Below, piece after piece: positions 1 to 64,000 of a DNA stretch of 64,000 nt. Below the pieces are notes generated by a model. That model was not told the origin of the DNA. It searched no databases and worked only from the letters and a program-made list of their open reading frames with translations. The position numbers and the translations under genes are program-made. Source of the stretch: Candidula unifasciata (taxonomy: Eukaryota; Mollusca; Gastropoda; Stylommatophora; Geomitridae); assembly GCA_905116865.2 (NCBI GenBank), contig CAJHNH020007734.1, positions 40,001-104,000 of the forward strand. The letters run 5' to 3'. Within the stretch, counting starts at the first letter, position 1, and every line of letters begins with the position of its first letter.

Positions 1-99
1 GTATCAAACGCGACATAAAGAGGATATAGCTAATAAGTAAATGAGCGTCAGATACCACACGATCTACGTTAAGCGTTTGAGAACACATGCAATACTTAC

Positions 100-278
100 G
101 GTTCAGTTGTCTTCCCTTGTAAACTTTTAGTCAGGTCAGCGATGCCACTCTCATCAAGTCTACCCTCATCGCTTCCACTTAGTAAACCAAGAAGTCGCTT
201 GTTGATCTCTGCTGATTCCCTCGGCGCTGATGCGATAGCTACAGTCATCAAAGTAGCAAAGAAACACAAGAACTTCAT
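100..278 (-). CDS. Signal-peptide exon of an unrecognised secreted protein
   Basis: Read on the minus strand, ATG at 278 follows a good splice acceptor directly (tttctacattgcag|ATG), and the frame runs to a strong donor, GTAAGT at 99-94, leaving a phase-2 intron (59 codons plus 2 bases). The first 18 residues, MKFLCFFATLMTVAIASA, have the charge, hydrophobic core and small-residue end of a secretory signal peptide. The following ~41 residues are polar and acidic, contain a dibasic KR at residues 27-28, and have no cysteine. This looks like the start of a secreted protein or peptide precursor, with the mature part in a later exon beyond the left edge. A 5' untranslated exon must lie to the right if the acceptor is real. 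I do not recognise the family, and a chance ORF cannot be excluded. Confidence 0.5.
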
Positions 279-1060
279 CTGCAATGTAGAAATTGTAAAA
301 CATAGGCAACAAACATTGCAGAACAACCTCAAGAAATAATGCAGGAAAAGCCTGTGCATTTAAAAAATGCAGTTAGAACCATACATTGAACAAACAGAAC
401 AAATCCTTTCAATACGGAATAACTTAACATTGCCCTAATATGTTAAAGTACCGAACGCTTAATGTGTTCTATCGAAACCATAAACAGTCAAGTAAATACA
501 GGAGTTAGTTGTGCAGCGTCCATCAAAAGATGTATAACTACTTCAAAATAAAAGCAAAATATTAACTTGATATGTCATGAACCCCTCATGTTGAGGACAT
601 TTTAACTTCTGTTTATTACAGAGCTGTTGCTGGCTTTCGCATCAGATGTTCCAGGACATCCTATTGGCAATGTGAATGTCTTCACATAGCCATAACGTTT
701 ACACAGTTAGAGTGTGATAAGATATGATTTATCATAAACTCAGTCACCCCTAGGTGGTTATACCCATATTTTTGCATAACTTCAAATGCTGAACAAAACA
801 GTTTCTTTCTGGTGTCCAGGGACAATGACAATGCAAGTTTATACTGGTCTTTGATGATGTCTACTTTGAGATAGAGGGATGGAAGCTTGAAATTCCCGAT
901 AAGGACATCTGCTAGCTCACTTTGAATGATGATTTTCAAACTATTTTATCCTTCATTGTTTGACTCAAGATGTTACTACATTATTACAGCTATACCTCGT
1001 TAAAGGCTTTGTTTTCTACCTAGGTTAGTTAGTGGCTATTATTTAGACTTTATACTTGTA
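279..1060. other. Unassigned DNA with one short unrecognised ORF
   Basis: AT-rich sequence, presumably intron or upstream region of the exon at 100-278. An 85-codon minus-strand ORF lies at 682-939, but I see no family motif, splice frame or repeat match to support it. Confidence 0.5.
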
Positions 1061-1282
1061 GTCGGCTCTGTGGATAAGTCGATGCGAACGCTTCGTAATG
1101 CCGGGATGCCAGGTTCGATCCCAGCTGCGGGCCTTGGGCTGGTTTCAAAAGTGGTATAAAAAAAGCCGACCACCCAGAAAGCAATGGCAAACTACTAGAC
1201 GTAACTTTTGCCTAGAAAAACCACACAACCAGGGACTGTTGGGGTTGGTTCTGCAACGTCCTGTAAAGGATACACACCTAAC
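1061..1282 (+). mobile_element. tRNA-derived SINE (SINE-1), near full length
   Basis: The head reads like a tRNA gene 5' half: gtcggctctgtggataagtcg with an A-box-like stretch around 1071-1081, then a canonical B box ggttcgatccc at 1112-1122. A ~160-bp tRNA-unrelated body follows, ending around aaaggatacacac. The same head and body recur in reverse orientation at 36429-36650 and 48082-48309, and the head alone at 34848-34880. That makes it a dispersed family and not a tRNA gene. SINEs are transcribed by pol III from the internal boxes and mobilised by a partner LINE, which cannot be identified here. Confidence 0.85.
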
Positions 1283-1479
1283 CTCCCATACTTGTAACAT
1301 GGGCTTGAGCAGGGTTCTCAAGCCATACTCCTGAACACACCGTCGTCTATGCCTTATACATGTAATTGTACACGGAACACATTGTTTACTGTAGGTTTCA
1401 ACATGGTATATGCTATATATTTTTTTTTATTTGGTATTTTTTTTTTTTACGTCACTGGCGCATCGCAAATGATGCTAGA

Positions 1480-4400
1480 TATGTGTGCCCCCAGGGTCCA
1501 TCAAAAGAGGGAAATTGAAATTATGGACCCAATCAATTAGATACTAAGGGTGACGACCTTTCTAGCCCCGTACTGAGATTTTCGCCCAGCTGCCGGGTTG
1601 GCTCTGTACATGTGGAAAGAGCTTCACGGGGTTGCATGGTGTGAGAACTCATGCCAGAAGGATGGAATGCGAGGGTGCTGTACACAGTAAACGCCGTCGC
1701 AAAACCACTACTCCTGGGGTAGTTTCTGAGTCGTTAGGGAACGACGGGCATGGTATACCCCACTCGCCCGGAGAGGCCCATGACGTTGACTCCGGAGGCA
1801 AACTTTTGATCATTCCTGAAGAAGTGCGTTCAAAGATCAGGTTCCCACCTGCGAGCGATAAGATGTCGTGGTGTAAGTTGGAAGGTACACTATGTGAGAA
1901 ACTAAATGATGATTTAAAAACAGAAGTCGTTAGGTGATAAGCTTATAAGGTTAGGTAATGTAATATACGAGCACTGTTCCAACGAGTTCGGGACAATCAA
2001 AAAGACGCCCGCCGGGCTTCAAGCAGAATACGAGCAGGAGACGAAGGGATATTCAGAAGTGGCTGGCAGACAAGAACGGGAGGGGCTACACGATGTCTGG
2101 TTGCACCTGAGAAACAGACACAGTGCCCTCTGTCGCGCAGAGCGTTTTTGTACTTCTACTTCTTTCTATGAGTGCCGTTCACAATACTTTCTATTACTTG
2201 ATTAATTTTGTAATAACAGACGGAGAACCAAAAGGGAGCGAGAGAAATTCTTTAGGGACCCGTTCCAGTTTGCCCGAGGTCTATTCGAGCAACCTAAGTC
2301 TGGGACTCTGGTTGCTAGTAAAGAGGAGCTTGAGTCATTTTTACGCAAAATGTACTCTGACAAGAACAGGAATGAGCCTCTTGATGACAATCCAGAGAAC
2401 CTTAGCGGCCCCAGGCAGTCTGAGTTGCCGAAAGTATCATTTAAAGTGATACCTCCCTCTTGGTTTGAGGTCGAAGAAGTTGTGAGGAGAGCTAGCGGCA
2501 TGTCCGCCCCAAGTCCGAATGTTGTTCCGTACGTCCTGTACAAGCGTTGTCCGAAAGTCCTACGAATGCTTCACCGCTTATTGAGGTTTAGCGGGAAGCC
2601 GAAAGCACAAATGTCCGGAGTGGCAACGGGCCAACGGGGTCTATATTCCCAAAGAGCAAGACTCGAATAGTCTTTACCAATTCAGGCCTATCTTGATGTT
2701 AAATGTTTAGGGCAAAAAAATCTTCTCGGTTATGGCTCGTGGGCTCACACAGTAAATGATGGCGAACAAGTGCATCGATATGAGTGTTCAGAAAGGTGGA
2801 ATCCTGGGCGTCCCTGTGTGCCTTAAACACGCGACCATGATATGGTAGTCTATCCAGAGGGCCAAGCATGAGAGAACCCAGTTGCACGTAATATGGCTGT
2901 TCCCCATAAGCTACTGTGGCAGGCCCTTCGCATGTTTCACGTACTGACACAGATCAGCGAATTCATCGAGCAATATTTCTCTAAGTTCGCTTTGCGCTTC
3001 TCTACCTCGACGTTTACTACGAGATTGACTGAGCTCCAAGTTAGGATAGCTATGCGGTGTACGATCTCGCTAAAACTGATCGTTATGTCTATGCAGGTCA
3101 TGTTAGACGGGGCGGCCTGCTTCGGACAGGGCCTTCAGATTGGGGACCACTGGATGCCGCCACTACGTTATTTATGGATGACACAACTATAATCACGGGA
3201 AGTGAGGAATCTGCTCAAACGATTCTGAAAAGATTGGCTGAGGTGGTCTAATGGAGCGGTATGCAATTCAAACCGCAGAAGTCTCCCATGTATGTTGATT
3301 CTAAAGATCGTCCAGCCGCTGCTCATCTACGAAGTGACGATGACTGCAGTGAAGATGATAGATCGCAATATCAACACAGCCATGAGGAAATGGTTGGGAG
3401 CACCGCCTTGTCTGACTGGTGTGTCTCTGTAGTGTAAACAGGCTAAGCTAGTACTCTAGTTCAAATAAAAAACCGAAGAGTTTAAAGTCGGCAAAGTAAG
3501 ACTCGCCATGCGTGAGTCTTCAGACCCAAGTGTCACCGCTGTCCAGCCCGCTTCAAAGACAGGCATGAAGTGGAAGGTCCTAGATGCGATCGAATCTGCT
3601 CAGAATGCACTAAAATTAAGGGAGGTCATGGGTTTCACTCGAACCGACCATCGAGGCCTAGGGCACGGGATAGTCAGTTGGTGATCCAAAGCCACAGCCA
3701 AAGAGCGCCGAGGCATGGTAATACAGCAAATCAGAGAAAACTAAAACGAGATGAGGGTGCAGAAAGCAGGCCAACAGTCGCAGCAAGGTCAGTAGATCAG
3801 CTTAGAGAGCGCTTTGGCACGAGTACTCACATGGGGTGAGATCTGGCGAGTGGCCTGGCTGCGACTGAGTTTTATCGTTCGGTCTGCCTACGATGTATTA
3901 ACATCCGGTGTCAACATGACAAAGTGGAGTGCGGCTAACGACCTGACATGCCCGCTATGCAAAGATAAACAGGCTCTTGAGCATGTACTGTCCGCGTGCA
4001 GGAAAGTCCTAGGTCAAGGCAAGTTACTTGGCGCCACAACAAGGTGCTGAAAGAGTTAGCGGCTGTTGTGGACCAAGCTAGGACGAGGGCCAATGCGAGG
4101 GCTAGTCCTACCGTCGTCCCCGTGCGCTTCCTTAAGTTTATAAAGGTAAATTCAACAAAGTTTTTATCGATGCTTGACTGTGCGAGCGACTGGTTACTGG
4201 CGGTTGTCCTGCCTGCACATGAAAAGTATCCTGAGTTAATCCGGAAGACTGGCCTGCGACCCGACATAGTTCTCCACTCTGCGGAGAAATGTCAGCTCAT
4301 TCTGATTGAACTGACCATGCCGTGAGTCGCAAATTTACGAAAGCCATATGTACAACCTCGAGAAGTACTGTGATTTAGCGGCTAGTCTGAGGAAAGACGA

Positions 4401-5035
4401 AGCGTACACATTAAAAATCTTCGCCGTCGAGGTAGGCGCAAGAGGTCTCGTTTCCACTTCCCTTTACAATGGGATTAAACAACTAGGCTTGCGAGAAAAT
4501 GAACGCAAACGAACACTAAAACAATTGGGTGAGTTTGCTAAGAGGGCCTCGAGCTGGCTCTGGACACAACAGAGCGTCGTGGGGGATTGGCTTCGGTGAG
4601 CTGGTCCGGGTGTCTAGTAGAAAAAAAAATTATCTTATTCCTTAAAGTATATCATGTCTAAATTGTCTGCCGGTGCCCCTCTAGCACCTGTCAACAAAGA
4701 CCAACATGTGTCCGGTAAACCAAACGTTGGCTTGTCACTTGGTCGTCCAGGTAGACAGACTGCTTTAATTATTCTACCGAGACGTCTTCATATCTCACAG
4801 TACCTTTTGCAAAGTCACCAATTCGTCTTGTCCCTGTCCGAAACATCCGGTAATACGTGCAGCAGGAGTAACCAATCCTGAGCCTCACGAACTCAGGTGG
4901 GCCCACTCTGAAAATGTCTAGGAGCTCGTCGGCCAAAACATTTGTCGATAAGAGATTACTTCTACTGATGATTGGTAGACTCCTGCTGTCAACGCTACCC
5001 TGTTGAGTTTCTTCTTATTCTTATTGTACCCATTT
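1480..5035 (+). mobile_element. R2-like non-LTR retrotransposon, decayed copy 1
   Basis: Colinear with the intact copy at 49.8-53.7 kb from the 5' leader (tgtgcccccaggg at about 1481) to the 3' UTR (the ctggtccgggt motif at ~4600 through ~5035). The zinc-finger region (~1605-1675), RT region (~2480-3250), CCHC knuckle (~3950-4005) and endonuclease region (~4250-4400) are all recognisable but broken by stops and frameshifts. Compared with copy 2, about 230 bp is missing near 3280 (copy 2 positions ~51631-51862), and a 60-bp stretch is gained at 2153-2212. Both ends being retained shows this was a full-length insertion and not 5' truncated. It lies just downstream of a SINE-1 copy. Confidence 0.85.
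2153..2212. mobile_element. 53-bp mini-insertion with 7-bp target duplication
   Basis: In copy 1 the sequence corresponding to copy 2 around 50530 is split by 60 extra bases. The direct repeat ttttgta stands at 2146-2152 and again at 2206-2212. The inserted core (ttctacttctttctat then g-agtgcc) closely matches 13651-13686, just left of the Helitron 5' end. It has no coding capacity, and its class is unknown. Confidence 0.55.
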
Positions 5036-5285
5036 TAGGCTGGGTGGACTGGGAGCAAAATTCTACCGCATTTTTTGAATCACCCTGTGCGAATTTGCAT
5101 TTAACACCTGATGACCGACACGCGACCGTATTTTCAAACAAAAATGTGACTACTAATTGTGAATTACGTTTGTAATTACCGTTCTTAGTCAACACAGAAC
5201 AGATTCTAAATTGAATACAAAGACAGCAGCACAAATGGATTTCCTGCATATAAAATAAACTGTGTACCCCATTTCATAGAAGACA
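5036..5285. other. Unassigned DNA
   Basis: Flank of R2-like copy 1. I see no repeat match or coding signal. Confidence 0.4.
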
Positions 5286-5305
5286 CACACACACATACAC
5301 ACAAA

Positions 5306-5337
<32 letters not shown>
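5286..5337. repeat. (AC)n microsatellite
   Basis: About 50 bp of nearly pure AC dinucleotide with two early interruptions (cat, ctc). Confidence 0.95.
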
Positions 5338-5338
<1 letters not shown>

Positions 5339-5553
5339 GTAGAGAAGGATGCAGAGCCCAAGTTAAACAGAGAGCTAGATTTAGAGATGACATCAAACTC
5401 TGCAACATCACGATGGGTCTATTTTCGAGGCAGCAAGAAGAGCACATCCAAAGGGGTAAAAGAGGAAGTGAGTAATGATGATTATAAAAATATTGATGAT
5501 GATGATAATAATAATATGATTTGAACAAAGAAGACACAAACAATCAATTCTAC

Positions 5554-5910
5554 ATTTGAGCTGAGTTTAGTTGAGTCAAGAATTAACATCACAACTCGGG
5601 GCAATCCCATGCATGTTCCGTCCTCATCTTCAGCAGCCAGCGCAGAGTTCCAGTACTGACCGGTACGGTCACAATCTGGTTAAAAGTCCGTCTGGCCTTT
5701 CTTCTGAGTGTAGTGAGCCGTCCAGACCCTCTGGTTACAACCAGGTGCCTCATTCTCTTCAGGCCATAATAGTCTTCTTTCTCTCCTGATTCCGTTGCTT
5801 GTTCTCAAAGGACCTTGACCACATCTACCTAGTCATGTATCAATTCACAACCTAGTGATGCAGATGGGGAATTGATACATGACAAGGCAGATGTGTTCAA
5901 AGCTTTTTGG
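5554..5910 (-). mobile_element. I-like LINE (family A) 3' fragment with inverted end
   Basis: The 3' terminal part of family A in minus orientation, matching 41912-42170 (ttgagtcaagaattaacatc, then the antisense of the VTRGSGR-type region). At its far end the sequence folds back: 5806-5846 is repeated in inverse orientation at 5869-5910, sharing catgtatcaattc and its complement. This is the pattern expected from twin-primed (5'-inverted) LINE integration. The copy is truncated and non-coding. Confidence 0.75.
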
Positions 5911-7210
5911 CCACAAGCACACACAAACTAATGGGTGCAGCATAACATCAGTGACACTAGACACCTAATAATACCTGCTAGTGATCTTGTTATCAATTAT
6001 AATTAAAAAAAAATGACACATAAAATCCTAATTGTTCCAAAACTGTAACTTTCCATTATCAGTGTGCCGGATCCAATGAGCATTTATATTGTACTTTGTT
6101 ATTATTTTGTGTATACAGTTGGTGTACGTACATATTATTCTTACTGCTTATTTGTGTAGGTAATTATTATTTTGAAAGAAAGTCATGTTTACCGATTGTT
6201 TGCTTAACTGTAAATTGTAAACTGGTTAAAGGTGTTTTGCTGATTGGCTAGTTTAGTCGACAGGAACTGTGCAGGTTATAAATAAAATGCAAGATTACAA
6301 CAAAACAAACCATGCAACATACATTACTCAGTTTAACATGTTGCAGATTTGTTAAGGCATGCACATGATGAACTATATAAATACCCAATAGTTACAATGC
6401 AAGATTTACCTTTTGTAAATTGCACAATAATTAACAGCTGCTCCAAGATGGCCTGTTAGGACATTAAAAATGTGCCTGCAGTTGGAGCTTTTATATCATG
6501 CGTGTTTGATTTTAGCATCTGATGTTTGCACTGCCTGCTACCTTTCAGTGACCATGCGCATAATTTGTCATAAATTATTCTGATAAGCCAGAAGATTGTC
6601 TTCCATTGACAGTATGACATTTTAATGAAAACTTGTATATGACCACATGTATGTTGTAGTTGAAGGTATAAAATTCAAATCATGCTAACGACATTTGTTA
6701 TTGTAGGTTGACTGATGATTATCGTACACTTACATATATAGTATTACAGTTTCCTGGCTAAATCAGTCTGATTTAACACTACTTTACATGGCAGGCATCA
6801 CAGTGGCGCCCTTTTGTTATTGAAAATACGATTAATCATTATTTGTTAAGCAGTGCGTTGTAAATATTCTCTCCATGATAATCGATAGATGTTTTTTTAG
6901 GTTCACTTCAGGTGTTCACTGGTCTTAGCACATACATGTTTACAAGAAATATACATATTGACTACATATTTTTTTTTAAAGGTAGTATTTTGTTCACAAA
7001 TCAACTCACAGTTTGTCTCTCCGAATAGAAGAGACTTTGACACTTGTACATCTTGCAATTGGCATAGCATGTGCGACACCTTTCTTTCGATTAAGGCTGG
7101 GGAGGGTGGGTGGGAGTGAGGCACATGTGAGACATTTTTTTTTTTAGTTCTTGCTCGAAAGTATTGATACATTTGTCCTATTAATTACATAATTAAAATA
7201 AAAGAACCTG
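5911..7210. other. Unassigned AT-rich DNA
   Basis: No supported gene. The only ORF of note is under 90 codons and matches nothing I recognise. T-runs occur near 6890 and 7135. Confidence 0.5.
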
Positions 7211-7214
7211 CTTA

Positions 7215-7330
7215 CGCCTCGGGTGCTTATAGTGTCAGATCTACATTTGTGTAGACGAATCGGCACAGATGAATGTTGTGATCAGCATTACCCCAGCAGC
7301 TTTGACTCCCCACTAAGACACACAGAGAGG
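7215..7330 (-). mobile_element. SINE-core fragment (degenerate)
   Basis: The stretch gatcagcattaccccagcag at ~7279 is the reverse complement of the core shared by the elements at 33205, 58091 and 63128 (sense form: ctgg-gtaatgctgaccacat). The rest is too decayed to place a head. A small relic on the minus strand. Confidence 0.45.
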
Positions 7331-7489
7331 GATCGAGATCTATTCATGTCAATCAATGCTGTGAAGACGATGCCCGATTTCTTTAGTGATGATGTGAGCG
7401 TATTGTTTTCTTTTAAACAAACGGAAATATTAACTACTTTATCGGCATGTGAATGTTAAATATTGAAGTAAGAATCAGCATTATAGCAT

Positions 7490-7690
7490 TTGGGACATTG
7501 CAGTTAGCGTTTCTTCCCCGTCTTCAGCAACACGATACAATTCTGATGGCACAAGTAACCATCTTATTGTGTATCCACCGATCTAGCCCTTCCTTTAAGT
7601 ATTGAATGTTGGCCTGACCCCCTGGTCACTCCTCGCAGCACCATTCTCCTCAGACCGAGATGATCTATGTGTGCCCTCGCACTCTCTATT
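7490..7690 (-). mobile_element. I-like LINE (family A) 3' fragment
   Basis: Minus-strand frame contains RGVTRGSGQ, the conserved near-terminal peptide of the family A polyprotein (VTRGSGRRE in the copy at 41.9 kb). The adjacent cttcccc-gtcttcagcaa is the family's 3' end. Short and decayed. Confidence 0.6.
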
Positions 7691-9680
7691 GCGCATGTAT
7701 TATTTCTGATCGCGTGTGTATAGAAACTGTAACTGTGGGTTACCATGACTGGTAATACCGAACTAGTGACGTGTTTGTAAGATTATATCAGAGCTGCATA
7801 CATTTGTGTTTGAATCGTGTATCCGGTAGGACTCAATCAAATAATATTACTACATTTGGTAAGCACTGCCCTGACGCATGCGGCAATAGTAATTTGCAGA
7901 GCAGTATCATACACGTTGTAGGTACTAGGTCGAATCTTTGACAAGCAAATGCGGGAATGTGTAACCTGGAACAAAAGCATTGTGAAGTAGTCCTTCTTTG
8001 ACAATTTGGTGTCAAAAGGATGATGTAAGAATTACATTCGATCACAAGTATTTTATAAATAGGTTACGATATATATATTCACTCTCAGGTAAGAGATTTT
8101 CTAGGTCTATGCAGGCCAAATTTATTGGCAGAACAACCGCCATGTTAACGGAAGAATGTTTCCGATTTAGGGGTTTTGAGAATTTGAGCTGACCGCCCCA
8201 TTCTTGACACGGTTTCCAGAGCTAGCGGGCAACGTGACTCCTTGTGTGTCTAACTGTTATATCTCCTTGTGGAAAGTAACAGATCTACCCAGGAACTTCC
8301 ATAGAGTATGGGTGAGTATGTATAATTTACTTAAATAAAGATGCTTTGCCATGCTGCTGACAATGAGGAGTGTACAGTCATGGGACATAAACCAAAATAG
8401 GCAATCGACCGCTTAAACGGTGGGAAAGGGCCAAACATATTGTTTCACCTACATGCTGTTGAAGTATAGCCATGGAACTCCTGGCGGCATCACCAGTCAG
8501 TTTGAGTGGAATGTCTCTGGGAGTTAACATAATGGGGTCATGTTGTATATATGTTTACACCATTTAAATGGAGTAGAAACGGGCAGATCAGGATTGACCT
8601 TATCAGTTAGTTACCGGGTGGTGGGGGGGGGGGTGGTTCTCGCGGTATTCACATATCGTGTATGACGTCACGTATGGGGGCTTTGTATGTAAACAAAGCA
8701 ATCGCTTCGAAAACTGCGCCAACGTTATGTTATGTTTCTAATACTGTCACACCTTCCATACATATACATTCTTCTATTCGTGGTATACTTGCATAAGTAT
8801 ATTTACCCTATCATGGAAAGGAAATTGTTAATCCTTCCGTTGTTCGGCAAATGCAAACTATCGCTGTCACTAGGGAGAAGCAATAGACAGAACATAGTTT
8901 TTTTTTTTTTATTTCTCACCTCACTAATAGTGACCCTGCAAATATAGACCTGATAGGTCCATAAAAGCCTAGCACAGACATTAGAGCTAATAACTTAAAA
9001 GAATGTGGATGGGTGGTGAACAGGGTACAGTGTTTGGTGTTTTGCTAACTCTGGTTTCCCTCTTTGTCACAGGATGGTACTGAAGTACTGACCTCTCTGG
9101 AGTAAAAGTCAACAACCGTTGTCCACAAATGCGTCACGTGGGACCAATATACAGCAGGTATTGAGAAGAATCCTAAGTGAGCACCTCACTCATGTCTATG
9201 CTACATTAACTAGTCTACAAGTGACTGATCATCGGTAAGTGGTTACTTGATGTTCATCATCAGCTAGTGTCCCTAACCCAGAAACTTTGTATATGCTGCC
9301 AACAATAGCCACTACCTAGAGGGTAGAAGAACTATAGTGAACATATAAACGGAAACCTTCTTCCTTATGTGTATCGTTAGGTGCTGTCAGCACCATAAAT
9401 ATACTGACTAGATCATAAGTGATCCTGAATCTGCAGAGCTTTAACTATCCTCACTGTCAACTTTGGGAAGATGCTGCACTCCACATTAGCAGGATCTCCT
9501 GGACAGATACGTTGTGTTGGTTATAGATTGCGGTCAACCATAATACTGAGTGCCAGTAACCAGGGTCTATAGTTAATCAGTTTTGCAGTGATGCCTACGA
9601 AGAATACTTGACCCTAAGTGACAGGACAAAATCACAAACACTGAGGCACTGGAAGGAGCAGATACTACAACAGACTTTTC
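7691..9680. other. Unassigned DNA
   Basis: No gene, known repeat family or RNA recognised across about 2 kb. A poly-G run sits at ~8619-8633. The short ORFs have no motif support. Confidence 0.5.
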
Positions 9681-9689
9681 TATGCTCAG

Positions 9690-10055
9690 TCTACGAATGC
9701 GCAGGTGTCTGGGTCATACCCAGAGAATGGAGGATGGTAGAATATGTCGAGGCTGACCTCTACTATGGTATAAAGATGTGTGCAAGCGGGACATGAATGA
9801 TACAGGTATTGAGGTAGACACATGGGTACAGAATGCCATGAACCGTGTTGTGTGAAAAGGGCATATTAGGAAGGGAATAATAGTGAAGAAAGAAACGTTT
9901 GCAGAAAGGATGAGAGTTGAGCGTCTAAAAGGAAACGAATTAAACACACATGTTGACAACAATGGTCCTGAAATCCCATGCTATCATTGTGGAAGACTTT
10001 TCTTGATATGGGCGGGTCTTGCTAGTGACACTCGCCATCGCCATGGGCTGTGAGT
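9690..10055 (+). mobile_element. LINE C-terminal fragment (RTE/craniofacial type, family E)
   Basis: Translating across one frameshift gives the signature tail of this LINE group: RRCLGHTQRMEDGRI, then YKDVCKRDMNDTGI, a W-x6-NR segment, and a terminal C-x2-C zinc-finger-like motif (CYHCGRLF then GL and H-R-H). The order GHxxRM, KDVxKRD, CxxCGRxF matches the end of ORF2 in these endonuclease/reverse-transcriptase elements. Only the 3' end is present, with an internal stop, so it is a dead 5'-truncated copy. RT and endonuclease domains are absent. Confidence 0.7.
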
Positions 10056-11309
10056 ACCATGCCTCCTCATAGCAAAATATAATACAATCGTCTGGAAAGA
10101 CGGAAAGGCACAAATCAATCGGTTGGTGTCTAATCTTTTACAGCTCTTTAAGTTAGCTGAAATGTGTGTGGTTTAGCTATATTTTTTCCTGTACTGTTTT
10201 TTGTTGTTGAATAGTATAGGATTCATAACGAGTCTGAGGGCTTTTAAGAAGTGGGTAAGTTAGACCAAGTTCCACCTAGAAATAATGATAGTTTCAGTAG
10301 TGCAGTAATTTGAGTCGCCTCATTCCTGAAGAAGGTTGGATGTTCATTGGAGCTGCGGAATACCGCCTAGACTATTGCGGGCCAACATCTTAATACATAA
10401 ACTATTTCAGAGTGTCTTTTTAGTTCATTAGGAAACCCCAATAAAGACACGCGACACAGCATCACATGATAGCAAAACAAAACATCAGTTTTACAAAACA
10501 CACAGATTTAAAAAAAAAGAAAACAACCATAAAACCCGTATCTCAATCAAACATAACTGTTTTTTGTTTCTGAACCCAAAAAAAAAAAAAAACACACACA
10601 CTGATGTCTTCCTTGCGACTAAAACCTAAACAAATTTTTTAATGCACATATGGCAGAGCCGATGCTGTAGGAGAAGGAGGTTATTCCATTACTATAGGTA
10701 GTTGTGACTACCTGCTCCCGTGCTCCAACTGAAACATTCAGTGGAAGTTATATCAGAATATGATCGAACCCCTGCTCGTAGACAGGCATACCGCCTTACT
10801 ACCAAGAACAACTTGAGACAGAACTTATGATATGTGGACTTAGAAAGCGTTAATGTGTATATTGTTTACAATTCAGCACGAGAAAGTAGATTTAATTCCG
10901 CAGGTAATGTTTTTACAGGCAATTGTATCTGGCCTAAAAGATATACAGCGAGCAAACCACTGAGCAATGATAACAGATGTGTTTATAACAATTATGGGAA
11001 ATATATGAGGATATTGTTTTAACCACAAGGCGGGATGATTATTTTAAGTGCGGTTGACAAGATACGGAATACCAGACAATGTGATTCGGACTCCCACAGA
11101 CTGTAGAACAAACATTCAGACATATCGTCTCCAACTCAAGTAAAGGTTACATACACTTCATATTTGTAGTTATCTATTGATTATACATAAACAGTCAATT
11201 TCTGTAGCAGTTTTTTCCAGAGTCAGGATAACCATGGAGACTCTAATGACTTTGGAAATTGGGTAAACCCAAATTAAGGTTGTTTGATTTGATTTTGATT
11301 TTATTTGAT
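10056..11309. other. Unassigned DNA
   Basis: A-runs near 10510 and 10578. No supported gene or repeat family. Confidence 0.5.
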
Positions 11310-12930
11310 TCAATAACCAACATAACAGCACTCAGGGCATTCCCATAAGCGCTCCGTCCCCATCTTCAGCAGCCATCGAAGAGCTACGATATTCATAGTG
11401 TCAGTAGCATTCTGATTAAACGTCCGTCTTGCCTTTCCTCTGAGCCTCGAGCATCTGCCAGAACCTCTCGTCACTCCCCCCACTACTGCGTCAATCTCAC
11501 CAGATAGTGGTGATCTATCTGCTCCTCCGAACGGTACACACTCTCCCACAAGGCACCAACCATATCTGCCTTATCATGTATCAGTATTTAACCAAGTTGT
11601 GCAGAGCCAGCCAGTTTGCCCTTCTGTTGATTTTCCAACAGACCGGCGTGCCCAGGTGAAAAAATCCAGACAATACACCCTGAAACGTCTGTGTAAATGA
11701 TCAAATCCTCTGAGCGAGCATTATCTTGAATTAATTTGCTGAATTTCCATCTCTGTGGCACCTGCTGGCCAGTCTCTGCATTCCCTAATCAGTGTGATTA
11801 TGACGCTGCACAAGTCTGACTGGCACTGTGACCTACCCGTCTCCTTTCCTAATGTTCTCAAGAATGCAAACCTGTCTGAATGTGTCTTCTGTCTGAGCCA
11901 TCAATGACTTCCCTCTTATCAGCCGCTGACCCCAACTACACCCAAAGCTTCGTGCAAAGGGTGGTCTGTGTCTGCAGCTACCCTGATATATGACTTCGCC
12001 TGCAATACTTTGTGAGTACCTGCAACAGTCAGCAAACCAAGGATGTATACACACCACTGGGGAGTCTCTGGTGCAACCCAGAACAACCAGCGTAGCTGTG
12101 TTTTGTATGCACTCTGATTCATTGAGACGGTAAGCAGTCCCAGACCATAATCAACAACTGACAGGATCAGCTGCTGATATAGTGTGAACAACATTATTTG
12201 CTCTATGTCAGTTGCAGCCAAAGTCCTAATTGCACTACGTCCTTTTTGGCATCTTGTCACAACACTCTCCACATGATTCTTAAGGGACAGGCTTCTGTAA
12301 AACGTAATTCCCAGATATTTAAGTCAGCTCTCGATGTTGACATTTCTACCATATATCGTGCGATATAGGACAGTAGCTTTAACGATCCTATTGTCCAGAA
12401 ACACCACCGGGTGGACGACAGCTCTCATTTCCGTACCCACTCAGTAACTTTGTCTACTGTCGCTTGTAGCTCCCGGGCTGTTTGTTCCCTATCTTCCCCC
12501 TGCCTATATGCAAGTATATCATCCGCAAAAGTCAGTATCCTTCCAACTCCTGGTGCTTCTAGGCTTGAAATCTTGCTCGTATTCACGTTAAAGAGCATAG
12601 GCGAGATGGCGGATCCCTGTGGCAGTCCTGGTGCCAAACTGCATGGTTCTGAGGTCCATGTGTTTTGTAAGGTGACAATTTTAAAGCCACTGAGGTTTAA
12701 ATGATCCTTAACATGTTTTGGTAGTGTAATTAGATAGCTGTGCACCAGTCCGCGGTACTGATGCTGTCTTAATGCTTTGATTAAAACAGTCTTCCATCTC
12801 TGCCAGGTTTGCATCGCTCAAAGCCTCCATGTGGCCATACCTGACTTCATCAGTCCCTGGTACAGTGTCTTTTGCCTTTTTCAGAATGTGTTTTATATCT
12901 TCTACCCGCATCATGTCTTCATAATGCATG
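11310..12930 (-). mobile_element. I-like LINE (family A), 3' half with partial RT and RNase H
   Basis: Minus strand, from the RT palm to the 3' end. RT motif B reads GLPQGSAISPMLFN and motif C FADDILAYR (coding near 12690-12520), followed by EQTARELQATVDKVTEW as in the family A copy at 43.4 kb. Downstream come the conserved SVVDYGLGLLTVS-type connection (~12140) and, near 11640-11700, a degenerate RNase H end (PGHAG-like). The region holding the first RNase H catalytic motif is shortened. Several stops and shifts separate the pieces, so it is not coding now. Confidence 0.8.
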
Positions 12931-13686
12931 TTCTTTAAGGTGCCAGCTAAGTTTTTTCTAAGCTTGTTTGTGGATTCCGTTTCTTATTGCGTCCCTTCTA
13001 GGAGTTATTCATATTTCTATACCGCCTTATTTAAGGGTAATATTTCATATAATCTTTCCTCCACTATAAAGGCGGTCCATTTTTCTGTCTACAGTTCAGA
13101 GGTAATTTGAAAGGTGTCATTTGACAGGGGGCCCCCAGCAACTTTACAAAAAATTGTGTGGGGTGAGATGGAATTAAAAGGTCATCATCCCTAAGCTTCC
13201 AGCGCCTATGATCCCAGGAGAAAATATAAAACAAAGCTATCTTTAAAGTGCTTCTCATACTTCGTTTAATTTGCCGATGTGCTAATTGTTTGAAGCTTAA
13301 TTCTAATTGATTAAATGTTAGATTAGAGTATTTGTTAATCAATATATGACATGCAGAGGGGCTGGATAATACGTAAATAATATAATAATAGGTAATAATA
13401 TAAATGTATGTAACTATTGCACCATATAAATGGTTTGATGGATTCTGTCTGTATATCATGGTTGTGGATTTCTAGCTGCTCGATATACATTCCAAAGAAG
13501 ATACCCTTTTTGTGGTTTCTAGTTGGTTATGTTCCCGGTACGCTTGTTTCCATAGCGAGGCGCATACGACATTCGGGGGTGACAGGCTCGATATCCGGCA
13601 TGGTAACTATAGCTTTCAATTTTTATGTGGTCTAGTGTTTCCTTTTATATTTCTACTTCTTTCTATAAGTGCCCATCAATACATTG
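12931..13686. other. Unassigned DNA left of the Helitron
   Basis: AT-rich. ORFs of 60-131 codons overlap on both strands without motifs. Positions 13651-13686 match the mini-insertion at 2153-2212. Confidence 0.4.
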
Positions 13687-14746
13687 TCTCTTTGCTTATC
13701 TTAAAAATCAATGTTTGTGTGTTTGTTTATTACCTATTGACTCGGAAACTACTGAACCGATTTAGCTGACATTTTCAGGATATGTTAATTTTGATACCGG
13801 ATTTTTACCCGTCATGGTTTGAAATTCTACCTGTCATTGTTTGAGATAGGTGACGACATTTGTTGGGAACATTTTCAAAAGTAATATTTTCCTTTTAGTT
13901 TCATTTAATTGAAGCTACATTCGTAAATGCTAATGCGCTATAGTCGGAACAAACGACTTTCACCGTGCATGCGCAGTAGAGACGCTCCTTTTTCAGCATC
14001 CGTCCGCGACACTGAAGTTTCTGCGGTTTTTAGTTGTGTTAGAATCTAGAAATATCTCAAAAGGTAAGCTCATTTATTTCAGTTACATTAGTCAGTATGT
14101 AATGTTTTTTTTTTCTTTTGTTCACTTCAAACATGTGTTGACCACTCCTTAAATCACACAATGATAAATGTATACAAATTATCTGTTGGCTTTCTCATAT
14201 TGTCTAACGTGTATTATGATTGTTTTTGTTACTACTAATATTTCTATTAAACAGAACTGCTACAGTTTAAATGTCTACACAATTTCGGTTGTCTTTCTCC
14301 TATTATTCAAAAGAATTATATACATTTACATGAAATTCCGTCTCAGGTCAACTGCAGGTAGTCTGCAGTTAAGTCGATTATTTCAGTCGCAAGACACATA
14401 TACCACAAATCTTACTGCTACACTAGAAACCTATTTATATCATTTACCGACTTTTCTTAAAATTTGCTGCGCAGTTTCTATGCATTTCCTCTTGAGTCAA
14501 AATGGATTGTTATCTCATGCTCATATTTTCAATTATTTCAGCGGGGCACTGGACACCTACCTATTCATATCGTTTACCAGCTTTTTAAAATATTTGCTGC
14601 GCAGTTGCTATGCATTTCCACTTGAGTCACATGCTCATATTTCAATTTATTTCAGCGATACTTCAAGTCACATTTCATTCAAGCTATTGACGATCAACGC
14701 TCTCTAAATTCACACGCTGTTCACTATTTGTCAAACATTTGCAGTT

Positions 14747-15271
14747 ATGCCTCCCAAACGACAAGCAGTTGGCCCATCTACACCTATAACACGCAAGAGA
14801 AGGGCATTCATTGCTTCAGAAAAAGACGAGCAGCATGAAGTAAGACTGGAAACCTCTCGAGTGCACACTGCTGAAGCTTGTTCGTCTCAATCAGACCAGC
14901 AACGGAGAGCAAGACTAGAAAACTTTCGAGTGCGCACTGCTGAAGCCAGATCGTCTCAGTCAGACGAGCATCGAGAAGCAAGATTGGAAACCAATAGAGT
15001 ACGCACTGCTCAAGTCCGTTTACCAGAAACAATCCAAGAACAGAAAGCAAGACTGGGAACCGTTCGAATGAGCACTACTTTATCCAGGCGAACACTGCAT
15101 GTTGATTTGAATCTTGGTGTATTCCATTACAACAGCAATTATGATTACAGTCTTCATCTACAGGTGCTTATTGGCAAAATGGATAAATTGTGCGTACATT
15201 GCAGTGTCTTCAAATTTAAAAATGAAACACACCGGAAATGTGCTGCGCTGGTGGAAAAGTTAAATTACTAG
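14747..15271 (+). pseudogene. Helitron protein, N-terminal region
   Basis: The frame opens with a basic N terminus (MPPKRQAV), then four degenerate ~22-residue repeats of the form ARLE-x-RVRTAEARSSQSD, typical of the arginine/glutamate-rich front of Helitron helicase proteins in animals. A zinc-binding segment follows (KMDKLCVHCSVFKFKNET, then RKCAAL). The next blocks continue in other frames: YMPTFKVQGTIYHRA at ~15415 and the ALQQTPADDYRVVLIAD segment in the 15562-15789 ORF, with IILHRRNNDVQR at ~15787. It is the front third of a Rep/helicase protein broken by frameshifts. Confidence 0.75.
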
Positions 15272-16231
15272 TATTACATTCACCACCCGAACCATTATCA
15301 TCATTGGTAGCACGTGACACAGGCCATTCGAAATATTTCTTGGCAAACCTTCGCAAATACAATTAATGTTTCCAAATGACATCATTCGGCGCAACAAATA
15401 GTGTGCGCGAGAATTACATGCCAACATTCAAAGTGCAAGGCACGATTTATCATCGTGCTGACTCAAAACTACTACTGCCTAACGCTGATTACAAATTTCT
15501 TCAGATTTATTTCATTTGATACACTGATCAACAAATTGATCAACGTTGTCGATTCAATAAGGTGACACAACGAGAAATAGTCGCTGCTTTAAAAACTTTA
15601 TTTGATCAATACAACACATTAATTAGATTGTTCAGAGCTGCTCTTCAACAAACACCAGCTGATGACTACAGAGTTGTACTTATAGCTGACAAAACACCTG
15701 TCGGCCAACACAAAAGACAGTACAATGCACAAACACATAATGAAGTAGCGATTGTTATGGTTGGTGAAGACTTTACTCGCGTGATATAATTCTTCATCGC
15801 AGAAATAATGATGTTCAGCGAAGCTCAAAAACTCATCGCTTATACGACGGCTTGCAATATCCAGTTTTTTTTTGTTTTTTTTTGGCAAGGAGAAGATGAA
15901 TATCATTTCAACATCAAATTGAGAAATCCACAAACAAATTAGGAGATGGATAAGAAAGTCATTGCAATGAATTATTATTCATATCGATTGATGGTTCATG
16001 TAAATGCTAACAATCATATCTTGAAATGTCAACAATTGTTCCACCAATTTATTGTTGATTTGTATTCGAAAATTTAAAAAAAGAGCGACTCCTCTATATT
16101 CGATTAAATCAAACTAAGTTGCGTACAGAGAAGCACATTCGTGATTCCATTGTTAACGATGGCATTTTATTCCCAATGAATTGGAAAAAATGGTCATAAT
16201 ACCAGCCATATTTTCAGGGAGTCCATGACAC

Positions 16232-16606
16232 ATGCATGAATATGCACAAGATGCAATGACATATGTTCGCGTACATGGCCGTTCAGATTTTTTTTTCACG
16301 TTTACATGCAATCCTACATGGGATGAAATAAAAGAACTTTTGTTACCTGGACAATTATCATCGGATCGTCATGATATTACAGCGCGTGTGTTTAAACAAA
16401 AATTGAGATCTTTAATGGATTTCATTGTCCAGCATCGTGTTTTTGCAGAGACCCTATGTTGGATGTATTCCATCGAATGGCAAAGAAGAGGATTCCCCCA
16501 TGCACACATTTTGATTTGGATCATCAACAAAATCACTCCAAATCAGATTGATCAAGTTATCTTAGCAGAAATACCAGATGTCAACATTGATCCAGACTTA
16601 TTTTAA
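16232..16606 (+). pseudogene. Helitron Rep domain with HUH motif
   Basis: Contains FFTFTCNPTWDEI (Rep motif 1, residues ~21-33), then IEWQRRGFPHAHILIW with the metal-binding H90-x-H92 pair (the HUH motif, coding at ~16499), and ends ...IDPDLF before a stop. HUH Reps nick and religate single-stranded DNA during rolling-circle transposition. The catalytic two-tyrosine motif lies further on, at 17357-17390 (KYIRKYVNKG, tyrosines at 17360 and 17372), after a 452-bp insertion and a small deletion. All essential Rep residues are therefore still recognisable, but not in one frame. Confidence 0.8.
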
Positions 16607-16633
16607 GTCAAAACCAAAAACATGATTCATTGT

Positions 16634-17085
16634 AAACCCAAGTTCAAGGTGTCTCCTTCGTGCCAAAGAACTGCATGGTTGTTGGGTGAACAGTCGTTAA
16701 CGATGGCAGGCAGGTCGTTGTAGGGGCGACGCCTGCTGGTGGATGTAATGTCCTAAGTCCCTTCCCCAGCTAATAATGAGGGTACTGCTGGGGTGACCGT
16801 TTATTAACCCTCATATAATTCTTCCGGTCTAAATGGACGCTAGGCACGGCCACTTTTTTTTTAAAGTCGTGGCAAATGTTTGTTTTTTCCAGACGGTGGC
16901 CGTTGCAATTTTGCTCCATTTGTAGACTGGAAGGATGTAGTTTCGTCGCCCAGCTTCTGATTTGAGTGCATGGCGTGACACTGTGAGCTGCGTTTTTTTT
17001 TCGTTGGCACAGGAGCGAAGCATCTGTGGGGTGACCCGTTTGCTTTGAAGCTGAAACTAGGATTACCAGATTACCAGATTACCAG
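16634..17085 (+). mobile_element. Non-LTR or SINE-like insertion in the Helitron
   Basis: A 452-bp block splits the Helitron Rep frame and is flanked by an exact 12-bp direct repeat, atgattcattgt, at 16622-16633 and 17086-17097. Removing the block and one repeat restores the conserved reading KNMIHC-QCGLL across the junction. The block ends in about three units of an 8-bp repeat (attaccag), a simple-repeat tail like those of some LINE and SINE 3' ends. I see no RT motif and no clear pol III boxes, so it is either a strongly 5'-truncated LINE end or a SINE. Two near-parallel T-runs lie inside at ~16853 and ~16993. Confidence 0.8.
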
Positions 17086-17356
17086 ATGATTCATTGTCAG
17101 TGCGGCTTACTCAACAATAATGCACCATACATATCTGATGGAAAATGCATGAAACGATACCCAAAAGACTTGCATGCCGAAACTACCACTGGGAATGACG
17201 GATATCCTCTCTATCATCGACGATCAACTAAAGGTGGCGGGAAATCATCACTTTAAATGGGCGAAACAATGATGTTGAAGTTGATAATCGTTGGTGCTCT
17301 CGAAGACGAACAAAGCACACACCAGTGTCGAGTATTGCAATTCGTTGAAATCAATA

Positions 17357-17693
17357 AAGTACATTCGCAAATATGTCAACAAAGGAAGCGAAATGACAGT
17401 CTTTGGAGTGGGACATGCACCTTGAAAATGGACACTACAGAAAATGCACATGCACGAGCATTGTTACCACCGCCAACCACGTTAACTAATTTTTCTCATT
17501 GTGTAGAGATGATATGTTTGCAAAGACACTACTTTACTCTGATCTGCCAATATACTACACGTGGAGTGCAACAGACATGCCATTCGAATTCAGACGCTTG
17601 CAGTCCTTTGCAATCACCACCAACAAATCACAGGGACAATCACTACAAGTGAGAAGCAAAATGATCCAATATAATTACTACATATTGTTATAG
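17357..17693 (+). pseudogene. Helitron Rep end fused to helicase C-terminal block
   Basis: After the two-tyrosine motif KYIRKYVNKG (17357-17386), the frame at 17499 reads DDMFAKTLLYSDLPIYYTW, the block that normally precedes the helicase. It then passes directly to DMPFEFRRLQ and TNKSQGQSLQV, which belong to the last conserved part of the PIF1-like helicase (motif VI region). The Walker A, Walker B and intervening motifs are absent. A large internal deletion has therefore joined the two ends in frame. Confidence 0.7.
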
Positions 17694-17754
17694 TGACCTT
17701 TCTGTCAATTGAATTTCTATTGCAGGCGTAGCAACGCGCGTAGGGTACAGTTTA

Positions 17755-18059
17755 CCATAGTGTTCATTTCGTAATTATGGTGTATTTTTCCTGTTTTCGT
17801 TGCTTTTTACTTGGGTCATTTTTCCGACTACTTCGATGAGGGAGAGAGTAGTGGGTGAATTGGGGGATGGTAACATAAACTGTTAACTGTGATAGATTAA
17901 AGTCACAGTAACTATCTTACCGAGTCAAAGTAGCAGCAGTAGTAGTTGTGGTTGGACGGTTGCACCGTACATCGCTGGCGTGAAACGAAGCAAGATGTTT
18001 ATTTTCTTTCTTTTCCATTTAGCCAAACTATGCCACAGAAACGCGTGGTCGGGTACATA
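17755..18059. other. Unassigned DNA between Helitron and LINE B
   Basis: Contains a short degenerate (AGT/AGC)n run at ~17927-17955. Nothing else recognised. Confidence 0.4.
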
Positions 18060-18571
18060 TAGTAAGAGATAAAAACGGTAACACATTAAAGAGAAACCAA
18101 AAACATATTAGCAAGATGGAGAGAATACTGTAGGGAAATGTATGAGGATCTGACAAGTAATTCGAAAACAAATAATGAAAGTTATAAAAAAGAACTAGGG
18201 CCTTAACTAGATGAGGTACGATCAGCAATATAGAGGATGAAGTAAGAAAAGTCACCAGGTTGCGACGAAATACCAGCAGAATTAATTCAAGAAGGAGGAG
18301 AGGCCAGGGTCCGAGTTAACCATACACTGTGCACGAAGATCTGGAACAGTTGCATTTGGCCTAAAGCGTGGAAAAGAACAATCTATTTCCCTCTCCCAAA
18401 GAAAGGAAATCTGTAACCATACTCCATCTACCGTAACATCGCATTAAGAAGTAATGCTAGCAAAATCCTCTTACGAAATATGATAAAGAGGATTTCAAGG
18501 TAATAACAGTATGAGCTACTTGAAGCACAAGGAGGTTTCAGACAGGGTAGAGAAACTAAGGATCATATCTT
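18060..18571 (+). mobile_element. LINE family B, copy B1, upstream half
   Basis: Across frameshifts the translation gives the start of an RT region: RDKNGNTLK, RWREYCREMYEDL, SPGCDEIPAELIQEGGE, IWNSCIWPKAWKRT, LPKKGNL and EAQGGFRQGRETKDH. These blocks match RT domains of the endonuclease/RT LINE group with RWxEYxxxLY and FRxGR motifs. The element continues at ~21620 (RLICEKCREYN), where the next conserved block picks up exactly, so the two parts are one copy split by a ~3-kb insertion. The endonuclease domain is missing upstream. Confidence 0.8.
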
Positions 18572-18915
18572 TCCTTAATCTTCCTCCCATAATACCAAAT
18601 GTTCCACTGAAACCTTACAACTACCCCCTTTGGCTTAGGGATAGCCTGCCAACAATCAGAACCACTGTGACAGGGATCTCCTCCAAATCATCAATGAGCA
18701 GCACTGATATGAAATCAACTACAGAAGGAGAGATCAATAGACTTTATCCACACGAGTTGGATTCGAGTGTATACAGATGGTTCAGAAAATAGAGCAGTAA
18801 GAGACGGAGGAGGAGGAATTTATATAGAATGCCCACATGGTTTAAAAATCAACCATGCTGTACCAACAGATTGATATTCCTCCACTTAGAGAGCAGAGGC
18901 AGTGTCGTATGACAG

Positions 18916-20916
18916 TTCTGTCGCGCACCTTTACTTACGGAATATTTTCACAAATCCCTCAAGTGCTCTGAGACAGGGGTGTTTTGGATGGTGGCACTCG
19001 TTCGTCTAGAGGCCTAACCCTCGGTTCAAACTTTCCATTTAACCTGTCTCAGGAATGGGGTGACTCGAGCTCTGACTCCACAGGGTTACTATGAACTCTT
19101 GGGTACCTCTCGGCCAGACGTCTCCATTACTAATTTGCCCCCAGACTGGTAAATAATGTAACACAGTCAAATATATAGACAACAGTGAATATGACAAGAG
19201 GTGAATTCCTTTCTGACTACGACAATTAATTCACCAACAGCAAGTCTTGTGAACTAAACTTTCTATGTATTCAATGCTTCATAACAAGAAAGATCACAAG
19301 TAGCACGAAGAACTGGAATGAACGTTCAATTCTCTGAAGAATAAAGGATAGAGAAAAAGTCTTTCTACCAAGCTACATCTCTTTCCGGAATCATCATTGC
19401 TGGGAGGTAGGAGACAGATTATGAAGGCACATCTGGAATCAAGCCGCTATAGGATGCTACTTCGACTTATCTGGTTGAATCCTGCAGCTCCTCAGGGTGC
19501 CTGAAGGTAATACTGCAACGTCTCACTTCTCAGAAGATCTCCGCACAATGGCTAGTATGTCTGGAATTGATTATAGAGCAATCAACTCCCCAGAAGTTGG
19601 TAGATGTAGACTTAGTACACAGTCCACGAATTCAGCAATGGTTGAACAACGTACGTCAGTTGCTTCCTTGGTGTTGGCTGGTGGAACAGTATAACTACGC
19701 CACAGACGCTTGTTGAATGGTGGACGAGTACGATTACGCCTCGGACACCTGTTGGATCTTCAAAACTCCTGAAAAACACAAGGCAACACACATGAGCGAA
19801 CCGTACCCAACGCACCTAGTTAATCAATATCCTCACCACCTCCACATGCTCAGATATAATTGAGGCTAGTCCAAACCATGAAGGTTGACTTCCTACATCT
19901 TGGAACCCGTGCCGTTTCCCAGAGTGAGCACCAGAGTCGTACGTACGTTTCCATTAACTCGAATAGTTTCTGAATTCAGTCCTGTAGCGAAAGTCAGACA
20001 GTTCTCTATCATTCCCCATCCCTCTAAATATACCCTTTTCACTAGTTGGAAAAAATAAGATATAGGAGATGAAGACAAAACCAAGATTGAAGGAAATATG
20101 CTCCGAAAGAATTACGACAGTCTAAGCTTGTTGTGGTTACGATAGCTCCTAGCAACAGCGGATATGACGTCATGCCTGACCCGAAGCTTCTTGTCCTTCC
20201 AAACGGTCCAGCGACTCACCAAGTTCAGAGACCGAATAAAAGATAACAACTAATCATACAAAGTTAACAATACCATAAATACACTCCAGATATGTGGATT
20301 GATTGATCCGAAGAGGTTTAGAAAGCTGGCTCGAAGAATCCACAGAGAAATTTCAGCCGAAAGTGCATTCCAACCTGGATCGCATCTGTCGTCCTTCCTT
20401 GCAGGCGATCGTAGACAAACAGATTCGCATTATCAATCTGCTGACCTTACTTACCGACACATACAGACACTGAGCACAAATATTCAATTAAAACCTTTTA
20501 GGAAAACTCACCCATGATAAATGGATAAAGAGAATAAAGAAGCTTGTCTTTTTAACGGTCAAGTGGCTACAAAGTGTAATACGTTTGCTCACTTGAACGG
20601 ACCATAGAGAAGTGACGTATAAAACTACAGTCCCTATCTACGGCAGTTGGTGTAAGAATATGGCTCAAGTACACGGTGAAGCGGTCAAACAATTTATCTT
20701 AAATAGGCGTAGAAAAGGTGTCCTAACGTGTAAATTGACACTAAAAACCTAAAAGAATCAATCTAAGAGTGATTTATATGGATTTCTCCTATCTGGACTC
20801 CCCCATAACAACCTAACTATATAACTACGGTCGGACCATCCGATATCATAGTTACAATGACGATTTTGGGGGTGTTCAGACTGTGGGCCTGCTCAATGAG
20901 GTAGGTGTGTGCATCC
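18916..20916. mobile_element. Insert X, ~2.0-kb unclassified insertion in LINE C
   Basis: The RNase H domain of LINE C is split between ...RAEAV and KALLAACSFLNRQ. The boundaries carry a 13-bp direct repeat with one mismatch: tgtcgtatgacag at 18903-18915 and tgtcatatgacag at 20917-20929. The ~2 kb between has no long ORF, no RT or transposase motif, and only weak terminal similarity. It holds a tRNA-like pair of stretches near 18985-19030 (ggttcaaac) and degenerate ~33-bp repeats at ~19670-19760. Class unknown; possibly a non-autonomous element or composite. Confidence 0.5.
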
Positions 20917-20992
20917 TGTCATATGACAGGCAAAAGCACTTCTAGCGGCATGTTCTTTCCTGAATCGACAACAGCACAGCAAATATAGCAGA

Positions 20993-21589
20993 GTGGTCTT
21001 TCTGACTGATGCTATGTCAGTTCTACAAGCAATTGTTAACCCAAAAGACACTCCGTTTGTAGACTTGACGCAACAGCTGATTCACTTGGGCGCTTCAGTG
21101 GAACAATCTGTACTGCAGTGGACTCCAGGTCACTGTTGCTTGGAAGGCAATGAAATAGCGGACAGATTGGCCAGAAGCGGCAGTGACATGGTACAACTAA
21201 ATAGCGACTTAGCCCACCAAGAGACGAAAACATTATTACTATCTAGTAATGAAGAAAGGTGGCTGGATAACCGCACCAGATTTTCTCCCCAAGACTCGCT
21301 TAATCGCCTCTCTAGAGAGGGGCAGTGTATTATATTCAGGCTAGGGACTAAACACAACAGATTTCGTCAACATGTGTTCAAATTTGTCAGTGTAGGAAAT
21401 ACGGAGACGTGTCCCTGCAGCGTGGCACCCGAAAGGGCTGAGCATATGCTCCAACACAGTCAACTGTATGCTGATAACAGAGACGCAATCTGGTCTGTCC
21501 CGACCACAATGAAGACAAAACTGTATGGTACACGAGAAGATATGGAATGCACGATAGCTTTCATAAAGGCTACCGGCCTCCTGATATAA
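20993..21589 (+). pseudogene. RNase H and C-terminal knuckle of LINE family C
   Basis: A 198-codon open stretch. FLTDAMSVLQAI carries an RNase H aspartate (motif D-A-x-S/V-L), and QWTPGHCCLEGNEIADRLA is the conserved RNase H histidine/aspartate block. A zinc-knuckle-like CPCSVAPERAEHMLQ and the terminal block TKLYGTREDMECTIAFIKATGLLI (read in two halves) then close the polyprotein just before a stop and the (GAA)n tail. This architecture is the end of an ORF2 in RNase H-bearing LINEs. The first RNase H aspartate (YTDGS) lies 2 kb upstream, beyond insert X, so this is a fragment. Confidence 0.8.
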
Positions 21590-21619
21590 GTTTTCTGACA
21601 GAAGGATCGAAGAAGAAGA

Positions 21620-22735
21620 AGAAGACATCTTTATTGTGAGACTAATTTGTGAAAAATGTAGAGAATACAACGTAGATCTTCATGCTTGCTTCATTGATTA
21701 TTGCAAGGTATTTGATTGTGTCAAAAATCAGAAACTGTGGACTATTATGAGAACTATGGGGTTTCCAGCGCATTTAGTGCATTCAATTGAAAATCTGTAT
21801 CATGAACAACAAGCAGCCATCAGAGCACCTGGTGAAACATCGGATTGGTTCGAGGTGCAAAAGGGAGTAGTGAGACAGGGGTGAATTCTCTCGCCATACC
21901 TATTAAATATTTACGCAGAAAATATAATGAGAAATGTCAAAAATGACCAGAATTGTGACAGTTATGTTCCATTCAAAATTGGTGGCAACCCTATTCCGGA
22001 ACTTTGCTACGCAAATGACACAGTCCTCCTTTCGAACAGCGTAACGTAGAATAATACATTTAATATTGTCTGTTCAAAAGAACAGTGAAGATAAAAATCT
22101 GTTTTAAATTTAAAGAAAACGAAAATAATGTCCACAGAAAAAAACTGGCCGTCACCCGAAAATAACAACTAAAGATAAAGCAATTAAAAGGAGGATGGCC
22201 ATAACAATGCAACGATTAAACAGCAATAAAAGTCTATGGTTAAGCACCAGCAAGGAGATCAAGATTAGTAATTTGAGAGCATGCATCTTCCCTGTAGCAA
22301 CCTACGGATGTGAGTCGTGGACTATATCCCAATACTTAAGAAAGAGAACAGGGGCTTTTAAGGTGAAATGCTATAGAAAGATTCTCATAATATCTTGGAC
22401 AAAGAAGAGGAAACATGCTGATATCTTTAAAGATCTGAAAATCAAGGAAGATTAGCTAATAAACAGCATCCTATCTCAAAAACTGAAATGTGGTGGTCAT
22501 ATCATGCGCCACGACGGATTGGACAAAAAATAATAGCAGAAGGGATGGTACCAGGAATGATTGGCAGGGGCCGACCAACACGACGATGGGAACAGGAAAT
22601 AAGTGACTCATTGAGTATGAAAGTACATTAGGCAGGAGAGCTGGCCAGAGACAGAGTTTCTTTTGGGCAGACCGTGATGAGAGCAACTTTCTCCAAAGAA
22701 CCTGCCATTGTCCGTAAAAGAGCAATAAAGGTGCC
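21620..22735 (+). mobile_element. LINE family B, copy B1, downstream half
   Basis: Contains RT blocks RLICEKCREYN, ACFIDYCKVFDCV (motif A, D conserved), VVRQG then ILSPYLLN (motif B, broken by a stop) and a decayed motif C (CYANDTVLLSNS). These are followed by MQRLNSNKSLWLS, ATYGCESWT and KCYRKILIISWTKKRK, the standard C-terminal blocks of this LINE group. Copies B2 (30.1 kb) and B3 (55.8 kb) share the last ~500 bp. Ends near 22735 at the family 3' end (gaacctgcc). Confidence 0.8.
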
Positions 22736-22739
22736 TTGA

Positions 22740-23010
22740 AGAAAAAAACACTGAAGAGAACTGACTGCCTATAAGAACAAGAAAAAAAGACAAGCTACAT
22801 TCTTTGGTCATGTGATAGAAAGGAGAAAACTGGAGCAAATCTTGACAGTAGGAAAGCTGGAAGAGAGTAGAGGCAGAGGAGGATTAAAGGAAAACATGCC
22901 GCACAAAATGATATCATGACATAGAGTATCATCTATGTCAGATTTGATTAAAAGTACACGAGACAGAAAGACTGTGGATAGACATGACTACTAACGCCAC
23001 ATGGCATAGA
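22740..23010 (+). mobile_element. LINE C-terminal fragment (family G)
   Basis: Translation gives FFGHVIERRKLEQ, then GKLEESRGRGGLKEN and DRKTVDRH, matching the order FFGHxxRxxxLE, GKxxGxRGRGR, DRxxW of LINE ORF2 ends. It abuts the 3' end of LINE B copy B1 but repeats a block that B1 already contains, so it is a separate element. Confidence 0.5.
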
Positions 23011-26000
23011 CTTTAGGAAGATGTAGTTGTCCTTATTTCTAAGTATTGAGAGAATTTGCGGGAATTAAAAAATGAATATGATTCGTTACAATCACTCGTA
23101 GTATATCAGTAGAATGTCATCTCTGCTACTGTCTATTTAGCTTCTCTTCTCATTATGCTGCTTCCGGTCTGTTTTTTTTTTTTTTTATCTGCTCCCTTTT
23201 GTCTAATTTATGCGTCTTCTTTTGCTCATCATATTCTGCTGCTTATTAGCCTTCGTCTTCTTTTTCAGATATCTTGACTGAGCAACGGCAACAGTCCACT
23301 ATAGTATGTCATTTGATATTTTGATAACTTTAGTGTTTTCTGTGTATTAGCTTCAAGGTTGTTAATAGTTATTCATGGTACTGCATTTATCTGTCCCGTG
23401 TGTAGAAATTGTGTCACAGCATACCAGCACAAATAAAAAAAAAACATTTTGTGAATTTTCGTGCTAAATTTTATTGAAATGCTGTCAAGCGCGTAGGCCT
23501 TTCATGTAAACGTTTCATTATTTTAGCAGTATCGGCTCCAACAGCTTGATATTTCCAGCACGATTAATTTAAATTCACTTTATCTGAAATAAGAAGAAAT
23601 GTGTCATTTTACACTTAGTATATCACATAAGAGAAACAAAACTATGTTCACAATAAAAAGCTAAAGACGTGTTTGTTTTCCTCAGCAGTTTGTGCACCTA
23701 CAGTTCTTTTACAGTGCGAGCAAGGATAAGCATCAACCTCAGTGTGTTGTCTGTCATTTTATATTCTAAGTAATGATGCAGTGAGACCTGCACGTTCGGA
23801 AAAAAACATTTAAGCCCAGTACACCCTGAGTAGACTCGAAAAATAGTCTGCTAATAAACTAAGCTCCCTAAAGATTTACTTTCAGTCAACAGAATGTAAA
23901 GGCTATTGAAGCAACATATAAACTGGCATTACTAATAGCAATAGACAAGAAAGTACTCACAGCTGAAATAATGCTATTTAAATCGTGCATTTTGTTAGCT
24001 GCAAATACTGTCTTGGGTGATGCAAATAGTGATAAACCATAAACACTAGTTGTTTTTAGCAGCACTAGATAGATAGCAGCACGGTGAAACGTAAGATAGA
24101 TGCCATAAGGGAAATCGTGTTACTCAAAAGGTGAAAATGTCCAATCGAATAAAACAAATTTTTTGATTTAACTCATTGCTGCCAACTAAGAGTATTTTGT
24201 AGATTAATGGATAAAGATAATTTAAAAGAAGTGTTTTTCTCCAAATGTTTACAAACAGCCTCAAACGAATACTTGTTTTTTAAAGCATTGACAATTTATT
24301 TCTAAGATAATCGACTATCTTGGGAAAAAATGTAGTGGGTGATAGGTTCTGGCTATGAATTACTTGATTGAACATTTCAATTAGGAAAATATAAATATTA
24401 ATCTACCCTATTATGTAATCAGAGCTTTTTGAGAGGGTTGGGGAAGGGGGGATACTTTATGGAAACGATGAACTTCATTCAAAAACTTTTCTTCACTTCC
24501 TCGCTATAATGAATTGTTGGTAAATAAAATAAAAGTCTGAAAAAAGCAAACTTGCTATGACAATTCAGCAACATTTGTACTTTCTGGAAGAGGATTTCAA
24601 TCTCTATTATCCCGAGCTATCGTTTTAGGACTGGCTTGGAAGATACCAGCAATTCTGTCATTATTGCTAGTAGTATACTGCCACATTATTTTCAAGAAGA
24701 AGTAATTGAGACAAAGCGTAATTCATGGGGTAAAGTCGATTTCCTAATTTCGGGTTCAGGCTTGCTCGTGTGTGCATATATGTGTGTGTGTATGTGTGTG
24801 TGTGTAGGTGCACATTATCTTCTAATGTACCCTCATGTGGCTGAATTAGCTAAACATTTTCTTTGCCTTTTTATTTTCCCATATACCTTTGTCAATCCGC
24901 ATTTTCAGCTTGAACAGTCATTGCTCCAGAAAAATAAGGCAGTTTTTGGCAAAATCATGTGCAAACGTAATCGTTGAGGAAAAAAACTATTATGGCATAT
25001 TTCAACTTCTTTAAAGTATAATTTCATTCCATGGCCATTGCGCTGATGTTTAAACAATTCTCTACTTTTAATTCCATTACTATCTACCCCTCTTCCTCTG
25101 CTCATTGACACTATTTCTAAACACCATTATCTTGTAAGACACATAGATTGTTAGGCGCTCATCATTCAGGTATGTAAACTGATTCTTACAAAATTGAATC
25201 TGTAGGTCTAACTAGTTGTGAAGCCTAATATGTCAACGTATGCCGCGTTCGGTATTTCACTGTCACCATGAAAAAGAATAGTCCCGTTGACTTTTAAATG
25301 TCACCTTCACATATATCCAATGAAGTGTAAACTGTTGGTAAGATCACTGTCTGAAAAATTTCAAACTCCTCTGAAGCAAAGAAAGTAAGTAATATACACG
25401 TGCAAGAAATTAAAGAAGTTTATGATAATAATAAGGGCAATAGTGATGGTTGCATCAGTCTCGTATGGTAAACTAAACAGATACACAAAACATACACGAA
25501 CACACATACGCACATTGACACAATCATGAAAACCAATAAGCACGATAACAAGTTAACCATTTAGCCGACTGACAGTTCTTTTTCCGCTGAGTATTGAAAT
25601 GTTCAGTTATTTAATCGTTTGATTGCCTCCTAAGTTTTCTTTTTTTCGCGTAAAGCCCTATAGTACAGTCCACAACTGATTCATTATTCTACGCTGGCAG
25701 CCTGTCTCTTGTCTTACTTCTTCTTTTGTAACTTGCATGTTAAGCAGTCTGGTAAATGTTGCTGAGTGACACCCATATCATGATTCTGTTAATTGTCCTG
25801 CCACCTGGTGGCGTCCTGAGTATTTTGTCAATTGTTAGTTGGATTTTCATAGAACAAATGTCAGCAAGTTTATTTTTGATACTGTAGCAGGACAAATGAA
25901 AATTAGGTCCTGCAGCAGTTAGCGGAGAAGGTAAGCACCGATTATTACTGGCACTAGATTATGATAATGTGTAATAGGTCTTCTAGAAGAATTATTTGTC

Positions 26001-26430
26001 AAAATAGAAAGGAATCTTTCTTAGTAGATAAGGCCGAAAACCCTCAACAAAATCTGAAGAAATTATAATTTAAAAAAAAAAAGTGAAGCGAGGCCTAAAT
26101 AATAGACAAATTAGATCCGCAAACGCTAAAATTCAAGGAAAAGAAAACGATTAGTGAGGGGTGCTAGAAGGCGCAAATGAAAGACTTAGCCGAATATTTC
26201 GATGTTTAGTCCAAAAAGCAGCTAAAACTATTGCAGCACCACAAGACAGTAGTGCTGAAATGTATTCAGCCTAGTGAACACACATACACACACGCGCGCG
26301 TACATAATCGAACACAACAAAAAGTTTCAAATGGGCAGATAAGATGGATACTATTAGGAACCTCTGATTATAAAAGCTCCAAATGATATTTCTAAATAAC
26401 GCTTGTTAATAGAGTTGAATATTACCTGTG
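23011..26430. other. Unassigned DNA
   Basis: About 3.4 kb of AT-rich sequence with T-runs (~23170), A-runs and a short (TG)n patch at ~24779-24806. No supported gene, RNA or named repeat seen. Confidence 0.5.
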
Positions 26431-26439
26431 GATACCATC

Positions 26440-26535
26440 GAAACAGGAAAATGTGGAAGTTGTCATCCTCCTGAAAAAGGAGAGGGCTTCAGGCTCAGAT
26501 GGTCTCCAAGCGGATGTTATTAGAATAAATCAGCC
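26440..26535 (+). mobile_element. Short RT-region LINE relic
   Basis: The frame reads EVVILLKKERASGSDGLQADVI, split here by a possible residue loss, resembling the EVxxAIxxLKxxKAxGxDGIxAELI block just ahead of the RT palm in LINEs. Fewer than 100 bp are recognisable. Confidence 0.4.
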
Positions 26536-27660
26536 TATTCTACGGAATACCTTTGACGGTCATTATGTAAAATTTACTGGAATTGCGAACACTATTGACA
26601 CAACTCGGCACTTTTTCCCCCACTTAGTTCAATTTGCAGGAAACCCTCACTCGCTCAGAGACAGGAATTGATTTTTTTCGTCTGTGTTCTGTGTAGAGGG
26701 AGCCCTCCAGGAGGTGAGGGATCGGGTTTGTTACCTCTATTTTCCATGTGGCGAGTTATTAGTAAAGCATTAAAAAAAAATCTGAAAATACTAAGCAGTT
26801 GTAACCTACTGTACCACTCATAATTTCATTACATGAACACTGTGCAATTGTTTACACATCTCTTCACTTTCAATTGCCTTAATGTCTAAAAAAAAAAAAA
26901 AAAAACTGATTATAAAAATGACACTGCAAGTCAAACAAGCTGGGAAGCGATGTTCAATATTAATGATACTTTGGTTTTTTCATGGTGGTTGTAAACATGA
27001 AAAACTCCTATGCTTTTACATTTCACATTTTTTTATGATAAGATGACGTGCTAACAGTATCACAGAAAACTAGCCAAAAATGTGTATCTCAAAAATGTCA
27101 AACCCCATGGTGTAGATGCAAACTGTACAAACGTACCAGAGATTAGACAGTAAATTTATGATATTACCTAGAACAAAAAAAAAAAAACTGCTGCACCAGT
27201 CCTCGAGCAGTCAGCGTATCTGATACTTGTTTGCTTTTCACGAAAATTGTCATTAATTTTATCAGCGTGTTCGTCTTTGTTCGTATTTGCAATAACGTAA
27301 TGAGATCTTACAACAGTTCACTGAGGAGGTAAGCACTGAAAATAGCGGGAACTAGGTCTTGATAATTCGAAATAAATCTTTCAGAAGACGTTATTGTTAA
27401 TTTAAAAAAAGCTCTTAAAATAGAAGCAAATACCATTTAAAAAAATGGCAGGACTAAAATCAAACGTAGAGCTGAAAATCAGAACCTCAATAGGAAAACA
27501 TAAATGATAATAAGAAGTTAGAAGGTGAATAATGGAGGACAAAGGGGAATATTAGGATGACAAAGACAGCAGCTACATAAGGGAACCGTTGCGGCATCAT
27601 ACGGAAATTACCGGTGAAATATAGTCAACCAAGTGGATACATGTCATTGTCTTGTGTGAC
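26536..27660. other. Unassigned DNA
   Basis: A-runs at ~26889 and ~27175. No coding or repeat signal supported. Confidence 0.45.
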
Positions 27661-27706
27661 TGTGTGCATGTGTGTGTGTGTGTGTGTGTATGTGTGTGTG
27701 TGTGTA
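27661..27706. repeat. (TG)n microsatellite
   Basis: tgtgtgtg interrupted by tgtgtatg and tgcatg. Confidence 0.9.
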
Positions 27707-27899
27707 GCTGATGATAGTGGCTTGTGGACGAGAGACAGCGACGAAAACTAAGCCATGGACAGTTTAGAGCATAAGACGGTATGTGCTCGATGAGAACACC
27801 GTGGCATTTGGAACGACCTCTAGTGTGTTAGGAAAACTTGTAGTCTGACGAAGGTTGGGACCCAGACGAATAGGGTAAGTGTTTTAAAGACTGATTGAT

Positions 27900-28375
27900 A
27901 TTTTTTTTTTTAACTGCAGATTGCAGAAATTATAAAACGAAGCTGGGTTGGAGGGCTTTTTAAAATGTGTGCTAATTAAAATATTAAGCATTGTTTCAGT
28001 AATATTAGTGGATTTAGGACATCTGGTAGACTTAAGTCCCTCAGGCAAATGAAGGTAAAACATAGGCCTACACCAATACATATGGTATGTAATGGTTTTG
28101 GCAAGGCACTGACAACAGAAAAGGAGAAAGGAAAAGCATTCCTAAAAGGACTGATTGCACAAACTGACCGCAATGATGGAGACAGTAGAGACACACACAA
28201 AAAAATATAGAGAAAGCCAAATAAATATGAACAAATCAGATAGGTTGAGAATGTAATACAAGTTAAGCAGTATAAATTATACTTCAGGGCCAAATGGTGT
28301 ACTACATGGTCACATCAAACAGGTAGGTGGTGATGCAATACTACGAGTTGTGGGAGACTTTAATGATAGCAGTAA
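27900..28375 (+). mobile_element. I-like LINE (family A) pre-RT fragment
   Basis: The plus-strand frame contains GFGKALTTEKEKGKAFLKGLIAQTDRN (read in two parts), matching LLTTDNEKGEAFLKKFISQTDQN in the minus-strand family A copy at ~44.2 kb, then a GPNGV-like segment near 28297. This is the stretch between endonuclease and RT. It is decayed and opposite in orientation to most family A copies here. Confidence 0.6.
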
Positions 28376-30140
28376 TCTACAAAGATAATATGTGTTTACA
28401 GGAATTAGTTGTGTATGTCTGCGCCAACGCACATTAGCTGCCATATTGAAAAAAAATCATATTTATTGCAATAAAAAGCCTTAACGAACATAGCTCACGC
28501 TGCGTTAATAAAATACATTTTAACTATTGTGTACTATTATTATAAAAATACCTCCAAGCTTGCTATAAATATATTTTACATATCTACAAAAAATTCATAA
28601 TCCGCAATAATCTTGTCTGACTGCTATCTAATCGGTTTACTATACCGATATAAATCACGAAACAAAAATGCAGTAGAGTTGAAAACAACACATATTTCAC
28701 AAAGGATAGGAATATTATATTATGAACCACCCACACACTTCTTAACTGGCAATTACTATACTAATCAACTTCATCTTCAGTAGTTTGCCATTGCCTTTAA
28801 ACATATTGAAGCAAGCGTCGTCAGAATCCACTTTAACTAAATAATAAGCAGCTGACTCCGACTCCTGGAGTGGCATAACTTAGAATTTTGAAACTGTTTT
28901 CATAACCCCTAAACCAGTAAAATTAAAACCGTTCTTCACCCCATAGTGATGTCCAGGTAGGCAGTCAAAAATTTTACATTGTCTCTGTGAGCAAACCTTT
29001 CAGCCTTTTATGGATATTGAGAAGCACTCTAATAAGGTTGCGTTAAAAAGACCAGGTATACTTGCTTTAAACTTAAAAGAAACGAAAGAAAGAAAATAAA
29101 AATTATACTTTGAAATTCAGGGGAGTCAAGGCGGGTACTAGACAATTAGAGAAGTAGATGCTTGCGTACAAGAATTGCTAATTCAACGTCGTCCCTGGAT
29201 CCAGGCTAAGTGTCAGCAGATTTATTATGATTCGTGTATATACCCAAAAGACTATGTTCTGAGCCAACAATGGGACCAAAGCCTTTCCTTAGTGGCGAAA
29301 GGATCTTTCCTTTTGTAACATGTCAGTTGTCTAGAGGACGTTGCCTTTTCGAACAGAGGGAGGCAGTAGAGATCTTCCTAGAAGAGAACAAACATGTACG
29401 ACTAGGTCTTCTGTTGAACGGAAATGGACAATTTAGACATATTTAGACATCTTATTCAGCTTGGCAATTCTCTTCAGGGGATTTTGGAAAATATGTTAAC
29501 GCTTAGAATTGCATAGGATACTTTCAGAAAGTTAGCTGTCCGGGATAATCACATGTAAGATAAAGATATACATGTTTCAACCTTGGCGAGGATATTTTAG
29601 TTTTGTTAAAGTCATCCAGAAAGTGATTTTTAACATATCAAGTCAGCATCTGAAGGTGTTACCTGAAGACTTTGAAAATTATTTCACTGAAAACGGGGAT
29701 CTTCCTAAAGGCAACCTTTGAATCTTCTTGGAAGATATACGATTGTGGATACTTGATCATCATGAAAAAGGCATCTGATGTCGATCTTATCTCCATGCAT
29801 AAAATGCATTTAACTCTCTGAGTTGTGGCTATTGCTGGACCCAAAGATAGGAATGTTATCCATCTGTAAGTTACAGAGCTATCCGAATGCTGCCCCCTTC
29901 TAGTGGCCGGGTGTGCGTAAACGGTGTTGTAAACGGTGTCTAAACGACAGAGGATGACGCAAAGATAATCTTACCATAAACGACACTAGAGAGTCGGTAC
30001 CTATACTGTCTCAAAAACACGCCTGAACAGATGTGGTGAACACCCTTTGATAGTAAGTGAACGGTGGGAAAGTGTGAGCAGACCAATACTATGTGGATAC
30101 AATGATGCATCAGGGATGGCACAGAGGAAATGACCTAAAT
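28376..30140. other. Unassigned DNA
   Basis: About 1.8 kb without supported features. An ORF at 29234-29446 reads GPKPFLSGE early on, faintly like a pogo-type transposase N terminus, but nothing downstream supports it. Confidence 0.45.
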
Positions 30141-30144
30141 TTAG

Positions 30145-31195
30145 CACGTCTGAGAAAAGGCAACTTCGCTACGCAGATGACACAGTCCACCTTTCGAACA
30201 GAGTAAAGGGAATATAAAATTTAATATTGTCGGTCCAAAAGCACAGTGAAGATCAAAATCGGTTTTTGAATTTAAAGAAAACAAAAATCATGTCCACAGA
30301 TAAAACTGGCTGTCACCCAAAAATAACAATAAATAGTACATACATTCTTCTTCTTCTTCTTCTTTCGTTTGCTTGAAGTAGATTATCTATCTTTGCAATG
30401 TTGTCTCCAACATGGATTTCACTGTCTTTTGTTATTCACTCAGTGACCCTTAAAGTTTGACTTGCACCGATGTTTCTCTTGGCCAAAAGTTTTGCCCTGA
30501 TATGTTGTATTTTAGACAGTCTTGTAGGACATGATATGTTGTCTCAGGTACCAGTCCTCATGTGCACATGGCATGGTGAAGAAATTGAAAATGTCACAAA
30601 CTTTGAATATCTAGGCTCTATAATAAATATCAATGGAGACTGTTTGACAGAAATTATAAGGAGGATAACCATATCAATGCAAAGATTAAACAGCCGAAAA
30701 AGTCTATGGTTAAGCACCAGCAATGAGATCAAAATTAGAATTTCGAGAGCATGCATCTTTTCTATAGCAACATACAGATGTGAGTCGTGGACTATCTTCC
30801 AGTACTAAAGAAGGATAATAAGGGCTTTTGAGCAGAAATGCTACACAATGATTCTCAGAATGTCTTGGACGAAAAAGAGGAGAAATACTGACATCTTGAA
30901 AGATCTGAACAACAAGGAAGATTGGCTAATAAACAGGATCTTGTGTTGGAAGCTTAAATATGTTGGTCATATCAAGCGCCACACCGGATTAGAAAAATAT
31001 TATAGCAGAAGGCATGGTACCAGGAAAGAGGGGCAAGGGCCGAACAACACGAAGATGAGCCCGGGATATAAGTGACTCTTTGAGTATGAAAGTGCAGAAG
31101 GCGGGAGAGCTAGCGAGAGACGGAGTTTCTTTTAAGCAGACCGTAATGAAAGCGACCTTGTGCAAAGGACCTGCTTCATGTTGATGATGATGATG
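30145..31195 (+). mobile_element. LINE family B, copy B2, with (TGA)n-type tail
   Basis: Begins in the RT motif C region (LRYADDTVHLSNR), continues LKKTKIMSTDKTGCHP, is interrupted by a LINE C end at 30345-30547, then resumes EIENVTNFEYLGSIIN, MQRLNSRKSLWLS, ACIFSIATYRCESWT and WTKKRRNTDILKDL. It ends at ggacctgcttcatgt followed by tgatgatgatgatga at ~31178-31192. The tail unit and the shared end with B1 and B3 define the family 3' terminus. Strongly 5' truncated with internal stops. Confidence 0.8.
30345..30547 (-). mobile_element. LINE family C 3' end inserted in B2
   Basis: The block starts with (TTC)n on the plus strand, so read from the minus strand it ends in (GAA)n. The minus translation includes HVLQDCLKYNISGQNF, VQVKL and GSLSE before the tail, colinear with EHMLQHSQLYADN and TKLYG in the family C copy at 21.4 kb. 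It separates two parts of LINE B that join in the intact order. Confidence 0.65.
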
Positions 31196-31984
31196 AGAAA
31201 AGGCAGTGCTTCTCATATCATTTTTATTGAAACTCGGTGCTTTTTCTTGACGATGAGAATGTGGGAATATGGAATATCCCGAAGGCTGTGATGTCGCTTC
31301 TTACTTATCGCAGTTTTATCAAATAATGCACTATTTAGACAAATTGTAAATCAAGACTGCCTGGGATGAAGAATGTTGTTCCTCGATTATTCTGAGCTGC
31401 CCTGCAACAACGTTTAAAGATAATATAGATTTTTAATCATCTCCCTGAATGCAGATCTTTAAGCTTGATATAAAGCAATCACTGGAAAGAACAGGTCAAG
31501 TAACTTACAAACGAAATCCCCACCTGGAAAGAAACGATTATATTACATATATTAGTAACCTTATTTCTAGCAAATTATTTTGATATAATATTGAACTATT
31601 CTATTATTAGTGTCAAGACAAAGTTAATCCTTGTTAGTTATTCTTTCGTGGCTGACTGTCAATGAGCCACATATCTGATTTTACCAGCATCACTGTCATC
31701 TTCACAGCCATCATCATAATCAGTCTCCAATCTTTCCGTCAAAAGACATGAGGAGGAATGGTCTGCAATCCGTAGCTTAATGAGTAGCAATTGCTATTGG
31801 CATTTCGTGTCGATGTAGAATTCTTACATGTTATTAGTCCATACTTTCATAGGGCGACCTCACATCAGCTCGTTAAATGGGTAGTGCCCTTGTTGGTAGT
31901 TATAAATGCTGCATTATAATGCGATGACCAAGCCATTTGATCTTGTTCTCAATGCATACAAATCTGATGCACGGTGTTGATCCC
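31196..31984. other. Unassigned DNA
   Basis: No supported gene or repeat. Confidence 0.45.
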
Positions 31985-32350
31985 ACATTATGTCTGATCG
32001 TATCATTTCTCACTTTGTCTCAGATGGTTCAGTTTATGACATCCCTCGGGCATTTCATTTTAACCAAAAGATCAGTTAGTCGCTCATTATTTACTTTACA
32101 GACCGTTGTTCTCTTGACTGCACATCTGAAAGTCTCTTTTGACTCTAGCCAATGCTGCAGCCCTGTGTGCTTCTATAGTCAATTCATCTTTAATGTCCTG
32201 TATCTATCTTCTTGGAGGGTGGTCTCAGTCTCCTTATCCAGAAACTGCACCACTCATTACCGTTTTTTCTCCAGACAACCGTGGCTGTTGACATGGTCGA
32301 AATACCTTAGCTTTCGGATCATCTCATTTCGCAATGTTAATTTCAAGTAA
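31985..32350 (-). mobile_element. Probable LINE C-terminal relic
   Basis: The minus-strand translation gives IRKLRYFDHVN and LEK early, then across a shift RPPSKKIDTGH and AAALARVKRDF-like wording, in the order of a LINE ORF2 end (RxLRxFGHVxR, LE, GRPPxRWxDDI, AAxLAxDRxRW). The match is weak. The long open frame on the opposite strand is then a shadow. Confidence 0.4.
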
Positions 32351-33204
32351 GTTGTTAATCTTTGATAATGCCCTAGTTTGGCACTCCTAACCGAGTGTTG
32401 GTATGATATTTCAATTCTTCCGACCTCTAAAAATGCACTTCATACATATTATAGCTATTTTACCTGCTTCAGAGATATATAATTCAAATTAAAATTTTAC
32501 TGACCTGCATTACTCCACCCTTAGTCGTACTCTATTTACTTTCGATAGTAATAACTTTTGCGACTTATCTTCGTCATTGTTGTGACAAACCAACGAAATA
32601 TTTCAGTCTTGAAAGAGTTAACTGCATGTTTCGGTTATGGACAAATGCACACTTTAAATAAATAAAGATTCAGGAATAGGTTTAAATGTACGTCGGCGTT
32701 TAAAAGTAGATAAGTTATAGTCGTCATTTGCTGCTACGCGTTAGAAGCCTTTCCACCGGCTCTTTAAAACACCTTGAAAATGTTCAATATTTTATAAATT
32801 CAGGTCAGAGTTTTAATAGTAGGGAGTAGTTGAGATCCCCTGTAAACCCTGGCCTTTCCTAAAATACTTTATCGGGATCCTACCATTCTTTAATTATTTA
32901 TACGTATTTTCCGGGACCTTCTCAGCCTTGATACTTGTCCGTCTGATAATCTTAACTACCTTCTAGTTCTTACAAAGTGGGAGATTTCTTAGGTTACTAT
33001 TCAAGGTTAGAAATATTAATTAGTGACACTTCTATCTTCTCCACACCTTTTTTGGGAATCCCACTTCGTAGACCATCCTAGATTAATGATCATACACCAT
33101 AAAGCGTCATCCTGTACCATGTTGTATCATCAGCTGTGTATATCAAACATTGCTTATATTAATTATTTTAGGAAGTATAAAAGTTGAATGAAAGTAAAAG
33201 ACCC
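32351..33204. other. Unassigned DNA
   Basis: No supported features. Confidence 0.45.
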
Positions 33205-33440
33205 TTTTGTCAGCCTTCACGTGTATTGGGCCTTATAGGGTTAGACATATATTTGACAGACCAATTGGCGCTTGTGCGGTGATGTGGTCAGTATCACCCC
33301 AGCTGCCTTTACTTACCAGAACTATACATGGTATCCATTCAAGGACTCGAACTCAGAACCGTCCGATGAGCATGCGATTGGTTTTTACAACATCACGACG
33401 ATTTCCTTATGATAATGCGCAGAATTATTTATGTCTACAA
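33205..33440 (-). mobile_element. SINE with shared core, tRNA-like head type 2
   Basis: On the minus strand the head ends in gagttcgagtcc (B box, ~33340). The core gtaaaggcagctgg, then gatactgaccacatcacc, follows (~33318-33280), and a tail region mirrors 58270-58325. The head differs from those at 58091 and 63128. Confidence 0.65.
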
Positions 33441-34847
33441 CAATACTAGAAATGTTGGTGAAATTAATTATTGATGGTAATTATGTTCGTGGAGAAAGAC
33501 ATTGTATGTAACACCTTGCTCTTTTTCTCAAACTACACAGATAACACCATACACACAGCAACACTTCTACAAGGCACAGAATTTTCAGCATGCCTCTCAT
33601 CCCAATGACAATCTATGCATTTCGCAGGTTCTCTATAACAACGTAAATTACCTACAACATTAGAACAAAAACTACGCTTAAGAAATTGAAGCAACGAATC
33701 CATGTATGGGTTGTGGGAGGCCAGTTTGACTGCTCATGTATAAACAATAACCTATGCAACATCAGCGTAAACAGTATCCGGAATTACCCACATACTGGTT
33801 CATACCAAGGAAAACTGTATTTCAAAGGACTGATTTAAGCTAATTCGTTTTTTAGAATTGAACATTAGCGTTTTTGTGTGTGTGTGGAGTTACATGAAGA
33901 TAATTATTGGTGATTGTTGTCCAATTAAAAGGATACTCTGGATGGGTTGTTGTAATAAATGTTTTATTTAATATCACCCAGCTGTCGATTAACTTGACTG
34001 GTCACTGCCTGAATCAATTTGTTTTTGCTGCCACTCCGTTTCAGTTGCTATTTAATTATTTATAGTTTTGTTTTGAAAAATACTTAATTATTCATTTATT
34101 TTTCAGGGATTCACCCTATACGTCTATTGATCTGAGTTGTCAGGTCTTATAGAATTTTCTTCCATCCTTTGAACTCAAGGACCAATAAATTCCCCGTAGA
34201 CAATTTTATTTCGAGCCCTGTCAATCAGTAAAATAGGAGGGATTGTATGGGAGCTCCAGTCTATGATACATTCTGCCAGCAACGCTCAGGACAATTGTAC
34301 ATGCCACGTTAACATATGGCATACGAATTGTAAACAGTATCAATACGACCACTGTTAGAGTAAACTAGTCGAGATAGCATGTGTGACAAATGTCAGAATC
34401 CCTAAGCTGTTTTAACAAAGAGTGAGACATTGTGATAATAAAAGGATCGATAATAATTGTTCCATCGGTCTTCAAGGGTGAAAAAAAAAAAATTGATTAG
34501 AAAAAAAAAATTAACTCGAAAAAAACACACAAGCTAACAAGTTAATTAGCTCACAGTTCATCATCGGCAAATATCGACCCATGCAGTGATAGAGGCCTTT
34601 TCAGTGTATTCTTATGCGTGAACTAATTTACTGTCTATATTCTTAATAGATTTACTATTCTAATTTGGTGCTGCTGTTTGTATGGTATTTAAAAAACAAA
34701 AAAGGAGAAAGGGAAGTAATTAATTTCACTAACCCAACACACGTTTTTTTCGAGGCATGATATTTCTAGAGATAATACAGCGGTGGTTTCCTCTTGCCTT
34801 CCGCCGGTTTGTATGTGGTTTGACGACAATAGCCTTTGTCTAAAGAG
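33441..34847. other. Unassigned DNA
   Basis: A-runs at ~34480-34510. No supported gene. Confidence 0.45.
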
Positions 34848-34880
34848 ACTTCGCATCGACTTAGCCACAGAGCCGACTAT
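34848..34880 (-). mobile_element. SINE-1 head only
   Basis: The minus strand reads gtcggctctgtggctaagtc then gatgcgaagt, matching the first ~30 bp of SINE-1 including the A box. The body is not recognisable beyond it. A 5' end without its 3' end is unusual for a SINE, where truncation normally removes the 5' side. Confidence 0.6.
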
Positions 34881-35149
34881 CACAACTAACAGATTGTTAT
34901 TAAAGGTGTTGTTACTAACAATTTATTGGTTAAATAACTGTAATGTTGTATGATGTGATGATGCGAAACTGATGATGTAAATTTTTTTTTACATGCTACG
35001 ATAATTAAACCACAGGCCCGTATAATACAGTATAAAATTTATTCAATTGAAATTAACAAGGATTGTTAAGTTAGAATTAAGACAGTTTATAACTTGATTT
35101 CAAATTGGTCGTTATATAGTTGTTCCCATGTATGATACAATTGTTGGTT

Positions 35150-35325
35150 ATTTAAAGCCCCACCCTATCTTTTAACCCCGGTCCATGTATATACATGGGC
35201 CATAAATATGGCCTAACGGCTGAAAGGGATTTCTGTGGCCTCTCCATGGGTGATCCTCATCCACATGGTGGCACAATGTGTCACTGGGTGTTTATTGCTT
35301 GTGTGATGTCCTGGTGATGCACAAC
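35150..35325 (+). repeat. Dispersed repeat D, copy 1
   Basis: The sequence taaagccccaccct, cataaatatggcctaac, tctccatgggtgatc, gtgtcac-gggtgtt and gtgatgtcctggtg recurs in the same order at 56885-57062. No ORF, tRNA-like box or terminal repeat seen. Class unknown. Confidence 0.7.
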
Positions 35326-36428
35326 ACGATAGAGAGAGAAAGATTAACATACTGTTAGTCGCTTCCATGTGGAATGCAATTTTTCGTTTTTAAAGCCCAA
35401 ACCAGTGGAATCGACTATGAATAGGAACTTAGTACTGTGTAGTGAAACAAGACTGTGTGGCCTGCAAGACGGACTTTAGAGCCGGATACGTATGTCACAC
35501 AGCCAGTATGGTCTTCATTGTTGTTTGAGGAACGCTTTGGAGTGATGATCCTGTTAATATATTGCCAAGAGCAGTCATGAGAAATGAAAAGAGATGTTAC
35601 GACTATGGTACTAGTCAGGAAACATAAAACATAATGACTGGTAATAGCTAGAGCAAAAGGATGATATATAAAAGCAAGGTAAAAAAATGTTTTTTTTAAA
35701 AATATATACAAGCTTGAAACAAACAAAAAAACAAGAATTTTGCATATGTTTTTTTTTTCTAAGTGGATGATATATAGATGATAGTGATGTTTAAAAAAAA
35801 GATAAATTTAAGGAATATTGACTGGTTGCTAGAAATGGGGAAGTCCGTAGGTTGTAAGACATAAAGTCGTCGTGAGAGAGGGAAAACACTACACTGTAAG
35901 TGAACTTGGGAACATAAGATAACTGGGAATAGCTGAATAGAGAATCATTCTGTGACAGGGTCCGAGAACCAGAGGGGGTGAACGTTGACAATGAACTGGA
36001 AGGAGTGAAAGTGGATTATCTGCATCGAAAGCTATGTTGAAAGACAGATGTTAAGAAAGACGACCGATGTGTCCTGCTGATTGCTAATTGTGCAAGTGCG
36101 CACATGTCAACGTTGAACGTTCAAAGCTTGACTGATTTCATCTTAGTCTCTTTTTCACGTATCCAGTTGTCTAGGTTAATGTTTAAAGAATGTTTGGCAA
36201 ACAATAAGCTGGTTTTCTTCACAAAATGTATCAGGCTGTCTTACCTGTCATTCATTGCTCTCATGTCAAATCGCTTATGCTTAATTTTTCCTACGTTTCC
36301 CTTCATGACTGCCATAAACATTAGGACTTCTGATGATTTTACTGCTTTCAGTGTTTGTTGTAGTTTCACATAGTTTTTCTCATAACTGTTTATCGCAGCG
36401 ATCTTTCTGTGACACATGTGTCGTCCAA
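35326..36428. other. Unassigned DNA
   Basis: No supported gene. Several 80-100 codon ORFs lack motifs. Confidence 0.45.
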
Positions 36429-36650
36429 AAAAAAAAAAGCGTATCCTTTACAGGACTTTGCAGAACCAACCCCGGCAGCCCCTGGCTGTTGTGTTGTTTC
36501 TCTAGGCAAATTTAGGTCTAGTAGTTTGCCATTGTTGAGGGTCGGGCCCCTGAATCCACTGCCGAAACAAACGCAAGGCGCATGGCCCGCAGCTTGGATC
36601 GAACCCGGTACCCCGGCATTACGAAGCGTTCGCATCGCCACAGAGCCGAC
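36429..36650 (-). mobile_element. SINE-1 copy
   Basis: Full-length minus-strand copy: the head gtcggctctgtggcgatgcg ends at 36650, the B box is ggttcgatccaag (~36604-36592), and the body ends aaaggatacgc followed by a run that is A12 on the plus strand. Near-identical in layout to 1061-1282 and 48082-48309. The 3' homopolymer is T-rich when read in SINE sense, not A-rich. Confidence 0.85.
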
Positions 36651-36864
36651 AAACATTCACATGACAAGTCTAAAAATTTAACCAGTATTGTACAGCAGCC
36701 GACCAATTGCGGATCAAAACATAGAAATATGTCACACATAAAGCAGCACACTTGGGCCTTGCACACCCTGAATAGTCCAGTGCCCCGTGAGCTGTGGATT
36801 TCCCCTGGATTTCCCGTGTTTGGGGTAACTTAACAATAAAACACCGACTTTTCCGCTCCTACTC

Positions 36865-38113
36865 TGACCCACTCCTTTCCTCGCCCAATGTTCTCCAGCA
36901 CGCAAACTTGGCTTATTGTGTTTTCTGCTTGATCCATCCAAAATTTTCCTCTTTTCAGCCTCTGACCCTTACCTGCAGCCGAAGCTTTATATAGAGGGTG
37001 TTCTGTGTCTTCAGCTACTCTGAGGTATGACTTAGCCTGCACCACCTTTAGCCTATATGCAATATTTGGTAATGCAAGGATGTATCGCATGCACACAATC
37101 GGGGTGTCTCTTGTACATCCCAGGATCACCCACATAGCTTTATTCTGTATGCGATCCAGTTTCTCTAGCTGACTCTTCGAGACAGTAAGTAACCCCAATC
37201 CATACTTAATCACTGAAATGATTAAGTGCTGTTTAAGTGTGAACAGCATTCTTTGCTCCATGTCCATCGCTGCCATAATCTTAAATGCATTGAGACCTTC
37301 TTTTTTAGCTTTTGTCACAAACCACTCTATGTGATCATTGAAAGACACAAATTATTAATATGTACCGCAGTCAGCTGTCTCTTTTAATGTCCCTGGAATT
37401 TGTTTTCAGTCTGGGAACATCCGCCCTAACAATCCTGTTGTCCAATGAACTCCACAGGACGGTTGTCTTTTCCGGGTTGATTACATCACTCATCTCTGTA
37501 CACCAGTCAATCACCTTATCTTCTGTTGCCTGTAACTCTTCGATTATTTTATTCCGATCCCTCCCCTTCCTATGTACGAGAACATCATCTGCAAATGTCA
37601 GTATTCTGTCAACTCCAGGAGTTTTCCGGAATGCAATCTTGCTCGTAAAAACATTAAACTACACAGGTAAAATTGCAGATCCCTGTGGTAGTCCTGGAAC
37701 TATAATGCATGCTTCAGAGGTCCATTAAACCAGGCTGAGAGGTATCCAGCGAGTATACGGCTACTATCCAGTTCCTACCCAAGGACTGACTCCCTTCTCC
37801 AAAATCGCTCTCTTCAAGATACTGTATCTGACTATGGTGTAAGCATCTCTAAATCAAGTGCCGCTGCCACCGTTTTCTGTCTGATCTGGAAACTTTTAAA
37901 GGTGTCAAAGGCAAAAATATTGCATTTGACCATGAGTCCTTTCCTGGTCGGTAACTTCCTAAACCTCCTGGAAGGAGCTTTTTCTGTTCAAACAAATTCT
38001 TGTAGCTACCCGCCACTATCTTCTCCAACACTTTACCGAAAGCTAAGTTAGGGTTATGATCCTAAAGCCGCTGAGTGTTGAATGATTCTTACCAGGCTTA
38101 GGGAGAATAATAC
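36865..38113 (-). mobile_element. I-like LINE (family A), RT segment
   Basis: Minus strand. From the 5' side: LEKIVAGSYKNLFEQKKLLPGGL and RPGKDSWSN near 38.0 kb, a broken palm, a motif B remnant near 37690, an FADDVLVHR-type motif C at ~37590, then the open 172-codon stretch at 37348-36830 (IMAAMDMEQRMLFTLKQHL, YGLGLLTVSKSQLEKLDRI, VILGCTRDTPIVCMRY, ENTISQVCVLENIGRGKEW). It matches the copy at 42.6-43.8 kb block for block. It stops before RNase H, and the 3' end is missing. Confidence 0.8.
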
Positions 38114-38485
38114 AATATCGACAATAAGAGACCTAACTATATAATCAGGAAACAAATACGCAGACAAAGGTAGCTGACATATTCGCCATTACCACAATAT
38201 TTTGTCGACACCCAAGGTCAAGGACAAGTCTTATATGTAAACTGACCAGCACCAACTCTTCGATGGCTGCTGACTTTAGGGCCATCAATTCTACGGGAAT
38301 GCTCTGAGTGCTGTGAAAATGGTGGCTTGTTTGTTGTCTGTTCATCGAGCGGCTATCAAAAATTGCCAGATCATAGATGAATGTTGCCTCTTTATATCCC
38401 ATGCTTTGCTTCATAGATGACTAATTTGTCTTAGCCATAATAAAATCAGTCTCATTACTTTATTGTCGGACCTTGAATATACATT
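38114..38485. other. Unassigned DNA with possible family A traces
   Basis: A minus-strand frame at 38414-38145 contains YDLAIFDSRSMNRQQTSHHF but no motif I can name. Confidence 0.3.
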
Positions 38486-38591
<106 letters not shown>

Positions 38592-38708
38592 GGCACACGA
38601 GTTGCATTACAACTTACTATAATAACGCTAAGAAACAAAGTATTAGGACAAACTTGTATTTTTGAAAAATTATATTGTAATATATTTTCCTAATGTACTT
38701 GTCAGACA

Positions 38709-38710
<2 letters not shown>

Positions 38711-38774
<64 letters not shown>
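38711..38774. repeat. (CT)n microsatellite
   Basis: Uninterrupted CT dinucleotide, about 64 bp, followed by a T-run. Confidence 0.95.
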
Positions 38775-38783
<9 letters not shown>

Positions 38784-39505
38784 TTTGAAGCACCGTCGTA
38801 TTCATTTGTATACATTATCATTTTTAATTTTCAGACATGGCTCCTGACTACTCGATCTTGCCGCACCCGAGAAAAAAAACTGTATTGTTAATTACCGTTC
38901 ATATATGGCAGGCAAGTTGCATTAAATGATATTGACTTCAAATGAGTGAAAAATCATCAGATGAAAACTTGTAGAGAAGGGTGCATGGCTCTTTGTGATG
39001 TGGACATCGCACTTTATTTTCTTTAAGTTTGGAAGACTGGAGGAAGTGAGGTCAGCATAAGTGCTGGTATAATAATATTAAATCTTCAGATGTTGGAAAA
39101 TGCTGACAAGGCTATTAATTGTTGTTACTGTTTGGACAGCTTACAGTTATAAAACATCCGCAATAGTGCACTCGCCAAGTTTGGCGTGCATAACAGTTTG
39201 TGGGTCTAAACCCTGAGGATAATTCCACGCAATGTGTATCTCTAGGATAAGGAGTGTCACTGGTTGACAACCATTTCCAAGAATGCATAAACTTGTTTTA
39301 GGACATTTTACTGTGAATGACCGATGTAACGTCCACAAATTGCGTCATAGAATTAACACAATATATCGTGCTCAGCTTCAAAAATCTATAACTCAGTAAC
39401 CGTTCAGGATAAATTCTTGAAATGTGGCATGCAATTTACATATATCGTTTTCGCTTGTGTTCTTTCATCAACCAAACAATATACATACAATATATAATTT
39501 ATATA
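38775..39505. other. Unassigned DNA
   Basis: No supported feature. Confidence 0.45.
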
Positions 39506-39509
39506 CATT

Positions 39510-39692
39510 ATTTACAAGTGACAACAACTGAGGCTGTAAGTGCTTGTCCATAAATAGAGGATTATCCGTTGTTACCCATTTTTGTATCTCTTCCTTAGTC
39601 CACAATGATGCCGGGACCATGTCTTTTAATGCCACGGCATTATGACAGGAAACATTATCCATAACCAAACTGGAGGGCCTATGTAATGACGG
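39510..39692 (-). pseudogene. Tc1/IS630-like DDE transposase fragment
   Basis: The minus-strand frame reads PSLHRPSSLVMDNVSCHNA, with the catalytic second aspartate in VMDN (x3) H. A spacer, KEEIQKWVTTDN and PQLLSLV follow. The order S-x-V/L-V-MDNxxxH, then EIQxWL and LLxLV, is that of DDE_3-type transposases common in animal genomes, where the last acidic residue follows. Only ~60 residues are present. The first aspartate, DNA-binding domain and terminal repeats are not seen, so this is a dead fragment. Confidence 0.65.
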
Positions 39693-39719
39693 AATGATAG
39701 TGTTTTTTTTTTTCAAATT

Positions 39720-40420
39720 AGCTTTCTAAATATATTGCCATTCATCCCTGCGTGATAGTGCTGATTGCCGTTAGATTTTGAGCAAACATAAGTTCACAAT
39801 ATCAAAAATCCATTATTTCAGCTACCTGCAAGGGCTATTTATCAGTCATGCGCCCTTGTACCGGCTATTATTCTCTTTACAGTTCCATCTGCACACTGTC
39901 ATTCCTTAGCATTATTATGATGCACATTATTTATATTTCAGCTTTGCAAACAACATCGTAATTGCTGTTACTCATTTTCATAATTTCACATAAGTATCTG
40001 CTTCTCAAAGCCACTAGGTGGCGCTCTTTACAAATTATATTTCTACGACCTATATGCTTGCGAAATGGAAAGTCTGTACCTCTTATAATTTTCCATAACG
40101 CACTTTCGGATATACCAGCATAGTGGTTCTGTCCAAGTTTAATTTTTTTTAAATTTCTTTAGCCTATATATATATATATATATAACATTCTGTATATTGC
40201 TTGTTTAATAACTTCTTTGTCAAAATTACACATTATCATGTTCCCTCTTCGATGAAATTTCTTATGTGTAGATAGAACAGAGTTTGTTTGTTTGTTTTGT
40301 TTGTTTGTTTGTTTTAGTATCCAGAAGCCATGAGTTGTTAACCCTTAGACTCGTTATTATGAATATCGCAACCTTTCGGCCTTGATTTTATTGTAAATAC
40401 GGTAAATCTGGGAGAAATGT
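39720..40420. other. Unassigned DNA
   Basis: Includes a short (TA)n at ~40168-40183 and a gtttgtttgttt run at ~40283-40315. Confidence 0.5.
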
Positions 40421-40424
40421 GGCT

Positions 40425-40527
40425 TTTCTGCCTACCCCCGGGAGTGAACCCCGACCATAAGGAGTTCGTCACCCTGTCACCGCGCAATCCGGTTTAGCCA
40501 ACTACGCTAGAGAGCCGGGCTGACAAG
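40425..40527 (-). mobile_element. tRNA-like SINE head, another family
   Basis: On the minus strand: gagagccgggctc-type start, A-box-like tagcgtagttggc, and B box ggggttcactccc with tRNA-like spacing, ending gggggtaggc. Eroded stems and lack of a full cloverleaf argue for a SINE head over a working tRNA gene. Confidence 0.55.
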
Positions 40528-40654
40528 ATAGAACAGATAAAAAAAAACTTTAATAATTTTAAAAATGTCTCATATTAGGCACACAGGCCCGTCTAACATT
40601 CGGTCCTTCCAAACACCATTGGTGGTAAAAATCATGTACACACTCGCGAGCGCC

Positions 40655-41700
40655 TACACACACACATGCACCACCCATTCACCACCTTACACACATGCAT
40701 ACACACACATGCATACACACATTCATACCTACATACATATATACATGCATACATAGACACACCCACAGACACAAACGCACACACAGAGACATTTACAGAC
40801 ACACAAGCAGGCACAAATACGCACGGACAAACATACATGTATACATAGATACATACACAGACACACATACACACGCGCAGACACACAAACAGATACACAC
40901 GCAGACACACACACACACACATACACACAAACACACGGACAGACATGCAGAGACACACACACAGACAAACTCACAGACACACACACAGAGATACACGCAG
41001 AGACACAGACACAGACAATCAGACAGACACACATACGCAGACAAACAAATACAGACACAAACAGTAACAGACACACCACACCTATTTACAGGTACTCACG
41101 CAGAAACACACACACGCAGATCACAAAGAAACACTTAGACACACACAAACTAACACATTAACAGACACACACACACACTCACACACATACAGAAAATACG
41201 CAGACACTGAGACAGACACAAGGACACAAACAATCATACTCAGACACAAACAGACACACAAAAATACAGACGCAGACTCATACAGACACACACAAAAAAA
41301 ACACACACACACACTACGCACAGACACATACGCAGACACATACACACACAGAGAAACATATACCAGACACGCATAGAAACACGCAGAAACACACAAACAG
41401 ACACATTCACAGAGGCAAACACACAGACACACAAAGAGAAACACACGCATATACACACAGAGACAACCACACACGCAGTCACACACCCGCTGACGCACAC
41501 GTACAGACACACACACAGACGCAGACACACACGAAGACAGACACACCAACAGACACAGTCATACACATAGACATATACATACATACACAGATACACACGC
41601 AGACAAACAAACAGACACGTACATGAGGACACAAACACACACACACGGACTTATACACACATTGACACACACAGAGACCTATCCAGGGACACACACAGAC
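40655..41700. repeat. CA-rich low-complexity array, ~1.05 kb
   Basis: Over a kilobase of acacac interspersed with cagaca, cataca and acgcag units, almost devoid of T and G pairs in the plus strand. No fixed period by eye. Overlapping ORFs made of HT or VC repeats are artefacts of this composition. Confidence 0.95.
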
Positions 41701-42347
41701 AGAACTGACTCTAGCCCGTCTTGAGAATGATCGGTCGGTAATACCATAGGCATGTTTTTTTTTTCCTTGGATCGTAATCAAAGGATATAGATAACAGAGT
41801 TTGGCCTCAAATGAGAAGTGATTATATGATTGCATTGCTGTGTTTTTGAGTGTAACGAATTTAACTTTCAGTGTCATTCTGATACTCAAGAACTACCCGC
41901 ACAAGTTAGTTAGTTAAGTCAAGAATTGACATCACAGCACTCGGGCATTCCCATGCGTGCTCCGTGCTCATCTTCAGCAACCAGCGCAGATTTTCAAAAC
42001 TAATAGTACCTGTAACAATCTGGTTATAGGCCCGTCTCGCCTTTCTCGCCTGCCAGACCCTCTGGTTACACTCAGGTGCCTCATTCTCCCAAGGTCATAA
42101 TAATCTTGCTTCTCTACTGATTCCGTTATTTGTTCCCGAAGGACCTTGACAACATCTGCCCTGGCATGCATCAGTTCACCACCCAGTGGTGCAGATACAA
42201 CCAATCTATCTGCCTGTTCATTACTCACTATGCCGGCATGACCAGGAGAAAAGATCCAAACTATGCTCATTATCGTGATCTTTCCAGTGAAGCTTGCCCC
42301 TCTGCTCAAAGCATCCCTGTCTTTACCGTTATAAGCCTACTTTCAGA

Positions 42348-42584
42348 CTATGTTACAATTACGACATGTGTATGCATTTTGATCTCTAGCCACCGGAGAG
42401 CTGCAGTTACCGCCTCCACCCCTATTCTCATGATAGACGTTGTGGTGTCGTATGCTAGGCTGTCTTGCACTAAAGATTTTCTATTGGCTTTCGCTGCGCT
42501 CCCCCAGGCACTTATCTTTCCTCTCACCACTGAACCATCTGTATAGATTATCAGATCCCCTGAGTGTGAATTGTCGGGAATCAA
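42348..42584 (-). pseudogene. RNase H domain of family A LINE
   Basis: Contains DLIIYTDGSVVRG (first catalytic Asp), MRIGVEAVTAALRWLE (catalytic Glu) and THVVIVT just before a break. The Asp-Ser and His/Asp blocks (GHAG, NEQADRL) continue in the 42309-41974 frame. Open for 78 codons only. Confidence 0.75.
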
Positions 42585-42833
42585 CTGTTGGACTTCATCC
42601 GCCGTAGCACTCGCTGGCCACTCTGCAATCCCGACCCAACGTGATCATAACTCTACACAGGTCAGACTTGTCCTCTAATACTCTAACCCACTCCACCCCT
42701 CGCACAATGTTCTCCAGCGTGCATACTTGCCTTATTGTGTCTTTTGCTTGAACCATCCATGATTTTCCCCTTTTCAGCCTCTGACCCTTACCTGCAGCCA
42801 AAGCTTCAAAAAGAGGGTGTTCTTTGTCTGCAG

Positions 42834-43409
42834 CTACTCTGAGGTATGACTTAGCCTTTGGTCTATCTGCAATGCAAAGATGTATCGCATGCACACGATC
42901 TGGATGTCTCTTGTACATCCCAGGATCACCCGCATAGCTTCATTTTGTATGCGCTCCAGTTTCTCTAGCTGACACTTCGAGACAGTGAGTAACCCTAATC
43001 CATAATTATTCACTGAGATGCTTAAATGCTGGTAGAGTCTGAACAGCATTCTTTGCTCCATGTCCATTGCTTCCATAATCTTTAGTGCAGTAGGACCTTT
43101 TTGAGCCCTTATCACCATCTCCTCTATATGATGCTTGAAAGACACACTTCTGTCAAAGGTGATTCCCAGGTATCCCAGTCTGCTGTCTCTTTTGATGTCC
43201 ATGCCATTTCTTTTTAGGCTTGGAACATCAGCTCTAACATTCATGTTGTCCAAAGAACAATACAGGACGATTGCCTTTTCTAGGTTAATTATAGCACTCA
43301 TCTCTGTACACCAGTCGGTCACCTTATCTAATGTCGCCTGTAATTCTTGAGCTAATTGATCACGACCACTTTCCTTCCTATATACGAGAACATCATCTGC
43401 AAATGTCAA
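42834..43409 (-). pseudogene. RT motif C and thumb of family A LINE
   Basis: A 191-codon open stretch starting at the FADD catalytic motif (MTFADDVLVYRKE). It proceeds through LQATLDKVTDWCTEM, KRDSRLGYLGITFD and AQKGPTALKIMEAMDMEQ to YGLGLLTVSKCQLEKLERIQ and VILGCTRDIQIVCMRY. It is the longest open part of this copy and is used to align all other family A fragments. Confidence 0.8.
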
Positions 43410-43846
43410 TATTCTGCCGACTCAAGGTGTTTCCAGGTCCGCAATCTTGCTCGTAAAAAGTTGAAGATAACAGGTGAAACTGAAGATCCCTGTGGTAGTC
43501 CTAGCGTTATAATACATGGTTCAGCGGTCCGTGAACCCACGCGGAGAGCTACCCGACGAGTATACAACGCAGCTGCTATCCAGTTCACCAACCAAGGATA
43601 GAATCCCTTCTCCATAAGCGCCTTCATCAAGATACTGTATCTGACTCTGTTGTAAGCATCTTCTAAATCAAGTGCCGCTTCAGCTGTTACCTGTCTGTTC
43701 TGGAAACTTACGAAGGCGTCAAAGGAAAAAGTGGCTGCATGTGACCTTGTGTCCTTCCCTGGCCGGTAACTTTCTAAACCTCGTGGAAGGAGATTTCTCT
43801 GTTCCAAAAATTCTTGTAGCTTACCCGCCACTATATTCTCTAGCAT
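43406..43846 (-). pseudogene. RT palm (motifs 0-B) of family A LINE
   Basis: The 146-codon frame carries LENIVAGKLQEFLEQRNLL, RPGKDTRSHAA, motif A EAALDLEDAYNRVRYSIL with the catalytic Asp, and motif B GLPQGSSVSPVIFN. A shift follows just before FADD. Confidence 0.8.
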
Positions 43847-44845
43847 TTTACCTAAGGTAAAGTTCCTAAAGGGTTATGTTCCTAAAGCAACTAAGTGTTG
43901 AATGATAACTGCCAGGCTTAGGAGATAGAATCAGGTAGATGTGCATCCACTCTTCTGGGACTGAAGCTGCTGTCCTAATGCTATGGTTGAAACAAGCAGT
44001 CATCTCCACCATGTCTGCATCGCTCATGTCTTTCATGTGGGAATATTTAACCCCGTCAGGCCCAGGTGCAGTGTCTTTCGCTTTTTTTCAAATCATGTTT
44101 CATATTTTGCACCTGTATGATGTCTACATAAGGTTTTATACTTAAGGTGACTGCCAGATCTACTCTAACTTTATCTCTTTTTTCTCCAACATTTTGGTCT
44201 GTTTGTGAAATAAACTTCTTCAGGAAAGCCTCCCCCTTTTCATTGTCTGTGGTTAAGAGCATACCGTCATCTCTATTGTTCCCACTACCTTGGGCCTATC
44301 TTTCTCGAACTGTTGCCTGTGCAACCTCCAAAACTTTCACAGTGTCTTGTCACCCTTATCTCAGCAATGAAATGCTCCCGTTTTGCTTTTTTTTGGCCTC
44401 TGCCGCACAATGATTAAAAAACTATATCCTATCTTTCTTATCCCTTTCTGCGCACTCAAATTCTTCCTGTGAGCATAGGGCTGTCTGTCGCACTTTCTCT
44501 AAACGCTTAGCTGTAGCTCTCTTTAACTTCCATGCCTGTTCAACCTCTGATGTCCACCATGGAGGCTGCACAAACATAGATCTGCCGGTTCTCTTACATG
44601 CCCTCTGTCAGAGACGTCCAAGAAGGGTGTTTGTCCGCTCATACTTGAAATGCCTACCAGCTCTTGAAACCTTGACTACTGGATTTGAAGATCAATACTG
44701 AACACGCATATGGTCACTTCCATGATCGCCCAGGACAGTCTATTTGGTGTCCAGTACCGCTGACTGTGTAACCAAAACCAGGTCAATAGCCGTGTCTGCA
44801 TCGCCGGGCCGCATTGCCATTCTAGTTGGCCTCTTATCATTTAAG

Positions 44846-45124
44846 CAAACAGAGTCTGAATCGACCTAGGCGTCGACCCGAACAAGTTACGCCTTTGCAA
44901 CTTCAAACAAAATTTGGCAGCATGCGAATTTATTCTATAACGGTAATAGCAGGGGTGACTGCAGTAAAGCTGAACCTAAGAAATAGCAGTCCAGCAAGGA
45001 TCGTCTTTTATTTATATATCTCAAACAAGTAAAAAGTACATTCTAATTATTTGTTATGTGGGACAAAATCTTACATAATGTTGAGAATGGAGTAAATATT
45101 ATTAAATAATTACATCCATTTTGC
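44846..45124. other. Unassigned DNA
   Basis: Short unassigned flank of the family A copy. Confidence 0.4.
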
Positions 45125-45275
45125 AGGTAGCCTGAAGGTGCTGCAGGCGAATTCATATCTCAGAGTAGCCGCAGACATCGATTGATTACCCATTGCACGA
45201 AGAGGGAAGTCATGGATGGCTCAGGAAGAAGGCACAATCAGACAGGTTTGCATTCTGGAGAACTTCAGGTGATTA
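45125..45275 (+). mobile_element. I-like LINE (family A) small fragment
   Basis: The plus-strand translation LKVLQANSYLRVAADID, then RRGKSWMAQEEGTIRQVCIL and ENF, matches the post-thumb block of family A (KAKSYLRVAADKEHP, KRGKSWMVQAKDTIRQVC). Opposite orientation to the large copy next to it. Confidence 0.65.
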
Positions 45276-46080
45276 CGCTAAGACATGTGGTGAGCAGTAG
45301 ATAGAAAGCGGAATATTTAGCTAGGAATAAGAAGTGAATAAGAGTGCCCCAGAGAAGAAATACATTTTAATTACAGTTAGCTAAGAGTATAAAGTAAAGG
45401 ATTCTCTTTTTCAACGCCCTGTACTTCCAGGAATTTACCAGCTACCTATATAAGGATGCGTCGGTCTAGAAGCTAGCTTAAAACTGTAATGTAACTGAAG
45501 ATACAGGGAATTGTTGACAGGGTAAGATAACTGGACGCTTATGTTCACACAAGCAGATAGCAATTAACGTTACAGGCAGTGACAAAGAGAACTCTGAGGT
45601 CGAATAAGCAGCCAGTAACCAGGGAATCAGACTACAGCCTGCTTGTGAGCCGAGGAACCATATATAACAATTTTTTTTTGATTAAATAATGTATAATGAT
45701 CTATATCGCCAATGGCAAAATAGGAAGCATTTCTACTACACTATTTACAGGAGAAGGCAAAGATATGAGTAGTTGTTTGGGACTAAACCTGGGCTAATAA
45801 GTTGCCGGCTTGTAAACTGCTTGTCGCCAAACTGTTACTATGTGTCTGCTTTGAGAGCTCATCATTAGTGAAGCTTTCAAACAAATAAATTATCGTTCAT
45901 ATAAATACTCACTTCTAGATAGTGTAGTACGTTGTGTTGTCTTGATTATATAAATCGAAGAGAAATAACTGACATTGATAATATTTTTGTTGTTGTGTAA
46001 TCTTAAATCCAGTTTGCGTAGTTCAGTTGATCATTTAGAGTGTTATTCATTTATTTTAGTTTTGGCAATTTATTGCAACG
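45276..46080. other. Unassigned DNA
   Basis: No supported feature. Confidence 0.45.
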
Positions 46081-46917
46081 ATGAAATTAGGAAAAAGTGG
46101 CTAGGTGACACGCTAACACCGTTTGGTGATATAATATATGATCACTGTTCCCGCGAGTTCGGGACAGTCGAGAAAACGTCACGTCAGGGAAAAGCAGAAG
46201 GCAAAGGGCCATTGAGAAGTGGAGAGCAGACAAGAACACACTCAGAAAACGGTTCAAAGACCGCTACAGGCAGCGAACGGGAGGAACTCTACAAGGCCTG
46301 GTTGCACCTGAGAGCCAGATATAGCACCCTCTGCTGCTGCGCGTTTCTGTAACAACAAAAGGAAAACAAAATGAGAACGAGAGAAACTCTGTAGGGACCC
46401 GTTACAGTTTGCCTGAGGTCAGTTTGAGCAACAGAAGTCTGGGTCGGTAAAAAAGAGCTGAAGTCACATCTACTGAAGATTTAATCCGATCGGACAAAGA
46501 ATTAACCTCTCAATGACAACCCAGAGATTTCCAGCGGCCGGAAGCGGCTAGAGTTGTCAAAGGTACCGTTTAAAACGATTCCTCCCTCTTCGTCTGAGAT
46601 CAAAGAATATGTGAAGAGAGCTAGCGGCAAGTCCGCCCCAGGGCCCAACGATGTACTGTACGTTGTGTCCAAGCGCTACCTGAAAGTCCTCCGAAATCTT
46701 CACCACTGGATAAGATTAGCTTGGCGCCGAAGACACATATGTACTCAGTGGCAGAGAGCCGACGGGGTCTACATTCCCAAGGAGCGAGACTCCTGGAATC
46801 TGTCATAATTCAGACCTATATGTTGTGGGCAAACTATTCTTCTCGGTTATGGCTCGCAGGCTCACACAGTATGTGATGGCGAACAAATACATCGATACGA
46901 CTGTTCCGAAAGGAACC

Positions 46918-47704
46918 GCCTTGCCTCAACCAAATACACTCAATTGGAGCATTCCAAATAATACATCAAAATCTAATGAAAAATCTAAACTCTCCAACAT
47001 ATTAAAAGAGTACACACAATTACGAATAAAGGTCACAAACGTCCGCACACGTCCGCCCATCTCACTGACCTAGAGGCACTGACATGGACACGAATTCACT
47101 TTCGGCGGCAGGTCACACATGGGTCCCACAATTCGTGGAGCCGTTGTTATCCGTTAATTTCAAGAAACGCTAGCTTAGTTGGTTAAAAATACTGCGTGGC
47201 GACTCTATCTTACTGCTAACGAAAAGAAATCACTAGAAAAAATAGGGACCTGGCGATATGTCATATGGCTTTAAAGCACAGTTGAGAATAAACGAAGTTT
47301 TTAAATGTTGTTTATGAATGAACATACATCACCAACATCCAGGATCTTCATAAAGATAACAATCGCACCATTCAACTTACAGGGTCCTGGAAATAAAAGT
47401 CATAAAATTCAAAGAATTAGTTTGTTTTTCAGATAAGATAGTGGGCACATACGTCACTGAAACGTTTTATCGTACAACTTTCAATATATGTAGCACTTTA
47501 TTATACTTTATTCTGCAGGTCTACGTTGACGAAGTCATCAGATAAAAAGGTAATTATAGTTGTTACTAAATATATGCTATGTTCGTAGGCCTTGGGTGTG
47601 CAATGAGCACAGTGTTAATTTCTGAAGACGCTTGATTTTTTGGGGTCGAATGATGCAAAATGCAATTCAAGTCAAAGAAGTCCAAATTTATGTCAATCCG
47701 TTAG
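46918..47704. other. Unknown segment replacing RT core of copy 3
   Basis: About 790 bp with no match to the R2-like family or to other repeats in the window. It carries no motif and no clear flanking duplication. Confidence 0.5.
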
Positions 47705-48081
47705 GGTAAATTTGTGGCAAAGCTAAGGATCCCCACGGTTCTGGAAAAAACATGTGAAGAGTCTCAGCCGCGTCTACGATTCGAAGTTATCTGATAGGGC
47801 GGAAGTCGGGCGTAAGCAAGAGTAACTGCCAACAGGTCTGCTTGCTATAGAGCAATCCCGTCTGACTGGAAAGTTCAAGGTCTGGTGTCTCCAATTCATG
47901 TTGATTCCAAAGCTTCTCTGCCTCTGATAGTGTGCGAAGTAAGCACGAGGTCTGTAAAGGCACTGAAGCGAGAAACCAACATCGCAATGAGGAAATAGTT
48001 CGAAGCGCCTCCTTGTCTGACCGACATAGCCCTATATTGTAAGGAGGCTAAGCTGGTAGTTCCGTTTAAGTCAATAGTTAG

Positions 48082-48309
48082 TTGCGTATCCTTTACCTGA
48101 CGTTGCAGAACCAACCCCAATAGCTTCTGGCTGTTGTGTGTTTTTCTATGCAAATTTACGTCCAGTAGTTTGCCGTTGCCACTGGACGGTCGGCTTTCTT
48201 GATACCACTGTCGAAACCAACGCAAGGCGCATGGCCCGCAGTTGGGATCGAACCTGGCATCCCGACATTACGAAGCGTTCGCATCGACTTAGCCACAGAG
48301 CTGACAAGC
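48082..48309 (-). mobile_element. SINE-1 inserted in R2-like copy 3
   Basis: Minus-strand full-length SINE-1 (head gtcagctctgtggctaagtc near 48305, B box ggttcgatccc at ~48258-48248, body end aaaggatacgc at ~48084). Flanked by caatagttag (48072-48081) and caatagtag (48310-48318), a target duplication. Excision restores the R2-like reading PFKSI then EEFKIG seen in copy 2. Confidence 0.85.
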
Positions 48310-49162
48310 CAATAGTAGAAGAGTTTAAAATCGGTTTGGTAAGACTCGCAATGATGCTGCGCGAGTTTTCAGACCACACAGTAGTCGCTGCCCAGCCCGG
48401 TGTAAAGATGCGATAGAATCTGTTCAAAAAGCACTGAAATTGCGGAAAGCAATGGTTTAGACACAAACCGACCGAGACGGCCTAGGGCAAGAAAAAGGCA
48501 CATGGTGTCCAACGCCTACTCCATAGGGCGTAGATGCTTGGTAACACAGAAAATCAGGGATTCCAAAAACGAGATTTAAGTCCAAAAATCTGCCCATCGG
48601 TGGCAGCAAGGCCAGTGGATTAGCATCGAGAACGCCTTGCCATGAACACTCAAATGCGGTGAGATCTGGCGAATGGCCCCGCTGCGTCTGAACTTTGTTA
48701 TTAGATTGGCTTACGACGTGTTGCCCTCTGCTGCCAACATGGCCAAGTAGGATGCGATCACCGACCGGACATGTCCCCTATGCTGAGCTAAGCAGACGCC
48801 GAGTACGTATTGCCCGGCGTGCAGAAAAGCTCTAGGCCAGATACGACATACAAGGCGCAACAATAAAGTCCTGAAAAAGTTAGCGGACATTTTGGATAAA
48901 GCCAGGATAAGGGCTAACGCGAGGGTCAGTCCTAACGCCGCCTCACCAACTTCATGCGTTTCCTCAAGGCTTTGTTGATTCCCGAGGGTAAAGTCAAAAA
49001 TGTCATATGTGCTCTATCGATACGTGACTGTGCGAAGGACATGTTACTGGCGGTCGAGCTGCCTTGTTTTTAGAAGTACCCCAAATAAATCTGAAATGTG
49101 ATCCTAATAGAGCTCAGTGTGTCTTACGAGTCGCGGATAGACGAAAATCACTCGTACAAGCT

Positions 49163-49790
49163 GTCACGAAACGATCTCAGTGATTCCAGAAGTTAGTACT
49201 TGTAATAAGTTCTTCTGGTTATATAGAGAGAGGATCATATTTACTCTGCCCTTCACCGTAATATTACTTTAAACCAAATTGATTTAAATGTTTCCAGTAA
49301 TTCTCCGAGACAAAGCCACTGCGCTTTGTTTAAAATTACATAACACTACGTAATACAGCCCGCTGGTTCAGACTAGGGATGTTAGGTTTGATTCTCACGC
49401 CAGTGTCAGAATGTTATCTCCTGACCACACTGTAGAGGCCAGCGAACGGGGAACTTAGCATCACACCTGAGCTGGACCGTAGGTCATAAAGATAACCTAA
49501 CACGAATTTAGTGGACTCTAGACATTGAGGCGATGAGAAGTTTAAAGTTTAACACGTCAGTGTAATTCTGGAGAGAACAGGTGTGTGGCAATTAGGAATG
49601 ATTTATCTTGGTCAAGGTCGTACTGTAGGCCGTTCACTGTGAGTGACAGGTCACTGGTTAGCCAAGTTGATCTGATAGTTACCTCAGAGGCGTGGCTTAA
49701 GTCATCGTCTTGAGGGTTGGGTAGAACCCAGTAAAGGGAGGAGTTTAATTTGGACAGATGTCGACTGTGGACCGGGTTGATCACCCCTAA
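49163..49790. other. Left part of the 5.3-kb insert, upstream of the R2-like frame
   Basis: Between the break in copy 3 and the first in-frame codon of copy 2. It may be the 5' UTR of copy 2, but copy 1 offers no alignment left of ~1480, so the element boundary is undefined. A short minus-strand ORF here lacks motifs. Confidence 0.45.
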
Positions 49791-52700
49791 CACAGTATAA
49801 TACCTCCGATTTCGTACGACCACAATGAAATATGCCCCCAGGGCCCTCCGAAAGGGGGGGAGAATGAAGGGCCCAATCTGATTGATACCCTCGTTGACGA
49901 CCTTGCTAGCCCCCGGACTGAGACACTCGCCCAACGTCCGGGCTGGCTCTGTACATGTGGGAAAAGCTTCACGGGGTTGCATGGTCTGAGAACGCATGCC
50001 GGAAGAATGAAATGCGAGGGTGCTCCACGCAGTAAACGCCGTCGCAAAACTACTACTCCTGTGGTAGTTTCTGAGTCGTTAGGGAACGACGGGCAGGGGG
50101 AACCCCACTCGCCCGGAGAGGCCCATGACGTCGACTGCGGAGGAGCACCTTTGATGATTTCTGAAGAAGTGCGTTCCAGAATCAGGTTTCCACCTGCGAG
50201 CGAGAAGGTGGTGTGGTGTAAGTTGGAGGTTACATTATGTGAGGTACTTAAACAAACTCGAAACAAGAAGCCGCTAGGCGACAAGCTTACAAAATTTGGT
50301 GATGTAATATATGAACACTGCTCCCGCGAGTTCGGGACAGTAGTAAAGGCACAGCCGGGTGCCAAGCAGAATACTAGCAGGAGGCAGAGGGACATTCTGA
50401 AGTGTCGGGCAGACAAGAATGCCCTCAGAAAACGGTTCAAAGCCGCTACGGGCAGCGAACGGGAGGGGCTGTACGAAGTTTGGTTGCATTTAAAGAACAA
50501 ACACAGTGCCCTCTGTCGTGCCGAGCGTTTCTGTAACAACAGACGTAGAACCAAAAGGGAGCGAGAGAAATTCTTTAGGGACCCGTATCAGTTTGCCCGA
50601 GGTCTATTCGAGCAACCGAAGTCTGGGACTCTGGTTGTCAGTCAAAAAGAACTTGAGCTACATCTAAGCAAGATGTACTCTGATAAGAAGAGGAGAGAGC
50701 CTCTTGATGACAATCCAGAGATCCTTAGCGGACTCAAACAGCCTTCGGTGCCGAAGGTACCATTTAAAATGGTACCTCCCCTTTGGTCTGAGGTTGAAGA
50801 TGTTGTGAAAAAGGCCAGCGGCAAGTCTGCCCCAGGTCCGAACGGTGTCCCGTACGTTCTTTACAAGCGTTGCCCGAAAATCCTAAAAATGCTTCACGTC
50901 TTGTTGCGACAAGCGTGGATCCGCAATCACATATGTCCAGAGTGGTCAAAGGCAAATGGGGTCTACATTCCCAAAGAGCAGGACTCGAAGAGTCTTTCCC
51001 AATTCAGGCCCATCTCGCTGTTGAATGTTGAGGGTAAGATATTCTTCTCAGTCATTGCTCGCCGGCTCACACAGTATCTGATGACTAACAAGTACATAGA
51101 TACGAGTGTTCAGAAGGGTGGTATTCCAGGCGCTCCTGTGTGCCTTGAACACGCGACCATGATATGGGAGGCTATCCAGAGAGCCAAGCATGAGAGAACC
51201 GATTTGCACGTTATATGGTTGGACTTAGCCAACGCCTACGGGGCAGTCCCCCATAGGCTACTGTGGCGAGCCCTTCGCATGTTTCACGTACCGACACAGA
51301 TCAGTCAAATGGTCGAGCAATATTTCTCTAAGTTCGCTTTGCGCTTCTCTACCTCGACGTTTACCACGAGGTGGACTGAGTTGCAGATTGGGATAGCTAT
51401 GGGGTGTACGATCTCACCTATACTGTTTGTCATGGCAATGCAGATCATGTTAGACGGGGCGGCCGGCTACGGACTGGGCCTTCAAATAGGGGATCACTGG
51501 TTACCGCCACTGCGCGCATTTATGGATGACACGACTATTATAACGGGCAGCGAGGAGTCTGCCCGCACGATCCTGAAAAGATTGGACGCGGTGGTCCAAT
51601 GGAGCGGTATGCAGTTCAAACCGCAGAAGTCAAGGAGTCTGTCAATCCATAAGGGCAAGGTGTCGGCGACCAGTTTTACGGTGGCAAGGAACAAGATCCC
51701 TACGGTTCTGGAGGAACCGGTGAAGAGTCTCAGTCGCGTTTACGATTCGAAGTTATCTGACAGAGCGGAGGTCCGGCGAATACACGAGTCACTGGCTACA
51801 GGCCTGCTCGCGATCGAGCGATGCAGGCTGATCGGAAAATTCAAGGTATGGTGTCTCCAATTCATGTTGATTCCGAAGCTTCTATGGCCACTGCTAGTCT
51901 ACGAGGTGACGATGACTGCAGTGGAAACCATGGAAAAGAAAATCAATACAGCCTTAAGAAAGTGGATTGGTGCACCGCCTTGTCTGACCGACGTGGCTCT
52001 GTATTGTAAACAGGCTAAGCTGGTACTCCCGTTCAAGTCAATAACCGAAGAGTTTAAAGTCGGCAAAGTTAGGCTCGCCATGCTTTTGCGCGAGTCCTCA
52101 GACACAAATGTCATCGCTGTCCAGCCCGCTCTAAAGACTGGTCAGAAGTGGAGAGTCCTCGATGCGATTGAATCTGCTCAGAACGCACTAAAATTGAAGG
52201 AGGTAATGGGTTACACACAAAGCGACCGTCGAGGCCTAGGGCACGGGAAAGTCAATTGGTGGTCAAAGGCCTCAGCCAAAGAGCGCCGAGACATGGTGAT
52301 ACAAACGGTGAGGGACAACGAAAACGAGGTTCGGGTCCAGAAAGCAGCCCAACAGTCGCAGCAGGGCCATTGGGTCAGCCTGGAGAGCGCATTGCCGAGA
52401 ATACTCACATGGGGTGAGATCTGGCGGATGACCCCGCTGCGACTGAGCTTTATCGTTCGTTCGGCGTACGATGTATTACCGTCCGGTGTTAACATGGTTA
52501 AATGGTCTGCGACCAACGATCCGACTTGCCCGTTGTGCAAATCAAAGCAAACTCTTGAGCACGTCCTGTCCGCGTGCAGGAAAGCTCTAGGTCAAGGCCG
52601 CTATACCTGGCGCCACAACAAGGTGCTAAAGGAGTTAGCAGCCGTTGTCGACCAGGCTAGAATGAGGGCTAACGCCAGAGCCAGTTCTAGTATCGTCCCC

Positions 52701-53665
52701 ATTCGTTTCCTCAAGGCTGGGCAGGTTCCTAAAGGTAAGGTCAACCAAAACGCATTCGCTCCATCTGCGCTAGACTCTGCGAGGGACTGGTTACTGGCGG
52801 TTGATCTGCCAGGACATGAACGGTATCCCGAGTTGATCCGTAAAACCGGCCTGCGACCGGACATCGTTCTCCATTCTGCGCAAAAACGGCAACTCATCCT
52901 GATTGAGTTGACGGTCCCGTTTGAGTCGCGGATGGAGGAGAATCATTTGTATAAGCTCGAGAAATACAGTGATTTAGCAGCCGGTTTGAGGAGAAACGAG
53001 GCTTACACAGTGCGGGTATTTGCCGTCGAAGTGGGAGCGAGAGGCCTCGTTTCCACTTCGCTCTACAATGTGGTTAAAGAGTTAGGATTGCGCGGTAATG
53101 AACGAAAACGGGCACTCAAAAAACTTGGTGAGGTGGCCGAAAGGGCATCCAGCTGGCTTTGGACGCAGCGCAACAACGTAGGGGACGGGCCTCGGTGAGC
53201 TGGTCCGGGTATCTAGTGGAAAAGAGTTTCTTATCCCTTTGAAAAGTCCATCGTGTACGAATTGTCTGCCAGTGTTCTTCTGCCAACTGCTAATAAAAGT
53301 CCAACATGTGTCCGGTAAACCAAAGTAAGCTTGTCGCTCGGTCGTCCAGGCATGCGGACTGTTCTAATTACGCTGCCGTGGCGGCTTCTTATCTCACAGT
53401 ACCTCCTTCGAAACCACCAAGTCGTCTTGTCTCTGGCCGAAAGTATAACACCATCCGGTAATTCTGTGCGGCGGGGAAGCAGCCCTGAGCTTCATGAACT
53501 CAGGTGGGCCCACCTCCGAATACGTTTAGGAATCGTGGGCCGAAACGTGTGTCGAAAGAGGATAATTTCTACTGATGACTGTAGATCCCCGCTGTACTTG
53601 CTCCCTGTGAGTTTATTCTTATTGGACAATAGATTGATACTTATACTGTGGGCATCGTAGATTTA
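49791..53665 (+). mobile_element. R2-like non-LTR retrotransposon, young copy 2
   Basis: Single-ORF element with a zinc finger, RT, CCHC knuckle and restriction-like endonuclease, followed by a ~465-bp 3' UTR shared with copy 1 (ctggtccgggtatctagtgg, aacatgtgtccggtaaacc, tgaactcaggtgggcccac) and copy 4. Shared sequence fades around 53650, so the 3' end is approximate. Domain layout is that of the R2 superfamily (possibly the HERO branch, not separable by eye). No 28S rRNA sequence flanks it. It lies within the 5.3 kb that splits older copy 3/4. Confidence 0.85.
49977..53198 (+). CDS. R2-like polyprotein: zinc finger, RT, CCHC, REL endonuclease
   Basis: 1073 codons, uninterrupted. The frame is open upstream to 49791 but has no ATG there. 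49977 is TTG and the first in-frame ATG is at 50007, inside the zinc finger CTCGKSFTGLHGLRTH (then RMKC), so translation probably starts at a non-AUG codon upstream. RT: KSAPGPNG (~283-290), motif A WLDLANAYG with D416, motif B GIAMGCTISPILF, motif C FMDD with D517/D518, then KSRSL. Knuckle C851-x2-C854-x7-H862-x4-C867. Endonuclease PD 961-962, E977 in IELTVPFE, then KLEKY. The product would nick a chromosomal target and prime cDNA synthesis there. Length and order match R2 proteins (~1100 aa). Catalytic residues are all present, so activity is possible but unproven. Confidence 0.88.
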   Translation: MHGLRTHAGRMKCEGAPRSKRRRKTTTPVVVSESLGNDGQGEPHSPGEAHDVDCGGAPLMISEEVRSRIRFPPASEKVVWCKLEVTLCEVLKQTRNKKPLGDKLTKFGDVIYEHCSREFGTVVKAQPGAKQNTSRRQRDILKCRADKNALRKRFKAATGSEREGLYEVWLHLKNKHSALCRAERFCNNRRRTKREREKFFRDPYQFARGLFEQPKSGTLVVSQKELELHLSKMYSDKKRREPLDDNPEILSGLKQPSVPKVPFKMVPPLWSEVEDVVKKASGKSAPGPNGVPYVLYKRCPKILKMLHVLLRQAWIRNHICPEWSKANGVYIPKEQDSKSLSQFRPISLLNVEGKIFFSVIARRLTQYLMTNKYIDTSVQKGGIPGAPVCLEHATMIWEAIQRAKHERTDLHVIWLDLANAYGAVPHRLLWRALRMFHVPTQISQMVEQYFSKFALRFSTSTFTTRWTELQIGIAMGCTISPILFVMAMQIMLDGAAGYGLGLQIGDHWLPPLRAFMDDTTIITGSEESARTILKRLDAVVQWSGMQFKPQKSRSLSIHKGKVSATSFTVARNKIPTVLEEPVKSLSRVYDSKLSDRAEVRRIHESLATGLLAIERCRLIGKFKVWCLQFMLIPKLLWPLLVYEVTMTAVETMEKKINTALRKWIGAPPCLTDVALYCKQAKLVLPFKSITEEFKVGKVRLAMLLRESSDTNVIAVQPALKTGQKWRVLDAIESAQNALKLKEVMGYTQSDRRGLGHGKVNWWSKASAKERRDMVIQTVRDNENEVRVQKAAQQSQQGHWVSLESALPRILTWGEIWRMTPLRLSFIVRSAYDVLPSGVNMVKWSATNDPTCPLCKSKQTLEHVLSACRKALGQGRYTWRHNKVLKELAAVVDQARMRANARASSSIVPIRFLKAGQVPKGKVNQNAFAPSALDSARDWLLAVDLPGHERYPELIRKTGLRPDIVLHSAQKRQLILIELTVPFESRMEENHLYKLEKYSDLAAGLRRNEAYTVRVFAVEVGARGLVSTSLYNVVKELGLRGNERKRALKKLGEVAERASSWLWTQRNNVGDGPR

Positions 53666-54476
53666 CCTCATAGTGCCGCCAGCAGGCCACAGACTCAGAC
53701 CTACCGTTGAAAAGTACTTTCTCACTGGCTGAGTCGTGTTTGGCATTTGCTGGAAAGTTCCCAGCGCCCATGTGACGATCAGTCCATGAAGTAGCCTACA
53801 TTGTGTTAGACTCGGCCAGCTGGGAACGAGGTGGAGAACGAGAACAGTACCCACGGCTGTCAGAGGTTCTATGATAATTAAGTTACGTCTCATCATGTGT
53901 TATGGATGTAAACTTATCACCACCATTATCCATTCACTCTAATCTTAGGTGCTCAGTTATCTAGCTGAAGCCCCTCATTATCACCATACCATCACTATCT
54001 GTTATAACAATAATGATGACTAATGTCATACTCTGATTGCTAGGTTAATAAATCAAATATATGGTCTTATAATGCATCAGTTTTTGTAATTCCAAATGTC
54101 TGTTCTTACATGTTTAATTAAACTGTTAGGATAGAATACCATTTGGTGGGGGCTCAAATAATAATGATAATAATTCTTTAATTGTTCATAATAACACCGG
54201 GAGAAGGTAGATGACGGAGGAATCACTTGCCCTGTCTAATAATTCATTTAGTATAATGATAGACATCTAAAATTCCTTTTCTTCTCTTGTGGGTACCAAG
54301 TGCAGCTAATGTTAATGTACTTAACGAGCCAATATGGCTGTTTTCTTGGATATCCAGGACTTTGTCTGAGAGCAACATAGCTCAGATTTTAGTTTGGTTA
54401 ATCTGGTGGAGGGAATGTGTTGAGAGGAACATCCCTACTCAACATTATAAACATTTTATCCACCGCGTCACGTCAC
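53666..54476. other. Right part of the 5.3-kb insert
   Basis: About 800 bp after the shared 3' UTR and before old copy 4 resumes at 54477. It contains no match to the R2-like family and no supported gene. Confidence 0.45.
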
Positions 54477-55010
54477 ACAAGCTCAAAAAGTACTGTGAAT
54501 TAGTGGCCAGTTTCAGGAACGATATGGTGTGCACAGTAAAACTCTTCGCCGTCGAGATATGTGCAAAAAGGTTTATCTCCACCTCAACATACAATATACT
54601 AAAACAACTGGGCCTGCGAGGGAAGGAACAATAACCGGTAATAAAACAACTGAACGAAACTGATGAAATGGCTTCGAGCTGGCTGTGGACGCAACGGTTC
54701 GTCATAGGGGATAGCTTTCGGTAGGCTGGTCCGAGCCCGTAGTGGAATACATCTTTTCATCTAAAAAAGCTAAAGTATCCCACCAGTGTCTCTCTGAAAA
54801 TTGCCAAAGTATGTCTGATGAACCAGCTGTTCATTTGTCACTCTGGTCTTTATAACATCAAATCTCACAATACCTGTTGCAAAGCAACCATTTTGTCTTG
54901 CCGATTGTCCGTTAAAGGCAGCAAATGTCCGAGGCCTGGAGTCGTGAACCAGGTCGGCCCACCCTCTGAGACTGTCTAGGAGGGTAATGGGTAGAAACAA
55001 TTATCAAAGG
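54477..55010 (+). mobile_element. R2-like retrotransposon, old copy (right part)
   Basis: Starts abruptly at HKLKKYCELVASFRN, the codon where copy 3 stopped, and runs through FAVEICAKRFISTSTYN, LKQLGLRGKEQ and ASSWLWTQR into the 3' UTR (gctggtccgagcc to ~55010). The 7-bp repeat acaagct stands at 49156-49162 and 54477-54483. It is degenerate (taa inside ...KEQ). Confidence 0.85.
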
Positions 55011-55509
55011 GGGAAGTAAAGTTAGGCACTGAAGGTGTAATATCTTAGAATGACTAGAGACCATCTTGAAAATGTTAATGTTTCACTAACTACTAAGGGG
55101 CAATTTTACTAACTGTGTGTTTTCCTGTCAGTGACAGTCTTCTGCATTGCTGCAATCTGAAAGACTTTTCTGGGCGTCTATTTTCACTGTTCTTCTAAAC
55201 TCACTAATTAACCATCTCCCTACTTACCAACGATTTCTTGTAAAGTGACGATATTTTTTTCATGACTACCTGGACGCATTTCCAACAACGATAGTAATTG
55301 TCAATGCTATAGGTAAACTTGGTTCTTGGAAGGCTCAGCGCAGTATTAGAATTTGTATAGACATACCCGTTAGAAGTGGAATAGATATACTTGTCTTACT
55401 CGTGCATCAGCTAATAAGACATTGGTGGGGCAAAGGACAGGTCCCAGCAGATTAAACAATTCCTGCGATATAACTATGTAACGGAATAAGGTGATATAAG
55501 TAACTACAA
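55011..55509. other. Unassigned DNA
   Basis: No supported feature. Confidence 0.45.
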
Positions 55510-55642
55510 CAAAACTAGATACATATTTTATTTTCCCGTTCACTTCAGATCCTGAGGGGAAAAACAGATTTTCATGCAAAACTAGATACATATTTTTTTT
55601 CCCGTTCACTTCAGATCCTGAGGGGAAAAACAGATTTTCATG
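55510..55642. repeat. 67-bp tandem duplication
   Basis: A unit beginning caaaactagatacatat and ending cagattttcatg at 55510-55576 is repeated at 55577-55642 with only a small indel in its T-run. Near-identity suggests a recent duplication. Confidence 0.95.
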
Positions 55643-55794
55643 ATCCACAGTGCCACTTTGGTGAAAAGCAGTTTACCATTATCTGCCTTTCTTATGTTCT
55701 TATTACAACAGTCACAATATAAATGTTCTAAATAAATTCAAACACTTTATACTGTCTTTATTAGGTTACCAATGTATTTGATTTATTAGTCGTG

Positions 55795-56262
55795 AATTAA
55801 AAATATATGGCTGAGCACCGGCTAGGAAATCAAAGTTAAAATTGTGTGAGCCAACAAACGTGTAGCAACATACGCGTGTGAGTTATGGACTATTTGCCAG
55901 TCCCTAAGGAAGACAATAGAGGGATTTTGAGCACAAATGCGATGGACAAGGAAGAAAAGAAATACGGGTATTTTTAAAGATCAGAACATCAAGGAATATT
56001 GTATAATAAAAAGCTTTTTGTCTCGGATGCTAAATTAAATTGGGTATATCAAGCGACATGATTACCTGGAACAAAAAAAAAATAGCAGACTGATACCATG
56101 AAGAAAGTGCATGGGCCCACTAATACAAAGATAAGTAGAGGATAAAACTGACTCCTTGGATTTGAAAGTTCACACGTTGGGATAGTTAGCGAAAGACCGA
56201 GATTTCTTTATACAGACCGTGATGAAAGCAACATTCTGCTAAGGTCCTGCTACAGGATGATG
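55795..56262 (+). mobile_element. LINE family B, copy B3, 3' fragment
   Basis: Nucleotide match to the last ~470 bp of B1 and B2 (aaaatatatggctgagcacc, gtgagttatggactat, gacaaggaagaaaagaaat, ending aggtcctgctacaggatgatga). Frames are broken. The short gatgatga end corresponds to the family tail. Confidence 0.75.
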
Positions 56263-56441
56263 AATCTTAAAGGTCTGTTTGTGACGATCGAGAAGATCAA
56301 TCTTACTATGCTAGTGAGCTTTACTGAGTCATTCCATACAGGCATGGAAGGCACAATTGACTTTACCTGTATAACATCAGACGGGCTCAAATTCGAGAAA
56401 AGTGTGACGAAGGGATTAGTTCTTATCAGTATTTTGATTGG

Positions 56442-56444
<3 letters not shown>

Positions 56445-56484
<40 letters not shown>
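56445..56484. repeat. (CT)n microsatellite
   Basis: 40 bp of CT, directly next to the 3' side of the minus-strand SINE at 56515-56715. It may be that element's simple-repeat tail. Confidence 0.9.
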
Positions 56485-56487
<3 letters not shown>

Positions 56488-56514
56488 TTCTCCCTCCCTA
56501 TCTCGCTCTGTCAG

Positions 56515-56715
56515 TCTCGTGGTTTCTGAAAAACGCAGCGATTTTTTACGTACGCAACAATACACACGGGCAACCGATCTCACTACCCAGAGACCAGGGG
56601 GAATCACTAGAAGTCGCAGCCTACGTGACAAAAATCCCAGCCCTTAGCAGGATTGAACTCGGAACTTCTAGCACTCGAGGCGGACACCAAACCTCGAAAC
56701 ACCCACTTATTTAAA
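56515..56715 (-). mobile_element. tRNA-like SINE, another family
   Basis: The minus strand reads gaggtttggtgtccgcctcg (A-box-like) then gagttcaatcctgc (B box, ~56660-56647), followed by a ~120-bp body that ends near the (CT)n run. The T14 run at ~56717 lies on its 5' side. Confidence 0.6.
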
Positions 56716-56884
56716 AAAAAAAAAAACGTGTCACTCAACCACGATATAAATACCTGAATAAGTGAGGCAGCAATAAACAATGAGACGATTAACGAAAAGC
56801 CTGTGGGGGAACAGGAAGCTAACAGTTGAAACAAAAGTCCGTGTCTGAAATCAGCGTCGTCACCTTGTGTGAGGCAATTTTTTT

Positions 56885-57062
56885 TTTTAAAGCCCCACCC
56901 TGGCTTTTGACGGGGGTCCTGAATATAGAGGGGCATAAATATGACCTAACGACTAAACGTGTTTTTCCGGACTTCTCCATGGGTGATCGTCATCCGCACG
57001 GGACACTTTGTGTCACCGGGTGTTAACACTTGTGTGGTGTCCTGGTGGGGTACAACTTACTT
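56885..57062 (+). repeat. Dispersed repeat D, copy 2
   Basis: Colinear with 35150-35325 (aaagccccaccctggctttt, cataaatatgacctaac, tctccatgggtgatcgtcat, gtgtcaccgggtgtt, gtggtgtcctggtgg). Confidence 0.7.
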
Positions 57063-57363
57063 ACTTGTCTATGTAGCGCCTAAGTCTGTTTGATTATCCT
57101 TACTGTAAGGAAACTTGGTCGACGTAGCAGGAGAAATGGCTTAATATTTTAGAGTTTACATCCGATACCAACGAACATAAGATCACAGACATTGAAACAT
57201 TAGAACCAGCACGATTCACAATACATTTTATAAAGTTCATTAACCTTGAGCCTTTCGTGTAGCCAGGACATTTATAATGATAAAGGATGATAAAGTCCAT
57301 AAGGATATTCTCTAATTGTAATTACAGATGGATAGAAGATGTCAATTACACCGTTGTAATATG

Positions 57364-57365
<2 letters not shown>
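57063..57365. other. Unassigned DNA
   Basis: No supported feature. Confidence 0.4.

Positions 57366-57440
<75 letters not shown>
57366..57440. repeat. (TA)n microsatellite
   Basis: About 74 bp of uninterrupted TA. Confidence 0.95.
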
Positions 57441-57441
<1 letters not shown>

Positions 57442-58090
57442 TGGTAAACGTATGATACACGTAGTACAATGTTTTTCGCGGGAACAGATTGTTTTATACC
57501 CTGCTGCACGGAAGGGATACATCAGTGAAGGAAAATGTATTTTTTCGTAAAGTAAATCATTGCAAATATTAACTTCATATGAACTGCTGAAAGCACTTAA
57601 TTGAGAAATTATGGGAGTGTCTACCTCTTGCAATAAGAGGAGGCTGCAGCCCCAGATGATAGATCAAAACATGTTATTAAGACAGTTTAAAACAAGCCGG
57701 CGAAACTGCTACAAATTAGAAATACCGCCAATTTCTGGTGAAACCGCCCAGAAAGGTGACACATAAAAGTGTGAAGCAATAATAGGGTAAATATTTTACT
57801 GTAAATTTCAGGCAACATGGGAAGTAAAATTATTTCGGAAATATTAGGATAACATATTATGATAAACTTGAAAGGTTTGAAGCAACATATTTTTTTCCGA
57901 ACGAACAGATTGTGCTCTGACCTGAGGGCCACGCTACAAATAACAATCGAAGAAAGCGTTGACTTGATTTCACCATATGATAAGGGATTTCCGGACTTTT
58001 GACAGCACTGATTGTAAATCTCTAATGAGATAGTAATCACATTCATCATGAATACTCCAGTAAAAGCAACACAGAAAAACATGACTGAAA
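57441..58090. other. Unassigned DNA
   Basis: A 162-codon minus-strand ORF overlaps the SINE head at its start (58175-57687) and has hydrophobic runs but no motif. It is not supported as a gene. Confidence 0.4.
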
Positions 58091-58325
58091 TAAAAGGAAT
58101 CGCCATGGCGTAGCGGCTAGACGCTCGCCTGCGGATCGGAAGGTCTTTTATTCGCTTCCTGGTGGAGACAGACATTTTTTTTCTTCAAAAATGGCCATGT
58201 GTCCCAGCCAGCCTTGAGTGGGTACTGTGTGCAGTCCTAGGAAGTAAAGGCGGCTGGCATTATACTGACCACATCACCAATCTTGTACCGTTGGTCTATA
58301 CAATATAGGTCGAGCCCATATATAT
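58091..58325 (+). mobile_element. SINE with shared core, tRNA-like head type 1
   Basis: The head ccatggcgtagcggctagac (A box) is followed by a B-box-like ttattcgcttcctgg (~58147), a spacer, then the core gtaaaggcggctggcattat, actgaccacatcacc, and ttgtaccgttggtctat. The core recurs at 63265-63320, and in reverse at 33280-33318 and ~7279. Confidence 0.7.
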
Positions 58326-58334
58326 ATATTACAC

Positions 58335-58880
58335 CTGATAGACATGGAACATGAGTCGAGTTGTCTCTTGTCACAGTCCAGCAGTAATCAGCAAACACCG
58401 AAAGGTTCGAATTGCCTTGATACCTTGTCTCGATAGTAGCATTGTCCTCAAGACACCGTTCACTGTGCCCACCACTGAAAGCTCCACAGTTTGAGGTAAA
58501 GAAATCCAGACGAGAGTGAAGAAAATGAGTTTTCATAGACAAGTTGCATTTACGACTCTAATAGGAGATTTACAAGGAGATTTTCTACAACTGATTGTAA
58601 TTGTCAGATGTGCTGTTTCTAAGAAAAATTGTCAACCACTAACTTAAATGCTAGCTGTGCTTCCTCTTCCATGCCATGCAAAACACAAAAGAAACTTCTT
58701 ATCGTATAAAATTTTTCGAATTTGCAAACCAACAAATGCTTCCTCAATTTTAGCTTCACTCAGTCTTTGAAATTTTCCGATGCAATATTTGAAAGCAGCA
58801 TCTGTGTTCTCCTTGACATTGACATAATTTTTCTTGAGCCTCACCTTATTGTGCAAGGGTGGCATCACATAATGGATTGG
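58335..58880 (-). pseudogene. Decayed gene of a widespread repetitive protein family
   Basis: The first frame (58868-58644) reads MPPLHNKVRLKKNYV, then CIGKFQRLSEAKIEEAFVG and LQIRKILYDKKF. The second (58542-58335) reads MSMKTHFLHSRLDFFTSNCG, then E-R, then RYQGNSNLSVFADYCWTVTRD. Both, in this order, match a protein I know as occurring in many near-identical copies in arthropod, cnidarian and mollusc genomes (PPLHxKLGL..., LSEAKxKEGxFVGPQIR..., MSLKxHFLHSHLDFFP..., RYQG...ADYCWxLxRD), probably transposon-borne. Its biochemical role is unknown to me. The middle is frameshifted and the C terminus is cut off by the SINE at 58091-58325. Confidence 0.65.
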
Positions 58881-59325
58881 AATCTTCTTCTGAACTGCCC
58901 GCCAGAAAGTTGGACCACCTTAATAATGAAAGAGAGTTTATATGGAAAAAAAAAGCAATAAACAACTTAAAATTCGACAGCAGAGAAATGTGAACGAAAT
59001 TCGGTAGAGGCGCAAAATAAATTAAATCCTCCAATCAGCTGCACTGTCTTCGAAGCAGGAGATATTTTTTGGGAAATCTTTAGATAGCTAGGACTACTCT
59101 CAAAATGTGGTAAAAGCAAAAATATTGTGAGAACCTCAACACGGCGAACACCTTGGGGGAACCAGAGATGACCACTAGACATGCAGTTCTAGTTAAAGAT
59201 TCCAGAGAAAGGCTTTTTACCTGCAGTGCCAACACAGCAGCATGTGTAGTTACAATAATGTGGATAGTAAAGTAATGCATTGTTGTGAGAACTAATTTAT
59301 AGCAGTCGAAGTCCAATTTTAAATG
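58881..59325. other. Unassigned DNA
   Basis: A frame with LAGSSEEDSNPLC at ~58900 may be the upstream continuation of the decayed gene. Otherwise nothing. Confidence 0.35.
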
Positions 59326-59905
59326 TTGAATTAAGAATCGACATCACATCACTCGGGACACTCCTATAAGCGTTCCGTCACGATCTTCAGGAAAGGGAAG
59401 TAACTGTCTGCATATCCGTCTAGGTCTCTACTTAAGTGTTAAACGTCGGCCAGATCCCCCTGTAACTCCTCGCAGCACCAGTCTCTCCACGCAGTAATAA
59501 TCTGTTTGTGCCTACACACTGTTAACTCGCTGGCAAAGGTTCCTCATAAAATCTACCTTGTCATACATCATTCACCATCAAGTGGTGCAGAACCAGTCAG
59601 TCTGAGTGCTCATTTCCCAACACACCGGCATACCCTAAAAGAAATATCCAAAGGACGCTAACTAGACGGGACCCCTGATGTTATGCGTGCCACTCTAAAC
59701 GAAGCGTACCTGTCTCCACCTTTCTCAACATGCACTGTAAGTCAGTTACAATTATGACATGTGTGTACAGCTGATTCTCAAGCCAGCAGAAGGCAGCAAT
59801 GACTGCCTCCACCTCCATTCTCAAACTAGACGTCGTGATATCATGTCAGACTTTTCTGCACCAAGCGACTACCATTTGCCTTTGTAGTGAACCCCAGTGC
59901 ATTTC
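59326..59905 (-). mobile_element. I-like LINE (family A) 3' fragment with RNase H
   Basis: The 3' end (ttgaattaagaatcgacatc, then cactcgggacactcc) and, upstream in minus sense, the RNase H stretch antisense to actgcctccacctccattct, aligned with 42395-42440 of the large copy. Many indels. Confidence 0.7.
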
Positions 59906-60375
59906 GTCAGCGCCCAGTGCAAAGCCATATGTGTAGTCCAAGTCGAAACAAAGTGACAACATGCCAGGAATGCAAGCAGACAGCAGAAATTGGAAACGGG
60001 TAGCCGAAAGATGTTTATGGAAAGATGAATGCATTGCTACATTTCTGTTATGTGGGGAAAAAAAAGCCAGAGTATGCATTTGTAAATGTTTTAGATATCT
60101 GCCTGTTTATATGTTAGGAGTTTAACAGGCTTTAATACTGAGTATCGCCAGTCAATATTCTGAAATTACACGACTTGGGTCACACAGTGTTCATAAATTA
60201 ATATGAACTCAGGGTAAAGTTTGCCTACCACGTCATATTATTGCAATATTTTTCATCCATTTTTTGCTATGACCAAAGGATCAGTGTTCCCACATAAAAT
60301 TATTAACTTAGTAAAGGTAACATGTAAAGACACGCACTATCGAGTTCTCAAGAAGGAAAAACTAACATACATTTG
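59906..60375. other. Unassigned DNA
   Basis: No supported feature. Confidence 0.4.
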
Positions 60376-60379
60376 ACAT

Positions 60380-60600
60380 AAAAACAGGTGTTCCACAGGG
60401 ATGTCTTTTGTCGCCTCTCCTATTTTTTACGGGGTATAGACTGGATTATGAAGACAGTAACTGCTAACGCCAAGAATGGAATTCAGTGAACCCCTACAAA
60501 ACTGCCTAATGATCTGGACTTCGCTGATGATATTCAGCTTCTATCGCATTCACGGAATCAGATGCAGTATAAATTAAATGTAATTGATTCATACTTGGCT
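60380..60600 (+). mobile_element. LINE RT fragment (motifs B-C)
   Basis: KTGVPQGCLLSPLLFF (motif B) is followed, after a one-base shift, by DWIMKTVTANAKNGIQ and LPNDLDFADDIQLLSHSRNQMQ (motif C FADD intact). The wording DLDFADDxxLLSHS with QMQ differs from families A-C, so it is another LINE lineage. Only ~70 residues remain. Confidence 0.7.
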
Positions 60601-61910
60601 TTGATTAAGGGATTTTTTTTTTAGGGCATGTTCATGAGGGATAATTACTCTCTGTCATTGTACTAATTTTATGTGCACATTTTTAAGGTATATCTCTCGA
60701 AATTTAAATCTTTCAGAAGAAAAGTGAAATTGTCTGTCCAGTTGGGGAGGTTTTGTTTTGCGGTGACGGTTTACATATGCGTGTTATCTCAAAAATAAAA
60801 ATGACCCACTTATTAATTTACTGTAATCCAAATGGTACGAAGAATGAATGTTATCCAGATTGTATTAGGGGCATGAATATGGTTTCCACCAGCTGGCTGT
60901 GTCATTGATAGTTCCTACTCTGCAGAGTACGAGTGGGTTGAGATTTCAGGCTGTCCTTTTCAAGAGAATGGCGAACACTGAACCATGAAGGCAATTCTTC
61001 ACTCTGGAAGACGGCAGTGGTATAACTGTCTGCTATACAAAAGAAACATTTAATTATTATAGGACAGACTCTTCTGGACATCGGACCGCCAACGTTAAAT
61101 GTCTAAGAGATAGGACAACGTTTAGGTGGGTTAGGGCTCAACAAATGTTGCCGACCTTCAGAGAAAAGATATTATTGATGTAATCAACACGCTACTCGTA
61201 CAAAAGGTAGTGTTAACTTTGCGCTGATTATTGAAGGTGGATGAGTGGGCGGAGGCTTACAGAATATCTCGACCCCTGTGATGTCGATTCTTCGCTCAGC
61301 TCTACTGAAGAGTTTATAAGACAACTAGTAACTCTAGACTTCCTGCTTAGAAGCTTATTGTTTGGTGATAATTCTGTGCTGTCCCACACATATATTTCCA
61401 GATATTACTGATTATAAAACATCAATAGGAATTCAGAGTTTCCAATTTAATATAAGACAATAACATAAGGGAATTAATAGGTCATGCTACTTACAGTTCC
61501 TCCCAGCTGGAAAGAAGTATAAATATTACCAATATAAGTAAAATTAATTATAGCAAATTAAATAGAATTAAATTACATTAAATCAACAATGCACTTTTTT
61601 CCTATCAGCATCAAGGAAATCTGAATCTGATTGTAGAAAACAAATATTTCAAGCTTAGTCCTTTTTAAGCCGCCCGAGGAGCTGATTTATTAATGACTGG
61701 GTCTTGGCTATCTTAACTTGAATTCAGTTTCTTTGTGGCGAAATTGATTTCGCCTGAGTTTCGTTTCTCTGCTTCAACATGTCAGCTTTGTCTGGCTTGG
61801 CGGGTTTTTGATTGGCTGTTTCTAATTTATTTGGGGGATTGGGGAGGGGGGATGGATCTGGCAGCCCTTATCCGATTGTCTGCTACACAGGCTGGTTTCT
61901 CGGTTGACTT
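60601..61910. other. Unassigned DNA
   Basis: About 1.3 kb with no supported gene or repeat. The short plus-strand ORF at 61735-61956 lacks motifs. Confidence 0.4.
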
Positions 61911-61912
61911 GA

Positions 61913-62424
61913 CTATTGTTGCCTGGTCAGCCTGGTCGCCTCGTACATCTTTCTAGCATCGGCATGCGTAATGTTCTCAATTGTGGCTGCTCTCAGAACC
62001 TTTTTCTGCTGTTTGAGCTTTGGGCAGCCCAAGTAACTCGCGCTATGAGCACCAGAGCAGTCGGAACATTTGCGGTTACAGTTGGGCTTTTTGAAATCCG
62101 GGTCGATTCCTTGAAGTCCTGAAGTTTGGAACAGTACCTGCACGAGATGCCGCTGCGGCAAGAAGAGGCATTGGGCCAGACCATCTGGCAGCTTGAACAT
62201 TGAATATTCTCGGTGAGGAGACTCTCCTGCTTCTGTAACTTCTTGTTGCAGTGGGTAGGGGCTGGAGGGCTGTTGATCATAGCCTTAGATAAGATGTCAA
62301 GCGCCACGATTGGGGCGGCTTCGCATGATAGCGCCACGAAAAGGGCTACTTCAGGTGATGACGTCATAAAAGGGGTGGCTTCAGGTGCTGGCGCCACGAA
62401 GGGAGCGGCTTCTAGTGTGGACAT
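61913..62424 (-). pseudogene. LINE ORF1 (gag-like) with zinc knuckles
   Basis: Minus strand: an N-terminal run of four 10-residue repeats (EAAPFVAPAP type, ~62412-62295), then QCSSCQMVWPNASSC (knuckle 1, ~62199), SCRYCSKL (knuckle 2), and in a shifted frame KCSDCSGAHSASYLGC (CCHC knuckle 3) followed by PKLKQQ and AATIENITHADARKMYE. Three knuckles, the last C-x2-C-x3-H-x6-C, plus an ENITxxDARKxYE end are characteristic of ORF1 in I/Jockey-type LINEs, which binds RNA. One frameshift near 62110 kills it. No RT follows downstream, so it is an orphan ORF1 piece. Confidence 0.65.
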
Positions 62425-63127
62425 CGTTCGGTTAGGTGTAGGTGGTGCTACGACAGGGGCGGCTTCCTTTGATGTTGGTGGACACGCCTTTCTCTAATTA
62501 TTCAGTCCTGCCAATTGAATCACGGTATATTTTAGAGGAGTCCCCCTCCAAATAAGGTTACTGGGAGCGTTTCCATGTTGCATTATGTGACATATTAATA
62601 TGCTTACAAAGTCCTGTGTTCTAAACGTATTTGTATTACAAATCTACAAATGGATATTGTGAAGTGGATATACAGCAATTTTAATTTTAATTTTAATTCA
62701 CGGAAGATAGTCGTGTTGTGATGTGTGTGACAGTGTAAGTGTTTCTAGTCAGTAGTTCGGATTTTTGGGAACTGGCTGTTTATTACTTTACTACTTTAAA
62801 TGTAGAAATCTTACTTTTAGGGATAATACAAACAGGTAATTTAAAAGCCATATCTGGAGAATATCGACAGTTGCCAGGTGCAAACTATCTTGTGTTTGAA
62901 GAAAACTAGTGCTTTCATATTGACTGTGCATAAATGGTGCAACCACACGGTGGATAAATTGTGTCATATTTCGGAGCTCTAGGTAAGTGGAAGAAAATAA
63001 TATTTATTTACTTACTAACCTCTCACAGCAAGTCACTCTTTGCCTCCTTACTAATTGTTGACTAACAGTATAATTATATGTTGTAGCAGTACACTAATAA
63101 TAATAATCCTTAACCATTTGACTTATA
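62425..63127. other. Unassigned DNA
   Basis: No supported feature. A short ttttaattttaattttaatt run sits at ~62677. Confidence 0.45.
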
Positions 63128-63400
63128 AGCGGCGTCCGTGGCTAAGGGTTTACTCGTAATACCGCGATCGAAACCCACTGCAGGCTGTGATGATTTTTAT
63201 CGTGGTATGGGACGTCGCATGTCGACCCAGCATAAAATGGGTACCAGGATGGGCTGTCCTGGGAAAGTAAAGACAGCCGGCGTAATGCTGACCACATTAC
63301 CCACAAAGTGCTGATGGTCTGTAAAAATATGGGACGCTCTGCTCATATGCCCGATGCTCCGAAAGGCGTGAAAAGGGATCTTTACCTTTTTACTTTACTT
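63128..63400 (+). mobile_element. SINE with shared core, tRNA-like head type 3
   Basis: Head gtccgtggctaagggttta (A box ~63138) and gatcgaaaccc (B box ~63167), then gacgtcgcatgtcgacccag, the core gtaaagacagccggcgtaat, gctgaccacattaccc, ggtctgtaaaaatatggg and a tail to ~63400. Confidence 0.7.
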
Positions 63401-63411
63401 ATTTGACTTAT

Positions 63412-63708
63412 GCTTCGCGAACACTGGCTGTAGACTCTTGCGGAAACTTCTGGTAGGTCATCAACTTCTTTTGCATATTTGCAGTTCTAGGGTCTGTTAA
63501 TTTTTGTAAACTGGCTTTTGCTTTGCTTCGCGAACACTGGCTGTAAACTCTTGCGGAAACTTCTGGTAGTTTATCGACTTCTTTTGCATATTTGCAGTTC
63601 TACGGTCTGTTAATTTTTGTAAACTGGCTTTTGCTTTGCTTCGCGAACACTGGCTGTAAACTCTTGAGGAAACTTCTGGTTGTTCATCCACTTCCTATGC
63701 ATATTTGT
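63412..63708. repeat. 113-bp tandem repeat, ~2.6 copies
   Basis: Units start gcttcgcgaacactggctgt at 63412, 63525 and 63638 (period exactly 113 bp). The third stops at catatttg (~63708). Substitutions are few. Confidence 0.95.
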
Positions 63709-64000
63709 TACCAAAAAACTCGCAATGGTAAGGAATTGATTTCATCCAACAAGATGAAACTGGAAAAATTTGTTTGTGCTGTTTGTACCTTGAGGATACA
63801 TATTTAGTAGTGCTATAAGTACTGTTAAGAAAACTACATTAGGTGAAAAAAGTATTGCACATATCAATTTCATACTGATTGTGCTTGTTTACTAATTATT
63901 AAATAACAGTATAATTATATGTTGTGGTAGTCTGCTAATAATAATAATAACCATCAATTATTTATATTTATGTTATGTATGATATGTGTATGTTTCATAG
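63709..64000. other. Unassigned DNA
   Basis: Nothing recognised. aataataat runs at ~63935. Confidence 0.4.

Follow-up and report, generated by a model that had tools for sequence, protein, structure and literature searches.

Layout of the locus

The window that we analysed is a stretch of 64,000 nt from Candidula unifasciata (GCA_905116865.2, contig CAJHNH020007734.1, positions 40,001 to 104,000 of the forward strand). It contains an old, 5'-truncated LINE (copy 3) that is interrupted by a solo LTR, and this LTR in turn harbors a young R2/HERO-like LINE (copy 2) that is a relative of copy 3 (Table 1).

Table 1. Features of the nested locus (positions in the window).
Feature	Position	Strand	Basis or remark
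Copy 1, diverged family member, for comparison	1486..5029	+	DNA 76-82% identical to copy 2
Copy 3 (old LINE), left part	46085..49161	+	5'-truncated; blastn to copy 2, tblastn, sharp end
Non-homologous stretch within copy 3 left part	46914-47713
SINE-like insert within copy 3 left part	about 48077-48304
Last 5 bases of copy 3 left part (CAAGC duplication)	49157..49161
LTR target-site duplication CAAGC, left copy	49157..49161	+	LTR ends and 5-bp duplications elsewhere
Solo LTR, left part (595 bp), starts TGTCACG	49162..49756	+	Joined to right part at L002-L008; LTR structure
Copy 2 target-site duplication TTGGACA, left copy, belongs to LTR	49750..49756	+	Single TTGGACA at unfilled sites
Copy 2 (young R2/HERO-like LINE, 3865 bp)	49757..53621	+	Unfilled LTR sites; 3' end same at 30/30 loci; leader at 9 dimers
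Copy 2 open frame, 1135 codons stop to stop	49791..53198	+	Reverse transcriptase, CCHC, PD...E motif
Copy 2 target-site duplication TTGGACA, right copy	53622..53628	+	Unfilled sites
Solo LTR, right part (849 bp), last bases CGTCACA	53629..54477	+	Repeat stops here; L002-L008; LTR ends
LTR target-site duplication CAAGC, right copy	54478..54482	+	LTR ends and 5-bp duplications elsewhere
Copy 3, right part (ORF end and 3' UTR)	54483..55047	+	3' limit approximate

An LTR element split the old LINE

An earlier note on this DNA had proposed that one old element was split by an insertion that brought in, or later received, a younger relative. Our analysis bears out the split and the later arrival of the relative, and it identifies the splitting element as an LTR. 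The blastn matches of copy 3 to copy 2 are colinear and on the same strand (46092-46913, 47714-48076, 48305-49063 and 54479-54747). Copy 3 breaks off at 49161 and, with no bases lost, picks up again at 54483; when both sides of the break are joined, they align to copy 2 with no gap at the junction, and beyond the duplication the two parts show neither gap nor overlap. As the note had it, ACAAGCT is present at both breaks (49156-49162 and 54477-54483), 5314 bp lie in between, and the copy 2 found there has an intact open frame. The 7-bp repeat is present at both junctions, but only CAAGC (5 bp) was actually duplicated; its remaining A and T are the last and first base of the LTR itself, matching the flank by chance. 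Continuation of the family past 49162 (p = 0.22, 1198 nulls) or ahead of 54477 (p = 0.66, 1236 nulls) was no better than random window sequence, and a left part of copy 3 running on beyond 49162 was accordingly rejected.

The flanks of copy 2 within the insert belong to a repeat, represented by at least 40 good copies, that ends at the break in copy 3. With copy 2 inside, the solo LTR (49162-54477) possesses TG...CA ends, a short inverted repeat and the 5-bp duplication CAAGC. Perfect 5-bp duplications were present at nine of the ten LTR loci at which both ends were read, the window counted and two of the nine sitting in simple repeats; locus L013 has none. At L009 and L010, the LTR occurs as a direct pair (2193/2228 and 2252/2277 identical, respectively) that encloses PBS-like and polypurine-like sites, called by eye, and a 2.64-kb interior with a single long open frame of 524 and 675 codons, respectively. 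In its ends, duplications, paired LTRs and PBS-like and polypurine-like sites, the repeat resembles the solo LTR of an LTR retrotransposon; the interior at L009 and L010 differs from that of such elements in its single long frame. Since the one interior frame tested had no Pfam match at E ≤ 1, gag and pol included, the element is probably non-autonomous. A DNA transposon was rejected as the identity of the insert because local alignment detected no terminal inverted repeat. The possibility that the left flank is a 3' end of the LINE family that has diverged was also considered; one weak local match (2/200 shuffles, one of three comparisons) was lost in a profile search.

The two parts of copy 3 might be separate copies that adjoin by chance, and their divergence, which the earlier note had put forward as a check, gave a mixed answer. 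Measured against copy 2, the ORF portion of the right part differs more than that of the left part (91/241 versus 491/1790, p = 0.001), and divergence of the 3' UTR on the right is clearly higher (K2P of the old branch 0.48 versus 0.24 in the left part). The greater divergence of the right part, chiefly in the 3' UTR, weighs against the nest. No left-right difference is seen, however, when copy 1 serves as the reference (73/241 versus 491/1790, p = 0.36) or when only changes private to copy 3 are counted (46/181 versus 294/1446, p = 0.12). Two separate copies would, moreover, have to abut without gap or overlap beyond the duplication, with both breaks coinciding exactly with the LTR ends and its duplication, and we regard such a chance juxtaposition as very improbable. 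Because the LTR ends and the duplication are fixed independently at other loci, we take the left and right parts of copy 3 to be one element.

The young LINE entered the LTR

At all seven other loci that were fetched (L002-L008), the LTR flanks are directly joined, with one TTGGACA only and no copy 2. The 3' end of the family (53621 in copy 2) is identical at 30/30 loci, and copy 2 lacks about 120 bases of the 124-bp 5' leader of its family. We conclude that an R2/HERO-like LINE, copy 3, inserted first and decayed; an LTR retrotransposon then landed in it, duplicating CAAGC, and presumably lost its interior through LTR-LTR recombination, given that a single LTR is present now; finally, copy 2 inserted into the LTR, probably by target-primed reverse transcription, duplicating TTGGACA.

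The 7-bp repeat and the perfect colinearity of copy 3 could also suggest that copy 2 entered copy 3 directly with a 7-bp ACAAGCT duplication, its flanks being long untranslated regions. We consider this next to impossible: the flanks are joined without copy 2 at L002-L008, they form an LTR with ends and duplications of its own, and copy 2 has the same 3' end, at 53621, as the family at all 30 loci. The suggestion that the endonuclease region of the old copy had served a LINE of the same family as target hence fails for this locus. The LTR hit copy 3 and the LINE hit the LTR, and since this LTR split copy 3 and received copy 2 only later, with its copies at seven other loci unfilled, the locus is not a case of direct self-nesting. 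The companion idea that the LINE is not tied to a single site is supported: 21 non-dimer 3' flanks are diverse, as judged across the set rather than by one-by-one comparison to rDNA, and direct self-nesting of the family is found at another locus (L032).

Identity of the copy 2 family

The frame of copy 2 encodes a reverse transcriptase of the non-LTR type (RVT_1, 4.5e-23), and its best relatives among solved structures are R2 proteins. Its C-terminus carries, by pattern only, a CCHC and a PD...E (PD-(D/E)xK-like) motif; the match to the R2 C-terminus is weak (6 bits). Among the candidate clades HERO, R2, R4, NeSL and CRE, the family may belong to HERO. Copy 2 sits in an LTR and not in 28S rDNA, the canonical site of R2, and no rRNA was found in the 64-kb window. 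The single frame with a reverse transcriptase, and with putative C-terminal CCHC and PD...E motifs, resembles that of HERO and R2-group restriction-like-endonuclease LINEs. HERO holds many non-specific families (PMC4640811), and R2-Hero is present in molluscs (PMC10294476); the excerpts of these reports describe no obligate-looking head-to-tail form like that of the copy 2 family. R2NS and BLAG of the German cockroach are R2-like LINEs dispersed outside rDNA (PMC5035012, PMC7650587), as is the copy 2 family, and the excerpted text of these two reports makes no mention of fixed head-to-tail junctions.

Leader-bearing copies nearly always stand second in a head-to-tail pair

Genome-wide, we counted 501 leader starts, 436 dimer junctions and 2330 exact 3' ends, with reversed-pattern controls yielding 0. 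Among the 100 leader starts listed (501 in total), 95 directly adjoin the family's own 3' end upstream at one fixed junction, TTCTTA|TTGTACG, two are preceded by 8-16 bases of this 3' end, two have no preceding family 3' end and one is ambiguous. A dimer thus consists of a 5'-truncated unit A, the fixed junction and a leader-bearing unit B, the leader having been read at nine dimers. Leader-bearing copies in the C. unifasciata genome are hence nearly always the second unit of such a pair. Trimers were not established; at C108 there are three successive 3' ends with only one junction among those listed.

We compared units A and B in ten of twelve dimers (the 3' end or junction of L082 and L143 was absent from the fetched stretch). 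Units of the same dimer differ at 32 of 7347 sites, in contrast to 3.5% between dimers; the B nearest to a given A is its own in nine of the ten dimers and the second nearest in the other (0/5000 permutations). Thirty-two of 33 internal A/B differences are singletons, and A and B share 169 non-majority bases. The few differences and their singleton nature argue that a single template, or identical ones, gave rise to both A and B in these ten dimers; an internal deletion in unit B of L066, absent from its A, counts against a shared template. Per base, ends are 4.8 times as frequent in unit A as in the first unit (31/29184 bp versus 7/31377 bp, p = 2e-5; L069, whose A is an older, diverged piece, was left out, and 7/38 A lengths are censored). 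A word common to both sides of whole dimers was present in 4/12 (null mean 1.3, p = 0.036); eight of 20 dimers were dropped from this test since the fetched stretch, at least partly Ns in one, held no exact B 3' end.

Taken jointly, we are highly confident of the three-layer nest and of leader-bearing copies being nearly always unit B of a pair from the same or identical templates, with reverse transcription past one unit length as the proposed mechanism of the pairs.

Possible origins of the dimers

The reading that we favor is reverse transcription past one unit length, which may proceed via a circular RNA or a jump on the same template. Copying of this enzyme-encoding family from covalently or functionally circular RNA is a version that we hold tentatively, with some reservation. 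The enzyme would start at the 3' end, copy the whole unit, cross the fixed 3'-5' joint and begin a second lap that stops early; crossing the joint would explain why leader-bearing insertions are nearly always one-molecule dimers. No Rfam match was detected in L017 at E ≤ 5. A ribozyme of the hammerhead or HDV type at this joint gained no support, which weighs against the favored reading; the 7-base complement found was discounted, since complements of at least 6 bases occurred in 174/300 shuffles.

A jump between RNAs, in which the reverse transcriptase reaches the 5' end of a first molecule and continues at the 3' end of a second, is a doubtful but serious competitor. R2 enzymes perform such jumps in vitro (PMC11371274), and a second template may stop earlier, in keeping with the early ends of A. 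Yet A and B never appear to derive from visibly different sources in ten dimers, although sources differ by 3.5%, and length is the same in 98 of 100 listed junctions. The leader is almost never a plain 5' end among the 100 listed starts, so the jump would need to be nearly obligatory. Jumping between RNAs is compatible with the data if, in each event, most of the RNA comes from a single source.

Dimers might instead be inherited from dimeric RNAs transcribed off older dimers, which would account for the fixed junction and for the word shared around whole dimers. We deem this unlikely: inheritance predicts recurring A/B differences, yet nearly all are singletons, and a continuous linear template does not predict the early ends of A.

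Non-dimer 3' flanks often start with TTR, like the leader, as would be expected if the 5' end of an existing copy (TTGTACG) had served as the target of a later one. However, no A 5' end bears TTGTACG; it has words of at most 4 bases in common with the leader start in 7/7 dimers, and likewise at each of the 27 loci, out of 30, that do not lie at an edge (3/27 not properly readable), and such targeting would not give A and B common private variants. We therefore judge it highly unlikely.

Implications

The nest in itself is ordinary, and the dimers outweigh it in importance; through unfilled sites and an independently defined LTR, it corrects the tempting but wrong inference that a LINE had targeted its own relative. 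LINE reverse transcription is usually taken to stop at or before the 5' end of the RNA. An R2 enzyme yields head-to-tail products in vitro as well as in engineered cells (PMC11371274), a feature that template jumping has in common with the copy 2 family; in this family, they occur at natural loci, with a single fixed junction, nearly always once the leader is reached and, it appears, on the same template. Retrozymes likewise have tandem genomic copies, thought to derive from circular RNA (PMC7229834, PMC7761336), but they are short elements without coding capacity that bear hammerhead ribozymes, in contrast to the copy 2 family, which encodes its own enzyme and in which the Rfam search of L017 found no ribozyme. 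The comparison of A with B provides an internal clock within each dimer, and circularity of the template is now directly testable. The dimers suggest that a LINE of the R2 group may routinely pass the 5' end of its RNA on the same template.

The insert in the old LINE is a solo LTR

Copy 3, an old R2/HERO-like LINE, had been read in the earlier note as split by an insertion that carried its young relative, copy 2, or took it up afterwards; self-nesting of the family was weighed as a consequence. Similarity between copy 2 and a further diverged member, copy 1, was not detected beyond about 49833-53639, which suggests that some 650 and 850 bp of the insert are not LINE sequence. A search of the genome (1.34 Gb, 7176 contigs), in which the window occupies G000:C6951:40001-104000, identified the right flank of the insert as part of a repeat of which at least 40 good copies exist; their matches stop with the query at 54476. 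Of the other loci fetched, all seven (L002-L008) have the two flanks of the insert directly joined, overlapping only by TTGGACA. These loci are unfilled sites for copy 2, and the proposed self-nesting does not hold for the window locus.

The flanking repeat begins with TGTCACG and ends with CGTCACA, or with close variants of these. Perfect 5-bp duplications accompany it in nine of the 10 loci at which both ends were read (the window counted), two of the nine being weak since they lie within simple repeats; the repeat at L013 has no such duplication. At L009 and L010 it forms pairs of LTRs of 2.2-2.3 kb around a 2.64 kb interior that has PBS-like and polypurine-like sites and holds one long frame (no Pfam match for the one frame tested). 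Extra sequence within the LTR brings it to a total of about 2.3 kb at L006-L010 and L012-L014; with 1444 bp, the window LTR belongs to the short kind and resembles those of L002-L005. From the ends, the duplications and the LTR pairs, the window piece is therefore a solo LTR with a CAAGC duplication, seated in copy 3 and itself later entered by copy 2. The interior of the LTR element would have been lost via recombination, and the LINE would have been inserted by target-primed reverse transcription. The 7-bp ACAAGCT repeat reported at the junctions is present (49156-49162 and 54477-54483) and consists of the 5-bp duplication with one additional matching base on either side.

Features of the nest and other repeats in the window
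Feature	Position	Evidence or remark
Solo LTR	49162-54477	ends, joined flanks, LTR pairs elsewhere
CAAGC duplication of solo LTR	49157-49161 and 54478-54482	
Copy 2	49757-53621	
Segment of copy 3	46914-47713	about 800 bp without family similarity, replacing about 560 bp of copy 2
SINE-like repeat within copy 3	48077-48304	
Same SINE-like repeat elsewhere	1061-1282 (opposite strand), 36439-36652, 34850-34877 (partial)	
Distant reverse-transcriptase fragment	21651-22040	23% identity to copy 2

The two parts of copy 3

Copy 3 keeps the order and orientation of copy 2 to the left and to the right of the insert, and the joined flanks align to copy 2 with zero gap at the junction, in line with the colinearity that the earlier note had anticipated. 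Family similarity past the break is not above chance on the left (p = 0.22) or the right (p = 0.66). Divergence, by which a single split element was to be told from two separate copies, gave a mixed answer: relative to copy 2 the right part differs more than the left (91/241 vs. 491/1790; p = 0.001), while the difference is not significant relative to copy 1 (p = 0.36) or for changes private to copy 3 (p = 0.12). Indels number 16 over the 1790 three-way columns of the left part and zero over the 241 columns of the right ORF part, whose 81 codons include one stop. Divergence is clearly higher in the right 3' UTR.

Self-nesting elsewhere and target preference of the young family

LINEs make up 25% of the published Candidula unifasciata assembly (PMC8496239), and nested LINEs are therefore expected. 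At L032, a locus on another contig (G000:C2390), an older member of the family is interrupted in its 3' UTR by a young truncated one. The break lies between positions 53369 and 53372, and the duplication, CTT(T)AAT, is imperfect. Direct self-nesting thus occurs in this genome, at L032 and not at the locus for which it was reported.

The single long frame of copy 2 contains RVT_1 together with an N-terminal Cys-His motif that is finger-like, a CCHC motif and a PD...E motif. Its protein is closest to one from the land snail C. unifasciata (98% identical over 60% of the copy 2 protein), and the solved structures most closely related to it are those of R2 proteins. The 3' end is exact in 30/30 loci, and over the compared pieces copy 2 is on average 98.7% identical to 29 further copies. 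The family does not insert at one fixed site: its 21 non-dimer 3' flanks, not all of them independent, are diverse, and 20 start with a pyrimidine. Flanks of unit B, the leader-bearing unit of the head-to-tail dimers, begin with TTR in 11 of 12 cases. L020 and L022 have a common flanking repeat with LINE insertion at nearly the same point, and the L031 3' flank is identical to the unit B flank of L092 over the 16 bases shown; L031 and L112 have a 3' flanking repeat in common in the same way. Such common repeats are either repeated targets or copied loci. The family thus has a weak target preference, and some of its targets are repeats.

Head-to-tail dimers with a fixed junction

At nine of the 30 loci the 3' end leads straight into a 124-bp leader, after which comes the 5' part of another copy. 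Exact matches across the genome number 501 for leader starts and 2330 for 3' ends, and there are 436 junctions of the searched type, compared with no matches for reversed control patterns. The junction, TTC(T/C)TA|TTGTACG, is fixed genome-wide (e.g., L017, L035, L065-L094); among 100 listed, 98 are equal in length and two are off by one base. Matched by eye, 81 of 100 listed leader starts are also in the junction list. The 19 others were fetched: a diverged family 3' end, in several cases of copy-1 type, stands before 14 of them and just 8-16 bases of a family 3' end before two; one is ambiguous, and two have none before them. A family 3' end thus precedes 95 of the 100 listed leader starts, or 97 when the two short matches are counted, so that among these starts the leader seldom forms a plain genomic 5' end.

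Unit A, which precedes B, has variable 5' truncation points. Where the overlap is long (10 dimers), mismatches between A and its own B total 32 in 7347 sites, compared with 3.5% between A and the B of other dimers; its own B is the nearest in nine and second in one (L081), and 5000 random pairings gave none as close as the real ones. A comparison over about 130 bases (own 0.7%, others 1.1%) is too short to tell. One joint alignment has 33 A/B differences, 32 of them singletons, and A and B of the same dimer have 169 non-majority bases in common (3 to 31 per dimer). A single molecule, or identical molecules, thus served as template for both A and B; gene conversion between the two at a later stage is a further possible source of their likeness. 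Against a strict same-template reading counts L066 (G000:C24), where a large deletion inside B (50913 is joined to 53398; ends intact) is absent from A, so that sequence must have been lost from this B in the course of copying or later. The dimers could have arisen by copying of a circular RNA or by a same-template jump. R2 enzymes jump from template to template in vitro (PMC11371274), and retrozymes, which are short and non-coding, are thought to spread in tandem by way of circular RNAs (PMC7229834, PMC7761336); a search for a ribozyme at the A-B joint found none. Per base, ends of A are 4.8 times as frequent as ends of the first unit, in two samples drawn differently, and an early end would be expected if the second lap must displace the first cDNA. 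Words of at least five bases are common to the outer flanks of 4/12 dimers (null mean 1.3, p = 0.036), which weakly fits insertion of the dimer as one unit. The parts of the open-licence literature covered yielded no natural self-nested or head-to-tail R2-group LINE of such kind, which does not prove absence. In C. unifasciata, nearly every copy of the copy 2 family that carries the leader belongs to a head-to-tail dimer joined at a fixed junction.
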